Of a stretch of 64,000 nt of DNA, positions 1 through 64,000 are shown in pieces. Source of the DNA: Rhodoferax potami (GTDB lineage: Bacteria > Pseudomonadota > Gammaproteobacteria > Burkholderiales > Burkholderiaceae_C); assembly GCF_032193805.1 (NCBI RefSeq), contig NZ_JAVBIK010000001.1:496001-560000 (forward strand). Reading direction: 5' to 3'. The position numbers were made by a program, and so were the translations under genes. The first letter of the stretch is position 1. Each line of letters starts with the position of its first letter. The notes beneath the pieces are model-generated. The model saw only the letters and a program-made list of their open reading frames with translations. It was not told where the DNA came from and searched no databases.

Positions 1-260
1 CCAAAACCCTCTACGGCATGTTGCACTGGGGTCTGAACGCGCAACAAGCGATCGACCTGCCCAACTTCGGCTCCCTGAATGGCCCTACCCTGTTGGAGGC
101 GGGGCGCTTCAGCCCGGCGGTGGTGCAGGCACTGAAAAGCAGGGGCCACACCGTCGTGGAGGTTCCGATGGCGAGCGGCCTGCAAGCCATCGCGCGCACC
201 CCCACGGGTTTCTTTGGGGGCGCGGATCCGCGGCGAGAAGGTGTGGTGCTGGGTGATTGA
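1..260 (+). CDS. ggt: Gamma-glutamyltransferase, C-terminal end (partial)
   Basis: The frame is open from base 3 to the TGA at 258-260, so only the last ~85 residues are present and the start lies outside the window. The visible part has the small-subunit C-terminus of gamma-glutamyltranspeptidases: a segment reading YGMLHWGLNAQQAIDLPN, a valine/glycine-rich stretch, a GHTV motif, and the closing pattern GGADPRREG. In this family the periplasmic enzyme hydrolyses or transfers the gamma-glutamyl group of glutathione after self-cleavage. The catalytic threonine lies upstream and cannot be checked. The assignment rests on the tail alone. Confidence 0.8.
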   Translation, partial: KTLYGMLHWGLNAQQAIDLPNFGSLNGPTLLEAGRFSPAVVQALKSRGHTVVEVPMASGLQAIARTPTGFFGGADPRREGVVLGD

Positions 261-275
261 ATTTTTATTCAGGCA

Positions 276-334
276 TCAAATCGGCCTCCAGCGCTCTTAG
301 AGCCTGCGCAAGCAGCTCCTTATTTGATAGCAAA
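276..334 (+). repeat. Dispersed Comamonadaceae-type repeat, intergenic copy
   Basis: This stretch in front of dnaG contains GCGCAAGCAGCTCC, then TTATTTG and ATAGCA. The same arrangement (GC-rich arm, AGCT with C or A, six to eight A/T-rich bases, TAGC) recurs at 16815, 28458 (reversed), 35753, 43998 (reversed), 52358 and 62327. I recall such elements as common in Rhodoferax and relatives; that part is memory. No function is known to me. Confidence 0.55.
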
Positions 335-396
335 TACCTTGCGCTAGCACAGCCGGACTGCTCCAGCGATCGGCGCAGGCTGCCTACAATCGCCCT

Positions 397-2424
397 ATGG
401 CCATCCCGCAAAGCTTCATCCAGGAACTCATCGCGCGCACCGATGTGGTGGAGATCGTGGGCCGCTATGTGCAGCTCAAAAAGGGCGGCGCCAACTTCAT
501 GGGCTTGTGCCCGTTTCACGGGGAAAAGTCGCCCTCGTTCTCGGTGAGCCCCGCCAAACAGTTCTACCACTGCTTCGGCTGCGGCAAAAACGGCAATGCC
601 ATCAGCTTTTTGATGGACCACGCCGGCATGACCTTCATCGAGGCCGTCAAAGACCTCGCCGGCCAATATGGCATGGTCATCCCTGAGGAAGAAGGCAGCC
701 CCCAGGACAAAGCCCGCGCCCAGGCGCAGCGCGAGAAGCAAAACACCCTCACCAGCGTGCTGGAAAAAGCCGGCGAGGCTTATAAGCGCGGACTCAAGGA
801 GTCACAACGCGCGATTCAGTATTTCAAAGGCCGCGGCCTGTCGGGCGAAATTGCCAAGCAATTCGGCCTGGGCTATGCCCCGGAAGGCTGGCGCAGCCTG
901 GCCAGCATCTTCCCGCAGTACGACGACCCCTTGCTCGTCGAGAGCGGCTTGGTGATCCTGCACGAGGCCGAAAACGGGGGCGAAGAAAAGCGCTACGACC
1001 GGTTCCGCGACCGGGTGATGTTCCCGATTCGCAATATCAAGGGCGAGTGCATCGGCTTTGGCGGGCGGGTGCTGGGCGATGAAAAGCCCAAATACCTCAA
1101 CTCGCCGGAAACCCCGGTGTTTAGCAAGGGGCGTGAGCTCTACGGCCTGTTTGAAGCCCGCAGCTCCCTGCGTGAGCATGGCTATGCGCTGGTCACCGAG
1201 GGCTATATGGACGTGGTGGCGCTGGCCCAGTTAGGCTTCCCCAACGCGGTGGCCACGCTCGGCACGGCCTGCACCAACGAGCATGTGCAAAAGCTGTTCC
1301 GCTTTACCGATGCGGTGGTCTTCAGCTTTGACGGCGATGCCGCCGGCCGCCGCGCCGCCCGCAAGGCGCTGGACGGCGCCCTGCCCTTTGCCACCGATGT
1401 GCGCAGCATCAAGTTTTTGTTCCTGCCCGCCGAGCACGACCCCGACAGCTTTATCCGCGCCTATGGCAAAGACGCCTTTGCCGACTACGTCAGCAAGGCC
1501 ACGCCACTGAGCCGGTTTTTGATCGAAGCGGCGCAAGAGGGCTGCGATCTCAGCTCCGCCGAGGGACGGGCCCGCATGTCCAGCCAAGCCAAGCCCTTAT
1601 GGAGCCAGTTGCCCGAGGGCGCGCTCAAGCTGCAACTGCTGAGCGAAATCGCCCAGCTGGTGCAGCTGCCCTCAGCCGAACTCGGCAGCCTGTGGTCAGG
1701 CGCCGGCACCAAGCCTGCCGCCGAAGCACCGCGCCGCAAGCGCGAAGCGGCGCCGGCCTCTGCGCCGAGCTTCGATGACGGCATGGGCGACATTCCCTAT
1801 TTTGATGACGACGAGCCTGCCGGGTTCTCGGAACCATGGGTGCCGCAAGAGGAGTGGAAAAAGAAGACCGAATGGAAGAAAGAGGGCTGGACGCCGCGCG
1901 GCAAAGGCGACGGCAAGTGGGAGGGTAAATGGCAAGGCAAAGGCGGCAAGTTCGGCAACCGTGAGGCTCGCCCCAGCGGCCCGCTGGCCAAACTCGATAG
2001 CCGTCCGGACCTTGCCGCCCGCATCTTGCTCAACCACAGTGAGCTCTGGGACATCCTTTCCAGCGAAGACCACAGCCTGTTGTGCGAACTGCCTGCCCCC
2101 CACGGCGAGCTGTTTACCTGGCTGGAAAGCCAATTGCATGAGCACGGCCCGGTCTCCCGGGGCACCTTGAAAGAAGAAATTGTGGGTCACCCGGCCGAGG
2201 ACTTGGTGCAGCGTCTGACCGCCGGCCCGGTAATGGCGAGTGAACCATTGCGTGAATCCGGCCCCGAGTTGCGCGATTTGCTCAACCGGATGCTGCTGGA
2301 CCGTATCGACGCACAGATGCGCGTGCTGGCAACCGATTCTGCCAACCTGGCCGAACTGCGGGTCCTGATGGACCGCAAAAAAGAACTGGGCAAACTACTT
2401 GCAGCCAGTTCGATTGACGCCTGA
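397..2424 (+). CDS. dnaG: DNA primase
   Basis: Makes RNA primers for Okazaki fragments and leading-strand starts, bound to DnaB helicase at the fork. The 675-residue protein has the CHC2 zinc finger at the N-terminus (C38, H41, C59, C62; CPFHGEKSPSF), the primase core, and a Toprim fold with E268 in EGYMD and the DGD motif near 311-313. The C-terminal helicase-binding region is roughly 530-675. Between core and C-terminal region lies an unusual linker (about 485-525) very rich in Lys, Trp and Gly. The start ATG at 397 gives the conserved MAIPQSFIQEL opening. It is followed by rpoD, the usual proteobacterial macromolecular-synthesis order, but rpoD appears to have its own promoter. Confidence 0.97.
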   Translation: MAIPQSFIQELIARTDVVEIVGRYVQLKKGGANFMGLCPFHGEKSPSFSVSPAKQFYHCFGCGKNGNAISFLMDHAGMTFIEAVKDLAGQYGMVIPEEEGSPQDKARAQAQREKQNTLTSVLEKAGEAYKRGLKESQRAIQYFKGRGLSGEIAKQFGLGYAPEGWRSLASIFPQYDDPLLVESGLVILHEAENGGEEKRYDRFRDRVMFPIRNIKGECIGFGGRVLGDEKPKYLNSPETPVFSKGRELYGLFEARSSLREHGYALVTEGYMDVVALAQLGFPNAVATLGTACTNEHVQKLFRFTDAVVFSFDGDAAGRRAARKALDGALPFATDVRSIKFLFLPAEHDPDSFIRAYGKDAFADYVSKATPLSRFLIEAAQEGCDLSSAEGRARMSSQAKPLWSQLPEGALKLQLLSEIAQLVQLPSAELGSLWSGAGTKPAAEAPRRKREAAPASAPSFDDGMGDIPYFDDDEPAGFSEPWVPQEEWKKKTEWKKEGWTPRGKGDGKWEGKWQGKGGKFGNREARPSGPLAKLDSRPDLAARILLNHSELWDILSSEDHSLLCELPAPHGELFTWLESQLHEHGPVSRGTLKEEIVGHPAEDLVQRLTAGPVMASEPLRESGPELRDLLNRMLLDRIDAQMRVLATDSANLAELRVLMDRKKELGKLLAASSIDA

Positions 2425-2478
2425 AGCCTAACGCCTGGCCAGGACCGCCGTGGCCCACCGGCCTGCGCACCCCCTGCT

Positions 2479-2505
2479 GTTGTCGGGCGAAGTTCGTCCG
2501 ACAAC
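2479..2505 (+). terminator. Hairpin downstream of dnaG
   Basis: Perfect 8-bp arms GTTGTCGG and CCGACAAC enclose a further CGA/TCG pairing, making a long stem. No T-run follows, so it is not a classical intrinsic terminator. It may protect the dnaG mRNA end, give partial termination, or bind a protein. Confidence 0.4.
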
Positions 2506-2533
2506 TCTTGGGCTTGTCAATAGCAACTATAAT
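2506..2533 (+). promoter_or_regulatory. Probable rpoD promoter and long 5' leader
   Basis: A perfect -10 hexamer TATAAT lies at 2528-2533. The best-placed -35 is only TCTTGG (2506-2511, 16-base spacer), which is weak. The TTGTCA at 2514-2519 is too close (8 bases). The leader from here to the rpoD start is about 220 bases. In the rest of the gene-free stretch 2425-2762 I see no open frame with a ribosome site and no tRNA. Confidence 0.5.
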
Positions 2534-2762
2534 GTCTGATTAGTTCGGCAAGAGCGACAGCAGCACCTCCGGGTCAGGCCACCGTGAATAGTTCATCACA
2601 ACAGGCCACCTTACCGCAAGGACTGCATTCCAAATGATCGCCCTCCCATCTTGCCAATGGGGAATTTGATTCCCTGCCTAGCCACTACATCGCGTTTGAG
2701 CGCAGCGTCAGCCGGCAACTGTTCTGTCGTTTGTTAGTTTTTTGTTGTCCCGAGGTTTCTGC

Positions 2763-5075
<2,313 letters not shown>

Positions 5076-5102
5076 AGCCCGCCGGCTTCACTACAAGCCA
5101 TT

Positions 5103-5147
5103 TAGCGCCCCAGCCCACATGCAATGTGCGCGGGGCGCTATTTTTTT
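5103..5147 (+). terminator. rpoD intrinsic terminator
   Basis: Arms TAGCGCCCC (5103-5111) and GGGGCGCTA (5132-5140) form a perfect 9-bp stem followed by seven T (5141-5147). The following TGATAGCA resembles one end of the dispersed repeat seen elsewhere, so a repeat copy may have been recruited as the terminator. Confidence 0.9.
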
Positions 5148-5197
5148 GATAGCACCCATTCCAACCAACCGATCGAAAAGATCGCTTTGTCATTCGT

Positions 5198-6040
5198 ATG
5201 GCTCACGACATCCCCTACCAACTCGCCGGCGTGATGGGCTGGCCCGTCGCGCACTCGCGCTCCCCGGTCATCCATAACCACTGGATTGCCGAACATGGCC
5301 TGCGCGGCGCCTATGTGTTGCTGCCGGTGCAGCCCGCACGCCTGGAGCAAGCGTTGCGCGCCCTGCCCGTTCTCGGAATTGCCGGCTGCAACCTGACCAT
5401 TCCTCACAAAGTCGATGCGATGTCCATCGTGGACCATGTGGATGCACTCGGTCAGCGTATCGGTGCGGTGAACACGATTGTGGTGAATACAGATGGCTCC
5501 CTGAGTGGTCGCAACACTGATGCCTTCGGCTTTGTCCAGAGTCTTTACGAAGCGGGTAGCCCGTGGCAACCTGCCAGCGGGCCGGTTTGTGTGGTCGGGG
5601 CTGGCGGTGCGGCGCGCGCCGTCGTGGTGGGCCTGCTGGATGCAGGCGTCCCGGAAATCCGGCTCACCAACCGCAGCGATGGCAAAGCCACCGAGATGGC
5701 CGGTGAATTTGGTGACAAGGTCAAGGCCGTCGCCTGGTCAGAAAGGCACGCCTGCCTGGAGGGCTGTGCGCTACTGGTCAACACCACCAACCAAGGCATG
5801 CACGGCCAGCCTGCACTCGACCTGCGGCTGGACGCGCTCCCGGCCACAGCGCTGGTGTCGGACATTGTGTATGTCCCGATGGAGACGCCCTTGCTTACCG
5901 CCGCGGCGGCACGTGGGAACCCCACCGCCAACGGGCTCGGCATGCTGCTGCATCAAGCCCGCCCGGCGTTTGAGGCATGGTTTGGAACCATGCCCTCTAT
6001 CAGTCCGGAACTGCTGCAAAAGATCAAAGCGACCTTCTGA
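5198..6040 (+). CDS. aroE: Shikimate dehydrogenase
   Basis: Reduces 3-dehydroshikimate to shikimate with NADPH in the pathway to aromatic amino acids and folate. The 280-residue length is normal. Visible motifs are the substrate-binding SRSP at 20-23, NLTIPHK (catalytic Lys near 70), the NTD signature (GRNTDAFGF), the glycine-rich nucleotide loop GAGGAARA at about 134, and the C-terminal NGLGMLLHQ. The gene stands alone between the rpoD terminator and a convergent small gene. Confidence 0.96.
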   Translation: MAHDIPYQLAGVMGWPVAHSRSPVIHNHWIAEHGLRGAYVLLPVQPARLEQALRALPVLGIAGCNLTIPHKVDAMSIVDHVDALGQRIGAVNTIVVNTDGSLSGRNTDAFGFVQSLYEAGSPWQPASGPVCVVGAGGAARAVVVGLLDAGVPEIRLTNRSDGKATEMAGEFGDKVKAVAWSERHACLEGCALLVNTTNQGMHGQPALDLRLDALPATALVSDIVYVPMETPLLTAAAARGNPTANGLGMLLHQARPAFEAWFGTMPSISPELLQKIKATF

Positions 6041-6071
6041 AGGTTGCAGGCGTCCGAACGAAGGGCGGCTT

Positions 6072-6353
6072 TTAGTCGCCTGCCTTGGCGCTACGTTCGC
6101 CCACGAAACGGAACGCAAACAGCAAGGCCTCTTCAAGAGACAGGTCAATTGCCTGGCGCTCTTGTTCCGTCAAATAAAACATCAAATCCACGTCGTGGCG
6201 TACATAGCGCGCCGGCAGGCGGTTCAGCGCAACGCACGCCACATCACCCAACATATCGTTGTTGAAAGCCGGAAACTCGGCAGCCCGGCGGACGACCTCC
6301 TCAAAAACCAGGCGCTCGTAGTAGTTGTGGACCAGCTCAAAGTTGAAAGCCAT
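6072..6353 (-). CDS. ComFB-like small protein
   Basis: A 93-residue protein with the ComFB family pattern: an N-terminal helix with NYYERLVFEEV, then DVACVALNRLPARYVRHDVD. Family members are tied to late competence in Bacillus, and some have been reported (from memory) to bind cyclic dinucleotides. The function here is unknown. ATG 6353 was chosen over the in-frame ATG at 6374 because GGAGG lies nine bases before it. The Cys motif of Bacillus ComFB is absent. The gene is convergent with aroE and divergent from the HxlR-type gene. A comEC gene lies 28 kb away, so a competence link is only suggestive. Confidence 0.7.
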   Translation of the reverse strand: MAFNFELVHNYYERLVFEEVVRRAAEFPAFNNDMLGDVACVALNRLPARYVRHDVDLMFYLTEQERQAIDLSLEEALLFAFRFVGERSAKAGD

Positions 6354-6479
6354 GTGAAAAAACCTCCGGATCATGAATCACCGCACCTTAGCATCGTGGG
6401 CACGCAGTGGCAAGCCGGACACATAGGTATGCGTTTGTAAGTCTGGCGCCCTGTTTACCTGTGCCAACAGCTATGAAAC

Positions 6480-6508
6480 TTGTAGCAAGCAGAAAACTGC
6501 GCTATAGT
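6480..6508 (+). promoter_or_regulatory. Sigma-70 promoter of the HxlR-type regulator
   Basis: TTGTAG (6480-6485) and TATAGT (6503-6508) are separated by exactly 17 bases, close to consensus, and lie about 70 bases upstream of the start codon at 6577. Confidence 0.75.
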
Positions 6509-6576
6509 TTCCGCTCGTTTTAGGAATCCGGCCGCATGGCCGGCCCACCATCAAGATACATAAAAAGGGCAAGGTA

Positions 6577-6888
6577 ATGAGTGCAAAAGAAACGGTCGCA
6601 GTGGGCCAATTGTTGGAACTCTTGGAATCCCGTTATGCGATACGCGTTTTGTGGGCCCTTCGCGACGGCCACGCACAAACCTTCCGCTTGCTGCAAGACA
6701 GCGTCGGTGGAATTACCCCCAACACCCTGAATACCCGGATCAAAGAATTGCGCGAAGCCGGCCTCCTGACCCACGGTACCGACGGCTATGTAGTGACATC
6801 CGCAGGTGCAGATTTGCTCAAGCGCCTGGGTGACTTGCAGGCGTTTGCCGTGAAGTGGTCTACCGCTCAGGCAAAAAAGGCGAAGTAA
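6577..6888 (+). CDS. HxlR-family winged-helix regulator
   Basis: A 103-residue single-domain DNA-binding protein. The fold signature is a first helix (LLELLESRYAIRVLWALRDG), the recognition-helix motif ITPNTLNTRIKELREAGLL, and a wing ending in YVVTSAGADLL. HxlR proteins usually sense redox-active or electrophilic compounds. The N-terminal cysteine used by many of them is absent, so the signal cannot be inferred. It has its own promoter and terminator, so it forms a one-gene unit. No target is evident. Confidence 0.8.
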   Translation: MSAKETVAVGQLLELLESRYAIRVLWALRDGHAQTFRLLQDSVGGITPNTLNTRIKELREAGLLTHGTDGYVVTSAGADLLKRLGDLQAFAVKWSTAQAKKAK

Positions 6889-6923
6889 ACCGCTGCCGGC
6901 CGTTTAACGGCCTGAATCCTGCA

Positions 6924-6949
6924 GACAGGCCATGGCCTGTCTTTTTTTT
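6924..6949 (+). terminator. Intrinsic terminator
   Basis: GACAGGCCATGGCCTGTC is an uninterrupted 18-base palindrome (6924-6941) followed by eight T. It ends the HxlR-type unit and separates it from the FKBP gene. Confidence 0.92.
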
Positions 6950-7039
6950 GGCTGGGGCATAATTTATGGTTTTTCCGGCCGCCAGCACCCAGTGCGTTTG
7001 CGCGACCTGCTCCTGTTTTTATAGCAAAAGGATTTGAAT

Positions 7040-7393
7040 ATGCCTACTACCGCCAGCGGACTCCAGTTTGAAGACACGATTGAAGGCACCGGCGACGAAG
7101 CCAAAAAAGGCCAAAGCGTCACCGTGCATTACACAGGCTGGCTCTACAACGATGGCGTGCAAGGCGCCAAGTTCGATTCCAGCAAAGACCGCAACGATCC
7201 GTTTGTGTTCCATCTGGGCGCCGGCATGGTGATCCGCGGTTGGGACGAGGGCGTGGCCGGCATGAAAGTCGGCGGGGCCCGCACCCTGATCATCCCTGCA
7301 GCGCTAGGCTACGGTGCCCGCGGTGCCGGCGGCGTGATCCCCCCCAATGCAACCCTGAAGTTCGACGTGGAATTGCTGGGTGTGCGCGGCTAA
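7040..7393 (+). CDS. FKBP-type peptidyl-prolyl isomerase
   Basis: Catalyses cis/trans isomerisation of proline bonds. The 117-residue protein is one complete FKBP domain with no signal peptide, so cytoplasmic. Key pieces are VTVHYTGWL, FDSS, FHLGAGMVIRGWDEGVAGM and the C-terminal GGVIPPNATLKFDVELL. The Tyr, Asp and Trp of the active pocket are present. ATG 7040 was chosen because AAAAGGA ends eight bases upstream; a TTG at 7034 is in frame but worse placed. It lies directly upstream of the heat-shock genes but is not obviously co-transcribed with them. Confidence 0.95.
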   Translation: MPTTASGLQFEDTIEGTGDEAKKGQSVTVHYTGWLYNDGVQGAKFDSSKDRNDPFVFHLGAGMVIRGWDEGVAGMKVGGARTLIIPAALGYGARGAGGVIPPNATLKFDVELLGVRG

Positions 7394-7452
7394 TTCCGCA
7401 GCCTCTCCGTGACACATCTTCCGGATGACCGCACGGCATCCGGAAACTCCCT

Positions 7453-7480
7453 CTTGAAACAAGGTTATGCGTCGCCATAT
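7453..7480 (+). promoter_or_regulatory. Sigma-32 heat-shock promoter of grpE
   Basis: CTTGAAA (7453-7459) is followed after 13 bases by CGCCATAT (7473-7480), close to the sigma-32 consensus CTTGAAA / CCCCATNT. It lies 34 bases upstream of the grpE start, which fits the known regulon. Confidence 0.88.
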
Positions 7481-7513
7481 AGAGCGCAATCGCATTCAAC
7501 CGGATAGAACAGC

Positions 7514-8077
7514 ATGTCTGATACCCCAAGCCCATCCAGCCCCAACCCGGCCGCTGACGCGGCACAAAGCCCCGAAGAAATTCTCGCAGCGGCCGCTGCG
7601 AACGAGGGCGACGCCTTGGCCCAAGCCCAAGCAGAACTTGCCACGTTGAAAGCCAAAAGCAGTGAATTGGCTGACCAATTCTTGCGCGCCAAAGCCGAAG
7701 CAGAAAACGCCCGCCGCCGCGCTGAAGACGAAATCTCCAAAGCCCGCAAGTTTGCGGTGGAAAGCTTTGCCGAGAGCATGTTGCCCGTGGCAGACAGCCT
7801 GGAAGCCGGTCTTGTGATCAAAGACGCCACCCCCGAGCAGATCCGCGAAGGCGCCCAAGCCACCCTGCGCCAATTGACAGCTGCACTTGAGCGCAACAAG
7901 GTGATCGCCATCGCACCGGCTGCCGGCACCAAATTCGATCCGCACCATCACCAAGCCATCAGCGTGGTGCCTTCCGAGCAGGAAGCCAACACCGTGGTCA
8001 ATGTGCTGCAAAAGGGCTACTCCATTGCTGATCGCGTGCTGCGCCCGGCCTTGGTCACCGTGTCTGCCCCCAAGTAA
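7514..8077 (+). CDS. grpE: Nucleotide exchange factor GrpE
   Basis: Releases ADP from DnaK to complete the chaperone cycle. The 187-residue protein has the family layout: a disordered Ser/Pro/Ala N-terminus, a long dimerising coiled coil (roughly 30-90) with [19 protein letters not shown], and a C-terminal beta domain with [11 protein letters not shown] and [18 protein letters not shown]. It is the first gene of grpE-dnaK-dnaJ, the typical betaproteobacterial order, under a sigma-32 promoter. Confidence 0.97.
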
Positions 8078-8134
8078 GTGCGACAGCGCACAACCAGCCG
8101 ACCGGATTAATCGTAATTTTTGAGCGGTTGGGCA

Positions 8135-8160
8135 CTTGAAACGTTTTGAGTAGCCCACAC
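8135..8160 (+). promoter_or_regulatory. Possible second sigma-32 promoter, before dnaK
   Basis: CTTGAAA (8135-8141) is an exact -35 match. The best -10 is GCCCACAC (8153-8160), with an 11-base spacer that is shorter than usual. It would give dnaK its own heat-shock start 40 bases upstream of the ATG. Confidence 0.5.
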
Positions 8161-8200
8161 CTTATCCACATCTGAATTTTTAGAGTTTTAGGAGTACACC

Positions 8201-10147
8201 ATGGGAAGAATCATCGGCATTGACTTGGGAACCACCAACAGCTGCGTGGCTGTGATGGAAGGCAACACGCCCAAAGTGATCGAAAACGCGGAAGGCGCGC
8301 GCACCACCCCGTCCATCATTGCGTACCAGGAAGACGGCGAAGTGTTGGTGGGCGCATCCGCCAAGCGCCAAGCTGTGACCAACCCCCGTAACACTCTTTA
8401 CGCAGTGAAGCGCCTGATCGGTCGCAAGTTCACTGAGAAAGAAGTCCAGAAAGACATCGACCTGATGCCCTACACCATTGCGGCTGCCGATAACGGCGAC
8501 GCATGGGTAGAAGTGCGTGGCAATAAGCTGGCGCCTCAGCAGGTCAGCGCTGACGTACTGCGCAAGATGAAGAAGACCGCCGAAGACTACCTCGGCGAAG
8601 AAGTGACCGAGGCCGTGATTACCGTGCCCGCGTACTTCAACGACGCACAGCGCCAAGCCACTAAGGATGCTGGCCGCATTGCCGGTCTGGATGTCAAGCG
8701 CATCATCAACGAACCTACCGCGGCTGCCTTGGCATTCGGTATGGACAAGAACGAAAAGGGCGACCGCAAGATTGCCGTGTACGACTTGGGTGGCGGCACC
8801 TTTGACGTGTCCATCATCGAAATCGCTGACGTCGATGGCGAAAAGCAGTTCGAAGTGTTGTCTACCAACGGTGACACCTTCCTGGGCGGTGAAGACTTCG
8901 ACCAACGCGTGATCGACTTCATCATCACCGAGTTCAAGAAAGAACAAGGCGTCGACCTGTCCAAGGACGTGCTGGCCCTGCAACGCTTGAAGGAAGCCGC
9001 TGAAAAGGCCAAGATCGAACTGTCCAGCAGTTCGCAAACCGACATCAACCTGCCCTACATCACTGCAGACGCGTCCGGCCCCAAGCACTTGAACGTCAAG
9101 CTGACCCGAGCCAAGCTGGAGTCCTTGGTGGAAGAGCTGATCGAGCGCACCATTGCCCCTATCCGTACCGCCCTGAAGGACGCTGGCGTGTCCGCCTCCG
9201 AAGTGCATGACGTGATTCTGGTCGGTGGCATGACCCGCATGCCCAAGGTGCAAGAGAAGGTCAAGGAGTTGTTCGGTAAGGAGCCACGCAAGGACGTGAA
9301 CCCTGACGAAGCCGTGGCCGTGGGCGCTGCGATCCAAGGCCAAGTGCTCTCCGGTGACCGCAAAGACGTGTTGCTGTTGGACGTGACTCCCCTGTCCCTA
9401 GGTATTGAAACCCTGGGTGGCGTCATGACCAAGATGATCACCAAGAACACCACCATCCCAACCAAGTTTGCGCAGACCTTCTCGACCGCAGAAGATAACC
9501 AGCCTGCCGTGACTATCAAGGTGTTCCAGGGTGAACGCGAAATCGCGGCGGTGAACAAGATGCTGGGCGAATTCAACCTCGAAGGCATCCCACCCGCAGC
9601 GCGCGGCACACCCCAGATCGAAGTGTCTTTTGACATTGACGCGAACGGCATCTTGCACGTAGGCGCCAAGGACAAGGGCACCGGCAAGGAAAACAAGATC
9701 ACCATCAAGGCCAACTCCGGCTTGTCGGAAGACGAAATCCAGCAAATGGTGAAAGACGCCGAGCTGAATGCAGCCGACGACAAGAAGAAGCTGGAACTGG
9801 TGCAGGCCCGTAACGAAGCCGAAGCCAACGCCCACAGCGTCAAGAAGAGCCTGACCGAGTACGGCGACAAGCTGGACGCCGGCGAAAAGGAAAAGATCGA
9901 AGCGGCCATCAAGGACGTGGAAGACAGCCTGAAGTCTGACGACAAAGACGCGATCAAGGCAAAGAGCGAAGCCCTGATGGCAGCCAGCCAGAAGCTGGGT
10001 GAGAAGATGTACGCTGACATGCAAGCCAAGCAAGCCGCTGAAGGTGGCGAGCAGCCTGCTGGTGCAGAGCAAAGCGCACAGGGCTCCAAGCCAGCAGACG
10101 ATGACAACATCGTGGACGCTGAAGTCAAAGAAGTCAAAAAAGGCTAA
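8201..10147 (+). CDS. dnaK: Chaperone DnaK (Hsp70)
   Basis: ATP-driven chaperone that binds exposed hydrophobic segments and works with DnaJ and GrpE. The 648 residues cover the full protein: ATPase domain with GIDLGTTNS (5-13), the phosphate-binding [13 protein letters not shown], the adenosine-loop [10 protein letters not shown], the interdomain linker followed by [15 protein letters not shown], the substrate-binding beta domain, the helical lid, and an acidic tail [15 protein letters not shown] typical of bacterial DnaK. AGGAG lies 7 bases before ATG 8201. A strong terminator follows, so dnaJ probably depends on readthrough or a promoter of its own. Confidence 0.98.
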
Positions 10148-10174
10148 GCTGGCACACTAGCGCAGCACAAAGAT

Positions 10175-10212
10175 GCCGCGTTGAACGCCACTTGGGGTTC
10201 AACGCGGCTTTT
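10175..10212 (+). terminator. Terminator between dnaK and dnaJ
   Basis: Twelve-base arms GCCGCGTTGAAC and GTTCAACGCGGC pair perfectly around a 10-base loop, followed by TTTT. Being inside the chaperone operon it likely lowers dnaJ output relative to dnaK. Confidence 0.85.
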
Positions 10213-10238
10213 CTGTTGTTTACAGGCAAAAGAGACAC

Positions 10239-11369
10239 ATGGCCAAACGCGACTATTACGAAGTTCTGGGCGTCAGCAAGACCGCTACGGAAGAAGAGAT
10301 CAAAAAGGCCTATCGCAAATTGGCGATGAAGCACCACCCTGACCGCAATCAGGGTGATGCCGCCAAAGCCGCAGAAGAGAAATTCAAAGAGGCCAAAGAG
10401 GCCTACGAGATGCTCTCTGACGCCCAAAAGCGTGCGGCCTATGACCAGTACGGTCACGCCGGCGTGGACCCCAACCGGGGTGGCGGCGGTGGCGAGGGCT
10501 ATGGCGGCTTTGCCGAAGCCTTCGGCGATATCTTTGGCGACATGTTCGGCCAACAGCGCGGCGGTGCGCGGGGTGGACGTCAGGTCTACCGTGGCAGCGA
10601 TTTGAGCTACGCCATGGAAGTCACCCTGGAAGAAGCGGCACGCGGCAAAGACGCGCAGATCCGCATCCCCAGCTGGGACAACTGCGACACCTGCAAAGGC
10701 ACCGGCGCCAAACCCGGCACCCAAGTCAAAACCTGCGGCACCTGTAATGGAGCGGGTACGGTGCAGATGCGTCAAGGCTTTTTCAGCGTCCAGCAGACCT
10801 GCCCCACCTGCCGCGGCAATGGCAAGGTCATCCCTGACCCCTGCAATGCCTGCAGCGGCCAAGGCAAGATCAAGCGCCAGAAAACCCTGGAAGTCAAAAT
10901 CCCGGCGGGTATCGACGGCGGCATGCGCATCCGCAGCGCAGGTAACGGCGAGCCGGGTACCAATGGCGGCCCACCCGGCGACCTGTACATCGAAATCCGC
11001 CTCAAGAAGCACGACATCTTTGAGCGTGATGGCGATGACATCCATTGCTCTGTACCCATCAGCTTCATCACCGCAGCGTTGGGTGGCGAGATTGATGTGC
11101 CTACGCTGGCTGGCAAAGCGGCGATCGACATTCCCGAAGGTACCCAAACCGGCAAGCAGTTCCGCCTGCGCGGCAAGGGCATCAAGGGCGTGCGCTCCAG
11201 CTACCCCGGCGACCTGTATTGCCACATCACGGTGGAAACACCGGTCAAGCTCACCGAGCACCAGCGCAAGCTGCTCAAGGAGTTGGATGAGTCGTTCAAA
11301 AAAGGCGGCAGCAAGCACTCGCCCACCGGCGACAGTTGGACAGATCGCCTGAAGAGCTTCTTTAGCTGA
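10239..11369 (+). CDS. dnaJ: Co-chaperone DnaJ
   Basis: Delivers clients to DnaK and stimulates its ATPase. The 376-residue type I Hsp40 has the J-domain with HPD at 33-35, a Gly-rich stretch ([11 protein letters not shown]), four CXXCXGXG zinc motifs ([32 protein letters not shown]), and the C-terminal substrate-binding domains. All key residues are present. It is the last gene of the heat-shock group and is closed by an intrinsic terminator. Confidence 0.98.
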
Positions 11370-11405
11370 TCGGCCATGCCCTAAGGGGCTGCCACCGGCC
11401 CGACC

Positions 11406-11443
11406 AAGCCGCCACGATCGCCCAGCGATCCGGCGGCTTTTTT
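11406..11443 (+). terminator. dnaJ terminator
   Basis: Arms AAGCCGCC and GGCGGCTT, with an inner GATCGC/GCGATC pairing, form a long stem ending in a run of six T. Confidence 0.88.
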
Positions 11444-11522
11444 ACGCATGTTGGCGCCATGCCGGCCCCGCCGTAGCCTGCCAAGTCGCCGACAAGCGCG
11501 GCTGGGCAGGCACAATCGGGGG

Positions 11523-12470
11523 ATGTCGAAACCTGTATATCTGACCGCTGCTTTTTACAAGTTTGTTGAACTGCCCGACTTCGCCGAGCGCAAGGCCCCT
11601 CTGCTGGCATTTTGCGAAAGTCGCCGGGTCAAAGGCATGATCTTGCTCGCTGAAGAAGGCATCAACAGCACGATTGCCGGCATGCCTGATGACGTACATG
11701 CGGTACTGGCCTATTTGCGTGCGGACCCCTTGCTGGCGGACTTGCAGCACAAAGAATCTTTCTCGGAAAAAGCGCCCTTCTATCGCATGAAGGTGCGCCT
11801 GAAAAAAGAGATCGTGACCATGCAAGTGCCGGGCATCAGCCCCACCAAAATGGCGGGAACCTACGTCAAACCGCAGGACTGGAACGCCCTGATTTCCGAC
11901 CCTGATGTGGTGGTTGTCGATACCCGCAACGACTACGAAGTGGAAATCGGCACTTTTGCCGGTGCCATTGATCCGCGAATCAAAAGTTTTGCCGAGTTGC
12001 CCGCGTGGGTCGCGCAAGACCCGGTGTTAGCGGGATCAGGAAAAAAGCCCAAAGTCGCCATGTTCTGCACCGGAGGCATCCGCTGCGAAAAGTCGACCGC
12101 CTATATGCGCGAAAAAGGCTTTGACGAGGTCTACCACCTCGAAGGCGGCATTCTCAAGTACCTCGAAACGGTTCCTCCCGAAGAAAGCCTGTGGCAAGGC
12201 GAATGCTTTGTCTTTGATGAACGCGTCTCCGTGGGCCATGGCCTCAAGCCGGGGAATCATGGGCTGTGCCGTGCCTGCCGTCACCCTTTGGAGGCAGGTG
12301 CTACCGAGTCGCCGCTCTTTGAGGCGGGCGTGAGCTGCCCCCGCTGCCACGCGCACACCAGCGATACTCAAAAAGCCAGCGCTCGCGAGCGCCAGCGCCA
12401 ATGGGAGCTGGCCAAACAGCGTCAACAGGTGCACATAGGCGCGACCCTGCCCAAGCCCGAATCCCCCTGA
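11523..12470 (+). CDS. trhO: tRNA uridine hydroxylase TrhO (rhodanese family)
   Basis: Family members (formerly YceA) hydroxylate uridine 34 of certain tRNAs to 5-hydroxyuridine in an oxygen-dependent way. The 315-residue protein has an N-terminal ferredoxin-like region ([26 protein letters not shown]), a rhodanese domain with [13 protein letters not shown], and the active-site loop [10 protein letters not shown] (catalytic Cys near 182). A C-terminal segment holds paired cysteines (CRACRHP, CPRCHAH), probably a small metal site. ATG 11523 is the first codon giving the conserved opening MSKPVYL. Confidence 0.92.
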
Positions 12471-12490
12471 ATAACCCTGCTTTTTGCGCC

Positions 12491-13141
12491 ATGAGCCTAC
12501 CTATTTTGTACTCCTTCCGCCGGTGCCCTTATGCCATGCGCGCCCGCATGGCGATTGGAGCTAGTGGGATGCAAGTGCAATTGCGGGAAGTTGTGCTGCG
12601 CAGCAAGCCGGTAGCCCTGTTGGAGGCATCGCCCAAAGGGACTGTTCCGGTTTTGGTGCTGCCGGATGGCCTTGTGATCGAGCAAAGCCTGGACATCATG
12701 CAATGGGCGCTGCAACAGCACGACCCCATGGGCTGGCTGCCCACCTCAGGTAGCGCGGAATCAGAAGCGAAGGCGTTGGTTCACCGGTGTGATGGGGAGT
12801 TCAAACCGCATCTCGATCGCTACAAATACCCCAACCGGTACCACCTGGCTGACGGGCAAGCCAACCGCGCAGAGGGAGCCGCCTTTCTGAGAACGCTTGA
12901 CCACCACTTGCAAGCGCAACCCTTCTTACAAGGGCCGGCCTGGGGTTGGGCTGATGCAGCGATCGCACCGTTTGTCCGGCAGTTTGCCCACACCGACCCC
13001 ACCTGGTTCGCGGCACAAGACTGGCAGGCCCTGGTGCACTGGTTGACCTCGTTTGAGGGGTCGGATTTCTTCAAGGTTTGCATGGCCGTTTTTCAGCCCT
13101 GGCAGCCGGGGGACCCTGCGGTTTTTTACCCCGCCGCCTGA
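12491..13141 (+). CDS. Glutathione S-transferase family protein
   Basis: A 216-residue two-domain protein. The thioredoxin-like N-terminal domain starts LPILYSFRRCPYAMRARMA, with a CPYA motif (C12) where glutaredoxin-2-like and omega-class transferases keep a catalytic cysteine. KGTVPVLVLPDG contains the cis-proline, and EQSLDIMQWA is the glutathione-contacting segment. The C-terminal domain is helical. The natural substrate cannot be told. The gene starts 20 bases after trhO, so the two may be co-transcribed. Confidence 0.87.
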   Translation: MSLPILYSFRRCPYAMRARMAIGASGMQVQLREVVLRSKPVALLEASPKGTVPVLVLPDGLVIEQSLDIMQWALQQHDPMGWLPTSGSAESEAKALVHRCDGEFKPHLDRYKYPNRYHLADGQANRAEGAAFLRTLDHHLQAQPFLQGPAWGWADAAIAPFVRQFAHTDPTWFAAQDWQALVHWLTSFEGSDFFKVCMAVFQPWQPGDPAVFYPAA

Positions 13142-13329
13142 GTGTTTTCCGCCTGATGGCACGGGGTTACAACTCCTTACCAGAAACCCGCTGATCCCAA
13201 GCATTCAGAGGGGCAAAGTGCCCTTGACCCCCTGCAACAAGTGGCACGTCCGTGCGATCATTCCCCCTCGGTTACAACCTTATAAAAGTGCATGCGGGCA
13301 AACTGCCAGCCCCATGCCAACGTTGGCTT

Positions 13330-15711
13330 ATGAGCGCTTTTCAGTCATTAACTGCCGGCAACAGCACGCCTGAATCGCGGGCCAGGGCTCAGCGCCTGGT
13401 GCGTGCGATGGTGGGAAGAACCTTGGGTTTTTTCGAAGAGCGCGATACTGCCAGCCTGAAACATCTGCGCGGCCATCTGCTGGACCTCGCAGATGGAAAG
13501 TTACCGGTCATACAAGGGCAGAACTTGCGGGCCGCCTCGGTCTTACTGGACCGGCAGCCAGAGCGGTTCTTGAAGTCTTACCGAAACCAACTCCGGTTGG
13601 CATTGCAGGAAGAAGTGGCCACCACATGGCCCGCCCTCACCCAGCTGTCCGCCTCACCAAAGCCCACCGCAGACACCCTTGAAGGCATGTCGTTCAGCTT
13701 GATTGACGTGGATGAGGTGCACCGTATCCTGTTGTTGGACCGGGTGGCTCAACGGTTCAATCTGCATTTCGAGCCTTTGCTCACCACCTTGACGACCCAA
13801 CTGGCCGCCTTGATGGGGGACGAATCTGCGTCGTTGTCGCAAAACCCCTTCCGCCCGCTCGTGTTGCTCAAAGGTTTCATGCTGGGTTGGGAAAAAGGCG
13901 AGCTTGACCCCCAAGTCACAGAGCACCTGGTGGATACGCTGGAGCCTGCGCACTTTGTGGATTTGGGCCCGCTGTACACCGAGCTGATTGCCACGCTCAC
14001 GCAGGCAGGAGTGCATGCCACCACCGTGCATCGCATCCGGAAATCCCCCAATGGGTCGTCGCAGTTTGCGCCGCTGACCGGCGCAGCCGACCTGGGTCCG
14101 CGCAGCGCCGGCGCACCACTTGCCGCAACCACCGAAAGCAGCAGCCTCACTCACCGGGACACGCCTCCGGCGGCACCCGAGTCGGCCCCCTCTGTGTGGT
14201 CCCAGTGGGGGCCTGCGCGCCAGGAGTGGGTGCAACAGGCCCGTCACTTCTTGCGTCGCTTGGGTGTTGGACGCCCCTCCGTCGAGCAGGCTGGTGGCTT
14301 TGAACTCTCGGATGCCGACTCCGGCGGTACTCCGGGAGCGCACAACAGCCTGTCCATTCCTGCAGACCCCGCCTTGTTGCAGTACCTGAGTGCGATGCAA
14401 GCCGGCACCGGACGCGGCTCCCGCTATCAGTTCCTGGAGTCTGACGACGCCAAAGAAACTGCCGGATCCCCGCACAATGTGTTGCGCAAATTGGGGGATC
14501 AGCCGACATTCCAACAGGCCCAAGAACTGGACCGCGGCACGGTCAATGCACTGGCCGAGGTGTTTGACTACGTGTTCACCGATGGCGCTATCCCGGCCGA
14601 ACTGAAGGTGGTCATCGGGCGATTGCAAATTCCTGTTTTGCGCGCAGCCATGGTGGACCGCGATTTCTTCTTGAGTGCGGAGCATCCTGCCCGCAAACTG
14701 GTGGACACCTTGGCATCCGCCTCGGTCGCATGGACGCCAGACAAAGGCGAACAAGACCCCCTGTACCAACGGATCGAATCCACCGTCCAGCGGGTGTTGC
14801 ACGAGTTCAATGACGACCTCACGCTGTTTGCGGCGCTCCTGGCCGACTTCACCGAATTCTTGTTTGAGTCCGAGCGGCAGGCTGACCAACACATCGAGCC
14901 ATTTGCCTCCCGGGAGAACGACGAGGAGCAGTTGGCGGCCGCGCTGGCACAGGCCGATGAGGCTGTACACGCGCGCATCAGCGCGCTGCCCGAGCACCTG
15001 CCGCTGGCGCCGTTTCTCAAACCCTTCCTCACCACCCAATGGCGGCAGGTGATTGCGGTGGCATGGATGACCGAAGACACCCATCCGGGCCATTGGAACC
15101 GCACATTGGCCACGATGGATCAGCTCATCTGGAGCACACAGCCCAAGACAAAGCCAGAAGAGCGCCAAGAATTAGTCGGCGTGCTGCCCGAGCTGGTTCG
15201 CACACTCAATGCCGAGCTCGATAGCATTGGCTGGGACGGCGAATACAGGGCGAACTTCACCCGCAGGCTGATTGCCACCCACATGCTGGCGATACGGATG
15301 AAGGCCGCTCCCCCGCTCGACACCCAAGGTGCGGCCCTCGAGGCACATGCCGCCGATGAGGCGATGCAGGCACTGGACGAGCGTAGGGCCGGCAAACTTG
15401 CCGAGCAAGATGCCGAGCAGATGGATGACTTTGATGCCAGTGCGCAGTTGCTGACCCGCGGTGTCTGGTTTGAAAAGGTGTCACCGGAGACACCGCCCTT
15501 CCGCTGCCGCCTGAGCTGGGTCAGCCCGATGCGCACACGCTTCTTATTTACCAACCGCGAAGGCTTTGACGCCTTCGTGCTGTCCGAGCGGGAAGTTGCC
15601 GCCATGCTGCGCCGCCACGAGCTGCAAATGCTGGATCAGGCACCTATCGTGGAACGCGCCTTGAACCGCCTGATGGCCGACAACGCGCCGGAGCTGCGCC
15701 TGCAGGCCTGA
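13330..15711 (+). CDS. DUF1631 family protein
   Basis: A large, mostly helical, soluble protein with no signal peptide or membrane segment, matching the DUF1631 family of beta- and gammaproteobacteria (older labels such as thymidine phosphorylase for it are unsupported). The conserved C-terminal part contains GVWFEKVSPETPPFRCRLSW followed by a short beta-rich segment (LFTNREGFDAFVLS) that resembles a PilZ-like or SH3-like barrel. The middle (about 250-330) is Pro/Ser/Ala-rich and probably disordered. ATG 13330 (793 residues) is preferred to the upstream GTG at 13252 because a TATAAA at 13281-13286 may be the -10 box, but neither start has a good ribosome site. Function unknown. Confidence 0.75.
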   Translation: MSAFQSLTAGNSTPESRARAQRLVRAMVGRTLGFFEERDTASLKHLRGHLLDLADGKLPVIQGQNLRAASVLLDRQPERFLKSYRNQLRLALQEEVATTWPALTQLSASPKPTADTLEGMSFSLIDVDEVHRILLLDRVAQRFNLHFEPLLTTLTTQLAALMGDESASLSQNPFRPLVLLKGFMLGWEKGELDPQVTEHLVDTLEPAHFVDLGPLYTELIATLTQAGVHATTVHRIRKSPNGSSQFAPLTGAADLGPRSAGAPLAATTESSSLTHRDTPPAAPESAPSVWSQWGPARQEWVQQARHFLRRLGVGRPSVEQAGGFELSDADSGGTPGAHNSLSIPADPALLQYLSAMQAGTGRGSRYQFLESDDAKETAGSPHNVLRKLGDQPTFQQAQELDRGTVNALAEVFDYVFTDGAIPAELKVVIGRLQIPVLRAAMVDRDFFLSAEHPARKLVDTLASASVAWTPDKGEQDPLYQRIESTVQRVLHEFNDDLTLFAALLADFTEFLFESERQADQHIEPFASRENDEEQLAAALAQADEAVHARISALPEHLPLAPFLKPFLTTQWRQVIAVAWMTEDTHPGHWNRTLATMDQLIWSTQPKTKPEERQELVGVLPELVRTLNAELDSIGWDGEYRANFTRRLIATHMLAIRMKAAPPLDTQGAALEAHAADEAMQALDERRAGKLAEQDAEQMDDFDASAQLLTRGVWFEKVSPETPPFRCRLSWVSPMRTRFLFTNREGFDAFVLSEREVAAMLRRHELQMLDQAPIVERALNRLMADNAPELRLQA

Positions 15712-15752
15712 TCTGTACGGGATATTGGTAACGCCCCGCCTCCCCTACTATC

Positions 15753-15789
15753 AAAAAAATAGCGCCTCGCGCATGAAGCGCGGGCGCTA
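15753..15789 (-). terminator. Terminator of the nitronate monooxygenase gene
   Basis: Read on the minus strand, arms TAGCGCC and GGCGCTA with an inner CGCGC/GCGCG pairing are followed by seven T (15753-15759 on the plus strand). The TATCAAAAAAATAGCGCC arrangement also resembles the dispersed repeat. Confidence 0.85.
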
Positions 15790-15810
15790 CCAGCATAAAT
15801 GCTTAAAAAA

Positions 15811-16776
15811 TCAGGCGTAGTTGCGCGCCAGTAGTTCGGCCTTGGCAGCGGCGTATTCCCGCTTGAGCTGGGCCACAAACTCGCCGGCGGGCTGAATCTT
15901 GTCGACGGCACCAATGCCCTGTCCGCAGCCCCAGATGTCTTTCCACGCTTTGGCAGACGCGCCGCCAAAGTTCATCTTGCTCGGGTCGCTCTCCGGCAGG
16001 TTGGCAGGGTCCAGGCCGGCCGCGCGAATGCTGGGCGCCAGGTAGTTGCCGTGCACACCGGTGAAGAGGTTGCTGTAAACAATCTCGTCCGAGTTGTTGT
16101 CCACGATGGCCTGTTTGTATTCCTGCGCGGCGCGGGCTTCTTCGGTCGCAATAAAGGCCGAGCCGATGTAGGCAAAGTCTGCCCCCATGGCTTGCGCCGC
16201 CAGCACCGAGGCACCCGTGGCAATGGAGCCCGACAAGGCCAATGGGCCATCGAACCACTGGCGGATTTCCTGCACCAAGGCAAACGGGCTCTTCACGCCC
16301 GCATGGCCACCGGCACCAGCAGCCACAGCGATCAGGCCGTCCGCGCCTTTTTCAATAGCTTTGTGCGCGTGCTTGTTGTTGATGATGTCGTGCAACACTA
16401 CACCGCCGTAAGAGTGGGCGGCAGCATTGATGTCTTCGCGCGCGCCCAGCGAAGTGATGATGATCGGTACCTTGTACTTCACGCACAACGCCATGTCGTG
16501 CTCCAAGCGGTCATTGCTTTTGTGCACGATCTGGTTGATCGCAAAAGGCGCGGCAGGCTTGTCGGGGTGCGCTGCGTTGTGAGCCGCCAAGGCCTCGGTG
16601 ATTTCTTTCAGCCAGTCCTCCAGCAACTCGGCCGGACGCGCATTGAGCGCTGGCATGGAGCCCACCACACCCGCAATGCACTGGGCTATCACCAGCTTCG
16701 GATTGCTGATGATGAACAGCGGCGAGCCGATCACCGGAAATGGCAGCCTATCCAGCGGCGCAGGCAGTTTGGACAT
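15811..16776 (-). CDS. Nitronate monooxygenase / 2-nitropropane dioxygenase family
   Basis: FMN-dependent TIM-barrel oxidoreductase expected to oxidise alkyl nitronates to carbonyl compounds and nitrite. The 321-residue protein has the opening PFPVIGSPLFIISNPKLV, the phosphate-binding glycine cluster AVAAGAGGHAG, LSGSIATGASVLAAQAMGA, and YIGSAFIATEEA near the flavin. GAGGAG lies 5 bases before ATG 16776. The C-terminus departs from the best-studied class I enzymes, so a related enoyl reductase-like role is possible. It sits downstream of the acyl-CoA dehydrogenase on the same strand, with a hairpin between. Confidence 0.85.
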   Translation of the reverse strand: MSKLPAPLDRLPFPVIGSPLFIISNPKLVIAQCIAGVVGSMPALNARPAELLEDWLKEITEALAAHNAAHPDKPAAPFAINQIVHKSNDRLEHDMALCVKYKVPIIITSLGAREDINAAAHSYGGVVLHDIINNKHAHKAIEKGADGLIAVAAGAGGHAGVKSPFALVQEIRQWFDGPLALSGSIATGASVLAAQAMGADFAYIGSAFIATEEARAAQEYKQAIVDNNSDEIVYSNLFTGVHGNYLAPSIRAAGLDPANLPESDPSKMNFGGASAKAWKDIWGCGQGIGAVDKIQPAGEFVAQLKREYAAAKAELLARNYA

Positions 16777-16814
16777 GGGGTCTCCTCGGGTACTTTTTAT
16801 GGAAGAAATCGACC

Positions 16815-16859
16815 GGTAGCGCTCGCTGCATATGCGCGAGCAGCTACCAAATCTATAGC
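16815..16859 (-). repeat. Dispersed repeat with hairpin, intergenic copy
   Basis: GGTAGC (16815-16820) and GCTACC (16843-16848) enclose GCTCGC/GCGAGC, making a strong imperfect hairpin. The right half GCGCGAGCAGCTACC-AAATCT-ATAGCA is the clearest copy of the window's repeat. It lies between the acyl-CoA dehydrogenase and nitronate monooxygenase genes and may act as a weak terminator. Confidence 0.6.
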
Positions 16860-16890
16860 ATCAACGTCACCGGCAACGCCGGCTAGCCCA

Positions 16891-18681
16891 TCAGAAAGCG
16901 TCGAGCGGCAAGGCGGTGACGCTGTCGGCACCTTCCACAATGCTGTCGCGCAGGCCACCGGCCTTGCTTAACAAGTGGTCGGCATAGAAGCGTGCAGTGG
17001 TGATCTTGGCCTGCATAAACGCCACATCGTCGCCAGCAGCAATCGCCTTTTCGGCGACCAAGAGCGAGCGGGCCAGTTGCCAGCCGGCCATCAAGTTGCC
17101 TGCAAGCATGAGGTACGGCACGCTGCCGGCGAACACCGCGTTCGGACTTGCCTTGGTGTTACCAGCCACGAATTCGACCACGTCAATAAACGCCAAACGG
17201 GCAGCCTTCAGCCGCTTGGCAACAGCCAGCGCATGGGCGGAGCCGCTGGCCAGCAAATCCGCTTCGGTCGCTTCCACTTGGGCGGCAATACCCTTGGCAA
17301 TCTGGCCACCATCGCGGGCAGTCTTGCGCCCCACGAGGTCATTGGCCTGGATGGCAGTGGTGCCCTCGTAAATGGTGAGGATCTTGGCATCACGGTAGTA
17401 CTGGGCCGCGCCGGTTTCTTCGATGAAACCCATGCCGCCGTGCACCTGCACACCCAGCGAAGTGACTTCCAGGCTCATTTCGGTGGTGTAGCCTTTGACC
17501 AGCGGCACCATGAACTCGTAGAAAGCCTGGTTCTGCTTGCGGGCTTCGGCGTCGGTGTGGTGGTGTGCCGCGTCGTAAGCGCTGGCAGCCACACTGGCCA
17601 ACGCTCGGCAGCCTTCGGTGTAAGCGCGCATGGTCATCAACATGCGGCGCACATCAGGGTGGTGAATGATGGGGGCGCTGCCGGGCATGGAGCCATCCAC
17701 CGGGCGGCTTTGCACGCGGTCTTTGGAGAACTGCACCGCCTTTTGGTAAGCGCGCTCAGCAATCGCAATGCCCTGCACACCCACGCCGTAGCGGGCAGCG
17801 TTCATCATGATGAACATGTACTCGAGGCCGCGGTTTTCCTGGCCCACGAGATAGCCAATCGCACCACCCTTGTCTCCGTACTGCAGCACCGCTGTCGGGC
17901 TGGCCTTGATGCCCATCTTGTGCTCGATAGACACGCAATGCACATCATTGCGGGCGCCCAAAGAACCATCTTTGTTCACCATAAATTTTGGCACCACAAA
18001 CAAACTGATGCCCTTCACGCCTTCAGGCGCGCCGCTCACGCGGGCCAGCACCAAATGGACGATGTTCTCGGCCATATCGTGCTCACCCCAGGTGATGTAA
18101 ATCTTGGTACCGAACACCTTGTAAGTGCCATCCGCCTGGGGCTCAGCGCGGCTGCGCACCAAGGCCAAATCGGAGCCTGCCTGGGGCTCGGTCAGGTTCA
18201 TGGTGCCGGTCCATTTGCCGCTCACCAGGTTTTCCAGGTAGGTCGCCTTGAGCTCGTCAGAGCCGGCGGTCAGCAGGGCCTCAATGGCACCGTCCGACAG
18301 CAAGGGGCACAGGGCGAAGCTCATGTTCGCACTGTTGACCATTTCGCCGCAAGCCGCGCCAATCGTCTTGGGCAAACCTTGGCCACCGAAATCGGTGGGG
18401 TGCTGCAGGCCTTGCCAGCCACCATCGGTGAACTGCTTGAACGCTTCTTTGAAACCGGGGGTGGCAGTGACCACGCCGTCTTTCAGGCTGGAGGGGTTTT
18501 TGTCGCCTTCCCAGTTCAGGGGGGCCAAAACGCCTTCGGTGAACTTGGCGGACTCTTCCAGCACCGCCTGGGCCGTATCGAGGCCGGCGTCTTCAAAGCC
18601 GGGCAGTTGGGCGATCTGTTCAATGTTGGCCAGGTGCTGGATGTTGAACAGCATGTCCTTGAGGGGGGCGACGTAACTCAT
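16891..18681 (-). CDS. Acyl-CoA dehydrogenase (long, FadE/DmdC-like)
   Basis: Flavoenzyme forming a trans-2-enoyl-CoA from an acyl-CoA and passing electrons to ETF. At 596 residues it belongs to the long group with an extra C-terminal helical domain. Seen are MNLTEPQAGSDLALVRSRA (flavin/substrate loop), YITWGEHDM, the middle beta domain, and VQVHGGMGFIEETGAAQYYRDAKILTIYEGTTAIQAND, here noted as two joined family motifs ending in the catalytic-region YEGTTAIQ. ATG 18681 was chosen because GGAG lies 7 bases upstream and it starts the conserved SYVAPLKDMLF. It follows etfBA on the same strand, beyond a terminator, which fits partnership with that ETF. Chain-length preference cannot be told. Confidence 0.92.
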   Translation of the reverse strand: MSYVAPLKDMLFNIQHLANIEQIAQLPGFEDAGLDTAQAVLEESAKFTEGVLAPLNWEGDKNPSSLKDGVVTATPGFKEAFKQFTDGGWQGLQHPTDFGGQGLPKTIGAACGEMVNSANMSFALCPLLSDGAIEALLTAGSDELKATYLENLVSGKWTGTMNLTEPQAGSDLALVRSRAEPQADGTYKVFGTKIYITWGEHDMAENIVHLVLARVSGAPEGVKGISLFVVPKFMVNKDGSLGARNDVHCVSIEHKMGIKASPTAVLQYGDKGGAIGYLVGQENRGLEYMFIMMNAARYGVGVQGIAIAERAYQKAVQFSKDRVQSRPVDGSMPGSAPIIHHPDVRRMLMTMRAYTEGCRALASVAASAYDAAHHHTDAEARKQNQAFYEFMVPLVKGYTTEMSLEVTSLGVQVHGGMGFIEETGAAQYYRDAKILTIYEGTTAIQANDLVGRKTARDGGQIAKGIAAQVEATEADLLASGSAHALAVAKRLKAARLAFIDVVEFVAGNTKASPNAVFAGSVPYLMLAGNLMAGWQLARSLLVAEKAIAAGDDVAFMQAKITTARFYADHLLSKAGGLRDSIVEGADSVTALPLDAF

Positions 18682-18736
18682 GGTGAGTCTCCAGTTATTG
18701 TGGGGGTTACAGACAAGGTAGGTAACAGGCAAGACC

Positions 18737-18770
18737 AAAAAAAAGGGCACCGCAAGCGATGCCCCTTTTT
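18737..18770 (-). terminator. Terminator after etfA
   Basis: On the minus strand, a GGGGCA/TGCCC stem around GCGA/TTGC is followed by eight T (18737-18744 on the plus strand). It separates etfBA from the acyl-CoA dehydrogenase gene. Confidence 0.85.
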
Positions 18771-18780
18771 CGGACCGGCA

Positions 18781-19713
18781 TCAGAGTGCCGCAATCAGTT
18801 CCGGCACAGCGGCGAAGAGGTCGGCCTCCAAGCCGAAATCTGCCACGCTGAAAATGGGGGCTTCCGGATCTTTGTTGATGGCCACGATGACCTTGGAATC
18901 CTTCATGCCGGCCAAGTGCTGGATGGCGCCGCTGATACCGCAAGCCACATACAGCTGGGGTGCCACGATCTTGCCAGTCTGGCCCACTTGCCAGTCGTTG
19001 GGCGCGTAACCCGCGTCCACCGCAGCACGGGATGCACCCAATGCAGCGCCGAGCTTGTCGGCCAGCGGGGTCATGACTTCGGAGAACTTCTCGGAAGAAC
19101 CCAAAGCGCGTCCGCCGGAGACGATGATCTTGGCGGCTGTCAGCTCAGGGCGGTCGTTCTTAGCGATCTCGGAACCCACAAAAGTCACGGCAGCGCTGGT
19201 GGCTGCAGCTGTCACGGTCTCTAACGCTGCACTGCCACCAGTGGCCGCGGCGGGATCGAAACCGGTGGTGCGCACGGTCAGCACTTTCACGGCGTCAGTG
19301 GCTTGCACGGTGGCGATGGCGTTGCCGGCATAAATGGGTCGCTCGAAGGTGTCGGCGCTCACCACTTTGGTAATGTCAGACACTTGGCCCACGTCCAGCT
19401 TGGCCGCCACGCGGGGGGCGATATTCTTGCCAGAGGCAGTGGCCGGGAAAACGATGTGGCTATAGGCACCGGCGATAGCCAACACTTGGGCTGCCACGTT
19501 TTCAGCCAAGCCATGCTCGAAAGCAGCGCTGTCGGCATGGATCACTTTGGACACACCGGCGATTTGCGCAGCAGCGGCAGCAGCGGCACCCGCATTGCTG
19601 CCAGCGACCAATACGTGCACGTCACCACCCGCTTGGGCGGCAGCAGTCACGGTGTTCAGGGTGGCACCCTTGATGGATGCATTGTCGTGTTCGGCGATAA
19701 CAAGAGCGGTCAT
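18781..19713 (-). CDS. etfA: Electron transfer flavoprotein, alpha subunit
   Basis: FAD-binding half of the ETF heterodimer, carrying electrons from acyl-CoA and related dehydrogenases to ETF-ubiquinone oxidoreductase. At 310 residues it has normal length, with an Ala-rich N-terminal domain ([20 protein letters not shown]), the FAD domain segment [38 protein letters not shown], and [15 protein letters not shown]. It follows etfB after two bases, so the pair is translationally coupled. Confidence 0.97.
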
Positions 19714-19715
19714 GA

Positions 19716-20465
19716 TCAGATTACCTTTGCAACATTCTTCAGTTTGTCCACCAGGGTCGCCACATCGGGCACCTTGATACCGGCGCTGCGCTTGGCAGGT
19801 TCAGCCACGCTCAGAGTCTTGATGCGGGGAGCCACATTCACGCCGAGGTCTTCAGGCTTGAAAGTGTCGAGTTGCTTCTTCTTGGCCTTCATGATGTTGG
19901 GCAAGGTCACATAGCGGGGCTCGTTCAGGCGCAAGTCGGTGGTGATGATGGCCGGCAGGGTAACCGCCAGGGTTTCCAAGCCGCCGTCCACTTCACGGGT
20001 CACGTGGGCTTTGCCGTCCACCACTTCCACCTTGGAGGCAAATGTGGCTTGGGGCAGGTCAGCCAGGGCTGCCAGCATCTGGCCGGTCTGGTTGCAATCG
20101 TCGTCAATGGCTTGCTTGCCGAGGATCACCAGGCCGGGCTGCTCTTTGTCGACCAGAGCCTTGAGCAACTTGGCCACAGCCAAGGGTTGCAGCTCCTCAG
20201 AAGTTTCCACCAGAATGCCGCGGTCGGCACCAATGGCCATGGCGGTACGCAGGGTTTCCTGGCACTGGGCCACGCCGCAGGACACGGCGATCACTTCCGT
20301 GACCACGCCCTTTTCCTTGAGGCGCACGGCTTCTTCCACGGCGATCTCGTCAAAGGGGTTCATGCTCATCTTGACGTTGGCGATGTCTACACCCGTGTTG
20401 TCCGACTTGACGCGAACCTTCACGTTGTAGTCCACCACACGTTTGACGGGTACCAGGACTTTCAT
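19716..20465 (-). CDS. etfB: Electron transfer flavoprotein, beta subunit
   Basis: AMP-binding partner of EtfA. The 249-residue protein opens [20 protein letters not shown] and carries the family signature near [39 protein letters not shown] (seen as the [15 protein letters not shown] and IMKAKKK pieces). First gene of etfBA. A perfect palindrome 40 bases upstream suggests a dedicated repressor. The nearby acyl-CoA dehydrogenase is the likely electron donor. Confidence 0.97.
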
Positions 20466-20505
20466 TGCTGCGACTCCAGATAGTTAGAAATTTGGTCGTT
20501 TTAGT

Positions 20506-20521
20506 TGACGTGCACGTCAAT
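20506..20521 (-). promoter_or_regulatory. 16-bp palindromic operator candidate before etfBA
   Basis: TTGACGTGCACGTCAA is an exact 16-base palindrome 40 bases upstream of the etfB start. A possible -10 (TAGAAT on the minus strand, in the segment complementary to 20526-20540) lies just before it, so a bound protein could block transcription. It resembles operators of acyl-CoA-responsive TetR or MerR regulators in proteobacteria, but which one is inference. Confidence 0.65.
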
Positions 20522-20687
20522 CATCTGATTCTATGCCGTACCAAGCTCCCCAAGAATTTTCTCAAGGATTGCATGCAGGTTATCACAAAATAGAACGATC
20601 GTGCTTTTTTGGAATTATAGCGGGGCCAAACTGGGGTGTACCCGCTCGATGCCCCCTCTTTTAGGGGGGTGTATCAGAAATGGCCGC

Positions 20688-21971
20688 CTAGCGGCTATGG
20701 ACCACCCGCTGGGGGTACGGAATATCGATCCCGTTATCGCGCAGGGCTTTGAGGATCGCCAAGTTGATCTCCGACCTGAGATTGCCCTGCCCATTTTCGA
20801 TGTCGTTAATCCAATAGGTGAGCGTGAACTCGAGCCCGTCCGCTCCGAAGTTCGCCAACTGCGCCGCCGGGCCGGGCTCATGCAGCACACGGGGCTGTGT
20901 GAGGGCGGCATTGGTCAAGAGTTGCATGACCTGGTCAACATCGCTCTCGTAGCCCACAGACACCGTTAAGGTTTGGTTGACCCGGGGATCCGCCAGCGAC
21001 AAGTTCTCAACCCGTTGGGTGATCAACATCTCATTGGGAACAATCGACTCGCGCCCGGACATACTCCGCACCACGGTGTAGCGGGCATTGATCTGGGTGA
21101 TCAACCCCTCAAAGCCATCCACCCGAACCACATCGCCAATCCGCATGCTGCGCTCGGTGAGGATCACAAAACCCGAGACGTAATTGGCCGCGAGTTTCTG
21201 CAAACCCAAGCCAATACCCACGCCCACCGCACCGCCCAACACCGACAGGGCCGTCAAATCAATGCCGACCGCTGAAAGGGCCATCATCAAGCCGACAAAC
21301 ATCAACAAAGCGCGCACGGCATTGCTGGCCGCTTTGCGCAGTGACAACTCGCCTCCGGTTGCCGAGCGCAACAAGCGCGACTCAATGCCGGCAGAAATCC
21401 ACAGCGTAATGATCAGCACGCCACCCGCCGTGACCATGCCTTCCAAGATGTTGCGGACCGATAGCGTGGTGCCGCCGACTTTCCAGGTAATCTGGTCCAG
21501 CTCATTCAAGATGACCGGCAGCAAGCCGCTTACCCACAACACCATGGCCATCCATGCAACCCAGGAGATGGTCTGCTCCAAGGGCTTGATCCAGCGAGCC
21601 TCAGCAAAAGTCGCCTGCAACACTTTGACTCCCACCCGGATCACCACCAAAGACATCAGCACCGGAATCACCAGGCGGAACACCGCAATGTTCACAAAAT
21701 GACTGAGCAACTCCAGCATGGCGTAACCCAGCACGAGCAAAGCCAGCGGAAAGAACACGCCGTCCACCACCTTTTTGCCAAACCAGATCGATTTGCCGCT
21801 GTCATCCCCCAAGGCCCGGCGCAATGCAGCCACCAAGCCCCACGCAAAGGCCACACTGAGGCCCAAGGCGGCCAGCTCTAGAAGTACTGTGGGCTGGGTG
21901 AATGCCTGGAGCCAGCCGGCAAAGTCATCAATAGGCTGGGGCGCTGGGGTCTGTTTCATAAAGTCGTCCAT
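20688..21971 (-). CDS. MscS-family mechanosensitive channel
   Basis: Inner-membrane channel that opens under membrane tension. The 427-residue protein has four to five N-terminal membrane segments, then the pore helix and MscS beta domain: LSAVGIDLTALSVLGGAVGVG (the Gly/Ala-rich pore helix), VGIGLGLQKLAANYVSGF, VVRVDGFEGLITQINARYTVV and SIVPNEMLITQRVENLS. The C-terminal cytoplasmic domain ends with GIDIPYPQRVVHSR. The start is uncertain: ATG 21971 is used; ATG 21959 and further upstream codons are possible. The intergenic stretch before etfB contains a CCCCCT/AGGGGG hairpin at about 20650-20670 without a T-run. Confidence 0.9.
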   Translation of the reverse strand: MDDFMKQTPAPQPIDDFAGWLQAFTQPTVLLELAALGLSVAFAWGLVAALRRALGDDSGKSIWFGKKVVDGVFFPLALLVLGYAMLELLSHFVNIAVFRLVIPVLMSLVVIRVGVKVLQATFAEARWIKPLEQTISWVAWMAMVLWVSGLLPVILNELDQITWKVGGTTLSVRNILEGMVTAGGVLIITLWISAGIESRLLRSATGGELSLRKAASNAVRALLMFVGLMMALSAVGIDLTALSVLGGAVGVGIGLGLQKLAANYVSGFVILTERSMRIGDVVRVDGFEGLITQINARYTVVRSMSGRESIVPNEMLITQRVENLSLADPRVNQTLTVSVGYESDVDQVMQLLTNAALTQPRVLHEPGPAAQLANFGADGLEFTLTYWINDIENGQGNLRSEINLAILKALRDNGIDIPYPQRVVHSR

Positions 21972-22027
21972 CCAAAAAAATACCGCCACCCTCATCGGGC
22001 AGGGCTGTGGAGGATACAAAAGAATCG

Positions 22028-22993
22028 TTAAGCGTCAGAAAGTGCCCGCAGATGGGCCTCGACGCTGCGGGCCAAAGCGCCCAAGTCGTAGCCCCCCTCG
22101 AGGCAGGAAACGATCCGGCCCTGCGCATATTGGTCCGCCACAGAGCGAATTTGTCCGGTCAACCAGTGGTAATCGTCTTCCAACAAGTCCAACTGTCCGA
22201 GTTCATCGTCGCGGTGCGCGTCAAAGCCAGCGCTGATAAACACCATCTCCGGCCGGTAGGCATGTAGCCGGGGCAACCAATGCTGCATCACCAACTCCCG
22301 GACCGCGCCACCGCGGGTGTGGGCCGGGACCGGCAGATTGAGCAAGTTACTGGCGTTGGAGCGGGCTCCGCCCTCAGGGTAAAAAGGGTGCTGGTAAAAG
22401 CCCAGCATGAGGATGCGTTGGTCCCCGTCGATGATGTCCTCGGTGCCGTTTCCGTGGTGCACATCGAAATCCACAATCGCAACCCTGCGCAAACCATGCC
22501 GCTCCAGCGCATGTCGGGCCGCCAGTGCCACGCTATTGAAAAAGCAAAAGCCCATGCCTTCATTCTTGCCGGCATGGTGTCCGGGCGGGCGGACCGCGCA
22601 AAAAGCGTTGTCCATGTCACCGGCCATCACCGCATCCGTAGCCGCCAACGCGGCCCCGGCCGCACGCAGCGCGGCATTCCATGTGTGTACATTCAAGGAG
22701 GTGTCGGGGTCCAGCCAGGCGTGCGTCGCACCAGCGCCTGCCGGTTTGCTGCGCAAACCGTCGGCCAAAGCCTGAAGCCGGGCAATGTAGCGCGGGGTGT
22801 GTGCCAGGGTCAGGTCGCTGAGTTGGGCTTGCGGCGCCTCCCGCGCATCCAGGGTGCGGGCCAGTCCGGAGTGCAGCAGCTGCTCATGGATGGCACTCAG
22901 CCTTTCGGGGCATTCCGGGTGCCCTGCACCCATTTCATGCAAGTGGCAATCTGGGTGGGTAAAGTATCCGGTCTTCTTCACCTGCGTTCTCAT
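22028..22993 (-). CDS. Histone deacetylase-like amidohydrolase
   Basis: A 321-residue zinc hydrolase of the HDAC/acetylpolyamine amidohydrolase superfamily, acting on acetylated amines or lysines. Seen are HPECPERLSAI at the N-terminus, VRPPGHHAG with the catalytic His pair, and VAIVDFDVHHGNGTED with the Asp and His zinc ligands. Farther on come ISAGFDAHRDDELGQL with the third ligand and the C-terminal SCLEGGYDL. The active site is complete. Substrate unknown. The stop lies just upstream of the MscS gene on the same strand, so the two are probably co-transcribed. Confidence 0.9.
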   Translation of the reverse strand: MRTQVKKTGYFTHPDCHLHEMGAGHPECPERLSAIHEQLLHSGLARTLDAREAPQAQLSDLTLAHTPRYIARLQALADGLRSKPAGAGATHAWLDPDTSLNVHTWNAALRAAGAALAATDAVMAGDMDNAFCAVRPPGHHAGKNEGMGFCFFNSVALAARHALERHGLRRVAIVDFDVHHGNGTEDIIDGDQRILMLGFYQHPFYPEGGARSNASNLLNLPVPAHTRGGAVRELVMQHWLPRLHAYRPEMVFISAGFDAHRDDELGQLDLLEDDYHWLTGQIRSVADQYAQGRIVSCLEGGYDLGALARSVEAHLRALSDA

Positions 22994-23022
22994 CTCTTTG
23001 TATTTTCGGGTAACGTCTTGCC

Positions 23023-23943
23023 ATGGACATCCAAGACAAACTCAGATCCCTGCTCAACCAGCTTAACACGGTGATTGTGGGCAAACCCGACCAGATCCGT
23101 GACTGCGTAGCCTGCCTTTTGGCTGGTGGCCACCTGCTGATTGATGATGTGCCCGGCGTCGGAAAAACCACCCTCGCGCACGCACTGTCACGCACCTTCG
23201 GCCTGCAGTTCTCCCGGGTGCAATTCACCTCGGACTTGATGCCCAGCGACCTGAGTGGCGTCTCGGTCTACGAGCGCGCCAAGGAGGCCTTTGTTTTCCA
23301 TCCGGGCCCCTTGTTTGCCCAAGTGCTGTTGGCTGACGAAATCAACCGTGCCAGCCCCAAGACGCAGAGCGCGCTGCTGGAGGCCATGGAAGAAAAACAG
23401 GTCACGATCGAAGGAGAAACCCGGGCCCTGCCCCGCCCCTTCTTTGTGATCGCCACCCAAAACCCCTTGGATCAGCTGGGCACCTACGCTTTGCCCGAGT
23501 CACAACTGGACCGGTTTTTGATGCGTATTTCCCTGGGCTACCCCGACAGGGCCGCCGAGCGCGCACTGTTAGCGGGCTCAGACCGCCGCAACATGGTCGA
23601 TCATTTGCCCAGCTTGCTGGCAGGCGATGAACTCGCCACGCTGCAACAAGCCGTGATGGCAGTGCACACCGCAGACCCGCTGCTGGACTATGTGCAAGAC
23701 CTGATCACCGCCACCCGCAGCGGGCGCTGGTTTTTGCAAGGCCTGTCACCCCGCGCAGGTATTGCCTTGCTGCGCGCAGCCAAAGCGCAGGCCCTTCTAT
23801 GCGGGCGCGACTATGTGGCGCCGGACGACGTGCAGGCCGTGCTGCCTCAGACCGTTGCCCACCGCATGATCCCGGTGGGCGATGCCGGCCGGGGAGCCGA
23901 AGAGCAGGTGCGCGCCATGATGCAAGCAGTGCCGCTGCCCTGA
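23023..23943 (+). CDS. MoxR-family AAA+ ATPase
   Basis: A 306-residue AAA+ ATPase thought to act as a chaperone maturing partner proteins. Seen are Walker A (DVPGVGKTT), the VQFTSDLMPSDLSG element, Walker B (VLLADEINRASPKTQ), sensor 1 in FFVIATQNP, and the C-terminal lid with GLSPRAGIALLRAAKAQA. It overlaps the next gene by one base (TGATG) and heads the moxR-DUF58-tgpA set, a common bacterial trio. Confidence 0.95.
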   Translation: MDIQDKLRSLLNQLNTVIVGKPDQIRDCVACLLAGGHLLIDDVPGVGKTTLAHALSRTFGLQFSRVQFTSDLMPSDLSGVSVYERAKEAFVFHPGPLFAQVLLADEINRASPKTQSALLEAMEEKQVTIEGETRALPRPFFVIATQNPLDQLGTYALPESQLDRFLMRISLGYPDRAAERALLAGSDRRNMVDHLPSLLAGDELATLQQAVMAVHTADPLLDYVQDLITATRSGRWFLQGLSPRAGIALLRAAKAQALLCGRDYVAPDDVQAVLPQTVAHRMIPVGDAGRGAEEQVRAMMQAVPLP

Positions 23944-24932
23944 TGACCCCCACCCGGAACCCGGTCACGCTCTTTCGGCGGCGTTTTCAGGCGTGGTTCG
24001 AGTCGCGCATGCCGCGCCAGGACAGCGCAGTGCTGACGCAACGCAACGTCTACATCCTGCCCACCCGCCCGGGGCTGATGCTGGGGCTGACGCTGCTGGT
24101 GTTGCTGATTGCCAGCATCAACTACCAGCTTAATTTGGGCTACTTGCTGACCTTCATGTTGACGGGGGCGGCCATCATCGGCATTCATGTGTGCCACGGT
24201 ACGCTGACAGGCCTCACTATGCATTTGATAGCGCCAGACGCATGTTTTGCGGGCGCCAGCGTGCCATTAGGCATTCAACTCAACAACCCCTCCAAGCGCA
24301 CCCGCTATGGCATTGGCTTGGCGGCCCTGGGCAGCGGGCACTGGAGCTGGGCCGATGTCGGCCCCCAGGGCAGCAGCAAAGTGCACATCAGTTTTGTCGC
24401 CAACACCCGGGGTCTGCAGCCGATCCCGACACTCACCGCCGAAACCCGTTTTCCCCTAGGCACTTTCCGAGTCTGGACAGTATGGCGCCCGGCCACCCAG
24501 GTGCTGATTTACCCAGCGCCGGAGCCCCATCCGCCCCCCCTGCCCCTTGGGGAGCCCCGCACCGGAGGCGCCCCCACCGCCCAGCGCCACACTACCGGCG
24601 AGTTCGATGGGGTGCGCGCCTATCGACGGGGCGACCCGCTGAAATTGATCGTCTGGAAAAAAGCCGCCAAAAGCGATGACTTGGTCAGCCGGGATGCACA
24701 GCAGGCCCAGCGCCTCGAGCTGTGGTTGGACCTTGCCAGCGTTGAGCAAAGCTTGCGCAGTCGCGCAGCAGGCGCAGCCCGCGAGCAAGCCCTGTCCCGC
24801 CTGTGTGCCTGGGTGCTGCAAGCAGAGAGCCGCGGTTTGCGCTACGGCCTGCGCCTGGCCAGCCGCGAACTGCAGCCTGACAGCGGCCCTGCCCACCAGA
24901 AAAACTGCCTGCAAGCGCTGGCACTCGCCTGA
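23943..24932 (+). CDS. DUF58 family membrane-associated protein
   Basis: A 329-residue protein with two close N-terminal membrane segments (LMLGLTLLVLLIASINYQL and LLTFMLTGAAIIGIHV) followed by the DUF58 region, whose hallmark here is GEFDGVRAYRRGDPLKLIVWKKAAK. DUF58 has a von Willebrand A-like fold and is nearly always next to moxR. Substrates are not established. ATG 23943 overlaps the moxR stop. A weak repeat-like stretch lies at about 24213-24245. Confidence 0.88.
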   Translation: MTPTRNPVTLFRRRFQAWFESRMPRQDSAVLTQRNVYILPTRPGLMLGLTLLVLLIASINYQLNLGYLLTFMLTGAAIIGIHVCHGTLTGLTMHLIAPDACFAGASVPLGIQLNNPSKRTRYGIGLAALGSGHWSWADVGPQGSSKVHISFVANTRGLQPIPTLTAETRFPLGTFRVWTVWRPATQVLIYPAPEPHPPPLPLGEPRTGGAPTAQRHTTGEFDGVRAYRRGDPLKLIVWKKAAKSDDLVSRDAQQAQRLELWLDLASVEQSLRSRAAGAAREQALSRLCAWVLQAESRGLRYGLRLASRELQPDSGPAHQKNCLQALALA

Positions 24933-24939
24933 GCCCGAC

Positions 24940-26937
24940 ATGTTGCAACGTTTGAACCACCTGCCCCGCGACGCGCGCGACACCCTGTTTTTGCTGGGGG
25001 TGATTGCCTGGGTCATCCTGCCGCAAATCGATCGCCTGCCGCTTTGGTGCAGCCTGATGGCCGGCGCGGTGCTGCTGTGGCGCGGAGTGCTGGCGTGGGG
25101 GAGCCGCCCCCTGCCTTCGCGCTGGTGGCTCTTGGCGCTGCTGGCGCTGGCGACTGCCGGCACCTGGATGAGCTATCGCACCCTGCTGGGGCGGGATGCC
25201 GGGGTGACCTTTATCGTCGTGTTGCTGGCCTTGAAAACCCTGGAAATGCGTGCGCGCAGAGATGCGTTTGTCATCTTCTTTCTGGGCTTTTTCACCATGC
25301 TCAGCAACTTCTTCTTTTCACAAAGCCTGTTGACAGCAGCAGCCATGGTCGTGGCACTCCTGGGCCTGCTCACTGCGCTGGTCAACAGCCACATGCCCGT
25401 GGGGCGGCCGCCCTTGATGCAAGCAGCGCGCACCGCCGCCTGGATGGCGCTCGCCGGCGCCCCCATCATGGCGGCACTCTTCATGCTGTTTCCGCGGATT
25501 GCCCCGCTATGGGGCTTGCCGGGCGATGCCATGAGCGGGCGCAGCGGCCTGTCGGGGCAGATGCAGGTGGGCACAATTGCCAGCCTCGCCCTGGACGACA
25601 GCATTGCCATGCGCATCCGCTTTGAGGGGGCCCTACCGCCCCAGCGCGACATGTATTTCCGCGGCCCGGTGTTTTCGAGCTTTGACGGCAAGGAGTGGCG
25701 CCCCCTGCGATCCGCCTTCCCCCAGCGCCTGCAACTGCAGCCGGATTTGGCGGTGCAGGGCCCCGCTTACAGCTACCAAGTCACGCTCGCCGCCAACAAC
25801 CGGCCGTGGCTGATGGTGTTGGACGCCACACCCCAAGCGCCGGAAATACGGGGCTACAGCGCAAGCATGGGCCCCGATCTGCAATGGCAGGCCAACCAGC
25901 CGATTGCCGACCTGGTGCGCTACCGCGCCACCAGCTACCCCGAGTACCGCCATGGGCCCGACCGCCTGGCAGTAGGCCTGCAGGACTACCTGGATCTGCC
26001 GCCCGGCTTCAACCCCCGCACGCTGCAGCTCGCCGCTGACTTGCGCCGCCAGCCGGGTCTGGCCACCGCAGGTGCCCAGACTTTGGTCGATACGGTGATG
26101 GACAAACTGCGCACCGGAGGCTATGAGTACACGCTGGAGCCCGGGGTCTACGGCACCCATACGGCCGATGAGTTCTGGTTTGACCGCAAGGCCGGCTTTT
26201 GCGAGCACATTGCGTCCAGTTTTGTTTTGCTGATGCGCGCACTCGATGTACCGGCCCGCATCGTCACCGGCTACCAAGGCGGGCAGGTCAATAACGTCGA
26301 CAGCTTCTGGACCGTGCGACAAAGCGATGCCCACGCATGGGCGGAGGTCTGGATGGCGGGCCGCGGCTGGGTGCGGGTGGACCCCACCTCGGCCGTATCG
26401 CCGGGCCGCACCGGGACCTTCCAGCGCCTGACACCCCAGCCCGGCGTGCTGGCCCAAGCCTTGAACGCGGTGAGCCCGGGCTTCACCCTCAACCTCCGGG
26501 CCCTGTGGGAAGCCACCAACAACCGTTGGAACCAGTGGGTACTCAACTACAGCCAGGCCAAGCAAATGGATTTGCTGCGCAGCCTCGGCTTCAGCGCCCC
26601 GGACTGGCAGGACCTGAGCACCGTGTTGATCGGGCTGATCGTGGCGGCCAGTCTGAGCGGCGCCGGCTGGAACTGGTGGAATCGCCTGCGCCGGGACCCG
26701 TGGTTGCAGGCGCTGGAGACTGCACGCCAGCAGATCAAGGCTACTGGCTTGCCGGTGGCGCCCGGGTGTACCCCCCGCGCTTTGGCCCTGTTGCTGCAAA
26801 CTGACCCAAGGGCCAACCCGCTGGCCGTGCAGTGGTTGCTGCAACTCGAAGCGCTCCGCTATGGCAAAACCGATGCAGCGGGCGCGCTGCGCACGGCACG
26901 CCTGCAATTGCGCACTATGCGCTGGCTTTCGCCTTGA
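24940..26937 (+). CDS. TgpA-like membrane transglutaminase
   Basis: A 665-residue protein with about six N-terminal membrane segments (DUF3488 region), then a periplasmic transglutaminase core with a complete Cys-His-Asp triad: C421 in AGFCEH, H465 in DAHAWAEVW and D481 in RVDPTSAV. A further membrane segment (about 560-580, LSTVLIGLIVAASLSGAGW) precedes a cytoplasmic DUF4129-like tail. The related Pseudomonas protein TgpA is reported essential and linked to the cell envelope (from memory). It closes the moxR-DUF58 trio. The start at 24940, eight bases after the DUF58 stop, gives MLQRLNHLPRDARDTLF. Confidence 0.9.
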   Translation: MLQRLNHLPRDARDTLFLLGVIAWVILPQIDRLPLWCSLMAGAVLLWRGVLAWGSRPLPSRWWLLALLALATAGTWMSYRTLLGRDAGVTFIVVLLALKTLEMRARRDAFVIFFLGFFTMLSNFFFSQSLLTAAAMVVALLGLLTALVNSHMPVGRPPLMQAARTAAWMALAGAPIMAALFMLFPRIAPLWGLPGDAMSGRSGLSGQMQVGTIASLALDDSIAMRIRFEGALPPQRDMYFRGPVFSSFDGKEWRPLRSAFPQRLQLQPDLAVQGPAYSYQVTLAANNRPWLMVLDATPQAPEIRGYSASMGPDLQWQANQPIADLVRYRATSYPEYRHGPDRLAVGLQDYLDLPPGFNPRTLQLAADLRRQPGLATAGAQTLVDTVMDKLRTGGYEYTLEPGVYGTHTADEFWFDRKAGFCEHIASSFVLLMRALDVPARIVTGYQGGQVNNVDSFWTVRQSDAHAWAEVWMAGRGWVRVDPTSAVSPGRTGTFQRLTPQPGVLAQALNAVSPGFTLNLRALWEATNNRWNQWVLNYSQAKQMDLLRSLGFSAPDWQDLSTVLIGLIVAASLSGAGWNWWNRLRRDPWLQALETARQQIKATGLPVAPGCTPRALALLLQTDPRANPLAVQWLLQLEALRYGKTDAAGALRTARLQLRTMRWLSP

Positions 26938-26940
26938 TGG

Positions 26941-28284
26941 CTAGACAGCTGGGGCCGGCATCGGCAACTCCGAGGGGGCTACCGCAGGCTCTTCTTCTTG
27001 CGGCAACTCCAGGTTCTGGCCCGAGAAAAATGCATTGAGCCACATATCGAGGCGCTGCAGGCCCAAGTTCAGTAGCGCGCTGTCCGCCGTCTTTTGGTTG
27101 AATTTGAGTACACCATCACGGTAGTCGAAGCCCGCTTTCACGCCATCGGGCAGCGCCGTCGCATAGCCCGAGGACACGGCAAACTCTTTCTGATCCGGTG
27201 GCATCAGCCCACCCCGGATTTGAATACTCCCTTGGGATGACAACTGCTCCGCAAGCTGGAGTTCGCGGGCCTTGGCGGGCGCCACCGTGAGCGCTACATC
27301 GGCGTCCAGGCTGCCGTCCCGGGTGCGCGCTTGGAGCTTGGTGATACCGACACTGACGCCAGACACCAGCAAGGCTTGCACAGCATCCCGCATCTTTTCA
27401 CGTTGACCGGGCGTCAGGCTGCGCAAGCCGCAGGTCGCAGACAACACCTCGCCGGCCGAATTGACACTGGGCGCATGCAAGTTCGTCACATCCGCTTGCA
27501 ACACCACGTCTTCCACCGCCATGTCGGCAGCCCTCAGCTCTTTCACCGATTGGGTAACCCGCATGTCCATGCGGTCTGCGCGCTGCCGGGTCTCGGTGCT
27601 GAGGTGCAAGCCCCGGGCGTTGAAGCTCGCGCCTTTGAGGGTCGCCACATCCAGCGCAAGCGCGCCCATGCCGGTTGCGTGGTTCTGCACATCGAAATGC
27701 AAGTTCAGCTGCTCCGCCTGCAAGACCTCGCCGCTGCCACGCAAGACCATGCGCGGCATGCTCCACCCCAGCTTCACCGCAGACCCCACCACCACCAGCG
27801 TACCGCTGGACGCTGCGGCCACCAGGCTTTGGCCTTTTCCTTTGAATTGCATCTCCGGCAAGCGCATATCCGAGCGCAACACGCCGTCGTAACCCGCACT
27901 GCCGGTGCCACTCAACCGGCCCGCGCGCAAGCCTTCACCCGAGGGGCCGAGATCCGAGGCAACAGCTGCCGACCAATCAATACGCGTCAGGCTCTCGCGG
28001 TCCGGCACATGCCGGGCGGTGTACTCCACATGCACCACCGCGGGCTGGTCGGGGTCCGTTGCACAGTCGCTGCGCCATTCCAGATCCAGGCTACCCCGCG
28101 AATGCAGCCAGCCAGCCTCGTGCTCCAGCCGCGCAATCCGGAAATTGCCCTCCGCATGGGCAGCCGCCAAGCTGCGCAATTCGGCACGCAGGGTCAGGCC
28201 GGCATACCACGGCACGGCCAACGCAGCCGTTGCGGCCAATGCCACCGCGCCCACCCCCATTTGAACTTTAGAAAACGAACGCAT
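26941..28284 (-). CDS. DUF945 (YdgA-like) exported protein
   Basis: A 447-residue protein with an N-terminal signal or anchor (VGAVALAATAALAVPWYAGL) and a long beta-rich body that matches DUF945, seen in repeated LDLEW-, LNLHFDV- and LALDVATLKG-like strands. The C-terminus has KAGFDYRDGVLKFNQK and a Pro/Glu-rich tail. Family members are periplasmic or membrane-attached and of unknown function; the fold may resemble AsmA-like lipid-handling proteins. Its stop lies three bases from the convergent tgpA stop. Confidence 0.8.
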   Translation of the reverse strand: MRSFSKVQMGVGAVALAATAALAVPWYAGLTLRAELRSLAAAHAEGNFRIARLEHEAGWLHSRGSLDLEWRSDCATDPDQPAVVHVEYTARHVPDRESLTRIDWSAAVASDLGPSGEGLRAGRLSGTGSAGYDGVLRSDMRLPEMQFKGKGQSLVAAASSGTLVVVGSAVKLGWSMPRMVLRGSGEVLQAEQLNLHFDVQNHATGMGALALDVATLKGASFNARGLHLSTETRQRADRMDMRVTQSVKELRAADMAVEDVVLQADVTNLHAPSVNSAGEVLSATCGLRSLTPGQREKMRDAVQALLVSGVSVGITKLQARTRDGSLDADVALTVAPAKARELQLAEQLSSQGSIQIRGGLMPPDQKEFAVSSGYATALPDGVKAGFDYRDGVLKFNQKTADSALLNLGLQRLDMWLNAFFSGQNLELPQEEEPAVAPSELPMPAPAV

Positions 28285-28426
28285 CAGTCAAGCAGCTCCA
28301 AACCCCTGTTTTACCCGTAGCAGGGCCTCGGTGAGACCCGCAAAAGCATTTGATTGTCGCCGTGCCACGCAGGGCCTGCCTGCCACTCGCTACACTGACC
28401 CCAACCTCTTACCTCCAAGTTCCCAC

Positions 28427-29533
28427 GTGTTCCTCAAAAAGTCTCTGTTCACTCTCGTTTTGATAGCTGCGTGCGCAAGCGCCATGGCCGCATCCAGCCC
28501 AAAACATACAAAAAGCAAGCCTGCCCGCCATGCCGTGAAGCCGGCACTGCCCGAAGGCACCGCCTACGGTGATCGCGCCGACGTCATGCGGCTGGCCGAT
28601 GACATTGCACAGCGCCGCAACCTGGATGCAGAGTGGGTCCGCAGCACCCTGTCCAAGGCGCGCATGTTGCCCTCGGTGGTCCGGGCCATTACCCCACCGG
28701 CCGTGGGCACTCCGAAAAACTGGGCGCTGTACCGCAGCCGCTTTGTCGAGCCGATCCGTATCCGTGCAGGCGTCAAGTTCTGGCTCGCCAACCAAGAGAC
28801 ACTGGCACGCGCCGAGGCGCAAACCGGTGTGCCCGCCAGCATCATCGTGGGCATCATCGGGGTGGAAACTATTTATGGTCAGCAACTGGGCAACTACCGG
28901 GTGATCGATGCGCTGACCACCCTGGCACTGGACTTTCCAGACGCACACCCTCGCAAAACAGACCGGCAAGCGTATTTTTTGAGTGAGCTGGAGGCCTACC
29001 TCAGCCTCACCCAACGCACCGGCACTGACCCCACGGCCTTGCGAGGCAGCTATGCAGGCGCCATGGGCTGGCCCCAGTTCATGCCCTCGAGCTGGGTGAA
29101 ATACGGTATCGACTTTGACAATGACAGCCGGGTTGACCTGTTTCACAGCCAGGCAGACGTCATAGGCTCGGTGGCCAATTATTTCCAGGCGTTCAAATGG
29201 AAGCCGGGAATGCCCACCCATTACCCCGTGCAATTTGAGGTGGCCCGTCTCGATATGCCCACCCTCATGGCGCCCGACATATTGCCCACCTTCAGCCCTG
29301 CCGCCATGCAGGAAAAAGGAGTCATCCTCCCGGCCGCAGCCCTCAACCACCCTGGCCCTCTGGCGTTGGTCGAACTGCAAAATGGCGCAGACGCCCCCAC
29401 CTACGTGGCCGGCACCGAGAACTTTTACGCCATCACCCGCTACAACTGGAGCAGCTACTACGCGATGGCGGTAATTGACCTCGGGCAGGCCGTGGCCCAA
29501 GCCTTGCAGGCGCAGACAGGCGTGCCAAAATAA
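28427..29533 (+). CDS. mltB: Lytic murein transglycosylase B
   Basis: Cleaves peptidoglycan between MurNAc and GlcNAc, releasing 1,6-anhydro ends. The 368-residue protein has a signal peptide (FLKKSLFTLVLIAACASAMA), a Lys-rich stretch, and the family 3 transglycosylase domain: catalytic E147 in GIIGVETIYG, the SYAGAMGWPQFMPSSW segment, and FDNDSRVDLFHSQADVIGSVANYF. No lipobox Cys sits at the cleavage site; the Cys in the hydrophobic stretch is too early to be certain. GTG 28427 is chosen because it starts the signal peptide. Part of that signal peptide is encoded by a repeat copy. Confidence 0.9.
   Translation: MFLKKSLFTLVLIAACASAMAASSPKHTKSKPARHAVKPALPEGTAYGDRADVMRLADDIAQRRNLDAEWVRSTLSKARMLPSVVRAITPPAVGTPKNWALYRSRFVEPIRIRAGVKFWLANQETLARAEAQTGVPASIIVGIIGVETIYGQQLGNYRVIDALTTLALDFPDAHPRKTDRQAYFLSELEAYLSLTQRTGTDPTALRGSYAGAMGWPQFMPSSWVKYGIDFDNDSRVDLFHSQADVIGSVANYFQAFKWKPGMPTHYPVQFEVARLDMPTLMAPDILPTFSPAAMQEKGVILPAAALNHPGPLALVELQNGADAPTYVAGTENFYAITRYNWSSYYAMAVIDLGQAVAQALQAQTGVPK
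28458..28483 (-). repeat. Dispersed repeat inside the mltB signal-peptide region
   Basis: TTTTGATAGCTGCGTGCGCAAGCGCC is the reverse complement of the window's repeat arm (GCGC-N-CGCAGCTATCAAAA). It encodes part of the hydrophobic signal sequence (VLIAACASA). Confidence 0.5.
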
Positions 29534-29536
29534 GCC

Positions 29537-30955
29537 ATGGCCACTGCCCCGACCACCGAACTGGACAACACGGACGAACACTCGACTACTGCACTGTACC
29601 GCGCGGCCATCGGGGATATCAGCAATGGCTACTACCTGCCCCGCTTCACCCGCTATGAGGCAGCCGACCGACCTGGCCTGAGCTGGAACTGGGCCGCCGC
29701 GCTCAACACCCTGAACTGGCTTCTGTTCCGCCGGCTGTGGCAAGCAGCCTTGGTCTACAGCGGCAGCATCGTCGCGCTGGCCTTGCTGCTGTTCGGTATC
29801 GGCAAGCTGGTATTCCAGTTTTCTGAAGGCACGCAGTGGGGCCTGCTCGCCGCTTTGGTGGCCTTGGCCTTTGTGGTGCCCGGACTCGGGGGCAATGCGC
29901 TCTATTACTTGGCAACACGCCAGCGGGTGCAGGCCGCCCTCACCAAAAACCAGTCGGTATCCGAAGCTTGTGAGCAGCTCAGTAAAGAGGCCAGTACCCG
30001 GAAAGGGCTGATCATCATCGCAGCCTGCAACTTGGTAGTAGCCGCCATCGCAGCCCAGTCGTATGCCATGTTCACCGGGTTTGAGCCCCTGCCTGCCGGA
30101 ACACCTGTAGCCGTAGGGGTGGTGTCTGAAGGCCGCAATGTCGTCAGCGGCCGCGCCATTGATGCCACGGCAGCGGACAGTGGCAAAGCTGCTGCCTCGG
30201 CACCCTTGGCGGCGTCTGCGGCGTCTGCGGCGTCTGCGGCGTCTGCGACATCTGCCCCTTCGGCCCCAGCGTCGGCATCTGCATCAACATCGACCGCTGC
30301 CGCTGCATCCCTGCCCGCTTCTGCTCCGGCTCCGGCCCCTGCCCCGACCGTCAGCGCTGCTGCACTCGCAGGTCCGCCTCTCGTGACTGCAAGCGCTGTG
30401 GCCAGCAAGCCGGTTTCGACAAGCGCGAGCGCGCCGGTGCCCGCCGCCTCGTCGCCCGCCAAACCGCCAGTCGCCCCCGCATCAGCGCCGCGCTTGTTGC
30501 CTGCTGCGTCTGCTGCATTGCCAGCCATCGCCAAACCTGCTGCTGCCGCCAGTGCCGCAAGCCCTCCCAGGCCCGCCCCGGTGGCCTTGCGCTCGGCGGC
30601 TGCGGACTTGGCTGCGCGCGAAGTGGCCGCATCGCTAGGGCAGTCTGCTCCGGTACGGCCAGCCACTCCAGTCACACCGCGCCCTGCTGCCGCTGCACCA
30701 GCACCAGCAGAAGTACCCGAGGCCAACCGTTTCGTGGTGAATGTAGGTCTGTTCGCAGATGCGAACAACGCACGCAATGCGCTGGTCAAGCTGATGGACG
30801 CCGAGCTGCCCGTGGTGAGCAAGGAAATCCGCTTCCCCAAAGGCAATCGCACCCGTGTGCAAGTCGGCCCCTTCGACACCTTGGCCGAGGCCGATGCCGC
30901 GGCCGACAAAGTCCGCGCCCTGGAGCTCGAAGCCCGCGTCGCCCCCGTACCCTAG
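29537..30955 (+). CDS. DUF2628-SPOR fusion protein
   Basis: A 472-residue protein. Residues 25-190 resemble DUF2628 membrane proteins: a WNWAAALNTLNWLLFRRLW entry followed by three membrane segments (about 75-95, 100-120 and 155-172). Then comes an Ala/Ser/Pro-rich linker of about 210 residues. The last 75 residues are a SPOR domain (NRFVVNVGLFADANNARNAL, VQVGPFDTLAEADAAADKV), which binds glycan strands lacking stem peptides at the division site. Topology therefore places SPOR in the periplasm. Three bases separate it from mltB, whose activity could create the glycan SPOR recognises. The linker includes 9-bp tandem repeats. Confidence 0.82.
   Translation: MATAPTTELDNTDEHSTTALYRAAIGDISNGYYLPRFTRYEAADRPGLSWNWAAALNTLNWLLFRRLWQAALVYSGSIVALALLLFGIGKLVFQFSEGTQWGLLAALVALAFVVPGLGGNALYYLATRQRVQAALTKNQSVSEACEQLSKEASTRKGLIIIAACNLVVAAIAAQSYAMFTGFEPLPAGTPVAVGVVSEGRNVVSGRAIDATAADSGKAAASAPLAASAASAASAASATSAPSAPASASASTSTAAAASLPASAPAPAPAPTVSAAALAGPPLVTASAVASKPVSTSASAPVPAASSPAKPPVAPASAPRLLPAASAALPAIAKPAAAASAASPPRPAPVALRSAAADLAAREVAASLGQSAPVRPATPVTPRPAAAAPAPAEVPEANRFVVNVGLFADANNARNALVKLMDAELPVVSKEIRFPKGNRTRVQVGPFDTLAEADAAADKVRALELEARVAPVP
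30212..30247 (+). repeat. Four tandem 9-bp repeats in the SPOR-protein linker
   Basis: The unit GCGTCTGCG is repeated four times without error, encoding alternating Ala-Ser-Ala. A 9-base unit keeps the frame, so slippage would change only linker length. Confidence 0.9.
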
Positions 30956-30979
30956 CCCGCCGGGCGGAGGCTCGGTGAC

Positions 30980-31849
30980 TTAGAAACCGGCCGGACCGGT
31001 GAATTGCTCGTGCAGCGCGTCTTGCCAGTGCTCGATTTCTTCTTCGCTCACATGCAAATGGGCCAAGCATTCCGCGCCGTGTAAGTCCCACTCACGGTGC
31101 TGCTGCACGCCTTCATGCAAAGCCACCAGGTGTTCAGCCAACAAGGCCATGGCCACCAAGGTGCGCACCTTGGCAGGAATATTGTGGTCTTTGAGCACCG
31201 TGAAATCGTGGTGTAGGCGCACGGCGTGGGCCACATCGGGGGAGAGGCGCCAGGTTTTGGCAACGATGGCGCCCACTACCGCATGGTCGGTGCGGTGGGC
31301 TTCGTTCTCCACCTCCGTCACCGTTTTGTCCGTTTGGGCCAGTGCGTGGGATAAGGTGGCCTCGTAGCCCTTGATGCCTTGCAACATCACCGGAATGCCC
31401 ACGTTGCAAAACAGCCCGCAGGTGTGCGCTATGTCCGCATTCACGCCATACATCTGCCGGGCGATGTAGCCCATGGCATAGGCGCGGCGGGTGGAGGTTT
31501 CCCAGAAATGCTCCAAGAGTGGTGACTTGACCTGAATCGTCTCGCGCAACAAAAAGCCGGTGAGGATCGACACGGTTTGCGAAATACCCAGCAAGGCAAC
31601 AGCTTCTGCCACGGTGGCTGCCGGACGCGAGCGGGCGTAAATGGGGCTGTTGGCCACCTTGATGAGCGCCGCAGCCATAGCAACATCGCGCGAGGCGATG
31701 CGGGCAATGGTGGCTGGCTCCGGGTCTTCGCGGTTCACCTCGACCCGCAGGTCGGACAACAGCGCCGGGCAGGGCTGAATGACGATGTCTTTCAGGGGCC
31801 CTTCGGCCCGCGCTGTCTCAATCTCGCGGTCAATATCGGCTACGCGCAT
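30980..31849 (-). CDS. HDOD-domain protein
   Basis: A 289-residue single HDOD domain, an HD-related fold lacking the metal-binding HD pair. HDOD proteins act in signalling, often with GGDEF or EAL partners. Seen are CPALLSDLRVEVNREDPE, the helical SRDVAMAAALIKVANSPIY, and AVALLGISQTVSILTGFLL. AAGGAG lies 6 bases before ATG 31849. It is convergent with the SPOR gene. Nothing here identifies its partner; a REC-REC-GGDEF protein lies 27 kb away. Confidence 0.87.
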   Translation of the reverse strand: MRVADIDREIETARAEGPLKDIVIQPCPALLSDLRVEVNREDPEPATIARIASRDVAMAAALIKVANSPIYARSRPAATVAEAVALLGISQTVSILTGFLLRETIQVKSPLLEHFWETSTRRAYAMGYIARQMYGVNADIAHTCGLFCNVGIPVMLQGIKGYEATLSHALAQTDKTVTEVENEAHRTDHAVVGAIVAKTWRLSPDVAHAVRLHHDFTVLKDHNIPAKVRTLVAMALLAEHLVALHEGVQQHREWDLHGAECLAHLHVSEEEIEHWQDALHEQFTGPAGF

Positions 31850-31890
31850 AGGTGCTCCTTGTTCTGAACATTATGCTCAGCACACCCTAC

Positions 31891-31917
31891 AAAAAACGGC
31901 CCTTGCGGGCCGTTTTT
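31891..31917 (-). terminator. Terminator of the ATP-grasp / alpha-E operon
   Basis: ACGGCCC and GGGCCGT arms around TTGC, flanked by A and T runs. Read on the minus strand it ends in six T and lies 20 bases after the alpha-E stop. Confidence 0.85.
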
Positions 31918-31938
31918 ATATGGGTTTGTACTAGTCCT

Positions 31939-32895
31939 TCAGGTCACTGGAACCAGAAATTCGCGACTGATATGCGCACCCAGGTCATTGACCCGATCCA
32001 GGAACTGGGTCAGGTAGGCGTGCAGGCCGGTGGCCAGAATCTCGTCGATACGTCCGTATTGCAGCTCCGAGCGCAGCTTGCCGGCGCGGCGCAGGGTTTC
32101 GCTGTCGGGATTGCTGGCCACGAGAGCCAGGTTACCCACTACCTCGTTCAGGCTGGCATGCAGCGAGCGCGGCATATCGGGCTTGAGGATGAGCAATTCA
32201 GCCACACGCTCGGGCTTGATGACATCGCGGTACACCTTGCGGTAGATCTCAAACGCCGACACGCTGCGCAAAATCGCGCTCCAGTGGTAGAAGTCGTATT
32301 CCTGATCCTTCTCGCTCGCAGCACCAAAGAAGTCGCTCTCCACTGCGTGGAACTTCACGTCGACCAAACGCGCGGTGTTGTCGGCCCGTTCCAAGAAGGT
32401 GCCCAAGCGCATGAAGTGCAAAGACTCGTCCATCAGCATGGTGCCCACCGTCACTCCGCGAGAGAGGTGGGAGCGGAACTTCACCCACTCAAAAAACTGC
32501 GAAGGATCTTTCTCAAAGTCTCCGCTCTTGATCATGCGCTTGACTTCGAGCCAGGTGGTGTTTTGCGTTTCCCACACCTCGGTGGTCAGCGCCCCGCGCA
32601 CCGCACGTGCGTTCTCGCGGGCAGCACTCAGACAAGACATGATGGAGGACGGATTGCTCTCGTCCTTGACCATGAAGTCCATGACCTCGCGAGCCTGGAT
32701 CTCGCCGTACTTTTCCTTGTAGGAATACAGCAGCTCACTGATGGACAGCAGGCCTTGCCAGCCCATCTGGGCCACGGCTTGGGATTGGGGAAGCAGCGAT
32801 GTCTGGTAGTTCACATCCAGCATGCGTGCGGTGTTTTCGGCCCGCTCGGTGTAGCGGGACATCCAGAACAGATGGTCAGCGGTGCGTGACAACAT
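31939..32895 (-). CDS. Alpha-E domain protein (DUF403)
   Basis: A 318-residue all-helical soluble protein with the alpha-E signature LSRTADHLFWMSRYTERAENTARMLDV (seen as its RTADHLFWMSRYTERAENTA core) and a matching later helix FMRLGTFLERADNTARLVDV. Alpha-E proteins nearly always accompany circularly permuted ATP-grasp ligases and transglutaminases and are thought to scaffold or process their product. It starts 18 bases after the ligase gene, with GAGGA upstream of ATG 32895. Its counterpart is fused to the ligase at 43887. Confidence 0.92.
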   Translation of the reverse strand: MLSRTADHLFWMSRYTERAENTARMLDVNYQTSLLPQSQAVAQMGWQGLLSISELLYSYKEKYGEIQAREVMDFMVKDESNPSSIMSCLSAARENARAVRGALTTEVWETQNTTWLEVKRMIKSGDFEKDPSQFFEWVKFRSHLSRGVTVGTMLMDESLHFMRLGTFLERADNTARLVDVKFHAVESDFFGAASEKDQEYDFYHWSAILRSVSAFEIYRKVYRDVIKPERVAELLILKPDMPRSLHASLNEVVGNLALVASNPDSETLRRAGKLRSELQYGRIDEILATGLHAYLTQFLDRVNDLGAHISREFLVPVT

Positions 32896-32913
32896 AGAAA
32901 GGTTTCCTCGTCC

Positions 32914-34452
32914 TTAAGCTGACTGTGTTTGTGATTGTGTTTGTGATTGTGTTTGCGACTGGGTGGCGGCTGTTGCGGCAGGCGCCGCAGGCACGTCTTC
33001 TTCCAGAATCCAGGTGTCTTTGGTGCCGCCGCCCTGGCTGCTGTTGACGACCAGCGAGCCTTCTTTCAGGGCCACGCGGGTCAAACCGCCTGGCACCATC
33101 TGCACGGTCTTGCCAGACAGCACGTAAGGGCGCAGGTCGATATGGCGGGGTGCGATGCCACTTTCCACAAAGGTGGGGCAGCTCGATAAGCTCAATGTGG
33201 GCTGGGCGATGTCGCCGGCCGGATTGGCCAGCACCGCTTTGCGGAAGTCTTCAATCTCGGCCTTGGTGGCAGCAGGCCCCACCAACATGCCGTAGCCGCC
33301 GGCGCCATGCACTTCTTTCACGACCAGGTCTTTCAAGTTGGCCAGGGTGTAAGCCAAGTCGTCCTTGTTACGGCACATGTAGGTGGGCACGTTGTTCAGG
33401 ATGGGCTTTTCACCCAAATAGAACTCGATCATCTTGGGCACATAGGGGTAAATGGACTTGTCGTCCGCAATACCGGTACCCACCGCGTTGCAGATGGTCA
33501 CATTGCCCGCGCGGTAGGCGTTGATGAGGCCGGCGCAACCCAGCGTGGACGTGGGGCGGAACACGGTGGGGTCGAGGAAGTCGTCATCCACACGGCGGTA
33601 AATCACGTCCACACGGCGCGGGCCGCGGGTGGTGCGCATGTAGACAAAGTTGTCTTTGACAAACAAGTCTTGCCCTTCGACCAGCTCCACACCCATTTGC
33701 TGGGCGAGGAAGGCGTGCTCAAAGTAGGCGCTGTTGTACATGCCGGGGGTGAGCACCACCACGGTCGGCTCGGCCGTCGTGGCCGGGCTGCTCTGGCGCA
33801 GGGTCTCGAGCAGCAAGTCGGGGTAGTGGGCTACAGGCGCCACGCGGTGGGCGCTGAACAGATCGGGGAAGAGCCGCATCATCATCTTGCGGTCTTCCAG
33901 CATGTAGCTCACGCCGCTGGGCACGCGCAGGTTGTCTTCGAGCACGTAGTACTCGCCGTTGCCCTTGGGGTCGGGAGCCCGCACGATGTCGATGCCGGAA
34001 ATGTGAGAGTAAATCTGGTGCGGCACATCCACACCCACCATCTCGGGGCGGAACTGGGCGTTGCCCTCAATCTGGTCGCGCGGCACGATGCCGGCTTTCA
34101 AAATCTCTTGGTCGTGGTAGATGTCGTGGATAAAGCGGTTGAGCGCATTGACACGCTGCACCAGGCCTTTTTCCATGCTGGACCACTCGTGGGCCGGGAT
34201 GATGCGGGGAATCAGGTCAAACGGGATCAGGCGCTCGGTGCCGGAGCCGTCCTCGTCTTTTTCGCCGTATACAGCGAAGGTAATGCCCACGCGGCGGAAG
34301 ATCATTTCCGCTTCTTCACGCCGTTTGGCCATCATGTCGCCGGGCTGGCGGGCAAGCCATTCGTCGTAAATCTTGTAGTGGTCTCTTATCTGGCTGCCCT
34401 TGCTGAAAAATTCATAAGGGAGCTGGGTGTACATCTCATCGAATTTCTGCAT
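32914..34452 (-). CDS. Circularly permuted ATP-grasp ligase (DUF404/DUF407)
   Basis: A 512-residue predicted ATP-dependent carboxylate-amine ligase. Seen are the N-terminal GITFAVYGEKDEDGSGTERL, the metal/ATP-site E172-D173-N174 in VLEDNLRVPSGVSYMLEDR, VVVLTPGMYNSAYFEHAFLA, and the lysine plus glycine-rich loop VVKEVHGAGGYGMLVGP (K379). The C-terminal SGIAPRHIDLRPYVLSG and VNSSQGGGTKDTWIL follow. All expected active-site residues are present, unlike in the fusion copy at 43887. The protein ends in a TQSQ repeat tail encoded by 12-bp tandem repeats. AGAGAGG precedes ATG 34452. It shares an operon with alpha-E. Substrates are unknown; it may form amide bonds in a peptide product. Confidence 0.92.
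   Translation of the reverse strand: MQKFDEMYTQLPYEFFSKGSQIRDHYKIYDEWLARQPGDMMAKRREEAEMIFRRVGITFAVYGEKDEDGSGTERLIPFDLIPRIIPAHEWSSMEKGLVQRVNALNRFIHDIYHDQEILKAGIVPRDQIEGNAQFRPEMVGVDVPHQIYSHISGIDIVRAPDPKGNGEYYVLEDNLRVPSGVSYMLEDRKMMMRLFPDLFSAHRVAPVAHYPDLLLETLRQSSPATTAEPTVVVLTPGMYNSAYFEHAFLAQQMGVELVEGQDLFVKDNFVYMRTTRGPRRVDVIYRRVDDDFLDPTVFRPTSTLGCAGLINAYRAGNVTICNAVGTGIADDKSIYPYVPKMIEFYLGEKPILNNVPTYMCRNKDDLAYTLANLKDLVVKEVHGAGGYGMLVGPAATKAEIEDFRKAVLANPAGDIAQPTLSLSSCPTFVESGIAPRHIDLRPYVLSGKTVQMVPGGLTRVALKEGSLVVNSSQGGGTKDTWILEEDVPAAPAATAATQSQTQSQTQSQTQSA
32924..32959 (-). repeat. Three 12-bp tandem repeats at the ligase 3' end
   Basis: The unit TGTGTTTGTGAT is repeated twice exactly and a third time with two changes (TGTGTTTGCGAC). 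On the coding strand it gives TQSQ, so the protein ends in a Gln/Ser/Thr tail whose length could vary without frameshift. Confidence 0.9.
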
Positions 34453-34511
34453 GTAAAAGACCTCTCTGATTACCTCTTATGCAAACTTCGGGCCACAGCG
34501 CCGATGCACCA

Positions 34512-37022
34512 CTATGGCACATCATGGGCCCAATAATGCCGCTCGTCTTCCCGCATACACGCCACATTTTGGGGCTCTGCAGAGTGCCAACGCGCCGCAC
34601 CACAACGGGGCGATAACACCAAATGGGTGCCTAAGGCTTCATAGCGCGCGACGACGGTCGCAGCAGGGTGCCCGTAGCGATTGCGGTAGCCTGCCTGCAC
34701 CAGCGCATGGCGTGGCTGGACTGCTCGCAAAAACGCGTCGGTGCTCGAAGTCTTGCTACCGTGGTGGGGCACCAAAAGCACATCCGCCCGAAGCAGCGGC
34801 AACATGGCCGGATCGTCCACCAAACGCTGCTCTTGCGCGGCCTCAATGTCACCGGCTAGCAGCGCGGCTTGGCGCCCGTTGCTGATGCGCAGCACACACG
34901 ACAGCGCGTTGGCTTTGGGGGCGGGCTCGGCCTCATAGTCCGCTGCGTCAGGGTGCAAGACCTCAAAGTCCACACCATCCCATTGCCAACGCATACCTGC
35001 CTCACAACGTTGAGACGCGCGCAGCTGTTGCAAGGTGTGCTGCGGCTCCAGCGAGCTCAGCAGGTTAGCGTGCGGCTGCATCATGAGTACCGCAGGCGCG
35101 CCCCCGACATGGTCGATGTCACGGTGGCTTAGTACCACCGTGTCGAGCTGCACATCGAGCGCTTTTAGCAGGGGCAGTAAGACGCGGTTGCCCGCGTCAC
35201 TCTCGAGGCTGTAGCGTGGGCCCGCATCAAACAGCAGGGCGTGTCGCGCAGTCTGCACCAGCACCGCGTTGCCCTGCCCCACATCGGCGGCGAGCAAAGA
35301 AAACTCACCCGGCTCCGGCACGGGCGGGCGCCACAGGAGCAGCGCCAACACCGGCACCAAGCCCATCATCCGCAAGGCACGGGGCAAGGGCATCAACAAA
35401 AGCGCAGCGCCCAAAGCCGCCAGAACGCCCGGCAGCAGCGGCGGCAAGGGCAAGCTCAACGCGGCGTAGGGCACAGCAGCAAGCGCATCCATAGCCGCGT
35501 AAAGCAGTACGACCGCACCGGTAGCTGCGGTCCAGAGCGCGGGCCAAACCAGCCCCAACAAACCCAGCGGGGTCACCACCAGCGTGACCCACGGAATCGC
35601 CACCACGTTAGCCAGCAACCCGACCAGCGACACTTGCCCGAACCACAACAACACGAGCGGCGCCAAAGCCAAGGTGATCAGCCACTGCTCCCGCCACATC
35701 GCCACCGCGCCTGCGCGGAGCCGGGCCCAGCCGCGCTCCAATTTGGAGCCATTTAGCCCTCTAGCCCCTGCACGACCTGCACCACCAGCTCCTGAATTGG
35801 TAGCATCTCCAGCGGCAAACAGCAGCATGACGGCCACAAAGCTGAGCCAGAACCCCGGCTGCAACATGGCCCAAGGGTCCCACAGCAGCACGCCTACTGC
35901 AGCCCACAGTGCCACCCAGGGCCAAGGCCATCTGGCGCCCTGCAATCGCAAGAGCACCACCATCGCCAGCATCAGGCAGGTGCGCTGTGCCGGCACGCCC
36001 CAGCCGGAAAACACCGCATACGCCGTGGCCAACAACAGGCCCATTCCCCACGCCGCGTGGGACGCGGGCACCCATTGGCACAAACGCGCTGATGTGCGCC
36101 AGCCCCGCCGGACCAGCCAGGTGGCCGCCCAGGCAAACATCGTGATATGCAGACCCGAAATGCTCACGAGGTGACTGATCCCTGTGGCGCGGAACACATC
36201 CCAGTCCGAACGCTCAATAGCCCGTTGATCACCCACCACCAGCGCGGTGAGCAAGCCGGCCGAGCGAGGGTCGGTGACCCGGGTCTGTATCCGGTCACGG
36301 ACCCATTGGCGCAGCTGTGCCACAGGCGCGGCCGTGGTCTGCTCCATCAGCTGTGGCTCCGGGCTGCTCACCGTGGCACGGACATAGCCGGTGGCCTGCA
36401 CGCCCTGGGTCCACAGGTACAGCTCGTAGTCAAAACCATGGGGATTGATGCTGCCGTGCGGCGCCTTCAGCCGCAATGGCAACTGCCAGCGCTGGCCGGC
36501 TCTCAAAGCAGGCGGTGTGCGCTGCAGCTCAGGGGTTTGGGTCTGGAGGTTGAAGCCGGTGGTGTACCACCCCACGTCGAGCAAAGCCGGCACAGTCACC
36601 GGTGTGCCATCCAAGAGCGCAGCACCCGTCCCGCTCTCGCCTGCGTCCACCCGTAGCCGGAAACGGAGCCCCGATTCGGTAGCTTGGGGCATATCTGCAA
36701 CGACGCCGGTCACCAGAACATCGCGCCCCTCCAGCGCAGGGGCTAGCGCTTGACTCATGAACAGCACGGCACGCAAGCCAGTCATCCCCCAAGCCAGCGC
36801 CAATGCACAGAGGCCCGCCACACCATGACGCCACAGTCCCACTATCTTTTTGCTAGCAACCCACGCATAACCCACAAGGGCCAGAAGCACAAACGCCACA
36901 TAAACCGCGGGCGCTGACAACGTGGCTTGCTGCAACTGCAACGCCATCCCCGCCAGCAGCCCCAACCCGACAGCACCGCCAGTGCGGGGCCAGACGGCAA
37001 GGCGGAGTGCGGTGGCGTACAT
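34512..37022 (-). CDS. comEC: ComEC/Rec2 DNA-uptake channel
   Basis: Inner-membrane channel that takes single-stranded DNA into the cytoplasm during transformation. The 836-residue protein has the full layout: N-terminal membrane segments and an OB-fold DUF4131 region (about 1-190), and the Competence domain with many membrane segments and GISHLVSISGLHITMFAW. A C-terminal beta-lactamase-like domain has SHRDIDHVGG and VPHHGSKTSST. It opens with TTG/ATG-type choices near 37022; that start gives MYATALRLAVWPRTG. A Gly/Ala/Arg-rich segment near residue 420 (GAGGAGRAGARG) coincides with a repeat copy. It separates the two arms of the ATP-grasp/transglutaminase locus. Confidence 0.93.
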   Translation of the reverse strand: MYATALRLAVWPRTGGAVGLGLLAGMALQLQQATLSAPAVYVAFVLLALVGYAWVASKKIVGLWRHGVAGLCALALAWGMTGLRAVLFMSQALAPALEGRDVLVTGVVADMPQATESGLRFRLRVDAGESGTGAALLDGTPVTVPALLDVGWYTTGFNLQTQTPELQRTPPALRAGQRWQLPLRLKAPHGSINPHGFDYELYLWTQGVQATGYVRATVSSPEPQLMEQTTAAPVAQLRQWVRDRIQTRVTDPRSAGLLTALVVGDQRAIERSDWDVFRATGISHLVSISGLHITMFAWAATWLVRRGWRTSARLCQWVPASHAAWGMGLLLATAYAVFSGWGVPAQRTCLMLAMVVLLRLQGARWPWPWVALWAAVGVLLWDPWAMLQPGFWLSFVAVMLLFAAGDATNSGAGGAGRAGARGLNGSKLERGWARLRAGAVAMWREQWLITLALAPLVLLWFGQVSLVGLLANVVAIPWVTLVVTPLGLLGLVWPALWTAATGAVVLLYAAMDALAAVPYAALSLPLPPLLPGVLAALGAALLLMPLPRALRMMGLVPVLALLLWRPPVPEPGEFSLLAADVGQGNAVLVQTARHALLFDAGPRYSLESDAGNRVLLPLLKALDVQLDTVVLSHRDIDHVGGAPAVLMMQPHANLLSSLEPQHTLQQLRASQRCEAGMRWQWDGVDFEVLHPDAADYEAEPAPKANALSCVLRISNGRQAALLAGDIEAAQEQRLVDDPAMLPLLRADVLLVPHHGSKTSSTDAFLRAVQPRHALVQAGYRNRYGHPAATVVARYEALGTHLVLSPRCGAARWHSAEPQNVACMREDERHYWAHDVP
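35753..35808 (+). repeat. Dispersed repeat inside comEC
   Basis: The right half reads CACCAGCTCC-TGAATTGG-TAGCATC, matching the repeat pattern and especially the reversed copy at 43998. Read in the comEC frame it gives a Gly/Ala/Asn-rich loop between membrane segments, which looks like an insertion. Confidence 0.55.
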
Positions 37023-37180
37023 GCAACCATGCTAACCGCGCGCAAGGGGCGACAAACCCTCCGCTATGGAGGCACTGGCGCGGACCTTGCTTTAAAAGCC
37101 TGTCAAACCCGATTGTTAGTATGGGGCCCGTGCGGTAACCGCTGCACGGCGTCCCCTGTGAGATCTACCGAGACCGGCCC

Positions 37181-40100
37181 ATGTCCATTCACGCAGCGCT
37201 GAACCACGTTACCCACTACTCGTACGACCGTCTGGTCAACCTCGGTCCCCAAGTCATCCGCCTGCGCCCGGCGCCACACTGCCGCAGCAAAATCATCTCT
37301 TACTCGCTCAAGGTCGAGCCGAGCACCCACTTCGTCAACTGGCAGCAAGACCCGTTTGCCAATTACCAGGCCCGCCTGGTGTTCCCCGAAAAAACCAAGG
37401 AATTCAAAGTCACAGTCGACCTGGTGGTCGAAATGGCGGTGTACAACCCCTTTGACTTCTTCCTCGAACCCACGGCCGAAAACTTCCCGTTCAAGTACGA
37501 CAAGCTGCTGGGCCAAGAGCTAGCCCCCTACCTGGCTGCGGAGCCGCTGACCCCGGAATTCAAAAAGTTCTTAGGAGCCATTGACCTCAAGGAGCGCCGC
37601 ACCATCGACTTTCTGGTCTACATCAACCAGCTGGTGCACAACGCCGTCAGCTACACCATCCGCATGGAGCCCGGTGTGCAAACGCCGGAAGAAACCCTGA
37701 CGCTGGCCAGCGGGTCGTGTCGCGACTCCGGGTGGCTGCTGGTTCAACTGCTGCGCCATTGCGGGCTGGCAGCACGCTTTGTATCGGGCTACCTGATTCA
37801 GCTGGCACCGGACGTCAAATCCCTGGACGGCCCCAGCGGCACCGAAGTCGACTTCACCGATCTGCACGCCTGGTGCGAGGTCTATTTGCCCGGCGCAGGC
37901 TGGATCGGGCTGGACGCGACCAGCGGCCTGCTGGCAGGAGAGGGCCACATCCCGCTGGCCTGCACCCCGCAGCCCAGCGGCGCAGCCCCGATCGAAGGCG
38001 GCGTGGACAAGTGCGAGGTGGAGTTTGCCCACCACATGCAAGTCACCCGCATGTACGAGTCCCCCCGCGTCACCAAGCCTTACACGCCCGAACAGTGGGC
38101 CGAAGTCATGACTCTGGGCGACGCGGTAGACGCCGAACTCGTGGCCGGCGATGTGCGCCTGACCATGGGTGGCGAGCCCACCTTTGTGGCGGTGAACGAC
38201 CGCGACGCGCCCGAATGGAACACCGACGCCCTGGGCCCCACCAAGCGCGGCTTCGCCACCGAGCTGGTGCACAAACTGCGCGACGAATACGGCCAGGGCG
38301 GCTTTCTGCACTTCGGCCAAGGCAAGTGGTATCCCGGCGAGCAACTACCGCGCTGGGCGCTCAATGTTTACTGGCGTGCCGACAAGCAGAAGGTGTGGAA
38401 CAACCCCGCCCTGTTCACCGACGAGCGCAAGCCCACCCACTACACCGCCGAAGACGCGGGCTACTTCATCCGCACCCTGGCCGGCAAGCTGGGCCTGACC
38501 GACAAGTACGTGCAGGCCGGCTATGAAGACACCTGGTACTACCTGTGGCGCGAGCGCCGCCTGCCGGTGAATGTGGACCCCTTCAACAGCAAGCTCGACG
38601 ACGAGATGGAGCGTGCCCGCCTGCGCCGCGTCTTCGAGCAAAAGCTCGACTCGGTGGTGGGCTATGTGCTGCCGCTCAAAGTGGGCGATGGCCCGCGCCT
38701 GACAGGCAAGGGCAGCAACCCCAGCCTTTCCGGCCCGTGGTGGACTACCGGTCCCTGGTTCTTCCGCGACGAGCGCATGTACCTGATGCCCGGCGATTCG
38801 CCCATGGGCCTGCGCCTGCCGCTGGATTCCCTGCCCTGGGTCAGCGAAGGTGACTACCCCTATCTGGTGGAGCGCGACCCGACCGTGGACCGCGGCGCGT
38901 TGCCAGCGCACGCGGCCTTTGCACAGCGCTATGCACCCAACGCCACGACCGCAACGACCGCCGGTCATGCAGGCGCCCCTGCGGCCACCGGTACCAGTGC
39001 AGGCTCTTTAGATGCCAACGGAGTGCCTTACCTGGCCGGCAACCTGGCCGTACCCGAAGCCGGTCGCAAGATGCAAACCGCCAAGGGCACGGGGGACGCC
39101 AGCATTGCGGCCAACGCCCAAAGCGCCACGCAGCCAGAGCCCGCAATGTACGCACAAGCGCCCAAGCGCTTTGAGTCCGCCCACTGGATCACCCGCACCG
39201 CCCTGTGCGTAGAGGTGCGCGACCCGCGCCGCGCCAGCGGCCCCAAAGCCGAAGCCGTGGGCTCCAAATCCGGCGTGCTGTACATCTTCATGCCGCCACT
39301 GGAGCGGCTGGAAGACTACCTGGACCTGCTCGCTGCCATCGAGGCCACCGCTGCCGAGCTGAAGATGCAGATCGTGCTGGAAGGCTACCCGCCTCCCCGC
39401 GATCCACGCCTCAAGCTCCTGCAAGTCACGCCCGACCCCGGCGTGATCGAGGTCAACGTGCACCCCGTCACCAACTGGAAAGAACTGGTCTACAACACCG
39501 AGTTTTTGTACAACGCAGCGTTCGAGTCGCGCCTGAGTGCTGAGAAGTTCATGACCGACGGCCGCCACACCGGCACCGGCGGTGGCAACCACTTCGTGAT
39601 GGGCGGCGCCACACCCGCAGACAGCCCTTTCCTGCGCAAACCCGAGCTGCTGGCCAGCCTGCTGCTGTACTGGCACAACCACCCTTCCTTGAGCTACCTG
39701 TTCAGCGGCATGTTTGTGGGCCCAACCAGCCAGGCCCCGCGTGTGGACGAAGCCCGCAACGACCAGCTGTATGAGCTGGAAATAGCCATCGAGCAAATCT
39801 ACAAAAACCGCGAGCTGTATGGCCAGAGCATGCCGCCCTGGTTGGTGGACCGCACGCTGCGCAACATCCTGATTGACGTGACAGGCAACACCCACCGCAG
39901 CGAATTCTCCATCGACAAGATGTACTCGCCGGACTCGTCCACGGGTCGTTTGGGCCTGCTGGAATTGCGCGCCTTCGAGATGCCGCCCCACCCGCACATG
40001 AGCAGCGTACAGCAGCTCTTGCTGCGCGCGCTGGTGGCCCGCTTCTGGAAGTCGCCGTACAAGGCCCCGGTCACCCGCTGGGGCACCGAACTGCACGACC

Positions 40101-40765
40101 GCTACATGCTGCCTACCTTCATCAAAATGGACTTTGATGACGTGATCGCAGACATGAACATGGCCGGCTACGCGTTCGACACCAGCTGGTTCGCCCCGCA
40201 CTACGAGTTCCGCTTCCCGATGGTGGGCTCAGTCAAGAGCATGGGCGTCGAGCTGACCTTGCGCAACGCGCTGGAACCTTGGCATGTGATGGGCGAAGAA
40301 AGTTCCGCAGGCGGCACCGCCCGCTATGTGGACTCCAGCCTGGAACGCCTGGAAGTACGTGTCACCGGGCTGAATGAGAGCCGCTACGTGGTCACCTGCA
40401 ATGGCGAAGCCCTGCCCATGACCAGCACCGGCACGGTGGGTGAATTTGTAGCTGCCGTGCGCTACAAGGCCTGGAACCCGCCGAGCAGCCTGCACCCCAC
40501 CATCGGTGTGCATGCCCCGCTGACCTTTGACATTGTGGACACCTGGATGAAGCGCTCGCTGGGCGGTTGCCAGTACTTTGTGGCCCACCCCGGCGGGCGC
40601 AATTACGACACCTTCCCGGTTAACAGCTACGAGGCCGAAAGCCGTCGCCTCTCGCGATTCAGTCCATTGGGCCACACACCGGGCATGCTGGTGGTGCCAC
40701 CCGCCACCATCCATGTGCCAGGCAGCAAAGAATTCCCGTTCACCAAAGACATGCGCAGGAACTGA
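37181..40765 (+). CDS. Transglutaminase-DUF2126 protein (1194 aa)
   Basis: A very large cytoplasmic protein without signal peptide. The N-terminal ~100 residues form the beta-rich bacterial transglutaminase leader (ALNHVTHYSYDRLVNLGPQ). The transglutaminase core has a complete triad: C180 in SGSCRDS, H229 in DLHAWCEVY and D245 in LDATSGLL. From about 330 on lies DUF2126 (VRLTMGGEPTFVAVNDRDAP, QGKWYPGEQLPRWALNVYWR, RTGTGGGNHFVMGG-like GTGGGNHFVMGG), which comparative work has grouped, from memory, with COOH-NH2 ligases of the glutamine-synthetase type. A Pro/Ala/Thr-rich insert spans about 585-660. Divergent from comEC; 159 bases upstream hold the promoters, with no clear hexamers seen. Probably works with the ligase and alpha-E genes across comEC. 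Confidence 0.92.
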   Translation: MSIHAALNHVTHYSYDRLVNLGPQVIRLRPAPHCRSKIISYSLKVEPSTHFVNWQQDPFANYQARLVFPEKTKEFKVTVDLVVEMAVYNPFDFFLEPTAENFPFKYDKLLGQELAPYLAAEPLTPEFKKFLGAIDLKERRTIDFLVYINQLVHNAVSYTIRMEPGVQTPEETLTLASGSCRDSGWLLVQLLRHCGLAARFVSGYLIQLAPDVKSLDGPSGTEVDFTDLHAWCEVYLPGAGWIGLDATSGLLAGEGHIPLACTPQPSGAAPIEGGVDKCEVEFAHHMQVTRMYESPRVTKPYTPEQWAEVMTLGDAVDAELVAGDVRLTMGGEPTFVAVNDRDAPEWNTDALGPTKRGFATELVHKLRDEYGQGGFLHFGQGKWYPGEQLPRWALNVYWRADKQKVWNNPALFTDERKPTHYTAEDAGYFIRTLAGKLGLTDKYVQAGYEDTWYYLWRERRLPVNVDPFNSKLDDEMERARLRRVFEQKLDSVVGYVLPLKVGDGPRLTGKGSNPSLSGPWWTTGPWFFRDERMYLMPGDSPMGLRLPLDSLPWVSEGDYPYLVERDPTVDRGALPAHAAFAQRYAPNATTATTAGHAGAPAATGTSAGSLDANGVPYLAGNLAVPEAGRKMQTAKGTGDASIAANAQSATQPEPAMYAQAPKRFESAHWITRTALCVEVRDPRRASGPKAEAVGSKSGVLYIFMPPLERLEDYLDLLAAIEATAAELKMQIVLEGYPPPRDPRLKLLQVTPDPGVIEVNVHPVTNWKELVYNTEFLYNAAFESRLSAEKFMTDGRHTGTGGGNHFVMGGATPADSPFLRKPELLASLLLYWHNHPSLSYLFSGMFVGPTSQAPRVDEARNDQLYELEIAIEQIYKNRELYGQSMPPWLVDRTLRNILIDVTGNTHRSEFSIDKMYSPDSSTGRLGLLELRAFEMPPHPHMSSVQQLLLRALVARFWKSPYKAPVTRWGTELHDRYMLPTFIKMDFDDVIADMNMAGYAFDTSWFAPHYEFRFPMVGSVKSMGVELTLRNALEPWHVMGEESSAGGTARYVDSSLERLEVRVTGLNESRYVVTCNGEALPMTSTGTVGEFVAAVRYKAWNPPSSLHPTIGVHAPLTFDIVDTWMKRSLGGCQYFVAHPGGRNYDTFPVNSYEAESRRLSRFSPLGHTPGMLVVPPATIHVPGSKEFPFTKDMRRN

Positions 40766-40800
40766 TCTGAAGCGTCACATGGTTCGCATCTAATCTGCTG

Positions 40801-41898
40801 ATGCGAATGTCATTCCTTAGCCATCAGCCCCGGCTGCACGGGCCGGCGTTGCTGCTGTGCAGCGCGCTGGCCAGTGCAGCATTTCTGCTCATGGGTGTGC
40901 CCGCGGGCATGTTGCTGGGTTGTATGCTGGCCGGTGTCCTGCTTGCCACGCAGGACATGAAAGTGCAAGTACCCGCCCCGCTGTTTGCCATTGGCCAGTC
41001 AGTCATCGCCTGCCTGATGGCGCACAGCCTGCATTTCGAGGTGCTGCAACGCGTGGCCGGCGAATGGCCGCTGTTCCTCGGTATTGCTTTTGCTGTGATG
41101 GCGGCCAGCGCGCTGCTGGGTTACTGGCTGATGCGCAGCGGTTTACTGCCGGGCAGCACCGCCATCTGGGGCTTGGCACCGGGCGCGGCCTCCGCCATGG
41201 TGCTCATGGCCGGTGATTTCGGTGCAGACACCAGGCTGGTGGCATTCATGCAGTACCTGCGGGTTGCCATGGTCACGGCGATTGCTTCGCTGGTGGCTCA
41301 CTTTGCAACAGGCGTTGCGGCCTCCCCCGAACACGTCGCACCCGGTTGGGATGTCCAGCTGGCCCATTGGCTGCACATCCAAAACCCCTTGCATGCCGGG
41401 CTGACTCTTGTGCTGGTGCTGATTGCCGCCTGGCTGGGCCGCGTCCTCACATTCCCCGGTGGCCCTTTGCTGATCCCCATGGTGCTGGCACTGGCGATGG
41501 ACAACCTCAGCCCTTGGAAACTGGAGCTGCCGGGCCCGCTGCTGGCGCTGGCGTATGCCGCGCTGGGCTGGGGCATAGGACTGCGCTTCAACCGCGAAAT
41601 TCTGGAGCACGCCTGGCGGGTGTTGCCGCGGGTACTGGTTGCCATTTTTGCCCTGATCGTGCTCGGTTTGGTGATTGCTAGCAGCCTCATGTTTTTTGCG
41701 GGCGTTGCCCCACTCACCGCCTACCTGGCCACCAGCCCCGGCGGTGCGGACTCGGTGGCGGTAATCGCCGTGGGCAGCGCGGTCGATGCAGGTTTTGTCA
41801 TGGCCATGCAAATGGTCCGTTTTTTCATGGTGTTGCTGCTGGGCCCGCGCCTCTCGCGCTGGCTGGTGCAACGACTCACAAGCCGCAGTGCGGCCTGA
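40801..41898 (+). CDS. AbrB-type membrane protein
   Basis: A 365-residue polytopic membrane protein with about ten hydrophobic segments and two internal repeats, matching the membrane family confusingly called AbrB or ammonia monooxygenase (not the DNA-binding AbrB). Conserved pieces are GLAPGAASAMVLMAGDFGAD and TSPGGADSVAVIAVGSAVDAGFVMAMQMVRFF, the two related helix hairpins of the family. Transported substrate unknown. It starts 35 bases after the DUF2126 gene, so it may be co-transcribed and could export or import something tied to that system; this is inference. Confidence 0.82.
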   Translation: MRMSFLSHQPRLHGPALLLCSALASAAFLLMGVPAGMLLGCMLAGVLLATQDMKVQVPAPLFAIGQSVIACLMAHSLHFEVLQRVAGEWPLFLGIAFAVMAASALLGYWLMRSGLLPGSTAIWGLAPGAASAMVLMAGDFGADTRLVAFMQYLRVAMVTAIASLVAHFATGVAASPEHVAPGWDVQLAHWLHIQNPLHAGLTLVLVLIAAWLGRVLTFPGGPLLIPMVLALAMDNLSPWKLELPGPLLALAYAALGWGIGLRFNREILEHAWRVLPRVLVAIFALIVLGLVIASSLMFFAGVAPLTAYLATSPGGADSVAVIAVGSAVDAGFVMAMQMVRFFMVLLLGPRLSRWLVQRLTSRSAA

Positions 41899-41931
41899 CG
41901 TGTTTCTTTTTTCAACTCAACCAGGATTTTT

Positions 41932-42639
41932 ATGCCCTCTATCAACTTCATCGGCGGCGAAAAAGGCGGCGTCGGCAAATCGGTGCTGGCGCGCGTTTTG
42001 GCCCAGTGCTTTATTGACAAGGGCCGCGCCTTCACGGGTTTTGACACCGACCGCTCGCACACCTCCTTCGCCCGGTTTTACAGCGACTTCGCGTCGCCGG
42101 TCGTCGTGGACACCTACGAGGGTCTGGACCTTGTAGCCGCGGTCTACGAAGAAGAGCCCGCCGAAGGTCCGCCACCGAATGTGATCGTCGATCTGGCCGC
42201 GCAAACAGCCGCACCGCTGGCCCGATGGGTCAAAGACTCCGACCTGGTTTCGCTGATGGCTAGCATGGGCGTCACGGTGAATTTCTGGCATGTGGCGGAT
42301 GCCGGCAGAGACTCTGTCGACCTATTGGACCGCTTGGTTGTCACCTACGGCGCCGGGCCGAACTACATCGTGGTGAAAAATCTCGGCCGCGGCAGCGATT
42401 TCTCGCAACTCGAGGAGTCCGCAGCGCTCAAGAAAGCGGTGGCGCTCGGCGGCCACGTAACGACTTTGCCCCAGCTGCACGAAGCCAGCATGCGCAAGAT
42501 CGACCGGCAAAACGCCAGTTTTTGGGCGGCCGTCCACAGCAAAGAGGGGGACGATGCGCTGGGCATGCTGGAGCGCCAGCGTGTGAAAACCTGGCTCAAA
42601 AACTGTTACAGCACCTTCGATGCCCTGCCGCTGGGTTGA
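41932..42639 (+). CDS. Orphan ParA/MinD-like ATPase
   Basis: A 235-residue P-loop ATPase with the deviant Walker A GEKGGVGKS (residues 9-17, with the signature Lys at 11), and DTDRSH as the second nucleotide-contacting loop. VIVDLAAQTAAPLARW is the Walker B region, where the usual DxP is altered to DLAAQ. The C-terminus (about 160-235) is specific to a group often labelled mobilisation protein. No parB, parS or cell-division partner is adjacent, so plasmid partition is unlikely. AGGA lies 5 bases before ATG 41932. It could position or switch on a partner protein; which one is unknown. Confidence 0.8.
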   Translation: MPSINFIGGEKGGVGKSVLARVLAQCFIDKGRAFTGFDTDRSHTSFARFYSDFASPVVVDTYEGLDLVAAVYEEEPAEGPPPNVIVDLAAQTAAPLARWVKDSDLVSLMASMGVTVNFWHVADAGRDSVDLLDRLVVTYGAGPNYIVVKNLGRGSDFSQLEESAALKKAVALGGHVTTLPQLHEASMRKIDRQNASFWAAVHSKEGDDALGMLERQRVKTWLKNCYSTFDALPLG

Positions 42640-42720
42640 AACACCCGCCAACACTGGAGTGCTTTAGCCGGGTATTGATGAAGATCAAGTGCTCGGGCTG
42701 GGGATTTCATAACAATCCAG

Positions 42721-42747
42721 ACATGCCCCGCTATCGTGCGGGCATGT
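42721..42747 (+). other. Hairpin between the ParA-like and HiPIP genes
   Basis: ACATGCCC and GGGCATGT form a perfect 8-bp stem with an 11-base loop, 24 bases before the HiPIP start. No T-run follows. It may stabilise the HiPIP mRNA, weakly terminate the upstream gene, or be a protein-binding inverted repeat. Confidence 0.5.
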
Positions 42748-42770
42748 CTTTCACCCTAGGAAACCAAGCC

Positions 42771-43076
42771 ATGACACAACGTCGCGAATTTATCGTTCAA
42801 GTCGCGCTCGGCAGCACTGCGCTGCTGGCAAGCCAGGTTCAAGCAGCAGGCCCCATGTTGGCTGAGACCGACGCCCAAGCCGGTGCACTCGGCTACAAGG
42901 CAGACGCCACCAAGGTGGACAAAGCCAAGTTCCCCAAATACGCCGCTGGCCAACTGTGCAACAACTGCGCGCTCTACCAGGGCAAAGCTTCTGACGCCGC
43001 TGGTGGCTGCCCCTTGTTTGCCGGCAAACAAGTCGCCGGCAAGGGCTGGTGCAGCGCGTGGGCCAAAAAGGCCTGA
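42771..43076 (+). CDS. High-potential iron-sulfur protein (HiPIP), Tat-exported
   Basis: A periplasmic one-electron carrier with a [4Fe-4S](2+/3+) cluster. The 101-residue precursor has a Tat signal (QRREFIVQVALGSTALLA, twin Arg at 4-5) cleaved after about residue 26 (QVQAA). The mature part has four cluster cysteines, C63 and C66 (CNNCALYQG), C80 (GGCPLF) and C94 (GKGWCSAW). In Rhodoferax-type bacteria HiPIPs feed the photosynthetic reaction centre or terminal oxidases; no such partner is in the window. It has a terminator directly after it, suggesting a short abundant transcript. Confidence 0.95.
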   Translation: MTQRREFIVQVALGSTALLASQVQAAGPMLAETDAQAGALGYKADATKVDKAKFPKYAAGQLCNNCALYQGKASDAAGGCPLFAGKQVAGKGWCSAWAKKA

Positions 43077-43134
43077 TCGTTTTTGTAGCCTGAAGGCTGC
43101 GCCCGTCGCGGCCGCCCTTGAGGCTGTGGCCGAC

Positions 43135-43169
43135 AGCCACCGCAACTCGCGTTGCCGGTGGCTTTTTTT
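43135..43169 (+). terminator. HiPIP terminator
   Basis: Arms AGCCACCG (43135-43142) and CGGTGGCT (43156-43163), with inner AAC/GTT, followed by a run of T to 43169 that overlaps the stop codon of the convergent flavin reductase. Confidence 0.88.
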
Positions 43170-43788
43170 ATTGGGGGCGGAACATCTTGAAAAGTTGCTC
43201 TGGCCCCACGCTGAAGTAATCCGCCGGCCCGCCGCCGCGCAAGACATGCCCGGCTGCAGCGGTGTCGTAGACCCCGTCCACCAGCAAGCGCCGGTCCAGG
43301 TGCACCCCGACCACCTCGCCCAAGACAAGCCAACTGGGCACCGTGGCACCAGCCGCCGTTTGCAGCTGAACGACCTGGGTGCAGCGGCACTCAAAGCTCA
43401 CCGGGCTTTCCAGCACCCGGGGTACTTGCACCAGGTTGGAGTTCACGGGGGTCAGGCCCGCCAGGGCAAATTCATCGACCTCCGGGCCGACAGGCGCACA
43501 GGTCTGGTTCATGGCTTCCGCCAGCGGCCGTGTCACTAAATTCCAGACAAACTCACCGGTGGCCTCGATGTTGCGCACCGTGTCTTTGTAGCCAATGCTC
43601 GAAAAACCCACGATGGGCGGCACATAGTTGAACGCATTGAAAAAACTATAGGGCGCAAGATTCAGCAGCCCATCCGCGCTGCGGCTCGAAATCCAGCCGA
43701 TAGGCCGGGGGCCCACGATGGCATTGAAGGGATCGTGGGGCAAACCATGCCCCAAGCGGGGCTCGTAAAAATGGAAGTCAGCTGTCAT
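43168..43788 (-). CDS. Flavin reductase-like FMN-binding protein
   Basis: A 206-residue split-barrel flavoprotein. Seen are the opening HDPFNAIVGPRPIGWISS, LAPYSFFNAFNYVPPIVGFSS (the flavin phosphate region), KDTVRNIEATGEFVWNL, and VVQLQTAAGATVPSWLVLGEVVGVHLD. Family members reduce flavin for a monooxygenase or act as stand-alone oxidoreductases. ATG 43788 gives the conserved MTADFHFYEP start. It is divergent from the ligase-alpha-E fusion and convergent with HiPIP. No oxygenase partner is adjacent. Confidence 0.85.
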   Translation of the reverse strand: MTADFHFYEPRLGHGLPHDPFNAIVGPRPIGWISSRSADGLLNLAPYSFFNAFNYVPPIVGFSSIGYKDTVRNIEATGEFVWNLVTRPLAEAMNQTCAPVGPEVDEFALAGLTPVNSNLVQVPRVLESPVSFECRCTQVVQLQTAAGATVPSWLVLGEVVGVHLDRRLLVDGVYDTAAAGHVLRGGGPADYFSVGPEQLFKMFRPQ

Positions 43789-43886
43789 GGGGTGTATCCG
43801 GCGAGTGGGCTTGGCCGAAAGTATGACCGGCATAGTGATTGCTTGCAGACCGGAGAAATCAGCCCTTGCTGGCATACTTGGTCATA

Positions 43887-46511
43887 GTGACACATTCTGA
43901 CGAATCCCGCCCCGACCCCAGCACCGAAAGCGCTGCCGACGTACTGCGCTTTGCGCGCGCCTGCCGCGCCCATGAAAGCCATTTTGACGAACTCCGTGGC
44001 GCTATCAATTCAGGAGCTACCGACACACACTTGACCAGCGTGTGGCGGCAATTCTTTAACAATATGGAGGGCAGCAGCGAGGCTGCACTCGACCAGCACA
44101 TTGCCAGCCTTCAGCGACAGATCCGTGACAACGGCGTCACCTACAACGTCTATGCCGACGCCGAAGGCCCCCAACGCCCCTGGTCGCTGGACTTGTTTCC
44201 GCTGATCGTCGATGCACCGGATTGGGCCCATATCGAGGCAGGTGTGCAACAGCGCATGCAACTGCTGGAAGCAGTCATGGCCGATGTCTACGGCCCGCAG
44301 CAGCTCTTGCAGCGCGGTCTTTTGCCGCCCGCTCTGGTGCACGGCCACCCTGGCTACCTGCGCCCCATGGCCGGCGTACAGCCGGTGGGCGGGGTGCACT
44401 TGCATGTGGCAGCCTTTGATCTCGCCCGCGGGCCGGACGGCAATTGGTGGGTGGTGAGCCAGCGGTGCCAGGCGCCGAGCGGCCTTGGCTATTTGCTGGA
44501 AAACCGGCTTGCCGTGTCCCGGCAGTTCCCGCAGGCGTTTCAGGCGCTCAAGGTGCAGCGCTTGGCCAGCACCTACCGCGCCCTGATGGACAGCCTGAAA
44601 AACGCCAGTCCCGCGGGTGCCCAAGCCCATATCGCCCTGCTGACACCCGGCCCTTACAACGAAACCTATTTTGAGCACGCTTACCTGGCCCGCTACCTCG
44701 GCCTGAGTCTGGTCGAAGGCAGCGACCTCCTGGTGCGCGATGAGCGCCTTTACCTCAAGACCCTACGTGGCTTGGTGCCGGTACACGGCCTGCTCAAGCG
44801 GGTGGACGACCAGTACCTTGACCCGCTGGAGTTGCGGCCCGATTCCACCCTGGGTGTGCCGGGCCTGTTGCAAGCGATACGCGCCGGCAATGTGCTGGTC
44901 GCCAACACCCCCGGTTCTGCGTTTCTGGAGTCGCCCGCGCTGCTGGGCTTTCTGCCGGCCATCGCCCAAGCCTTGCTGGGTGAGCGCTTGAGCCTCCCGG
45001 CCTTGCCTACCTGGTGGTGCGGCGAGCGCAGCGCCATGGAAGCCGCCCTGCCCTTGCTCGGCGAGCGCACCATCAAGCCGACCTACCCCGGCTCCAGCAT
45101 CCACCCCAGCTTTGATGCGATGCTGGGCCACACGCTGCAGCAAAGTGCATTGGACCGCTTGGCCGGCCGCATCGTGCGCCAAAGCGAAGAGCACACCGTA
45201 CAGGCTTATATGCCCCTGTCGCAAATGCCAACCTGGCGCAACCCTGCCGACGGCAAGGGCGGATCAGCAGGCATGGAAGCTCGCTCCGTCATGCTGCGGG
45301 TGTTCGCCGTGTCTGCCGGCCGCAACGCCCAAGGCCAACCGACCTGGCAAGTACTGCCCGGCGGCCTGGCCCGGGTGGCGGGGACGAGTACGGACATTGC
45401 CTCCATGCAACGCGGCGGCAGCAGTGCCGACGTCTGGGCGCTCACCCGTGGCGAAGTAGACACCACCACGCTGCTGCCCACCACCCTCACCCCTGCCGTG
45501 TTGGCCCAGCGCAAACGTTTGGTCACCAGCCGCGCTGCAGAAAACCTGTATTGGTTGGGTCGCTATACCGAGCGGGCTGACAACACCATCCGCCTGGCCC
45601 GGCTGGCGCTGGAGTACCTGGGCGGCGAAGAGCAGTCCAGCACGCCTTTGCTGCAATGGCTCACGGAGCTGGCGCAAATCAACACCCTCGTCCTCCCCGG
45701 GGTGCCGTCTGCGGTGCAAGCGCGGCGCGTTTTTGAGCGATCCATCATCGCCAGCCTAGCCTCGCCCGATGGCGCGACCGGCGTGGGCTACAACATGCGC
45801 GCCTTGAAGATGGCAGCCGCCACGGTGCGCGAACGCTTGTCCCAGGAGCACTGGGCCACCATCGTGCGGGCGGAAGAAGAAGTTTTCCAGCGTTGCGCCC
45901 AGTTGGCCGCGCAAGGAGACTACGCACCCAACCAGGCCCTGCGGATTCTCAAAGACGCCAGTGACCACCTCGCCGCCATCACCGGCGCCCAAACCGACCG
46001 CATGACCCGGGACGATGGATGGCGCCTGCTGAGCATCGGCCGGCATGTGGAGCGGCTGAATTTTCTGGCCACTGCCCTGGATCAGTCACTGGAGACCGGC
46101 GCCGTCGATACCGACGGTGGGTTTGAAGCCCTGCTCGGCTTGTTTGACAGCACCATCACGTTTCATGCCCAGTACCAGCAGAGCCGTGATGTGGCGGCGC
46201 TCATTGACCTGCTGGTTCTGGACCGCGACAACCCGCGCTCACTGGCGTGGGTCGCTCACACGCTGCGGGGCCGCCTGGCCAAACTCGCCCAGAGCCCCGC
46301 CCATGAACTTAGCGAAATGAGCTTACAAGTGCCATCGCCCGTCCGCTGGGACTTGGCCACTTTGTGTGAAAGCCCGGCCGATGGACCGGTGATGGGCCCG
46401 CTGCGGACGCTCCTCAAGTCCCTATGCCAAGCCGCCTACACCGTGTCTGAGGACATCAGCACCACCTATTTCACCCACTCGGGCGAAACCAAACAAAGCG
46501 TGGGTACCTGA
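43887..46511 (+). CDS. Circularly permuted ATP-grasp / alpha-E fusion
   Basis: An 874-residue fusion. Residues about 40-500 match the ligase at 32914 (VTYNVYADAEGPQRPWSLDL, LLTPGPYNETYFEHAYLARYLG, LRPDSTLGVPGLLQAI) and about 550-870 match alpha-E (LVTSRAAENLYWLGRYTERADN). At the putative metal site the ED-N of the stand-alone copy is replaced by SQRCQ (near 191-195), and the glycine-rich loop after K397 reads TIKPTYPGSSIHPS instead of VKEVHGAGGYGM. Either it binds ATP differently or is inactive. GTG 43887 is a guess among weak starts (TTG 43839 is also in frame). The stop overlaps the next ATG by one base, so the pair is coupled. Confidence 0.88.
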   Translation: MTHSDESRPDPSTESAADVLRFARACRAHESHFDELRGAINSGATDTHLTSVWRQFFNNMEGSSEAALDQHIASLQRQIRDNGVTYNVYADAEGPQRPWSLDLFPLIVDAPDWAHIEAGVQQRMQLLEAVMADVYGPQQLLQRGLLPPALVHGHPGYLRPMAGVQPVGGVHLHVAAFDLARGPDGNWWVVSQRCQAPSGLGYLLENRLAVSRQFPQAFQALKVQRLASTYRALMDSLKNASPAGAQAHIALLTPGPYNETYFEHAYLARYLGLSLVEGSDLLVRDERLYLKTLRGLVPVHGLLKRVDDQYLDPLELRPDSTLGVPGLLQAIRAGNVLVANTPGSAFLESPALLGFLPAIAQALLGERLSLPALPTWWCGERSAMEAALPLLGERTIKPTYPGSSIHPSFDAMLGHTLQQSALDRLAGRIVRQSEEHTVQAYMPLSQMPTWRNPADGKGGSAGMEARSVMLRVFAVSAGRNAQGQPTWQVLPGGLARVAGTSTDIASMQRGGSSADVWALTRGEVDTTTLLPTTLTPAVLAQRKRLVTSRAAENLYWLGRYTERADNTIRLARLALEYLGGEEQSSTPLLQWLTELAQINTLVLPGVPSAVQARRVFERSIIASLASPDGATGVGYNMRALKMAAATVRERLSQEHWATIVRAEEEVFQRCAQLAAQGDYAPNQALRILKDASDHLAAITGAQTDRMTRDDGWRLLSIGRHVERLNFLATALDQSLETGAVDTDGGFEALLGLFDSTITFHAQYQQSRDVAALIDLLVLDRDNPRSLAWVAHTLRGRLAKLAQSPAHELSEMSLQVPSPVRWDLATLCESPADGPVMGPLRTLLKSLCQAAYTVSEDISTTYFTHSGETKQSVGT
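43998..44021 (-). repeat. Dispersed repeat inside the ligase fusion gene
   Basis: The reverse strand reads GTAGCTCC-TGAATTG-ATAGCGCC, nearly the comEC copy. In frame it encodes GAINSGAT, in a poorly conserved N-terminal part of the protein. Confidence 0.5.
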
Positions 46512-47494
46512 TGCTGCTGCAAGTCACCCACGAAACCCGCTACGACTACCAACCCGCCGTTGAGACGGCGCAGCATGTGGCCTATCTGGAGCCGCGCGCC
46601 CACGGCAGCCAGCATGTGCTGAGCCACAGCCTGATCATCAACCCGCAGCCAGCCCAGCAACGCAGCGCACCGGATGTGTTCGGCAACCAGCGCTGTTTTT
46701 TCTCACTGCAGATACCCCATAGCGTCTTGCAGGTGAGGGCTTGCAGTCTGGTGTCCACGCGTGAGCAAATCCGCCCCCAAAGTAGTTTGCCCTGGGAGAC
46801 CCTGCGGGACCGGCTGCGCTTTCAGGCCGGTGCGGCTTACGAGGCAGCCGCAGAGTTTGTATTTGCCAGCCCGTTTGTGCCCCGGCAGCTGGAGTTCTCG
46901 GGCTATGCGCGCCCCAGCTTTGTTGCCGGCACCAGCCTGATCGCTGTGGCCTGCGACCTGATGGAGCGGATCCACACCGACTTCACCTACGAGTCCCACA
47001 GCACCCAGATCAATACCCCAGCACTGCAGGCCCTGGAGCAGCGCAAAGGCGTGTGCCAGGACTTTGCCCACATCATGCTGGCCTGCTGGCGCAGCATGGG
47101 CCTGCCTGCCCGCTATGTCAGTGGCTATTTGTTGACCCAGCCCGCGCCCGGACAAGTGAAGCTCATCGGGAGCGACGCGTCCCACGCCTGGGTGAGCGTT
47201 TATGTGCCGGACCTCCCTGAGGGTGAGCGCTGGGTGGATTTCGACCCGACCAACAACCGCTGGGGCTGGCACGCCCCCGGGGCCGACTATGTCACCGTGG
47301 CTACCGGGCGGGATTTTGGCGATGTGTCGCCGCTGCGAGGCGTCATCCATGGCGGGTCACGGCACACGCTAACGGTGGGTGTCACCGTCGAAGAAATCCG
47401 CACCGACAGCCCGCCAGCTGCTGCCCCTGCGCATAATGATGCGCCGCAGACCCAAACCCAAACGCAAGGCCCTGCGGCGGGCATGTCTCAATAG
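46511..47494 (+). CDS. Transglutaminase-like protein of the fusion locus
   Basis: A 327-residue cytoplasmic protein with the beta-rich leader (LLQVTHETRYDYQPAVETAQ) and a transglutaminase core with an intact triad: C182 in KGVCQDFAH, H225 in DASHAWVSVY and D245 in VDFDPTNN. Such enzymes hydrolyse or transfer amide bonds. Translation is coupled to the ligase/alpha-E fusion by a TGATG overlap. The C-terminus ends in a QTQTQTQ tail from repeated CCCAAA units, like the tail of the stand-alone ligase. Equivalent to the first 300 residues of the DUF2126 protein, without DUF2126. Confidence 0.92.
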   Translation: MLLQVTHETRYDYQPAVETAQHVAYLEPRAHGSQHVLSHSLIINPQPAQQRSAPDVFGNQRCFFSLQIPHSVLQVRACSLVSTREQIRPQSSLPWETLRDRLRFQAGAAYEAAAEFVFASPFVPRQLEFSGYARPSFVAGTSLIAVACDLMERIHTDFTYESHSTQINTPALQALEQRKGVCQDFAHIMLACWRSMGLPARYVSGYLLTQPAPGQVKLIGSDASHAWVSVYVPDLPEGERWVDFDPTNNRWGWHAPGADYVTVATGRDFGDVSPLRGVIHGGSRHTLTVGVTVEEIRTDSPPAAAPAHNDAPQTQTQTQGPAAGMSQ

Positions 47495-47643
47495 CAGTCG
47501 CAGTCGCAGTTGCAATAAACAACGCGACAGCCATCCGGTGGAGACGTTTTCCCGCCACGGAATTGCTATACTTTTGATAGCTATAGGCGAGCATTCCATG
47601 AGCGCCAGATGCACTTTTTACTTGTAAACCTGAGAGATTTCCC

Positions 47644-48102
47644 ATGAGCATTTACGACAAACTCGCCGCACTCCAGATCATCTTGCCACCTGTTGCCATT
47701 CCGGCAGCGGCCTACGTGCCCTTTGTGCAAACCGGCAAGCTCGTGTTCCTGAGCGGCCACATCGCCAAAAAAGACGGCAAGCCCTGGGTCGGCCAGTTGG
47801 GCAAAGACACCACCACCGAGCAAGGCAAAGCGGCAGCGCGTGCGATCGCTATCGACCTGATGGGTACCCTGCACGCTGCGGTGGGTGACCTGAACAAGGT
47901 CAAACGTATTGTCAAGGTCATGTCTCTGGTGAACTCCACCGGCGATTTCACCGAGCAACACTTGGTGACCAACGGCGCGAGCGAGCTCTTTGGTGAAGTC
48001 TTCGGCCCCGAAGTCGGCGCGCATGCCCGCAGTGCCTTCGGTGTCGCCCAGATCCCGATGGGTGCGTGCGTAGAAATCGAGCTGATTGCCGAAATTGCCT
48101 GA
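47644..48102 (+). CDS. RidA/YjgF-family protein
   Basis: A 152-residue chorismate mutase-like trimeric protein. RidA proteins hydrolyse reactive enamine/imine intermediates of amino acid metabolism. Seen are FVQTGKLVFLSGHIAKKDG, LMGTLHAAVGDLNKVKRIVKV and GAHARSAFGVAQIPMGACVEIEL, where the Arg in ARSAFG matches the catalytic Arg position. The long insert makes it one of the larger subfamily members, so its substrate may differ from classical RidA. The 149 bases before it contain TTGATAGCTATAGG, which may be part of a repeat. Confidence 0.9.
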   Translation: MSIYDKLAALQIILPPVAIPAAAYVPFVQTGKLVFLSGHIAKKDGKPWVGQLGKDTTTEQGKAAARAIAIDLMGTLHAAVGDLNKVKRIVKVMSLVNSTGDFTEQHLVTNGASELFGEVFGPEVGAHARSAFGVAQIPMGACVEIELIAEIA

Positions 48103-48124
48103 GTAGCCATTCCGGTGAACCCAT

Positions 48125-48155
48125 AAAAAAACGCTGCCGCGGCAGCGTTTTTTTT
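48125..48155. terminator. Bidirectional terminator between ridA and the chemoreceptor gene
   Basis: ACGCTGCC and GGCAGCGT around GC, flanked by seven A and eight T, so it can end both converging transcripts. Confidence 0.92.
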
Positions 48156-48160
48156 GGTCC

Positions 48161-49771
48161 CTAACGCAGCCTCAAGTGATGCGCATGGCTCGGCAATTGC
48201 GGTGCCATCGGGCGAGTGCTGCCAGCATACGCATCTACCTTGAACACGGCTACCGCCTGTGCCAACTGCGCCGCCTGGTCGCGCAGGCTCTCGGCGGCGG
48301 CGGCGCTTTCTTCGACCAAGGCCGCGTTTTGCTGGGTCATCTGGTCGAGGTTCGAAATAGCGTGATTCACGTCAGCAATACCGCTACTCTGTTCGCTCGA
48401 GGCGGCTGTGATCTCGCCAATCACATCCACCACCCGGCGCACGCTTTGCACAATCTCTTGCATCGTGGCGCCGGCTGTCGTCACCAGCTGGGTGCCGTGC
48501 TCGACCTTGTCGACCGAGGTGCCGATCAAGGTTTTGATTTCTTTGGCGGCCTCAGCGCTGCGCCCGGCTAGCGATCGCACTTCGGAGGCCACCACTGCAA
48601 AGCCCCGCCCTTGCTCACCGGCCCGGGCCGCCTCGACCGCAGCATTCAGGGCAAGTATGTTGGTCTGAAAAGCGATCCCATCAATGACACTGATGATGTC
48701 GGCAATTTTTTTGCTGCTCGCATCGATCTCTTGCATGGTCTGCACCACCTGGGTCACGACATCGCCGCCGCGCTGCGCGACGCTGGAGGCGTTGGCAGCC
48801 AGGGTGCCGGCCTGGCGGGCGTTGTCAGAGCTCATGCGCACGGCTTGGGTCAAGCTGTCCATGCTGGACGCGGTAGACGCCAGGTTGCTCGAGGTTTCTT
48901 CGGTGCGATGGGCCAAATCGTTATTGCCCGTGGCAATTTCGCTGCTTGCGGTGGCGATGCTGTCGGTACTGTGGCGGACCTGGGCCACCATAAGCGACAA
49001 GGCCCGGTTCATCGCAGCCAGAGAACGCATCAGGTCGCCGAACTCATCCGCCCTTGACTCGTCAACCGCAGAGCTCAAATCGCCTTCCGCAATACGGGCT
49101 GCCAAGGCATTGGCCTGTGACAAGGGTTGCTTGATCGAGCGGATCAAGAACCCCGCCCCGAGCAAAATCCCAACGATCAGCACCACCAGCCCACCGGCAG
49201 ACATGACGATCAGTTTGCGGCCTTCGGACTCAAAGTTTTCACGCAGGCCCTCGCTGGCCGCGTCTTGCATGGCTACAAATTCGGCATGGCCTTTCTGCAG
49301 CGCCATGACCGCAGGGCGGTATTGGGTCTCCACAAACGTTGGCATTTCTGCTGGTTTCGTGACCTTGAGCAAAGCTGTCTGGCTGGTCAAATCTTGCAAT
49401 GTCTTGCGCAGCGACGCAATTTTGGCGAGCTGCTGCCGGTCTTTTTCGCTGAGGTCACTGGCTTCAATGGTCTTTTGCAGCTCTTCAATGCGGCTGTTGC
49501 TCGCGCTGATTTCATCTTTGAAGGCTTTGGCAACACCCGGGTCGGTGGACACCACCACGGCGTAGGCGCGGGTGGCATTGACATCTTCCAGCGCCGCCAG
49601 CTGGTTGGCGTGCTTGATTTGGGTGACCATGCTGGCATTCACCGCGCCATAGGCCTCGCGCGACTTGCGCGACTGCAAAGCGGTAAACGCAATGATGAGC
49701 GCCAACGAAACGACCATGACCGCCATGGCCGACCATAGCTTGGTAGCCAGCCGCATCCGGTTGAACTGCAT
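48161..49771 (-). CDS. Methyl-accepting chemotaxis protein
   Basis: A 536-residue chemoreceptor: N-terminal membrane segment ([21 protein letters not shown]), a helical periplasmic four-helix-bundle ligand domain (about 35-190), a second membrane segment ([22 protein letters not shown]), HAMP (about 215-265), and a methyl-accepting hairpin. The hairpin tip motif [24 protein letters not shown] and [32 protein letters not shown] are typical of the betaproteobacterial 40H-type group. It lacks a C-terminal NWETF-like CheR tether. AAAGGAG precedes the ATG. No che genes are adjacent. Ligand unknown. Confidence 0.95.
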
Positions 49772-49843
49772 TCCAATCTCCTTTAATTATTCTGTAATTT
49801 GACCACGGGGTCACCGGTTACAGAATGGAGAAAAGACGGGGAT

Positions 49844-50317
49844 TTACCCTGCCAGACGCCAGATTCCTTGATCCCTCACCGCGGCCAGCTGCGTGGCTGA
49901 TACAAGGTCCGGCGCGATTTCGGCCAAGGGCATCAACACGAAGGCGCGCTCTGTCATGCGCGGGTGAGGCACCGTCAATACCGGCCCTGCCATGCGGGCA
50001 CTGCCGTAAAGCAGCACATCAAGGTCGAGGGTGCGGGGAGCATTGCGGTACGGGCGCTCACGGCCGGCCTGGTTCTCTTGCGCCTGCAGGGCCGATAGCA
50101 GCGCGGGCGCGGTCAACCGCGTGCGCACGCAGGCCACCGCATTCACATAATCGGGCCCACTGGAATCCACCGGCGTGCTGCCATACAGACCGGATGCCCG
50201 CAGCACCACTGTGTGGGGCAGTTCTGCCAATCGACCCAAGGCCTGCCGCAAGGCCGCCATGGGATCGCCCAAATTGGCGCCAAGGCCAATGTAGGCCTCG
50301 ACTGGCTCACGCTGCAT
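49844..50317 (-). CDS. folK: HPPK (2-amino-4-hydroxy-6-hydroxymethyldihydropteridine diphosphokinase)
   Basis: Transfers pyrophosphate from ATP to the pterin in folate synthesis. The 157-residue protein has the family marks EAYIGLGANLGDP, the GSTPVDSSGPDYVNAVACVRT segment and RERPYRNAPRTLDLDVLLYG (the Asp pair binding Mg), ending with HPRMTERAFVLMPL. It lies eight bases after pcnB, the usual pairing. Confidence 0.95.
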   Translation of the reverse strand: MQREPVEAYIGLGANLGDPMAALRQALGRLAELPHTVVLRASGLYGSTPVDSSGPDYVNAVACVRTRLTAPALLSALQAQENQAGRERPYRNAPRTLDLDVLLYGSARMAGPVLTVPHPRMTERAFVLMPLAEIAPDLVSATQLAAVRDQGIWRLAG

Positions 50318-50325
50318 GGCCGGGT

Positions 50326-51903
50326 TTATTCAGCCGCAGGTCCGGCACTGCCGGCGCCACGGCTGGCATTGCTGCGACGACGACGCTTGCGCTTGCGCGG
50401 CGCATCACCACCAGTGTCAGTGGCTCCTTGCAGCGCAACCTCTGCGAGGCCGCTCGGCGCTGCATCGGTGGCGCGGGGTTCACGGGGCGGTTTGGCAACC
50501 CGTGGGCCTTTGGGGGCTTGCTTGCGTTGCTGCTGTTGCTCGGCGCGGACCTGGTCCACCATGTCCTGGCGCACATCGTCGCTGGCCATGCTGAACTCTT
50601 GCCACCAGTCGGCCAGCACCTCGTCCACCTCGCCTGCGTCCGCACGCAGGCGCATGAAGTCGAATGCGGCACGGAACCGGGGTTGCTCCGCCATGCCAAA
50701 AGGCGTGCTACCTACGCGCTTGTCAAAGCGGGGCTGCATCAACCAGATCTCCCGCATGTCGCCAGCCAACTTGCCACGGCCGGAGACGTCCCCGATGCGG
50801 GCGTTGAACACATCTTCAATCGCATCTTGCAAGGCCGGGTGGCTGTGTTCACCGCGGGCCAAGCGCTGGTCCCAGCCCTTGCGAACATCGTCCCACAGCA
50901 CACAGGCCAACAAGAAGCTAGGCGCCACCGGCTTGCCTTCGCCGACACGGCGGTCGGTGTCTTTCAGGGCAGCTTCCACAAAGCTCTGGCCCGCCCGCTC
51001 CACCACTACATCCAGCAGGGGGTAAATGCCGGTGGCCAAGCCCAATTCTTTGAGTTGCGCGATGGAGGCCAACGCGTGCCCAGTTTGCAGCAGCTTGAGC
51101 ATTTCGTCAAAAAGGCGGCTTTGCGGCACGTCGTGCAACAGCTTCTGGCTCTTGACCAAAGGACCGGCAGTTTTGGGCTCGAGCTTGAAACCCAGGGGGC
51201 TGAGCTTGGCCGCAAAGCGCACCGCACGGATGATGCGGACCGGGTCTTCGCGATACCGGGTGGCCGCATCGCCAATCATGCGCAAGGTACGGCTCTTGGA
51301 GTCCTTCAGGCCGTTGTGGTAGTCCACAACGATCTGGGTTTCAGGGTCGTAGTACATCGCGTTGATGGTGAAGTCGCGGCGCACCGCGTCTTCTTCCTGC
51401 GGGCCCCAGACGTTATCGCGCAGCACCCGGCCAGTGCTGTCCACGGCGTGCTTCAAGTTGGCCAGCTCGCTCTTGCTGGTGCGCTCGTTGCCGGCGACTT
51501 GTTCGGCAGCGGCGTTGTCCAGATACGCGCGGAAGGTCGATACCTCGATCACCTCATGCTCACGCCCGCGGCCGTACACCACGTGCACGATGCGGAAACG
51601 CCGCCCGATGATGAACGCACGGCGGAACAATCCTTTGACCTGCTCCGGTGTGGCGTTGGTTGCCACATCGAAGTCTTTGGGCCGCAGACCGACCAGCAGG
51701 TCGCGCACCGCACCGCCCACCACATACGCCTCAAAACCCGCTTGCTGCAGGGCACGCACCACGTTAATGGCACGGTCGTCCACCAAGCTGGGGTCGATGC
51801 CGTGCACCGACACCGGGATCTCCATCCGTTTGCCGAAGTTGGGCTTGCCGCCCGGTGCAGCGGGGGATTTGCCCAGCAATTTATCGATAAATTTTTTGAT
51901 CAA
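50326..51903 (-). CDS. pcnB: Poly(A) polymerase I
   Basis: Adds poly(A) tails that speed RNA decay. At 525 residues it has the nucleotidyltransferase signature YVVGGAVRDLLVG, the catalytic DFDVAT, RRDFTINAMYYDPE, RYREDPVRIIRAVRFAAKL and a basic, Lys/Arg-rich C-terminus (RKRKRRRRSN) for RNA binding. Length and motifs place it with PcnB rather than the shorter CCA-adding enzyme, though the families are close. It is part of perM-hda-HAD-pcnB-folK. Confidence 0.93.
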   Translation of the reverse strand: MIKKFIDKLLGKSPAAPGGKPNFGKRMEIPVSVHGIDPSLVDDRAINVVRALQQAGFEAYVVGGAVRDLLVGLRPKDFDVATNATPEQVKGLFRRAFIIGRRFRIVHVVYGRGREHEVIEVSTFRAYLDNAAAEQVAGNERTSKSELANLKHAVDSTGRVLRDNVWGPQEEDAVRRDFTINAMYYDPETQIVVDYHNGLKDSKSRTLRMIGDAATRYREDPVRIIRAVRFAAKLSPLGFKLEPKTAGPLVKSQKLLHDVPQSRLFDEMLKLLQTGHALASIAQLKELGLATGIYPLLDVVVERAGQSFVEAALKDTDRRVGEGKPVAPSFLLACVLWDDVRKGWDQRLARGEHSHPALQDAIEDVFNARIGDVSGRGKLAGDMREIWLMQPRFDKRVGSTPFGMAEQPRFRAAFDFMRLRADAGEVDEVLADWWQEFSMASDDVRQDMVDQVRAEQQQQRKQAPKGPRVAKPPREPRATDAAPSGLAEVALQGATDTGGDAPRKRKRRRRSNASRGAGSAGPAAE

Positions 51904-51933
51904 GTTCTTGTTCCTAACAGTCCTGCCCGCGGG

Positions 51934-52621
51934 TCAGGAGAAGAGCTCGAGTATGCGCCATCCACGCTGCTCGGCCAGTGCGCGCAAGCGCGGATCGGGG
52001 TTGGTGGCCACGGCCACATCGGCCTTTTCCATCAGCGGCACATCGTTGATGGAGTCTGAATAGAAGGTGGTGTGGACGGTGTCCCAGCCCCAACCGCGGT
52101 CCGCCAGCCACTGGTTCACCCGTGTGACCTTGCCTTCGCGGAAAGACGGCACACCGGCAATTTCGCCCGTGTACCAACCGGTGCCGCCGGGGGCATCGTC
52201 TTTCACGAGATCGACTGCGATCAACTCTTCAACGCCGAACGCAGTGGCAATCGGGCGTGTAACGAAGGCGTTGGTGGCCGTGACGATGATGACTGTATCG
52301 CCAGCGGCCTGATGATCCTGTACCAGCTTCAGGGCTTGGGGTTGAATGGCTTTTTGGATGATAGCCCTCATGAAATCTGCGTGAGCAGCTATCGATTTGC
52401 TAGCGCCTTGGCGGATCACTGCTGCAGTGGCAAACCGGATGTACGCGTGGATATCCAGCGTGCCAGGCCTTGTAGTGCTCGTAGAACTCCTGGTTCTTTT
52501 GCTTGAAGACTTCGGCATTGGTCCATCCCAAAGCGGTGGTGAACTCGCCCCAGGCGTAGTCAGAGTCCAGCGGAATCAGGGTGTGGTCGAGGTCAAACAG
52601 GGCAATCTTTTTCACGGTCAT
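51934..52621 (-). pseudogene. HAD-IB phosphatase, split by a one-base frameshift
   Basis: The first frame from ATG 52621 encodes FDLDHTLIPLDSDYAW (nucleophile and acid Asp) and runs to EFYEHYKA. From there the homologous continuation, GTLDIHAYIRFATAAV to the end, is read one frame over. Removing the extra A at plus-strand 52465 (T in the gene, after GCC) restores one 228-codon frame with motif II TATNAF, a later Lys in REGKV, and SDSINDVPLM. The start overlaps the hda stop by ATGA. Family members are phosphoserine-phosphatase-like enzymes of uncertain substrate. A sequencing error is as likely as a true mutation, since everything else is intact. A repeat copy lies in the middle. Confidence 0.78.
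52358..52407 (+). repeat. Dispersed repeat inside the HAD gene
   Basis: GATAGCCC at one end and GCGTGAGCAGCTAT-CGATTTG-CTAGCGCC at the other match the repeat arms. It encodes the segment around SIAAHADFMRAII, between the first and second HAD motifs. Confidence 0.55.
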
Positions 52622-53301
52622 GTGTTTTCCAGCATGGATTTGATCAACGGAATGGTGATGGCGCGCTGGGTTTGCAAGGCGTAGCCATCCATCAGGTCGA
52701 GGAGCTCCATCAAGCTGCCGAGATCGCGGCTGAAGCGGTTGAGCATGAAGTCCATCACCTCATCGCTCAAGAACACGCCGCGGGCATCCGCCGCTTGGCG
52801 CAAGACACTGCGTCGCTCGGACTCACCCAAGAGCTGCAAGCTAAAGATGTGCCCCCAACCCAGCCGGGTGCGCAAGTCGTCGCGCAGCTTGAGATCGATG
52901 GGGGCAAACTCGCCCGCTGCCAGCACCGGTTTGTGGTGGGTATGGGCGTTGACGAACCAGTTAAACGCGGTGTGCTGCTGCTCCGCGGTGAACAGGTGCA
53001 CGTCATCCAGCACCACCGCAGCCCAGCGCTCATCGAAATCAGCAGGCTCGTCATTGGCGCCCAACCAGCCCACGCGCGCACCCTGCTCGCGCAATCCTTC
53101 GCGGGCAGCCTTGAGCAAGTGCGTTTTGCCACTGCCCTCTGGCCCCCAGATGTACGTGGGCACCGGCGAGCGGGTCAAAGAGTGGCTCTCGTCACCGATC
53201 CACAACTCCAGGTGTCGGAGGGCGGCCTCATTGGGGCCGGCAAAAAAGTTGGCCACTGTAGGGCCAGTAGACAAACCGATATCCAACGCAATCTGTTTCA
53301 T
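52618..53301 (-). CDS. hda: DnaA inactivator Hda
   Basis: With the sliding clamp it triggers ATP hydrolysis on DnaA to prevent re-initiation. The 227-residue AAA+ protein has the clamp-binding N-terminus (MKQIALDIGL), Walker A GPEGSGKTH, Walker B VVLDDVHLF, and the C-terminal helical region with FMLNRFSRDLGSLMELLDL. It sits ten bases after perM and overlaps the HAD gene start, as usual in Burkholderiales. Confidence 0.95.
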   Translation of the reverse strand: MKQIALDIGLSTGPTVANFFAGPNEAALRHLELWIGDESHSLTRSPVPTYIWGPEGSGKTHLLKAAREGLREQGARVGWLGANDEPADFDERWAAVVLDDVHLFTAEQQHTAFNWFVNAHTHHKPVLAAGEFAPIDLKLRDDLRTRLGWGHIFSLQLLGESERRSVLRQAADARGVFLSDEVMDFMLNRFSRDLGSLMELLDLMDGYALQTQRAITIPLIKSMLENT

Positions 53302-53310
53302 ACGAAGGGG

Positions 53311-54393
53311 TCACCCCAGATACAAACGGCTGCCGAGGTAGCCCGAGCGCGCGCGGCGGATCGCCACCAGCAGCACCGCGCTGGCAGGCAAGGCCACCAG
53401 TACCCCCACAAACCCGAACAGCTGACCGAACGCCAGCAAGGCAAAGATCACAGCCAGAGGGTGCAGGCCGATGCGCTCGCCCACCAGGCGCGGCGTCAGC
53501 ACAAAACTCTCAATCACCTGACCCAAGCCGTAGACCACAGCAACCATCACCAACGGGTAGCCGATACCATGCGCGCCCGAAAACTCCAGCAGGCCTGCGA
53601 ACAAAGCCAGCACCAACCCGACCCCGAAACCCAGATAGGGCACAAAGATCGCCAGCCCGGTAAACACCCCGATCGGTAAAGCCAAGTCCAAGCCGAACAT
53701 GGCCAAGCCCAAGCTGTAGGCGAGGGCCAGAATCACCATCACCAGCAACTGGCCACGCAGGTACTGCCCCAGCACGTCATCTGCCTCACGCAGAAAACTG
53801 TCGGTCGGGGCCCGTAGGCGTGGCGGCACCAATTGCCGCAACTGGCCCATGAAACGGGCCCAGTCCATGAGCAGGTAAAACAAGGCCACGGGAATCAAAA
53901 TGGCGTTACCAATCAGGGCAAACGCCACACTCCCGCCCAACTTGACCGAAGCCAGCACCGAGCCAAAGGCATCTTCCACGTTGGCATTGAGGTACTTCAT
54001 GACAAAGTTCTTGATACTGCCCACATCCAGGTTGAGCTTGATGCCCCATTGGGCAAACAGTGGCTTCAGCGCCTCATTCAAACTGTCGAGCAGCACAGGA
54101 AACTGCTCCCGCAGCAGCGGCATTTCTTTGGCAAGAATCGGAACAATCAGCAACAGCACACTCAGCACCACAATCAAAAACAAGACCTCCACCAGCACCA
54201 CCGCCACGACACGGGGGATGCGGCCTAGGCCGATGTCATCAATCCAATTGACCACCGGCGTGAGCGCATAGGCCAGTACCGCCGCCACGGCAAATGGCGC
54301 CAACACAGGCGCCAACAGCCATAAAACGAGGACGGCAAATACTGCAATGGCGACCCATGCAGCGAAACTTTTTTGGGTGGGGGTGAGGGGCAT
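53311..54393 (-). CDS. AI-2E/PerM family membrane protein
   Basis: A 360-residue protein with about seven to eight membrane segments and the family core [69 protein letters not shown] (seen as [18 protein letters not shown] and [10 protein letters not shown]), and [19 protein letters not shown]. Family members transport unknown substrates, including signals in some cases; direct AI-2 export cannot be assumed. First gene of the hda operon and divergent from purM. Confidence 0.88.
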
Positions 54394-54477
54394 GAGAGAA
54401 AGAGAAGGGGCAAACCCTTAAAATCTAGGCAAATTCTATCGGGGTCTGCCTCCGCTTCACCCCAAACGTTACCTCCC

Positions 54478-55527
54478 ATGACCCAATCTTCTGCCTCCAC
54501 TCCCCTTTCTTACAAAGACGCCGGTGTCGATATCGTTGCCGGTGACGCCTTGGTCGAACGCATCAAGCCCTTGGCCAAGAAAACCATGCGCGAAGGCGTG
54601 TTGGCCGGTATCGGCGGTTTCGGAGCCTTGTTTGAAGTGCCCAAGCGCTACAAAGAACCCGTGCTGGTGAGCGGCACCGACGGCGTGGGCACCAAGCTCA
54701 AGCTGGCCTTTGAGTGGAACATGCACGACACCGTAGGTATCGACCTGGTCGGCATGAGTGTGAACGACGTGCTGGTGCAAGGCGCTGAGCCCCTGTTCTT
54801 CCTGGACTACTTTGCCTGCGGCAAGCTGGATGTGGACACCGCCGCCGCGGTGGTCGGCGGTATTGCCAAAGGTTGCGAGTTGAGCGGTTGCGCCCTCATC
54901 GGTGGTGAAACCGCCGAAATGCCCGGCATGTACCCCGCTGGCGAGTACGACCTGGCAGGTTTTTGTGTGGGCGCAGTAGAAAAATCCAAAATCTTGACCG
55001 GCGCTGACGTCAAGCCCGGCGACGTAGTGTTGGGCCTGGCATCTGCCGGCGTGCACTCGAATGGTTTCAGCCTGGTCCGCAAATGCATCGAGCGTGCAGA
55101 GGCTGCCGGCACCGTGCCCGCCACCTTGGACGGCAAACCTTTCAAGCAAGCCATCATGGAACCCACCCGCCTGTATGTGAAAAACGTGCTCGCTGCGCTG
55201 GCGGCCCACCCGATCAAGGCTCTGGCCCACATCACCGGTGGCGGTTTGCTGGAAAACATTCCCCGCGTGTTGCCCGAAGGCACCGCAGCCCATTTGGTCA
55301 AGGGCAGCTGGCCGCAGACCGAGCTGTTTGCCTGGCTGCAACAGACCGCTGGCATTGACGACATCGAGATGAACCGCACCTTCAACAACGGCATCGGCAT
55401 GGTCGTGGTGGTAGACGCTGCCAATGCAGAAGCCACCGCTGCGACATTGCGCGCCAGCGGCGAAACTGTCTACACCGTGGGCACTATCGCCGCCCAAGGC
55501 GACGGTGCGCAAGTGGTGGTTCGTTAA
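54478..55527 (+). CDS. purM: Phosphoribosylaminoimidazole synthetase (AIR synthase)
   Basis: Closes the imidazole ring of purines: FGAM + ATP to AIR. The 349-residue protein has [19 protein letters not shown] at the start, [45 protein letters not shown] (seen as [12 protein letters not shown] and [12 protein letters not shown]), [25 protein letters not shown], and [16 protein letters not shown]. All catalytic motifs are present. ATG 54478 is the first codon giving the conserved opening. Confidence 0.97.
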
Positions 55528-55543
55528 AACCGATTCCCCACCC

Positions 55544-55565
55544 GCCGGGCAAGCGCTTGCCCGGC
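55544..55565. terminator. 22-base palindrome between convergent genes
   Basis: The sequence is perfectly self-complementary (arms GCCGGGCAAGC and GCTTGCCCGGC) and sits between the purM and SirB1-like stops. It lacks a T-run, so it may be a mere stabilising hairpin. Confidence 0.5.
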
Positions 55566-55567
55566 GA

Positions 55568-56422
55568 TTAGATGCCGGTTTGGATACGCAGAATTTTGAC
55601 CTGCTCCACAATCTGCTCGGTATCCACCATATGACTGGCATGCTCCAGGTAGAGCTCCAAGTCAGACAGTGCCTGCCGTGAGTTGCCCAGCTCGGCATGC
55701 ACCAAACCGCGATCGCGGTACTCGGGCCATGACTCCGGCAACAGCACCACCAAGCGCTCTTGCACCGCCAACAAGCGCGGCCAGTCCTGCTGGGAGCGAT
55801 AAATTTCTTTCAAGTTACGCAGCATGCGCGCCAGAATTTCTCGGGGCGATGCGGCTTGCAGATACAACCCCAAGGGCGCTTCGAAATCGTCCACCAAACC
55901 GCTGCGGCGGCGAAATGGCTCCAACATTTCAGACAGCTCTTCTTTGCTGAGGGAGCGGCCTGACATCGGGTCAATGACCGCCTGCCCCATCGGCAAATTC
56001 ACTTTGACCATGAAATGCCCGGGGAAACTGACCCCTTGGGCATCCAATTTCAAACCTTGGGCCAACTCCATCCAGAGCACGGCCAGCGAAATCGGGATGC
56101 CGCGGCGCGTGCGCAGCAGTTGCGACACAAAACTGTTGTCCGGGTCGTAATAGTTATTGACGTTGCCGGCGAAGCCAAGGTCTGTGAAGAAAAACTGATT
56201 CAGCACCCGCACCCGCTGCAGGGCGGATGCGTCGTCGGCGAGGCGACGTTGCAGACGGGCCACCAGCTGATCCACTTCGGCCATGCTGGCTTGCAGATCG
56301 AGCTCCGGGTATTCGTCCTGCCCCAGGCTGAGTGCGGCTTCAAACAGCGCCAAGTCCTGGTCACTGCCGACCAAACTGGCGAAATACTCCAGCGCGGAGG
56401 GGACTGTCAGATCCAACTTCAT
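55568..56422 (-). CDS. SirB1/YchA-like protein (transglutaminase-like plus TPR)
   Basis: A 284-residue cytoplasmic protein: a degenerate transglutaminase-like N-terminal domain (LNQFFFTDLGFAGNVNNYYD, RRGIPISLAVLWMELAQ) and C-terminal TPR-like helices (RLLAVQERLVVLLPESWPEY, ELGNSRQALSDLELYLEHA). The family was named from a Salmonella invasion regulator, but its biochemical role is unclear. ATG 56422 was chosen because GGGAGG lies 6 bases upstream; the ATG at 56428 touches the Shine-Dalgarno. The Cys of a true triad is not visible in its expected place. It follows murJ on the same strand after 15 bases. Confidence 0.85.
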   Translation of the reverse strand: MKLDLTVPSALEYFASLVGSDQDLALFEAALSLGQDEYPELDLQASMAEVDQLVARLQRRLADDASALQRVRVLNQFFFTDLGFAGNVNNYYDPDNSFVSQLLRTRRGIPISLAVLWMELAQGLKLDAQGVSFPGHFMVKVNLPMGQAVIDPMSGRSLSKEELSEMLEPFRRRSGLVDDFEAPLGLYLQAASPREILARMLRNLKEIYRSQQDWPRLLAVQERLVVLLPESWPEYRDRGLVHAELGNSRQALSDLELYLEHASHMVDTEQIVEQVKILRIQTGI

Positions 56423-56437
56423 GCTCATCCTCCCGGT

Positions 56438-58003
56438 TTAGCGCCTCAAGAAGTGGCGAACATTCAAACCCGTCGCCCACAGGGCTCCAAAATATACCGC
56501 GGCAGAGCCTGCCATCAAAAGGACCAGCCAACCGATGCGCAACCAGGGCTGGGCGCGCAGGGCCACCCAATCCACCAGACCGGCGGCCCAGAGAAGGTAA
56601 ACCACCAAGACCGCGGAAGATGCCACTACTTGAAGCAAAAAGCGCCCCCAACCCGCCAGCGGCTGGAAACTGCCGCGGCGCAGCAAGCCGATCAAGAGCC
56701 ATGTGGCATTGATCAGGGCACCAAGGCTGATCGACAAAGACAGGCCCGCGTGCTGAAACATCGGCACTAACGCCAAGTTCATCAACTGGGTCGCAATCAA
56801 CACCACCACCGCAATCTTGACCGGCGTTTTGATGTCCTGGCTGGCGTAATAGCCCGGGGCCAGCACTTTGATGGCAACGATCCCTACCAAACCCGCACCC
56901 CAGCCCATGAGGGCCCAGGTGGTTTGCTGCACGTCAAGCGCCGTAAATGCACCGTAGTGGTACAGCACAGCTACCAGGGGTTTAGAGAACGTCAACAAGC
57001 CCACCGCACAGGGCACCGCCAGCAAAACCACAATGCGCAATCCCCAATCCAACAAGGCGGAGTAGCCTGCACCATCATCTCTGGCTCGGGCGCCAGCCAG
57101 CTGCGGCATCAGTACCACCCCCAAGGCCACACCCAGCATGGCGGTGGGAAACTCCATCAAACGGTCTGCATAGGTCAGCCAGCTCACGCTGCCGGTCGGC
57201 AAGTGCGAAGCGATCTGGGTGTTGATCAACAGCGATATCTGGGCCACGCTCACACCCAGCAAGGCCGGCAACATCAACTTGCCGATTCGCCGCGTATCAG
57301 GGTCGGCGCAGGCTTCCCGCAAGATGGCCCATTGCAGGCTGAAGCGCGGCAACATACCCAAACGGCTCAGGGCCGGAATTTGCACCAAGAGTTGCAGCAG
57401 CCCGCCGACCATCACCCCGACTGCCATGGCGTAAATCGGCTCAATACCCTGCCCTTTGAACCATGGCACCAGCAACCAAGCGGCCCCGATCATGCTCAGA
57501 TTCAAGAGAACGGGCGTAGCAGCCGGCACCGCAAAGCGTTTCCAAGTATTTAATATGCCGGACGACAGGGCCACCATCGACATAAAGCCGATATACGGAA
57601 ACATGAAGCGAGTCATGAACACGGCCGCCTCGTAGCCCGCCGGATCTTTCTGCAAGCCACTCGCCATGGCCCAAACCAGCAGCGGCGAGGCGATCACCCC
57701 TACGACACAAGTCAGCACCAAGGCACAGGCCAGCAAGGTGGCCACCCGGTCCACCAGCAGCTTAGTCGCCACGTCGCCATTTTTGGCTTTGCTGGCGGCC
57801 AAGACCGGCACAAAGGCCTGGCTGAAGGCGCCTTCGGCAAACAAACGGCGAAACAGATTAGGGATGCGGAAAGCGACGTTGAAAGCGTCGGTCATTGCGC
57901 TGGCGCCAAACGCAGCCGCCACCAACAGCTCGCGGGCCAGGCCGGTGACCCGGGAGGCCAATGTCCACAGGGACACGGTGGATACAGATTTGATAAGACT
58001 CAC
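56438..58003 (-). CDS. murJ: Lipid II flippase MurJ
   Basis: Flips lipid II across the inner membrane for peptidoglycan synthesis. The 521-residue protein has about 14 membrane segments and the MurJ marks SLIKSVSTVSLWTLASRVTGLARELLVA at the start (seen as its SRVTGLARELL part), AFRIPNLFRRLFAEGAFSQAFVP (FRIPNLFRRLFAEGAFSQ), and the functionally important Arg residues within these. GTG 58003 is used because it starts the conserved MSLIKS; there is no good ribosome site. The next gene upstream is divergent. Confidence 0.95.
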   Translation of the reverse strand: MSLIKSVSTVSLWTLASRVTGLARELLVAAAFGASAMTDAFNVAFRIPNLFRRLFAEGAFSQAFVPVLAASKAKNGDVATKLLVDRVATLLACALVLTCVVGVIASPLLVWAMASGLQKDPAGYEAAVFMTRFMFPYIGFMSMVALSSGILNTWKRFAVPAATPVLLNLSMIGAAWLLVPWFKGQGIEPIYAMAVGVMVGGLLQLLVQIPALSRLGMLPRFSLQWAILREACADPDTRRIGKLMLPALLGVSVAQISLLINTQIASHLPTGSVSWLTYADRLMEFPTAMLGVALGVVLMPQLAGARARDDGAGYSALLDWGLRIVVLLAVPCAVGLLTFSKPLVAVLYHYGAFTALDVQQTTWALMGWGAGLVGIVAIKVLAPGYYASQDIKTPVKIAVVVLIATQLMNLALVPMFQHAGLSLSISLGALINATWLLIGLLRRGSFQPLAGWGRFLLQVVASSAVLVVYLLWAAGLVDWVALRAQPWLRIGWLVLLMAGSAAVYFGALWATGLNVRHFLRR

Positions 58004-58110
58004 AGGGCAAGTGTAGCGGCGAGCGCGGAATGGGGAATTGATGACAACGCTCCAGACCACCCCGTTTCGTGTTTGAATCGGCGGTCTCGAGCCATATCGT
58101 TGGATACTTT

Positions 58111-59412
58111 ATGAAAACAAGTCTGCGCCACTCATTCAGGCCCGCGCGTGCAGCCACTATGCCGCCGGGCAAAAGCTGCGTCTTGATCGTGGAGGACCAG
58201 AGAGCCCTCTCTGAAATGCTCACCAGCATGGTCAAAAAAGCCTGGCAATGTACGGTTCTAACGGCCTATTCCCTCGCCGAGGCCAACGCACTCCTGGAAC
58301 AACACGGCCACGAAATATTCGCCGCAGTCTGCGATGCCAACCTGCCCGACGCTCCCTATGGGGAAGTCTTCGAGCTGATCGCTGCCAAACACATCCCGGC
58401 TATTGCCCTGACCGGAACGATCACCAAAGACATCCGCAACATGATGACGCAGGGTCTGATCGTCGACTATGTGCTGAAAAAGGGGCTACCCTCCTTTGAG
58501 TACGCGGTGCAATGGCTAAGCCGCCTGATCCGCAACGCAGGTCTCAAAGTTCTGGTGGCTGACGACTCCCCCTCGTCGCTCGAAGTCATTCGCCGCATGC
58601 TGTCCATGCAGGGCCTGAATGTGCAAATAGCGCATAACGGGCGCGAAGCCTTGGCAGTGCTTGCGGCACAGCCCGACATCAAGCTGGCTTTGGTCGACTA
58701 CAACATGCCGGTGGTGGACGGTTTCGAATTCGTGACCGAAGCCCGCCGCACCATGGGCAAAGAGCGCCTCGCCATCATCGGTATCTCCGGGGAAAACCAC
58801 TCCGACATCTCAGCACGTTTCCTGAAGCACGGGGCCAACGACTTCATGTCTAAGCCCTATTCGTTCGAGGAAATGACCTGCCGGGTCAACCAGAACCTCG
58901 AGATGCTGGAGCTGGTCGACCGCTTGCACCACCTGGCCAACGTGGACTCTCTAACCGGCCTCTACAACCGGCGGCATTTTTTCGAGCAAGGTGGCATACG
59001 TCACGGTTTTGCCAAAAATGCAGCGAAACCCGTGGTGGTCGCCATGCTGGACATTGACTATTTCAAATCCATCAACGACCGATTCGGACACGCCAATGGC
59101 GACATCGTGATCCGTTTTGTCGCTGACTATCTGCGAAAGCACTTTCCAGACGCATTGGTCGCTCGCATTGGTGGTGAAGAGTTTGCGCTGTTCAGCGAAT
59201 CCCACACCGTCGAGGTCCTACGGCCCCGGCTTGAGGCATTCCGGGAGTTGTTACCGCTCAACACTGCCGAAGGCATACCGGAAGAAATCAAAGTGACGAT
59301 CAGTATCGGCATCCACGGCGGGCACGATGACAATTTGAACGCCCTCCTCCATGTGGCCGACCAACGCTTGTACGAGGCAAAGGCCCAAGGGCGGAATCGC
59401 TTGGTGGGCTGA
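58111..59412 (+). CDS. REC-REC-GGDEF diguanylate cyclase
   Basis: A 433-residue response regulator: REC1 (about 25-140, phospho-Asp D75 in VCDANLPD), REC2 (about 145-260, D196 in LVDYNMPVVDGFEF, with conserved Lys in MSKPYSF) and a GGDEF domain with the active motif GGEEF (354-358) after NVDSLTGLYNRRHF. It should make cyclic di-GMP on phosphorylation, like PleD. The RxxD inhibitory site normally just before the motif is absent (the segment reads FPDALVARIGGEEF). ATG 58111 is used; ATG 58159 is possible. No histidine kinase is adjacent. It sits between murJ and rpsT. Confidence 0.93.
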   Translation: MKTSLRHSFRPARAATMPPGKSCVLIVEDQRALSEMLTSMVKKAWQCTVLTAYSLAEANALLEQHGHEIFAAVCDANLPDAPYGEVFELIAAKHIPAIALTGTITKDIRNMMTQGLIVDYVLKKGLPSFEYAVQWLSRLIRNAGLKVLVADDSPSSLEVIRRMLSMQGLNVQIAHNGREALAVLAAQPDIKLALVDYNMPVVDGFEFVTEARRTMGKERLAIIGISGENHSDISARFLKHGANDFMSKPYSFEEMTCRVNQNLEMLELVDRLHHLANVDSLTGLYNRRHFFEQGGIRHGFAKNAAKPVVVAMLDIDYFKSINDRFGHANGDIVIRFVADYLRKHFPDALVARIGGEEFALFSESHTVEVLRPRLEAFRELLPLNTAEGIPEEIKVTISIGIHGGHDDNLNALLHVADQRLYEAKAQGRNRLVG

Positions 59413-59428
59413 TTCAGCGGAGCCGGTA

Positions 59429-59434
59429 TATAAT
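59429..59434 (+). promoter_or_regulatory. rpsT -10 box
   Basis: A perfect TATAAT, preceded by GGTA, 45 bases before the rpsT start. No good -35 is seen at 16-18 bases. Confidence 0.6.
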
Positions 59435-59479
59435 CATCGGCTTTGCTGACAACATCCTCCAACACAAGGAATATTAATC

Positions 59480-59779
59480 ATGGCATCTGGTAAACCCAAG
59501 AAAAAGAACCCGCGCCTGGCGTCGGGCCGTAAACGCGTCCGTCAGGACATCAAAATCAATGCAGCAAACACTTCTTTGCGCTCCAAATACCGCACCGCGG
59601 TGAAGAACGTGGAAAAGGCAGTTGTGGCCGGAGACAAGACCAAAGCCGCAGAATTGTTTGCCAAGATGCAAGCCGTGGTGGACACCGTGGCTGACAAGGG
59701 CATCTTCCACAAGAACAAGGCAGCACGCGATAAGAGCCGTTTGGCTACCAAGGTGAAAGCCTTGGCACTCGCAGCCTAA
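59480..59779 (+). CDS. rpsT: 30S ribosomal protein S20
   Basis: Primary 16S rRNA-binding protein of the small subunit. The 99-residue sequence is Lys/Ala-rich and helical, with [21 protein letters not shown] at the start and [21 protein letters not shown] at the end. It has its own -10 box and a strong terminator, so it is monocistronic. Confidence 0.97.
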
Positions 59780-59850
59780 TCACTTAGGCACTCGCACGGA
59801 CCTTGGCAACAAGGTTCGCCGTTTGTAAGGGTGCGCTGTCAGCAAAAGCA

Positions 59851-59879
59851 AAAAAGCCGTTCATCTGAACGGCTTTTTT
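59851..59879. terminator. rpsT terminator, also serving DUF3579
   Basis: AAAAAGCCGTTCA pairs with TGAACGGCTTTTT, a 13-bp stem with a two-base loop and six T. The A-run on the other side makes it bidirectional. Confidence 0.92.
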
Positions 59880-59904
59880 GTTTCTGTCGTCAGGAAAAAA
59901 AAAA

Positions 59905-60243
59905 TTATTCGGAAGCTGCCGGACGAGCGGCGGGCGCAGCAGGCGCCTCAGGGCGGGTCTCGCTGACTTGCAACTCGTTGTCTCGGGCAAAGTTAAGGCA
60001 AAAATCCCAAGCCATGACATCGTAGTCACGCAAGTCGGGGTGCACGATGACGCACTTGACCTGCCCGATCGAGGTGGGCACGCACCATGGCGAGTAGCCC
60101 AAGTGGCTACCGCGGGTGGCGCCGCCGGGGCGGAATTGGCTCATCACGCCGGCCAGACGCTCCGCCCAGTCACTGGGGCGAAAGGTCTTGCCTTGCCGCG
60201 TGATTCCCAGGATGTAGAGTTCTTTTGGAGGAGTGGTAGCCAT
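59905..60243 (-). CDS. DUF3579 family protein
   Basis: A 112-residue betaproteobacterial protein with the conserved stretch ITRQGKTFRPSDWAERLAGVMSQF, YSPWCVPTSIGQVKCVIVHPDLR and WDFCLNFARDNELQV. Soluble, no signal peptide. The tail (about 95-112) is Ala/Pro-rich. ATG 60243 starts the conserved MATTPPKELYI; a longer frame from 60276 is unlikely. Function unknown. Confidence 0.85.
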   Translation of the reverse strand: MATTPPKELYILGITRQGKTFRPSDWAERLAGVMSQFRPGGATRGSHLGYSPWCVPTSIGQVKCVIVHPDLRDYDVMAWDFCLNFARDNELQVSETRPEAPAAPAARPAASE

Positions 60244-60421
60244 CAGTGCGTGGAAAATTTCAGGGGGTTCGCCCACCGCTTGATCACGGTGCTGCGACGC
60301 ACAAGAATTCTACCCGCTCCGCTGTCATGGAGATGACAAACCAGCTATGCCGACGCGCATCAGTGTGATGTGGATTTGTCACGAAACCGCCATCCCCAGT
60401 GCGCCTAAAATCAGGCTTCAA

Positions 60422-60453
60422 CGGCCCGACTGGCCTTTGCACCAGTCGGGCCG
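60422..60453 (+). promoter_or_regulatory. Strong hairpin in the leader of argD
   Basis: CGGCCCGACTGG pairs with CCAGTCGGGCCG, a perfect 12-bp stem with an 8-base loop, 33 bases before the argD start, followed by ATCTGTTTTGT. It could be a weak terminator/attenuator in the leader or a protein-binding site. Confidence 0.5.
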
Positions 60454-60485
60454 ATCTGTTTTGTAGCCACCACCGGAGTTACCGC

Positions 60486-61712
60486 ATGACCGCCGCCACT
60501 GTTACCACGCCGTCTTCACCCCACGTGATGAACACCTACGGCCGACTGCCCATCGCCCTGAGCCATGGACGAGGCTGCCGCGTGTGGGACGTGAATGGTA
60601 AGGAATACCTGGACGCCTTGGGCGGCATCGCGGTCAACACCTTGGGCCACAACCACCCCCAACTCGTGCCCGCTTTGCAAGACCAGCTGACCAAGCTGAT
60701 CCACACCTCCAACTACTACCACATCCCCCTGCAGGAAGAGCTGGCCAAGCTGCTGGTAGAGCGCTCTGGCATGACAAATGTGTTTTTCTGCTCCACCGGC
60801 CTGGAAGCCAACGAAGCCGCGCTGAAGCTGGCCCGCAAGTTCGGCCACGACAAGGGCATTGAGCGCCCCGAAGTGGTGGTGTACGAGAAGGCTTTCCATG
60901 GCCGCTCCATTGCCACCCTGAGTGCCACCGGCAACCCCAAAGTGCAAGCCGGCTTCGGCCCGCTGGTGGAAGGCTTTATCCGCGTGCCGGTGAACAACAT
61001 CGACGCACTGAAAAAAGCCACCGAAGGCAACCCCAATGTGGTGGCGGTGTTCTTTGAAGCCATCCAAGGTGAAGGCGGCGTGAACCCGATGCACATGGAC
61101 TACCTGCGCGAGGTGCGAGCCCTGTGCGATCAGCGCGACTGGCTCTTGATGATTGACGAAGTGCAGTGCGGCATGGGCCGCACCGGCAAGTGGTTTGCCC
61201 ACCAGTGGGCCGGCATCTTGCCCGACGTGATGCCGCTGGCCAAGGGCCTGGGCTCCGGCGTGCCGGTGGGCGCGGTGGTGGTGGGGCCCAAAGCGGCCAC
61301 TATCTTCCAACCCGGCAACCACGGCTCCACCTTTGGCGGCAACCCACTGTCCATGCGTGCAGGGGTGGAAACCATCCGCATCATGGAAGCCGATGGCCTG
61401 ATTGCCAATGCCGAGAAGGTGGGCGCCCACCTGAAAGCCGGACTGCAAGCCGCCTTAGATGCCGAAATCGCCAACGGCGGCGTGAAAGAAGTGCGCGGCC
61501 AAGGCCTGATGCTGGGTGTGGACCTGTCCAAACCCTGCGGTGCCCTGGTGCAACGCGCGGCGGATGCCCGCCTGTTGATCAGCGTGACCGCGGACAGCGT
61601 GGTGCGCTTGGTGCCGCCCCTGATTTTGAGCACCGCCGAGGCTGACGAGATCGTTGCCATCCTTGCACCCCTGATTTCTGCTTTCCTGAAGGAAGCCGCA
61701 TTAGCCCCCTGA
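60486..61712 (+). CDS. argD: Acetylornithine aminotransferase
   Basis: PLP enzyme that forms N-acetylornithine in arginine synthesis. At 408 residues it has the class III aminotransferase marks: FCSTGLEANEAALKLARKFGH, KAFHGRSIATLSATGN, MIDEVQCGMGRTGKWFAHQWAGI (seen as DEVQCGMGRTGKWFA), PLP-lysine K253 in PLAKGLGSGVPVGA, and GNHGSTFGGNPLS. ATG 60486 follows the hairpin leader. argF starts 41 bases after its stop. Confidence 0.95.
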   Translation: MTAATVTTPSSPHVMNTYGRLPIALSHGRGCRVWDVNGKEYLDALGGIAVNTLGHNHPQLVPALQDQLTKLIHTSNYYHIPLQEELAKLLVERSGMTNVFFCSTGLEANEAALKLARKFGHDKGIERPEVVVYEKAFHGRSIATLSATGNPKVQAGFGPLVEGFIRVPVNNIDALKKATEGNPNVVAVFFEAIQGEGGVNPMHMDYLREVRALCDQRDWLLMIDEVQCGMGRTGKWFAHQWAGILPDVMPLAKGLGSGVPVGAVVVGPKAATIFQPGNHGSTFGGNPLSMRAGVETIRIMEADGLIANAEKVGAHLKAGLQAALDAEIANGGVKEVRGQGLMLGVDLSKPCGALVQRAADARLLISVTADSVVRLVPPLILSTAEADEIVAILAPLISAFLKEAALAP

Positions 61713-61753
61713 ACAACGGAATCCCCAGCACCCTGCCCCAAGGCGCGCCGCCA

Positions 61754-62671
61754 GTGCGGCACTACCTGCAGTTTGACGACTTCAGTGCCGACGAATACGC
61801 TTACCTGCTGGAGCGCACCGCCTTCATCAAGGCCAAGTTCAAGCGCTTCGAGCGCCACCACCCGCTGGTGGATCGCACGCTGGCTATGATCTTTGAGAAG
61901 GCGTCCACCCGCACCCGCGTGAGCTTCGAGGCTGGCATGTACCAGTTGGGCGGGAGCGTGGTGCACCTGACCACCGGCGACAGCCAGCTCGGCCGCTCCG
62001 AGCCGATTGAGGACAGCGCCAAGGTCATCAGCCGCATGACCGACATTGTGATGATCCGCACCTACGAGCAAACCAAGCTGCAAGCCTTTGCCGCCAACTC
62101 GCGGGTGCCCGTCATCAACGGCCTGACCAACGAGTTCCACCCCTGCCAGATCCTGGCGGATATCTTCACTTACATCGAGCACCGCGGCCCTATCCAGGGC
62201 AAAACCGTGACCTGGGTGGGTGATGGCAACAACATGGCCAACACCTGGCTGCAGGCCGCTGCCAAGCTGGGCTTCCACTTGCGCGTGTCTACCCCCAGCG
62301 GCTATGAAGTTAATGAGAAATTGGCCGCTAGCGCAGGCGGAATGGGCGCAGGCAGCTATAAAACTTATAGCAATCCGATGGAAGCCTGCCAGGGCGCCGA
62401 CCTGATCACCACCGATGTGTGGACCAGCATGGGCTACGAGGCTGAAAACGAAGTCCGCCGCAAAGCCTTTGCCGCTTGGTGCGTGGACCGCAAAATGATG
62501 GCCGTGGCCGCGCCCAACGCCATCTTCATGCACTGCCTGCCGGCCCACCGTGGCGAAGAGGTAGAAGCCGAAGTCATCGATGGCCCACAAAGCGTGGTCT
62601 GGGATGAAGCCGAAAACCGCATGCACGTGCAGAAGGCGCTGATGGAGTACCTGCTGCTCGGCAAGCTCTAA
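61754..62671 (+). CDS. argF: Ornithine carbamoyltransferase
   Basis: Makes citrulline from ornithine and carbamoyl phosphate. The 305-residue protein has the carbamoyl-phosphate motif STRTR (51-55, in EKASTRTRVSFE), LTNEFHPCQILADI (HPCQ), the ornithine SMG motif in VWTSMGYE, and MHCLPAHRGEE (H260, C261). Start is GTG 61754 (MRHYLQFDDF). Part of an argD-argF unit, with the YkgJ-like gene six bases further. A segment near 192-207 (AASAGGMGAGSYKTYS) is encoded by a repeat copy and looks longer than in typical relatives. Confidence 0.96.
   Translation: MRHYLQFDDFSADEYAYLLERTAFIKAKFKRFERHHPLVDRTLAMIFEKASTRTRVSFEAGMYQLGGSVVHLTTGDSQLGRSEPIEDSAKVISRMTDIVMIRTYEQTKLQAFAANSRVPVINGLTNEFHPCQILADIFTYIEHRGPIQGKTVTWVGDGNNMANTWLQAAAKLGFHLRVSTPSGYEVNEKLAASAGGMGAGSYKTYSNPMEACQGADLITTDVWTSMGYEAENEVRRKAFAAWCVDRKMMAVAAPNAIFMHCLPAHRGEEVEAEVIDGPQSVVWDEAENRMHVQKALMEYLLLGKL
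62327..62375 (+). repeat. Dispersed repeat inside argF
   Basis: GCTAGCGCAGG at one end and GCGCAGGCAGCTAT-AAAACTT-ATAGCA at the other follow the repeat pattern closely. The frame stays open through it, giving a Gly/Ala/Ser-rich loop in an essential enzyme. Confidence 0.6.
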
Positions 62672-62677
62672 GCTCGC

Positions 62678-62980
62678 ATGTCTGCCTGCACCACTTGCGG
62701 CGCCTGTTGCGCGTGTTTCCGGGTGGAATTTTCGGTCTACGAGGTGGACTTGGCCGGCGGCACGGTGCCCGCCGGCATGGCGCACGAGATCAATGGCAAC
62801 CGCTGGCGCATGAATGGCACCGGCGAAGTGCCCATCCGCTGCACGGCACTGACCGGCACAGTGGGTGAGCGAGTGGGCTGCAGCATCTACGCATTGCGCC
62901 CCGCGCCCTGCCATGAGTTGACCGAGGGCAGCGAAGCCTGCGAACGAGCCCGCACCAAGCGGGGACTGCCGCCCCTCTGA
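62678..62980 (+). CDS. YkgJ-family cysteine-cluster protein
   Basis: A 100-residue protein whose first 13 residues hold a cysteine cluster (C4, C7, C10, C11, C13), followed by RCTALTGTVGERVGCSIYALRPAPCHEL, of which the CSIYALRPAPC part is the family hallmark. The family is thought to bind zinc or iron through these cysteines; its role is unknown. It starts six bases after argF and so is translated from the same message. Confidence 0.85.
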   Translation: MSACTTCGACCACFRVEFSVYEVDLAGGTVPAGMAHEINGNRWRMNGTGEVPIRCTALTGTVGERVGCSIYALRPAPCHELTEGSEACERARTKRGLPPL

Positions 62981-62984
62981 GGAC

Positions 62985-63479
62985 TCAACGCATCAGGTCT
63001 TCAATCGCATCCACCACGATGCTGGTGCCAATAGCGATCAGCAGAATATCGTTGGCCACCCGAACGAATTTGTAGCCGGCCGGCGGCAAGCCGATGCGAA
63101 CCGAGATGTCCCGTGGCAGCGGGTAGAAAACCACATCCCTCGGAAGCGCCTGACCACGCGACCACTTCTTGGCCTGGCCGGGTGGCTGGCATCCATTGTT
63201 CTTTTTGGCCAAGCCGGGCGGGCATTTGCCCTTGGCCTGTTGGGCGCCGTAGTAGTCCTGCGCGACGCGGCGTTGGTCGTCGCCAAAGTAGCTGCCCACC
63301 CGGATCTCTACCGAGCCACCTTGCTGATTTTGGGCATGTGACTCTTCTTCGTGCTTGCCCTTACCTTTGCCTGCCCACTCGGGTTTGGCGGCCCATGCGG
63401 CGCAACTCACAACAGAGAAAACCAAGCCCAGAGTTGTAGCCCGAGCCCATGCGCGGACCACAGGCGAACGATGTGTCAT
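62985..63479 (-). CDS. CigR-like/RcnB-family exported protein
   Basis: A 164-residue exported protein with a signal peptide (ATTLGLVFSVVSCAAWA) and a Lys/Gly/His-rich stretch. The conserved core is GKCPPGLAKKNNGCQPPGQAKKWSRGQALP, of which KCPPGLAKKNNGCQPPGQAK is diagnostic, then PAGYKFVRVANDILLIAIG. Relatives are called anti-virulence regulator CigR in Salmonella; here the role is unknown, possibly periplasmic and metal- or stress-related. Convergent with the YkgJ-like gene. Confidence 0.82.
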   Translation of the reverse strand: MTHRSPVVRAWARATTLGLVFSVVSCAAWAAKPEWAGKGKGKHEEESHAQNQQGGSVEIRVGSYFGDDQRRVAQDYYGAQQAKGKCPPGLAKKNNGCQPPGQAKKWSRGQALPRDVVFYPLPRDISVRIGLPPAGYKFVRVANDILLIAIGTSIVVDAIEDLMR

Positions 63480-63535
63480 GACGAATCCTTTTGTGTTTGC
63501 AGTGGGTTCACTGTAAGCGGCATGGTAAACCGGAC

Positions 63536-64000
63536 CTAGTCCAAGGGAACCGGCAGATCCGCCATCTGCCCCTTGAACTCCTGCAACGAAAAATGCGACT
63601 GCACTTGCCGCACGCCCGGCAGGCGATGCAGCTTGCGTTGCAACAGCTCGGAATAATGATCCAAGTCGCGGGCCACCAGCCCCACCAAAAAATCAGCCTG
63701 CCCCGAGATGGCATGGAACTGCACTACCTCCGGAATCTCGGACACCGCCTGCACAAAGGCCTGTGACGAGGCTTCGTTCTGGTGGTCAATGCCGATCAAC
63801 ACAAACGCCAGCACGCTGTAGCCCAGCGCTCGCCGGTCCAGCGCGGCGTGGTAGCCCTTGATAGTGCCCGCATCCTCCAGCTGCTTGACGCGCCGCCAGG
63901 TGGGCGACTGCGACAAATTGGCCACTTGCGCCAGCTCGCCGGAGGTGAGGCGCGCGTTGTCTTGCAGGGCCCGCAAGAGGAGCCGGTCGGCTTTGTCAGT
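63536..64000 (-). CDS. Lrp/AsnC-family regulator (partial, 5' end outside)
   Basis: The frame stays open to base 64000, where it reads TDKADRLLLRALQDNARL, the usual first helix of Lrp proteins, so the true start lies beyond the window. The helix-turn-helix LTSGELAQVANLSQSPTWRRVKQLEDAG is followed by the RAM ligand domain (FVLIGIDHQNEASSQAFV, ISGQADFLVGLVARDLDHYSELL). Such proteins form octamers or higher assemblies and respond to amino acids. Target and ligand unknown. Confidence 0.93.
   Translation of the reverse strand, partial: TDKADRLLLRALQDNARLTSGELAQVANLSQSPTWRRVKQLEDAGTIKGYHAALDRRALGYSVLAFVLIGIDHQNEASSQAFVQAVSEIPEVVQFHAISGQADFLVGLVARDLDHYSELLQRKLHRLPGVRQVQSHFSLQEFKGQMADLPVPLD

Follow-up and report, generated by a model that had tools for sequence, protein, structure and literature searches.

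A role in peptide synthesis or peptide tagging has long been predicted for the Anbu, alpha-E and ATP-grasp genes, and Iyer et al. 2009 reportedly predicted a peptide-tagging system composed of a circularly permuted ATP-grasp enzyme, a GS-like ligase, an NTN hydrolase and an alpha-E protein. Two reports describe an Anbu operon that codes for an ATP-grasp enzyme, an alpha-E protein, a transglutaminase and Anbu (PMC5666114, PMC6376114). According to the second, an ATP-grasp enzyme of such an operon frees phosphate from ATP, and the published hypotheses on the operon were unconfirmed to its authors' knowledge (PMC6376114).

We analysed a 64-kb stretch of DNA, hereafter called the window, in which five genes, Agr, AaE, GIANT, Bfus and Btg, code for proteins of these families. 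Our main reading, which we hold with a probability just over 0.5, is that they form one amide-ligation system in two modules, with Agr as the working ligase, Bfus as its pseudo-ligase partner and a nitrogen-limitation relay of the form proposed below. The system is probably used in nitrogen starvation.

Gene content and nested occurrence of the two modules

A preliminary description of the window, made from the sequence alone, had listed the five genes with their domain families and coordinates and had placed them in an amidoligase/Anbu context. The list holds, each domain being confirmed by Pfam (Table 1), and the context was correct.

Table 1. Features of the two modules and of the genes around them, with positions in the window
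Feature	Position	Strand	Details
AaE, stand-alone Alpha-E protein, module 1	31939-32895	-	318 aa; PF04168 336.7 bits, E 2e-100
Agr, circularly permuted (CP) ATP-grasp ligase, module 1	32914-34452	-	512 aa; PF14403 547 bits, E 2e-164
Sigma54-like -24/-12 site, Agr	34480-34495	-	28 bp before Agr start, inside 59-base ComEC-Agr gap
ComEC/Rec2	34512-37022	-	TIGR00361; upstream of Agr; left out of the proposed mechanism
Sigma54-like site, GIANT	37076-37091	+	90 bp before GIANT start
GIANT, module 2	37181-40765	+	1194 aa; Bact_transglu_N, Transglut_core, DUF2126 (1316 bits), Pfam
AbrB-family membrane protein, ParA/CbiA-like protein, flavin reductase (-)	40801-43875		between GIANT and Bfus
Bfus, CP-ATP-grasp fused to Alpha-E, module 2	43887-46511	+	874 aa; Pfam E 1e-137 and 3e-60
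Btg, transglutaminase, module 2	46511-47494	+	Pfam; overlaps Bfus stop

The genes of locus A (Agr, AaE) and locus B (Bfus, Btg) have ComEC, AbrB, ParA/CbiA-like and flavin reductase genes between them, and in a congener (L038) the same three genes (AbrB, ParA-like, flavin reductase) separate GIANT from Bfus. The 60 family loci showing ComEC, A-only loci included, contain 48 ComEC>Agr pairs, with ComEC/Rec2 upstream and both genes on one strand. For Bfus, an alternative in-frame TTG start at position 43839 would give an ORF of 890 aa, and the junction with Btg is a TGATG overlap. In a profile search of the whole genome, Alpha-E and Bact_transglu_N each matched twice, always in these genes, the Bact_transglu_N matches being GIANT and Btg.

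Agr matches PDB 3n6x with 713 bits. It is followed by AaE as in the Anbu operon: 68 Agr>AaE pairs were counted in our synteny sample, which consists of 74 family loci chosen mostly for having A and B on one contig, A-only loci being represented by 14. The ER motifs of AaE, E17-R18 and E169-R170, are present in all 104 aligned sequences. Its structure model is all-helical and confident (pLDDT 91.9), and a search with it found no clear relative. AaE looks like an internal duplication, its halves aligning around the two ER motifs with a score of 73, the best of 500 shuffles reaching 64.

Within the window, no transglutaminase gene is found beside AaE, and such a gene (Atg) is present in six of the 74 family loci. 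No Anbu gene is present in the 64 kb either, as the preliminary description had noted; nevertheless, the genome does encode Anbu, at C1:754264-755091, ~194 kb past the window end and ~224 kb from Agr, with mutS and an alpha/beta hydrolase gene as neighbours. The protein matches PDB 5loy, 'Designed Anbu Protein', with an E-value of 6e-94, and four natural Anbu or 'Peptidase' chains with E-values of 4e-84 to 3e-65. The other proteasome-like gene of the genome is followed by a 444-aa frame, an arrangement expected of hslV-hslU, which they presumably are. In the 60 loci sampled from the wider phylum, Agr and AaE are joined by the remaining genes of the Anbu operon, in the order Agr-AaE-Atg-Anbu (36 Agr>AaE pairs, 17 AaE>Atg and 16 Atg>Anbu). 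In our reading, module 1 of the window is the remaining start of the Anbu operon, with Anbu unlinked and Agr as its putative working ATP-grasp ligase.

Genome-wide counts were made in 250 family genomes, drawn evenly, and in 299 phylum genomes, A being scored as present when the best Alpha-E match had E < 1e-75. A and Anbu are both present in 196 family genomes, A only in 20, Anbu only in 8 and neither in 26. For any CP-ATP-grasp gene and Anbu, the corresponding counts among the matches listed for the phylum genomes are 100, 56, 1 and 142.

GIANT, which had been assigned to locus A in the preliminary description, travels instead with B: the two occur together in 159 family genomes, B without GIANT in 13 and GIANT without B in 3, and 75 have neither. 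In the phylum genomes the same counts, among the matches listed, are 73, 10, 11 and 205, B being called by hand in this set as a stop-free open frame reaching into alpha-E. In the 53 GIANT-bearing loci of the 74 family loci, GIANT precedes Bfus on the same strand, less than 400 bases away, in 44 pairs, and 53 same-strand Bfus>Btg pairs were found in the 74 loci. The 14 A-only family loci have neither GIANT nor B nearby, and both are also missing genome-wide. GIANT is grouped with locus B, so that Agr and AaE make up a core module and GIANT, Bfus and Btg the second one.

Module 2 is accessory and found almost only alongside module 1. The preliminary description had envisaged that relatives might keep A without B at random; what the family genomes reveal is a one-sided nesting, in which A is often without B (50/216) and B seldom without A (6/172). 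Among phylum genomes with B, 82 of 83 have at least two CP-ATP-grasp matches, as read from the table of the matches listed. By gene pattern, the 250 family genomes comprise 140 with A, B, GIANT and Anbu, 45 with A and Anbu only, 15 with A, B and GIANT without Anbu, 25 with none of them and 25 others. The A, B and GIANT counts keep the same pattern when 25 hand-marked low-quality genomes are left out (n=225). Because the sampled genomes share ancestry, Fisher values for co-occurrence overstate independence, and the one-sidedness is what matters.

In L067-L076, the five genes form a single run, Agr-AaE-GIANT-Bfus-Btg, and 10 Btg>Agr pairs in family loci represent the reverse module order, GIANT-Bfus-Btg-Agr-AaE. 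Four wider-phylum loci (L152, L154, L156 and L157) have Anbu between GIANT and Bfus, and L201, from a B. cenocepacia other than the one discussed below, has Agr-AaE-Atg-GIANT-Bfus-Btg in one row.

Some loci depart from these arrangements. L161 and L178 carry GIANT and Anbu adjoining Agr-AaE and a transglutaminase gene, without Bfus, and possibly represent an alternative form of the system. L096, of the same genus as the window, has no GIANT genome-wide; its Bfus and Agr are 52% and 88% identical to those of the window, in contrast with GIANT-bearing loci at 87-89% Agr identity, where Bfus is at 63-68%. Frames are interrupted in a few relatives, GIANT (L058) and Agr (L107) being in two pieces, as is ComEC in L056 and L098; sequencing error and decay are both possible there.

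Motif loss and conservation in the predicted enzymes

The Agr and Bfus proteins of the window are 31% identical, and VLEDNLRVPSG of Agr aligns gap-free with VVSQRCQAPSG of Bfus. To compare the two types, sequences were sorted into A and B by best match to the window proteins. The first alignment had 110 A and 97 B sequences, of which 36 and 37, respectively, came from outside the family; named genomes were then added to give 120 A and 179 B sequences. In a tree, the 179 B sequences are separated from the 120 A sequences with a support of 1.0. The E-x-N putative metal motif (E172, N174) and the glycine-rich loop (G385, G386, G388) of Agr are both present in 120/120 A sequences. We take E-x-N to be metal-binding, as in glutathionylspermidine synthetase; a profile comparison with that enzyme gave no significant match (E 0.3, prob 0.2).

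E172 and N174 are found in 0/179 B sequences, and E-x-N is thus gone from every B examined. Likewise, D331 and D439 are present in 110/110 A but 0/97 B sequences, and N470 in 109/110 but 0/97. Just 12, 26 and 11 of the 179 B sequences retain the three loop glycines, and the window Bfus has S403, S408 and D410 at these positions. Nevertheless, Bfus is under selection rather than in decay, since scaffold residues are invariant (W113, Q122, R123, D133, R207, E263, D280, D312 and R471, all 97/97) and B-specific invariants are present (G201, W377 and G379, 97/97; E348, 96/97). The ER motifs of its alpha-E part are found in 159/159 and 157/159 sequences; 18 of 177 Bfus sequences, which lack the pattern used to excise alpha-E, were left out of that alignment. 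Going by record titles, with some phylum names derived from the genus or order, B sequences come from eight phyla: Pseudomonadota, Acidobacteria, Planctomycetota, Verrucomicrobia, Bacteroidota, Chloroflexi, Poribacteria and Actinomycetota.

The reading of Bfus that we favour is a conserved pseudo-ligase which relies on A and would be catalytically inactive. Of the alternatives in the preliminary description, two products or a working and a regulatory copy, the second agrees with this degenerate B ligase. Gradual decay and eventual loss of the Bfus gene is a highly improbable reading, which the conservation data contradict: Bfus does diverge more quickly than Agr (46-53% identity for B where Agr is at 78%) and has an internal stop in two genomes (G150, G212) among the family matches listed, but it is present in 172/250 family genomes and in eight phyla with invariant scaffold positions. 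A re-tooled ATP-grasp domain, which would bind a nucleotide, an acyl phosphate or a peptide at a new site and perform different chemistry, is a possibility to which we give limited weight. The B-specific residues, with R in the N174 column of 166/179 B sequences besides the invariant G201, W377 and G379, are in its favour, as are two lysines that persist in about half of the B sequences (99/179 in the K379 column, 93/179 in the K478 column) and with which nucleotide binding by Bfus may remain. However, the complete loss of E172 and N174 and the near loss of the loop glycines argue against it, and no ATP-grasp ligase is known to us to function once the metal ligands are missing.

The pseudo-ligase reading of Bfus bears on the claim that each locus has its own amide-bond-forming enzyme, which probably fails for the ATP-grasp of B. 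GIANT combines a transglutaminase domain, with a Cys-His-Asp triad, and DUF2126. In alignments restricted to proteins inside set length limits, the triads are conserved in GIANT (C180 140/140, H229 139/140, D245 137/140) and in Btg (C182 159/159, H225 159/159, D245 156/159). The DUF2126 model has a pLDDT of 71.6, and its best 30 Foldseek rows against the PDB are all glutamine synthetases or YbdK. The best E-value is 7e-3, none being below 0.001, and the probability of 0.99 at the top falls to ~0.25. M. tuberculosis Rv2566 has been assigned to the carboxylate-amine ligase superfamily (PMC2588565), and the DUF2126 model agrees with this. We regard the DUF2126 domain of GIANT, a predicted glutamine-synthetase-like amidoligase, as the probable ligase of module 2.

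Promoter motifs and probable nitrogen control

We searched the 200 bp upstream of each gene for the sigma54-type motif TGGCAC-N5-TTGC, allowing no deviation in the GG and GC pairs and no more than one mismatch elsewhere. In the family, it is found in 28/72 Agr and 32/52 GIANT upstream regions, compared with means of 1.0 (max 4) and 0.9 (max 3) in shuffled sequences, whereas the control regions have 0/55 (ComEC), 0/73 (AaE), 0/57 (Btg) and 2/56 (Bfus). Beyond the family its frequency is far lower (Agr 4/29, GIANT 2/20), and upstream of the unlinked Anbu genes no site with at most one mismatch was found (0/20). NtrC-like sites are clear at Agr alone (21/72 vs 3.5 expected; GIANT 5/52 vs 2.2). 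The genome encodes a Sigma54_DBD gene.

The preliminary description had viewed the window as two parallel systems. That these are independent, with a separate working ligase and a separate product for each, is in our opinion improbable. The two ligases do fall into two clades at 31% identity, and A does occur without B in 50/216 genomes; nevertheless, B is nested in A, GIANT is tied to B, relatives have single runs, the promoter type is common to both modules in the family and the B site is degenerate.

Published expression data come from other species and are mixed. B. cenocepacia I35_5080-5083 are 6.0 to 9.4 log2 units down in an ntrC mutant and are named as common sigma54 and NtrC targets (PMC5491218). 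P. putida PP_2686-2688 are up under nitrogen limitation, with values of 11 to 37 across three strains, and the authors give ntrB/ntrC as putative regulator (PMC7801951). The rise occurs in all three strains, the rpoN mutant included, and the proteasome-like gene PP_2685 has values of 1.12, 4.81 and 1.45 in the three columns (PMC7801951). The rise in the rpoN mutant and the low PP_2685 values in two of the columns argue against sigma54 control as a general rule, as do the scarcity of the motif beyond the family, the restriction of clear NtrC-like sites to Agr and the lack of a site at the unlinked Anbu. Thus, nitrogen control of the gene set is well supported and sigma54 control in every species is not; in the window's organism, NtrC and sigma54 would control it.

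These data also bear on another reading, namely that the set serves mainly for nitrogen scavenging, with transglutaminase-fold amidases releasing ammonia from amides that the ligases have made or tagged. It agrees with the dependence on NtrC and sigma54 seen in B. cenocepacia (PMC5491218), the rise under nitrogen limitation in P. putida (PMC7801951), the promoter motifs in the family and the conserved triads. ATP-consuming ligases fit pure scavenging poorly, and we consider this reading rather unlikely.

Proposed mechanism and comparison with known systems

In the one-system reading that we prefer, nitrogen limitation would turn on both modules through sigma54 and NtrC. Agr would activate a carboxylate as an acyl phosphate and couple it to an amine, with AaE as its helical partner. 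Non-catalytic Bfus would use its old ligase pocket and its alpha-E part as a recognition platform and pass the product or the acceptor of Agr to the DUF2126 ligase of GIANT, and the Cys-His-Asp enzymes would hydrolyse or transfer the amides. The observed basis for this scheme is the gene grouping, the nested occurrence, the motif loss, the conserved triads and the family promoter motifs; we infer the lack of Bfus catalysis, the control in this organism, the substrate, the hand-over and the order of the steps. The six family genomes with B and without A speak against it, as does GIANT without B in 3 family genomes and, among the matches listed, 11 phylum genomes.

A more specific and more speculative version, which we advance with little confidence, is that a tagging relay operates in nitrogen starvation and that the dead ATP-grasp-alpha-E protein is its receptor, obligate and widely conserved. 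The live ligase would write an amide tag, the pseudo-ligase would read or carry it, GIANT would join, trim or move it, and Anbu would be an optional hydrolase. The split into a core and a dependent module, a pseudo-ligase found across many phyla and a nitrogen promoter can guide experimenters in choosing the ligase for assays, the bait protein and the growth condition in which to seek the product.

What is new relative to the known families is the nested modules and the pseudo-ligase fused to alpha-E; no earlier report of either was found in the literature searched, which did not cover Iyer et al. 2009. The protein families of the system reportedly predicted there are those found here. The nested modules, the pseudo-ligase-alpha-E fusion and the promoter motifs at both modules are added to it here. 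A further protein to consider is M. tuberculosis Rv2569c, reportedly a serine protease according to the title of one paper. It is presumably encoded near Rv2566-Rv2567, belongs, we assume, to the transglutaminase family, and is possibly related to Btg.

Compared with the Anbu operon (PMC5666114, PMC6376114), Agr and AaE are of the same ligase and alpha-E kinds, but the window has no transglutaminase gene after AaE, and Anbu is unlinked and without a sigma54 motif. In B. cenocepacia, I35_5080-5083 are alike in comprising DUF404/407, DUF403, transglutaminase and large transglutaminase genes; expression evidence is available for that cluster, whose description covers, in the excerpt, no genes matching Bfus or Btg (PMC5491218). 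Lastly, M. tuberculosis Rv2566, a transglutaminase joined to a carboxylate-amine ligase, shares both parts and their order with GIANT (PMC2588565).
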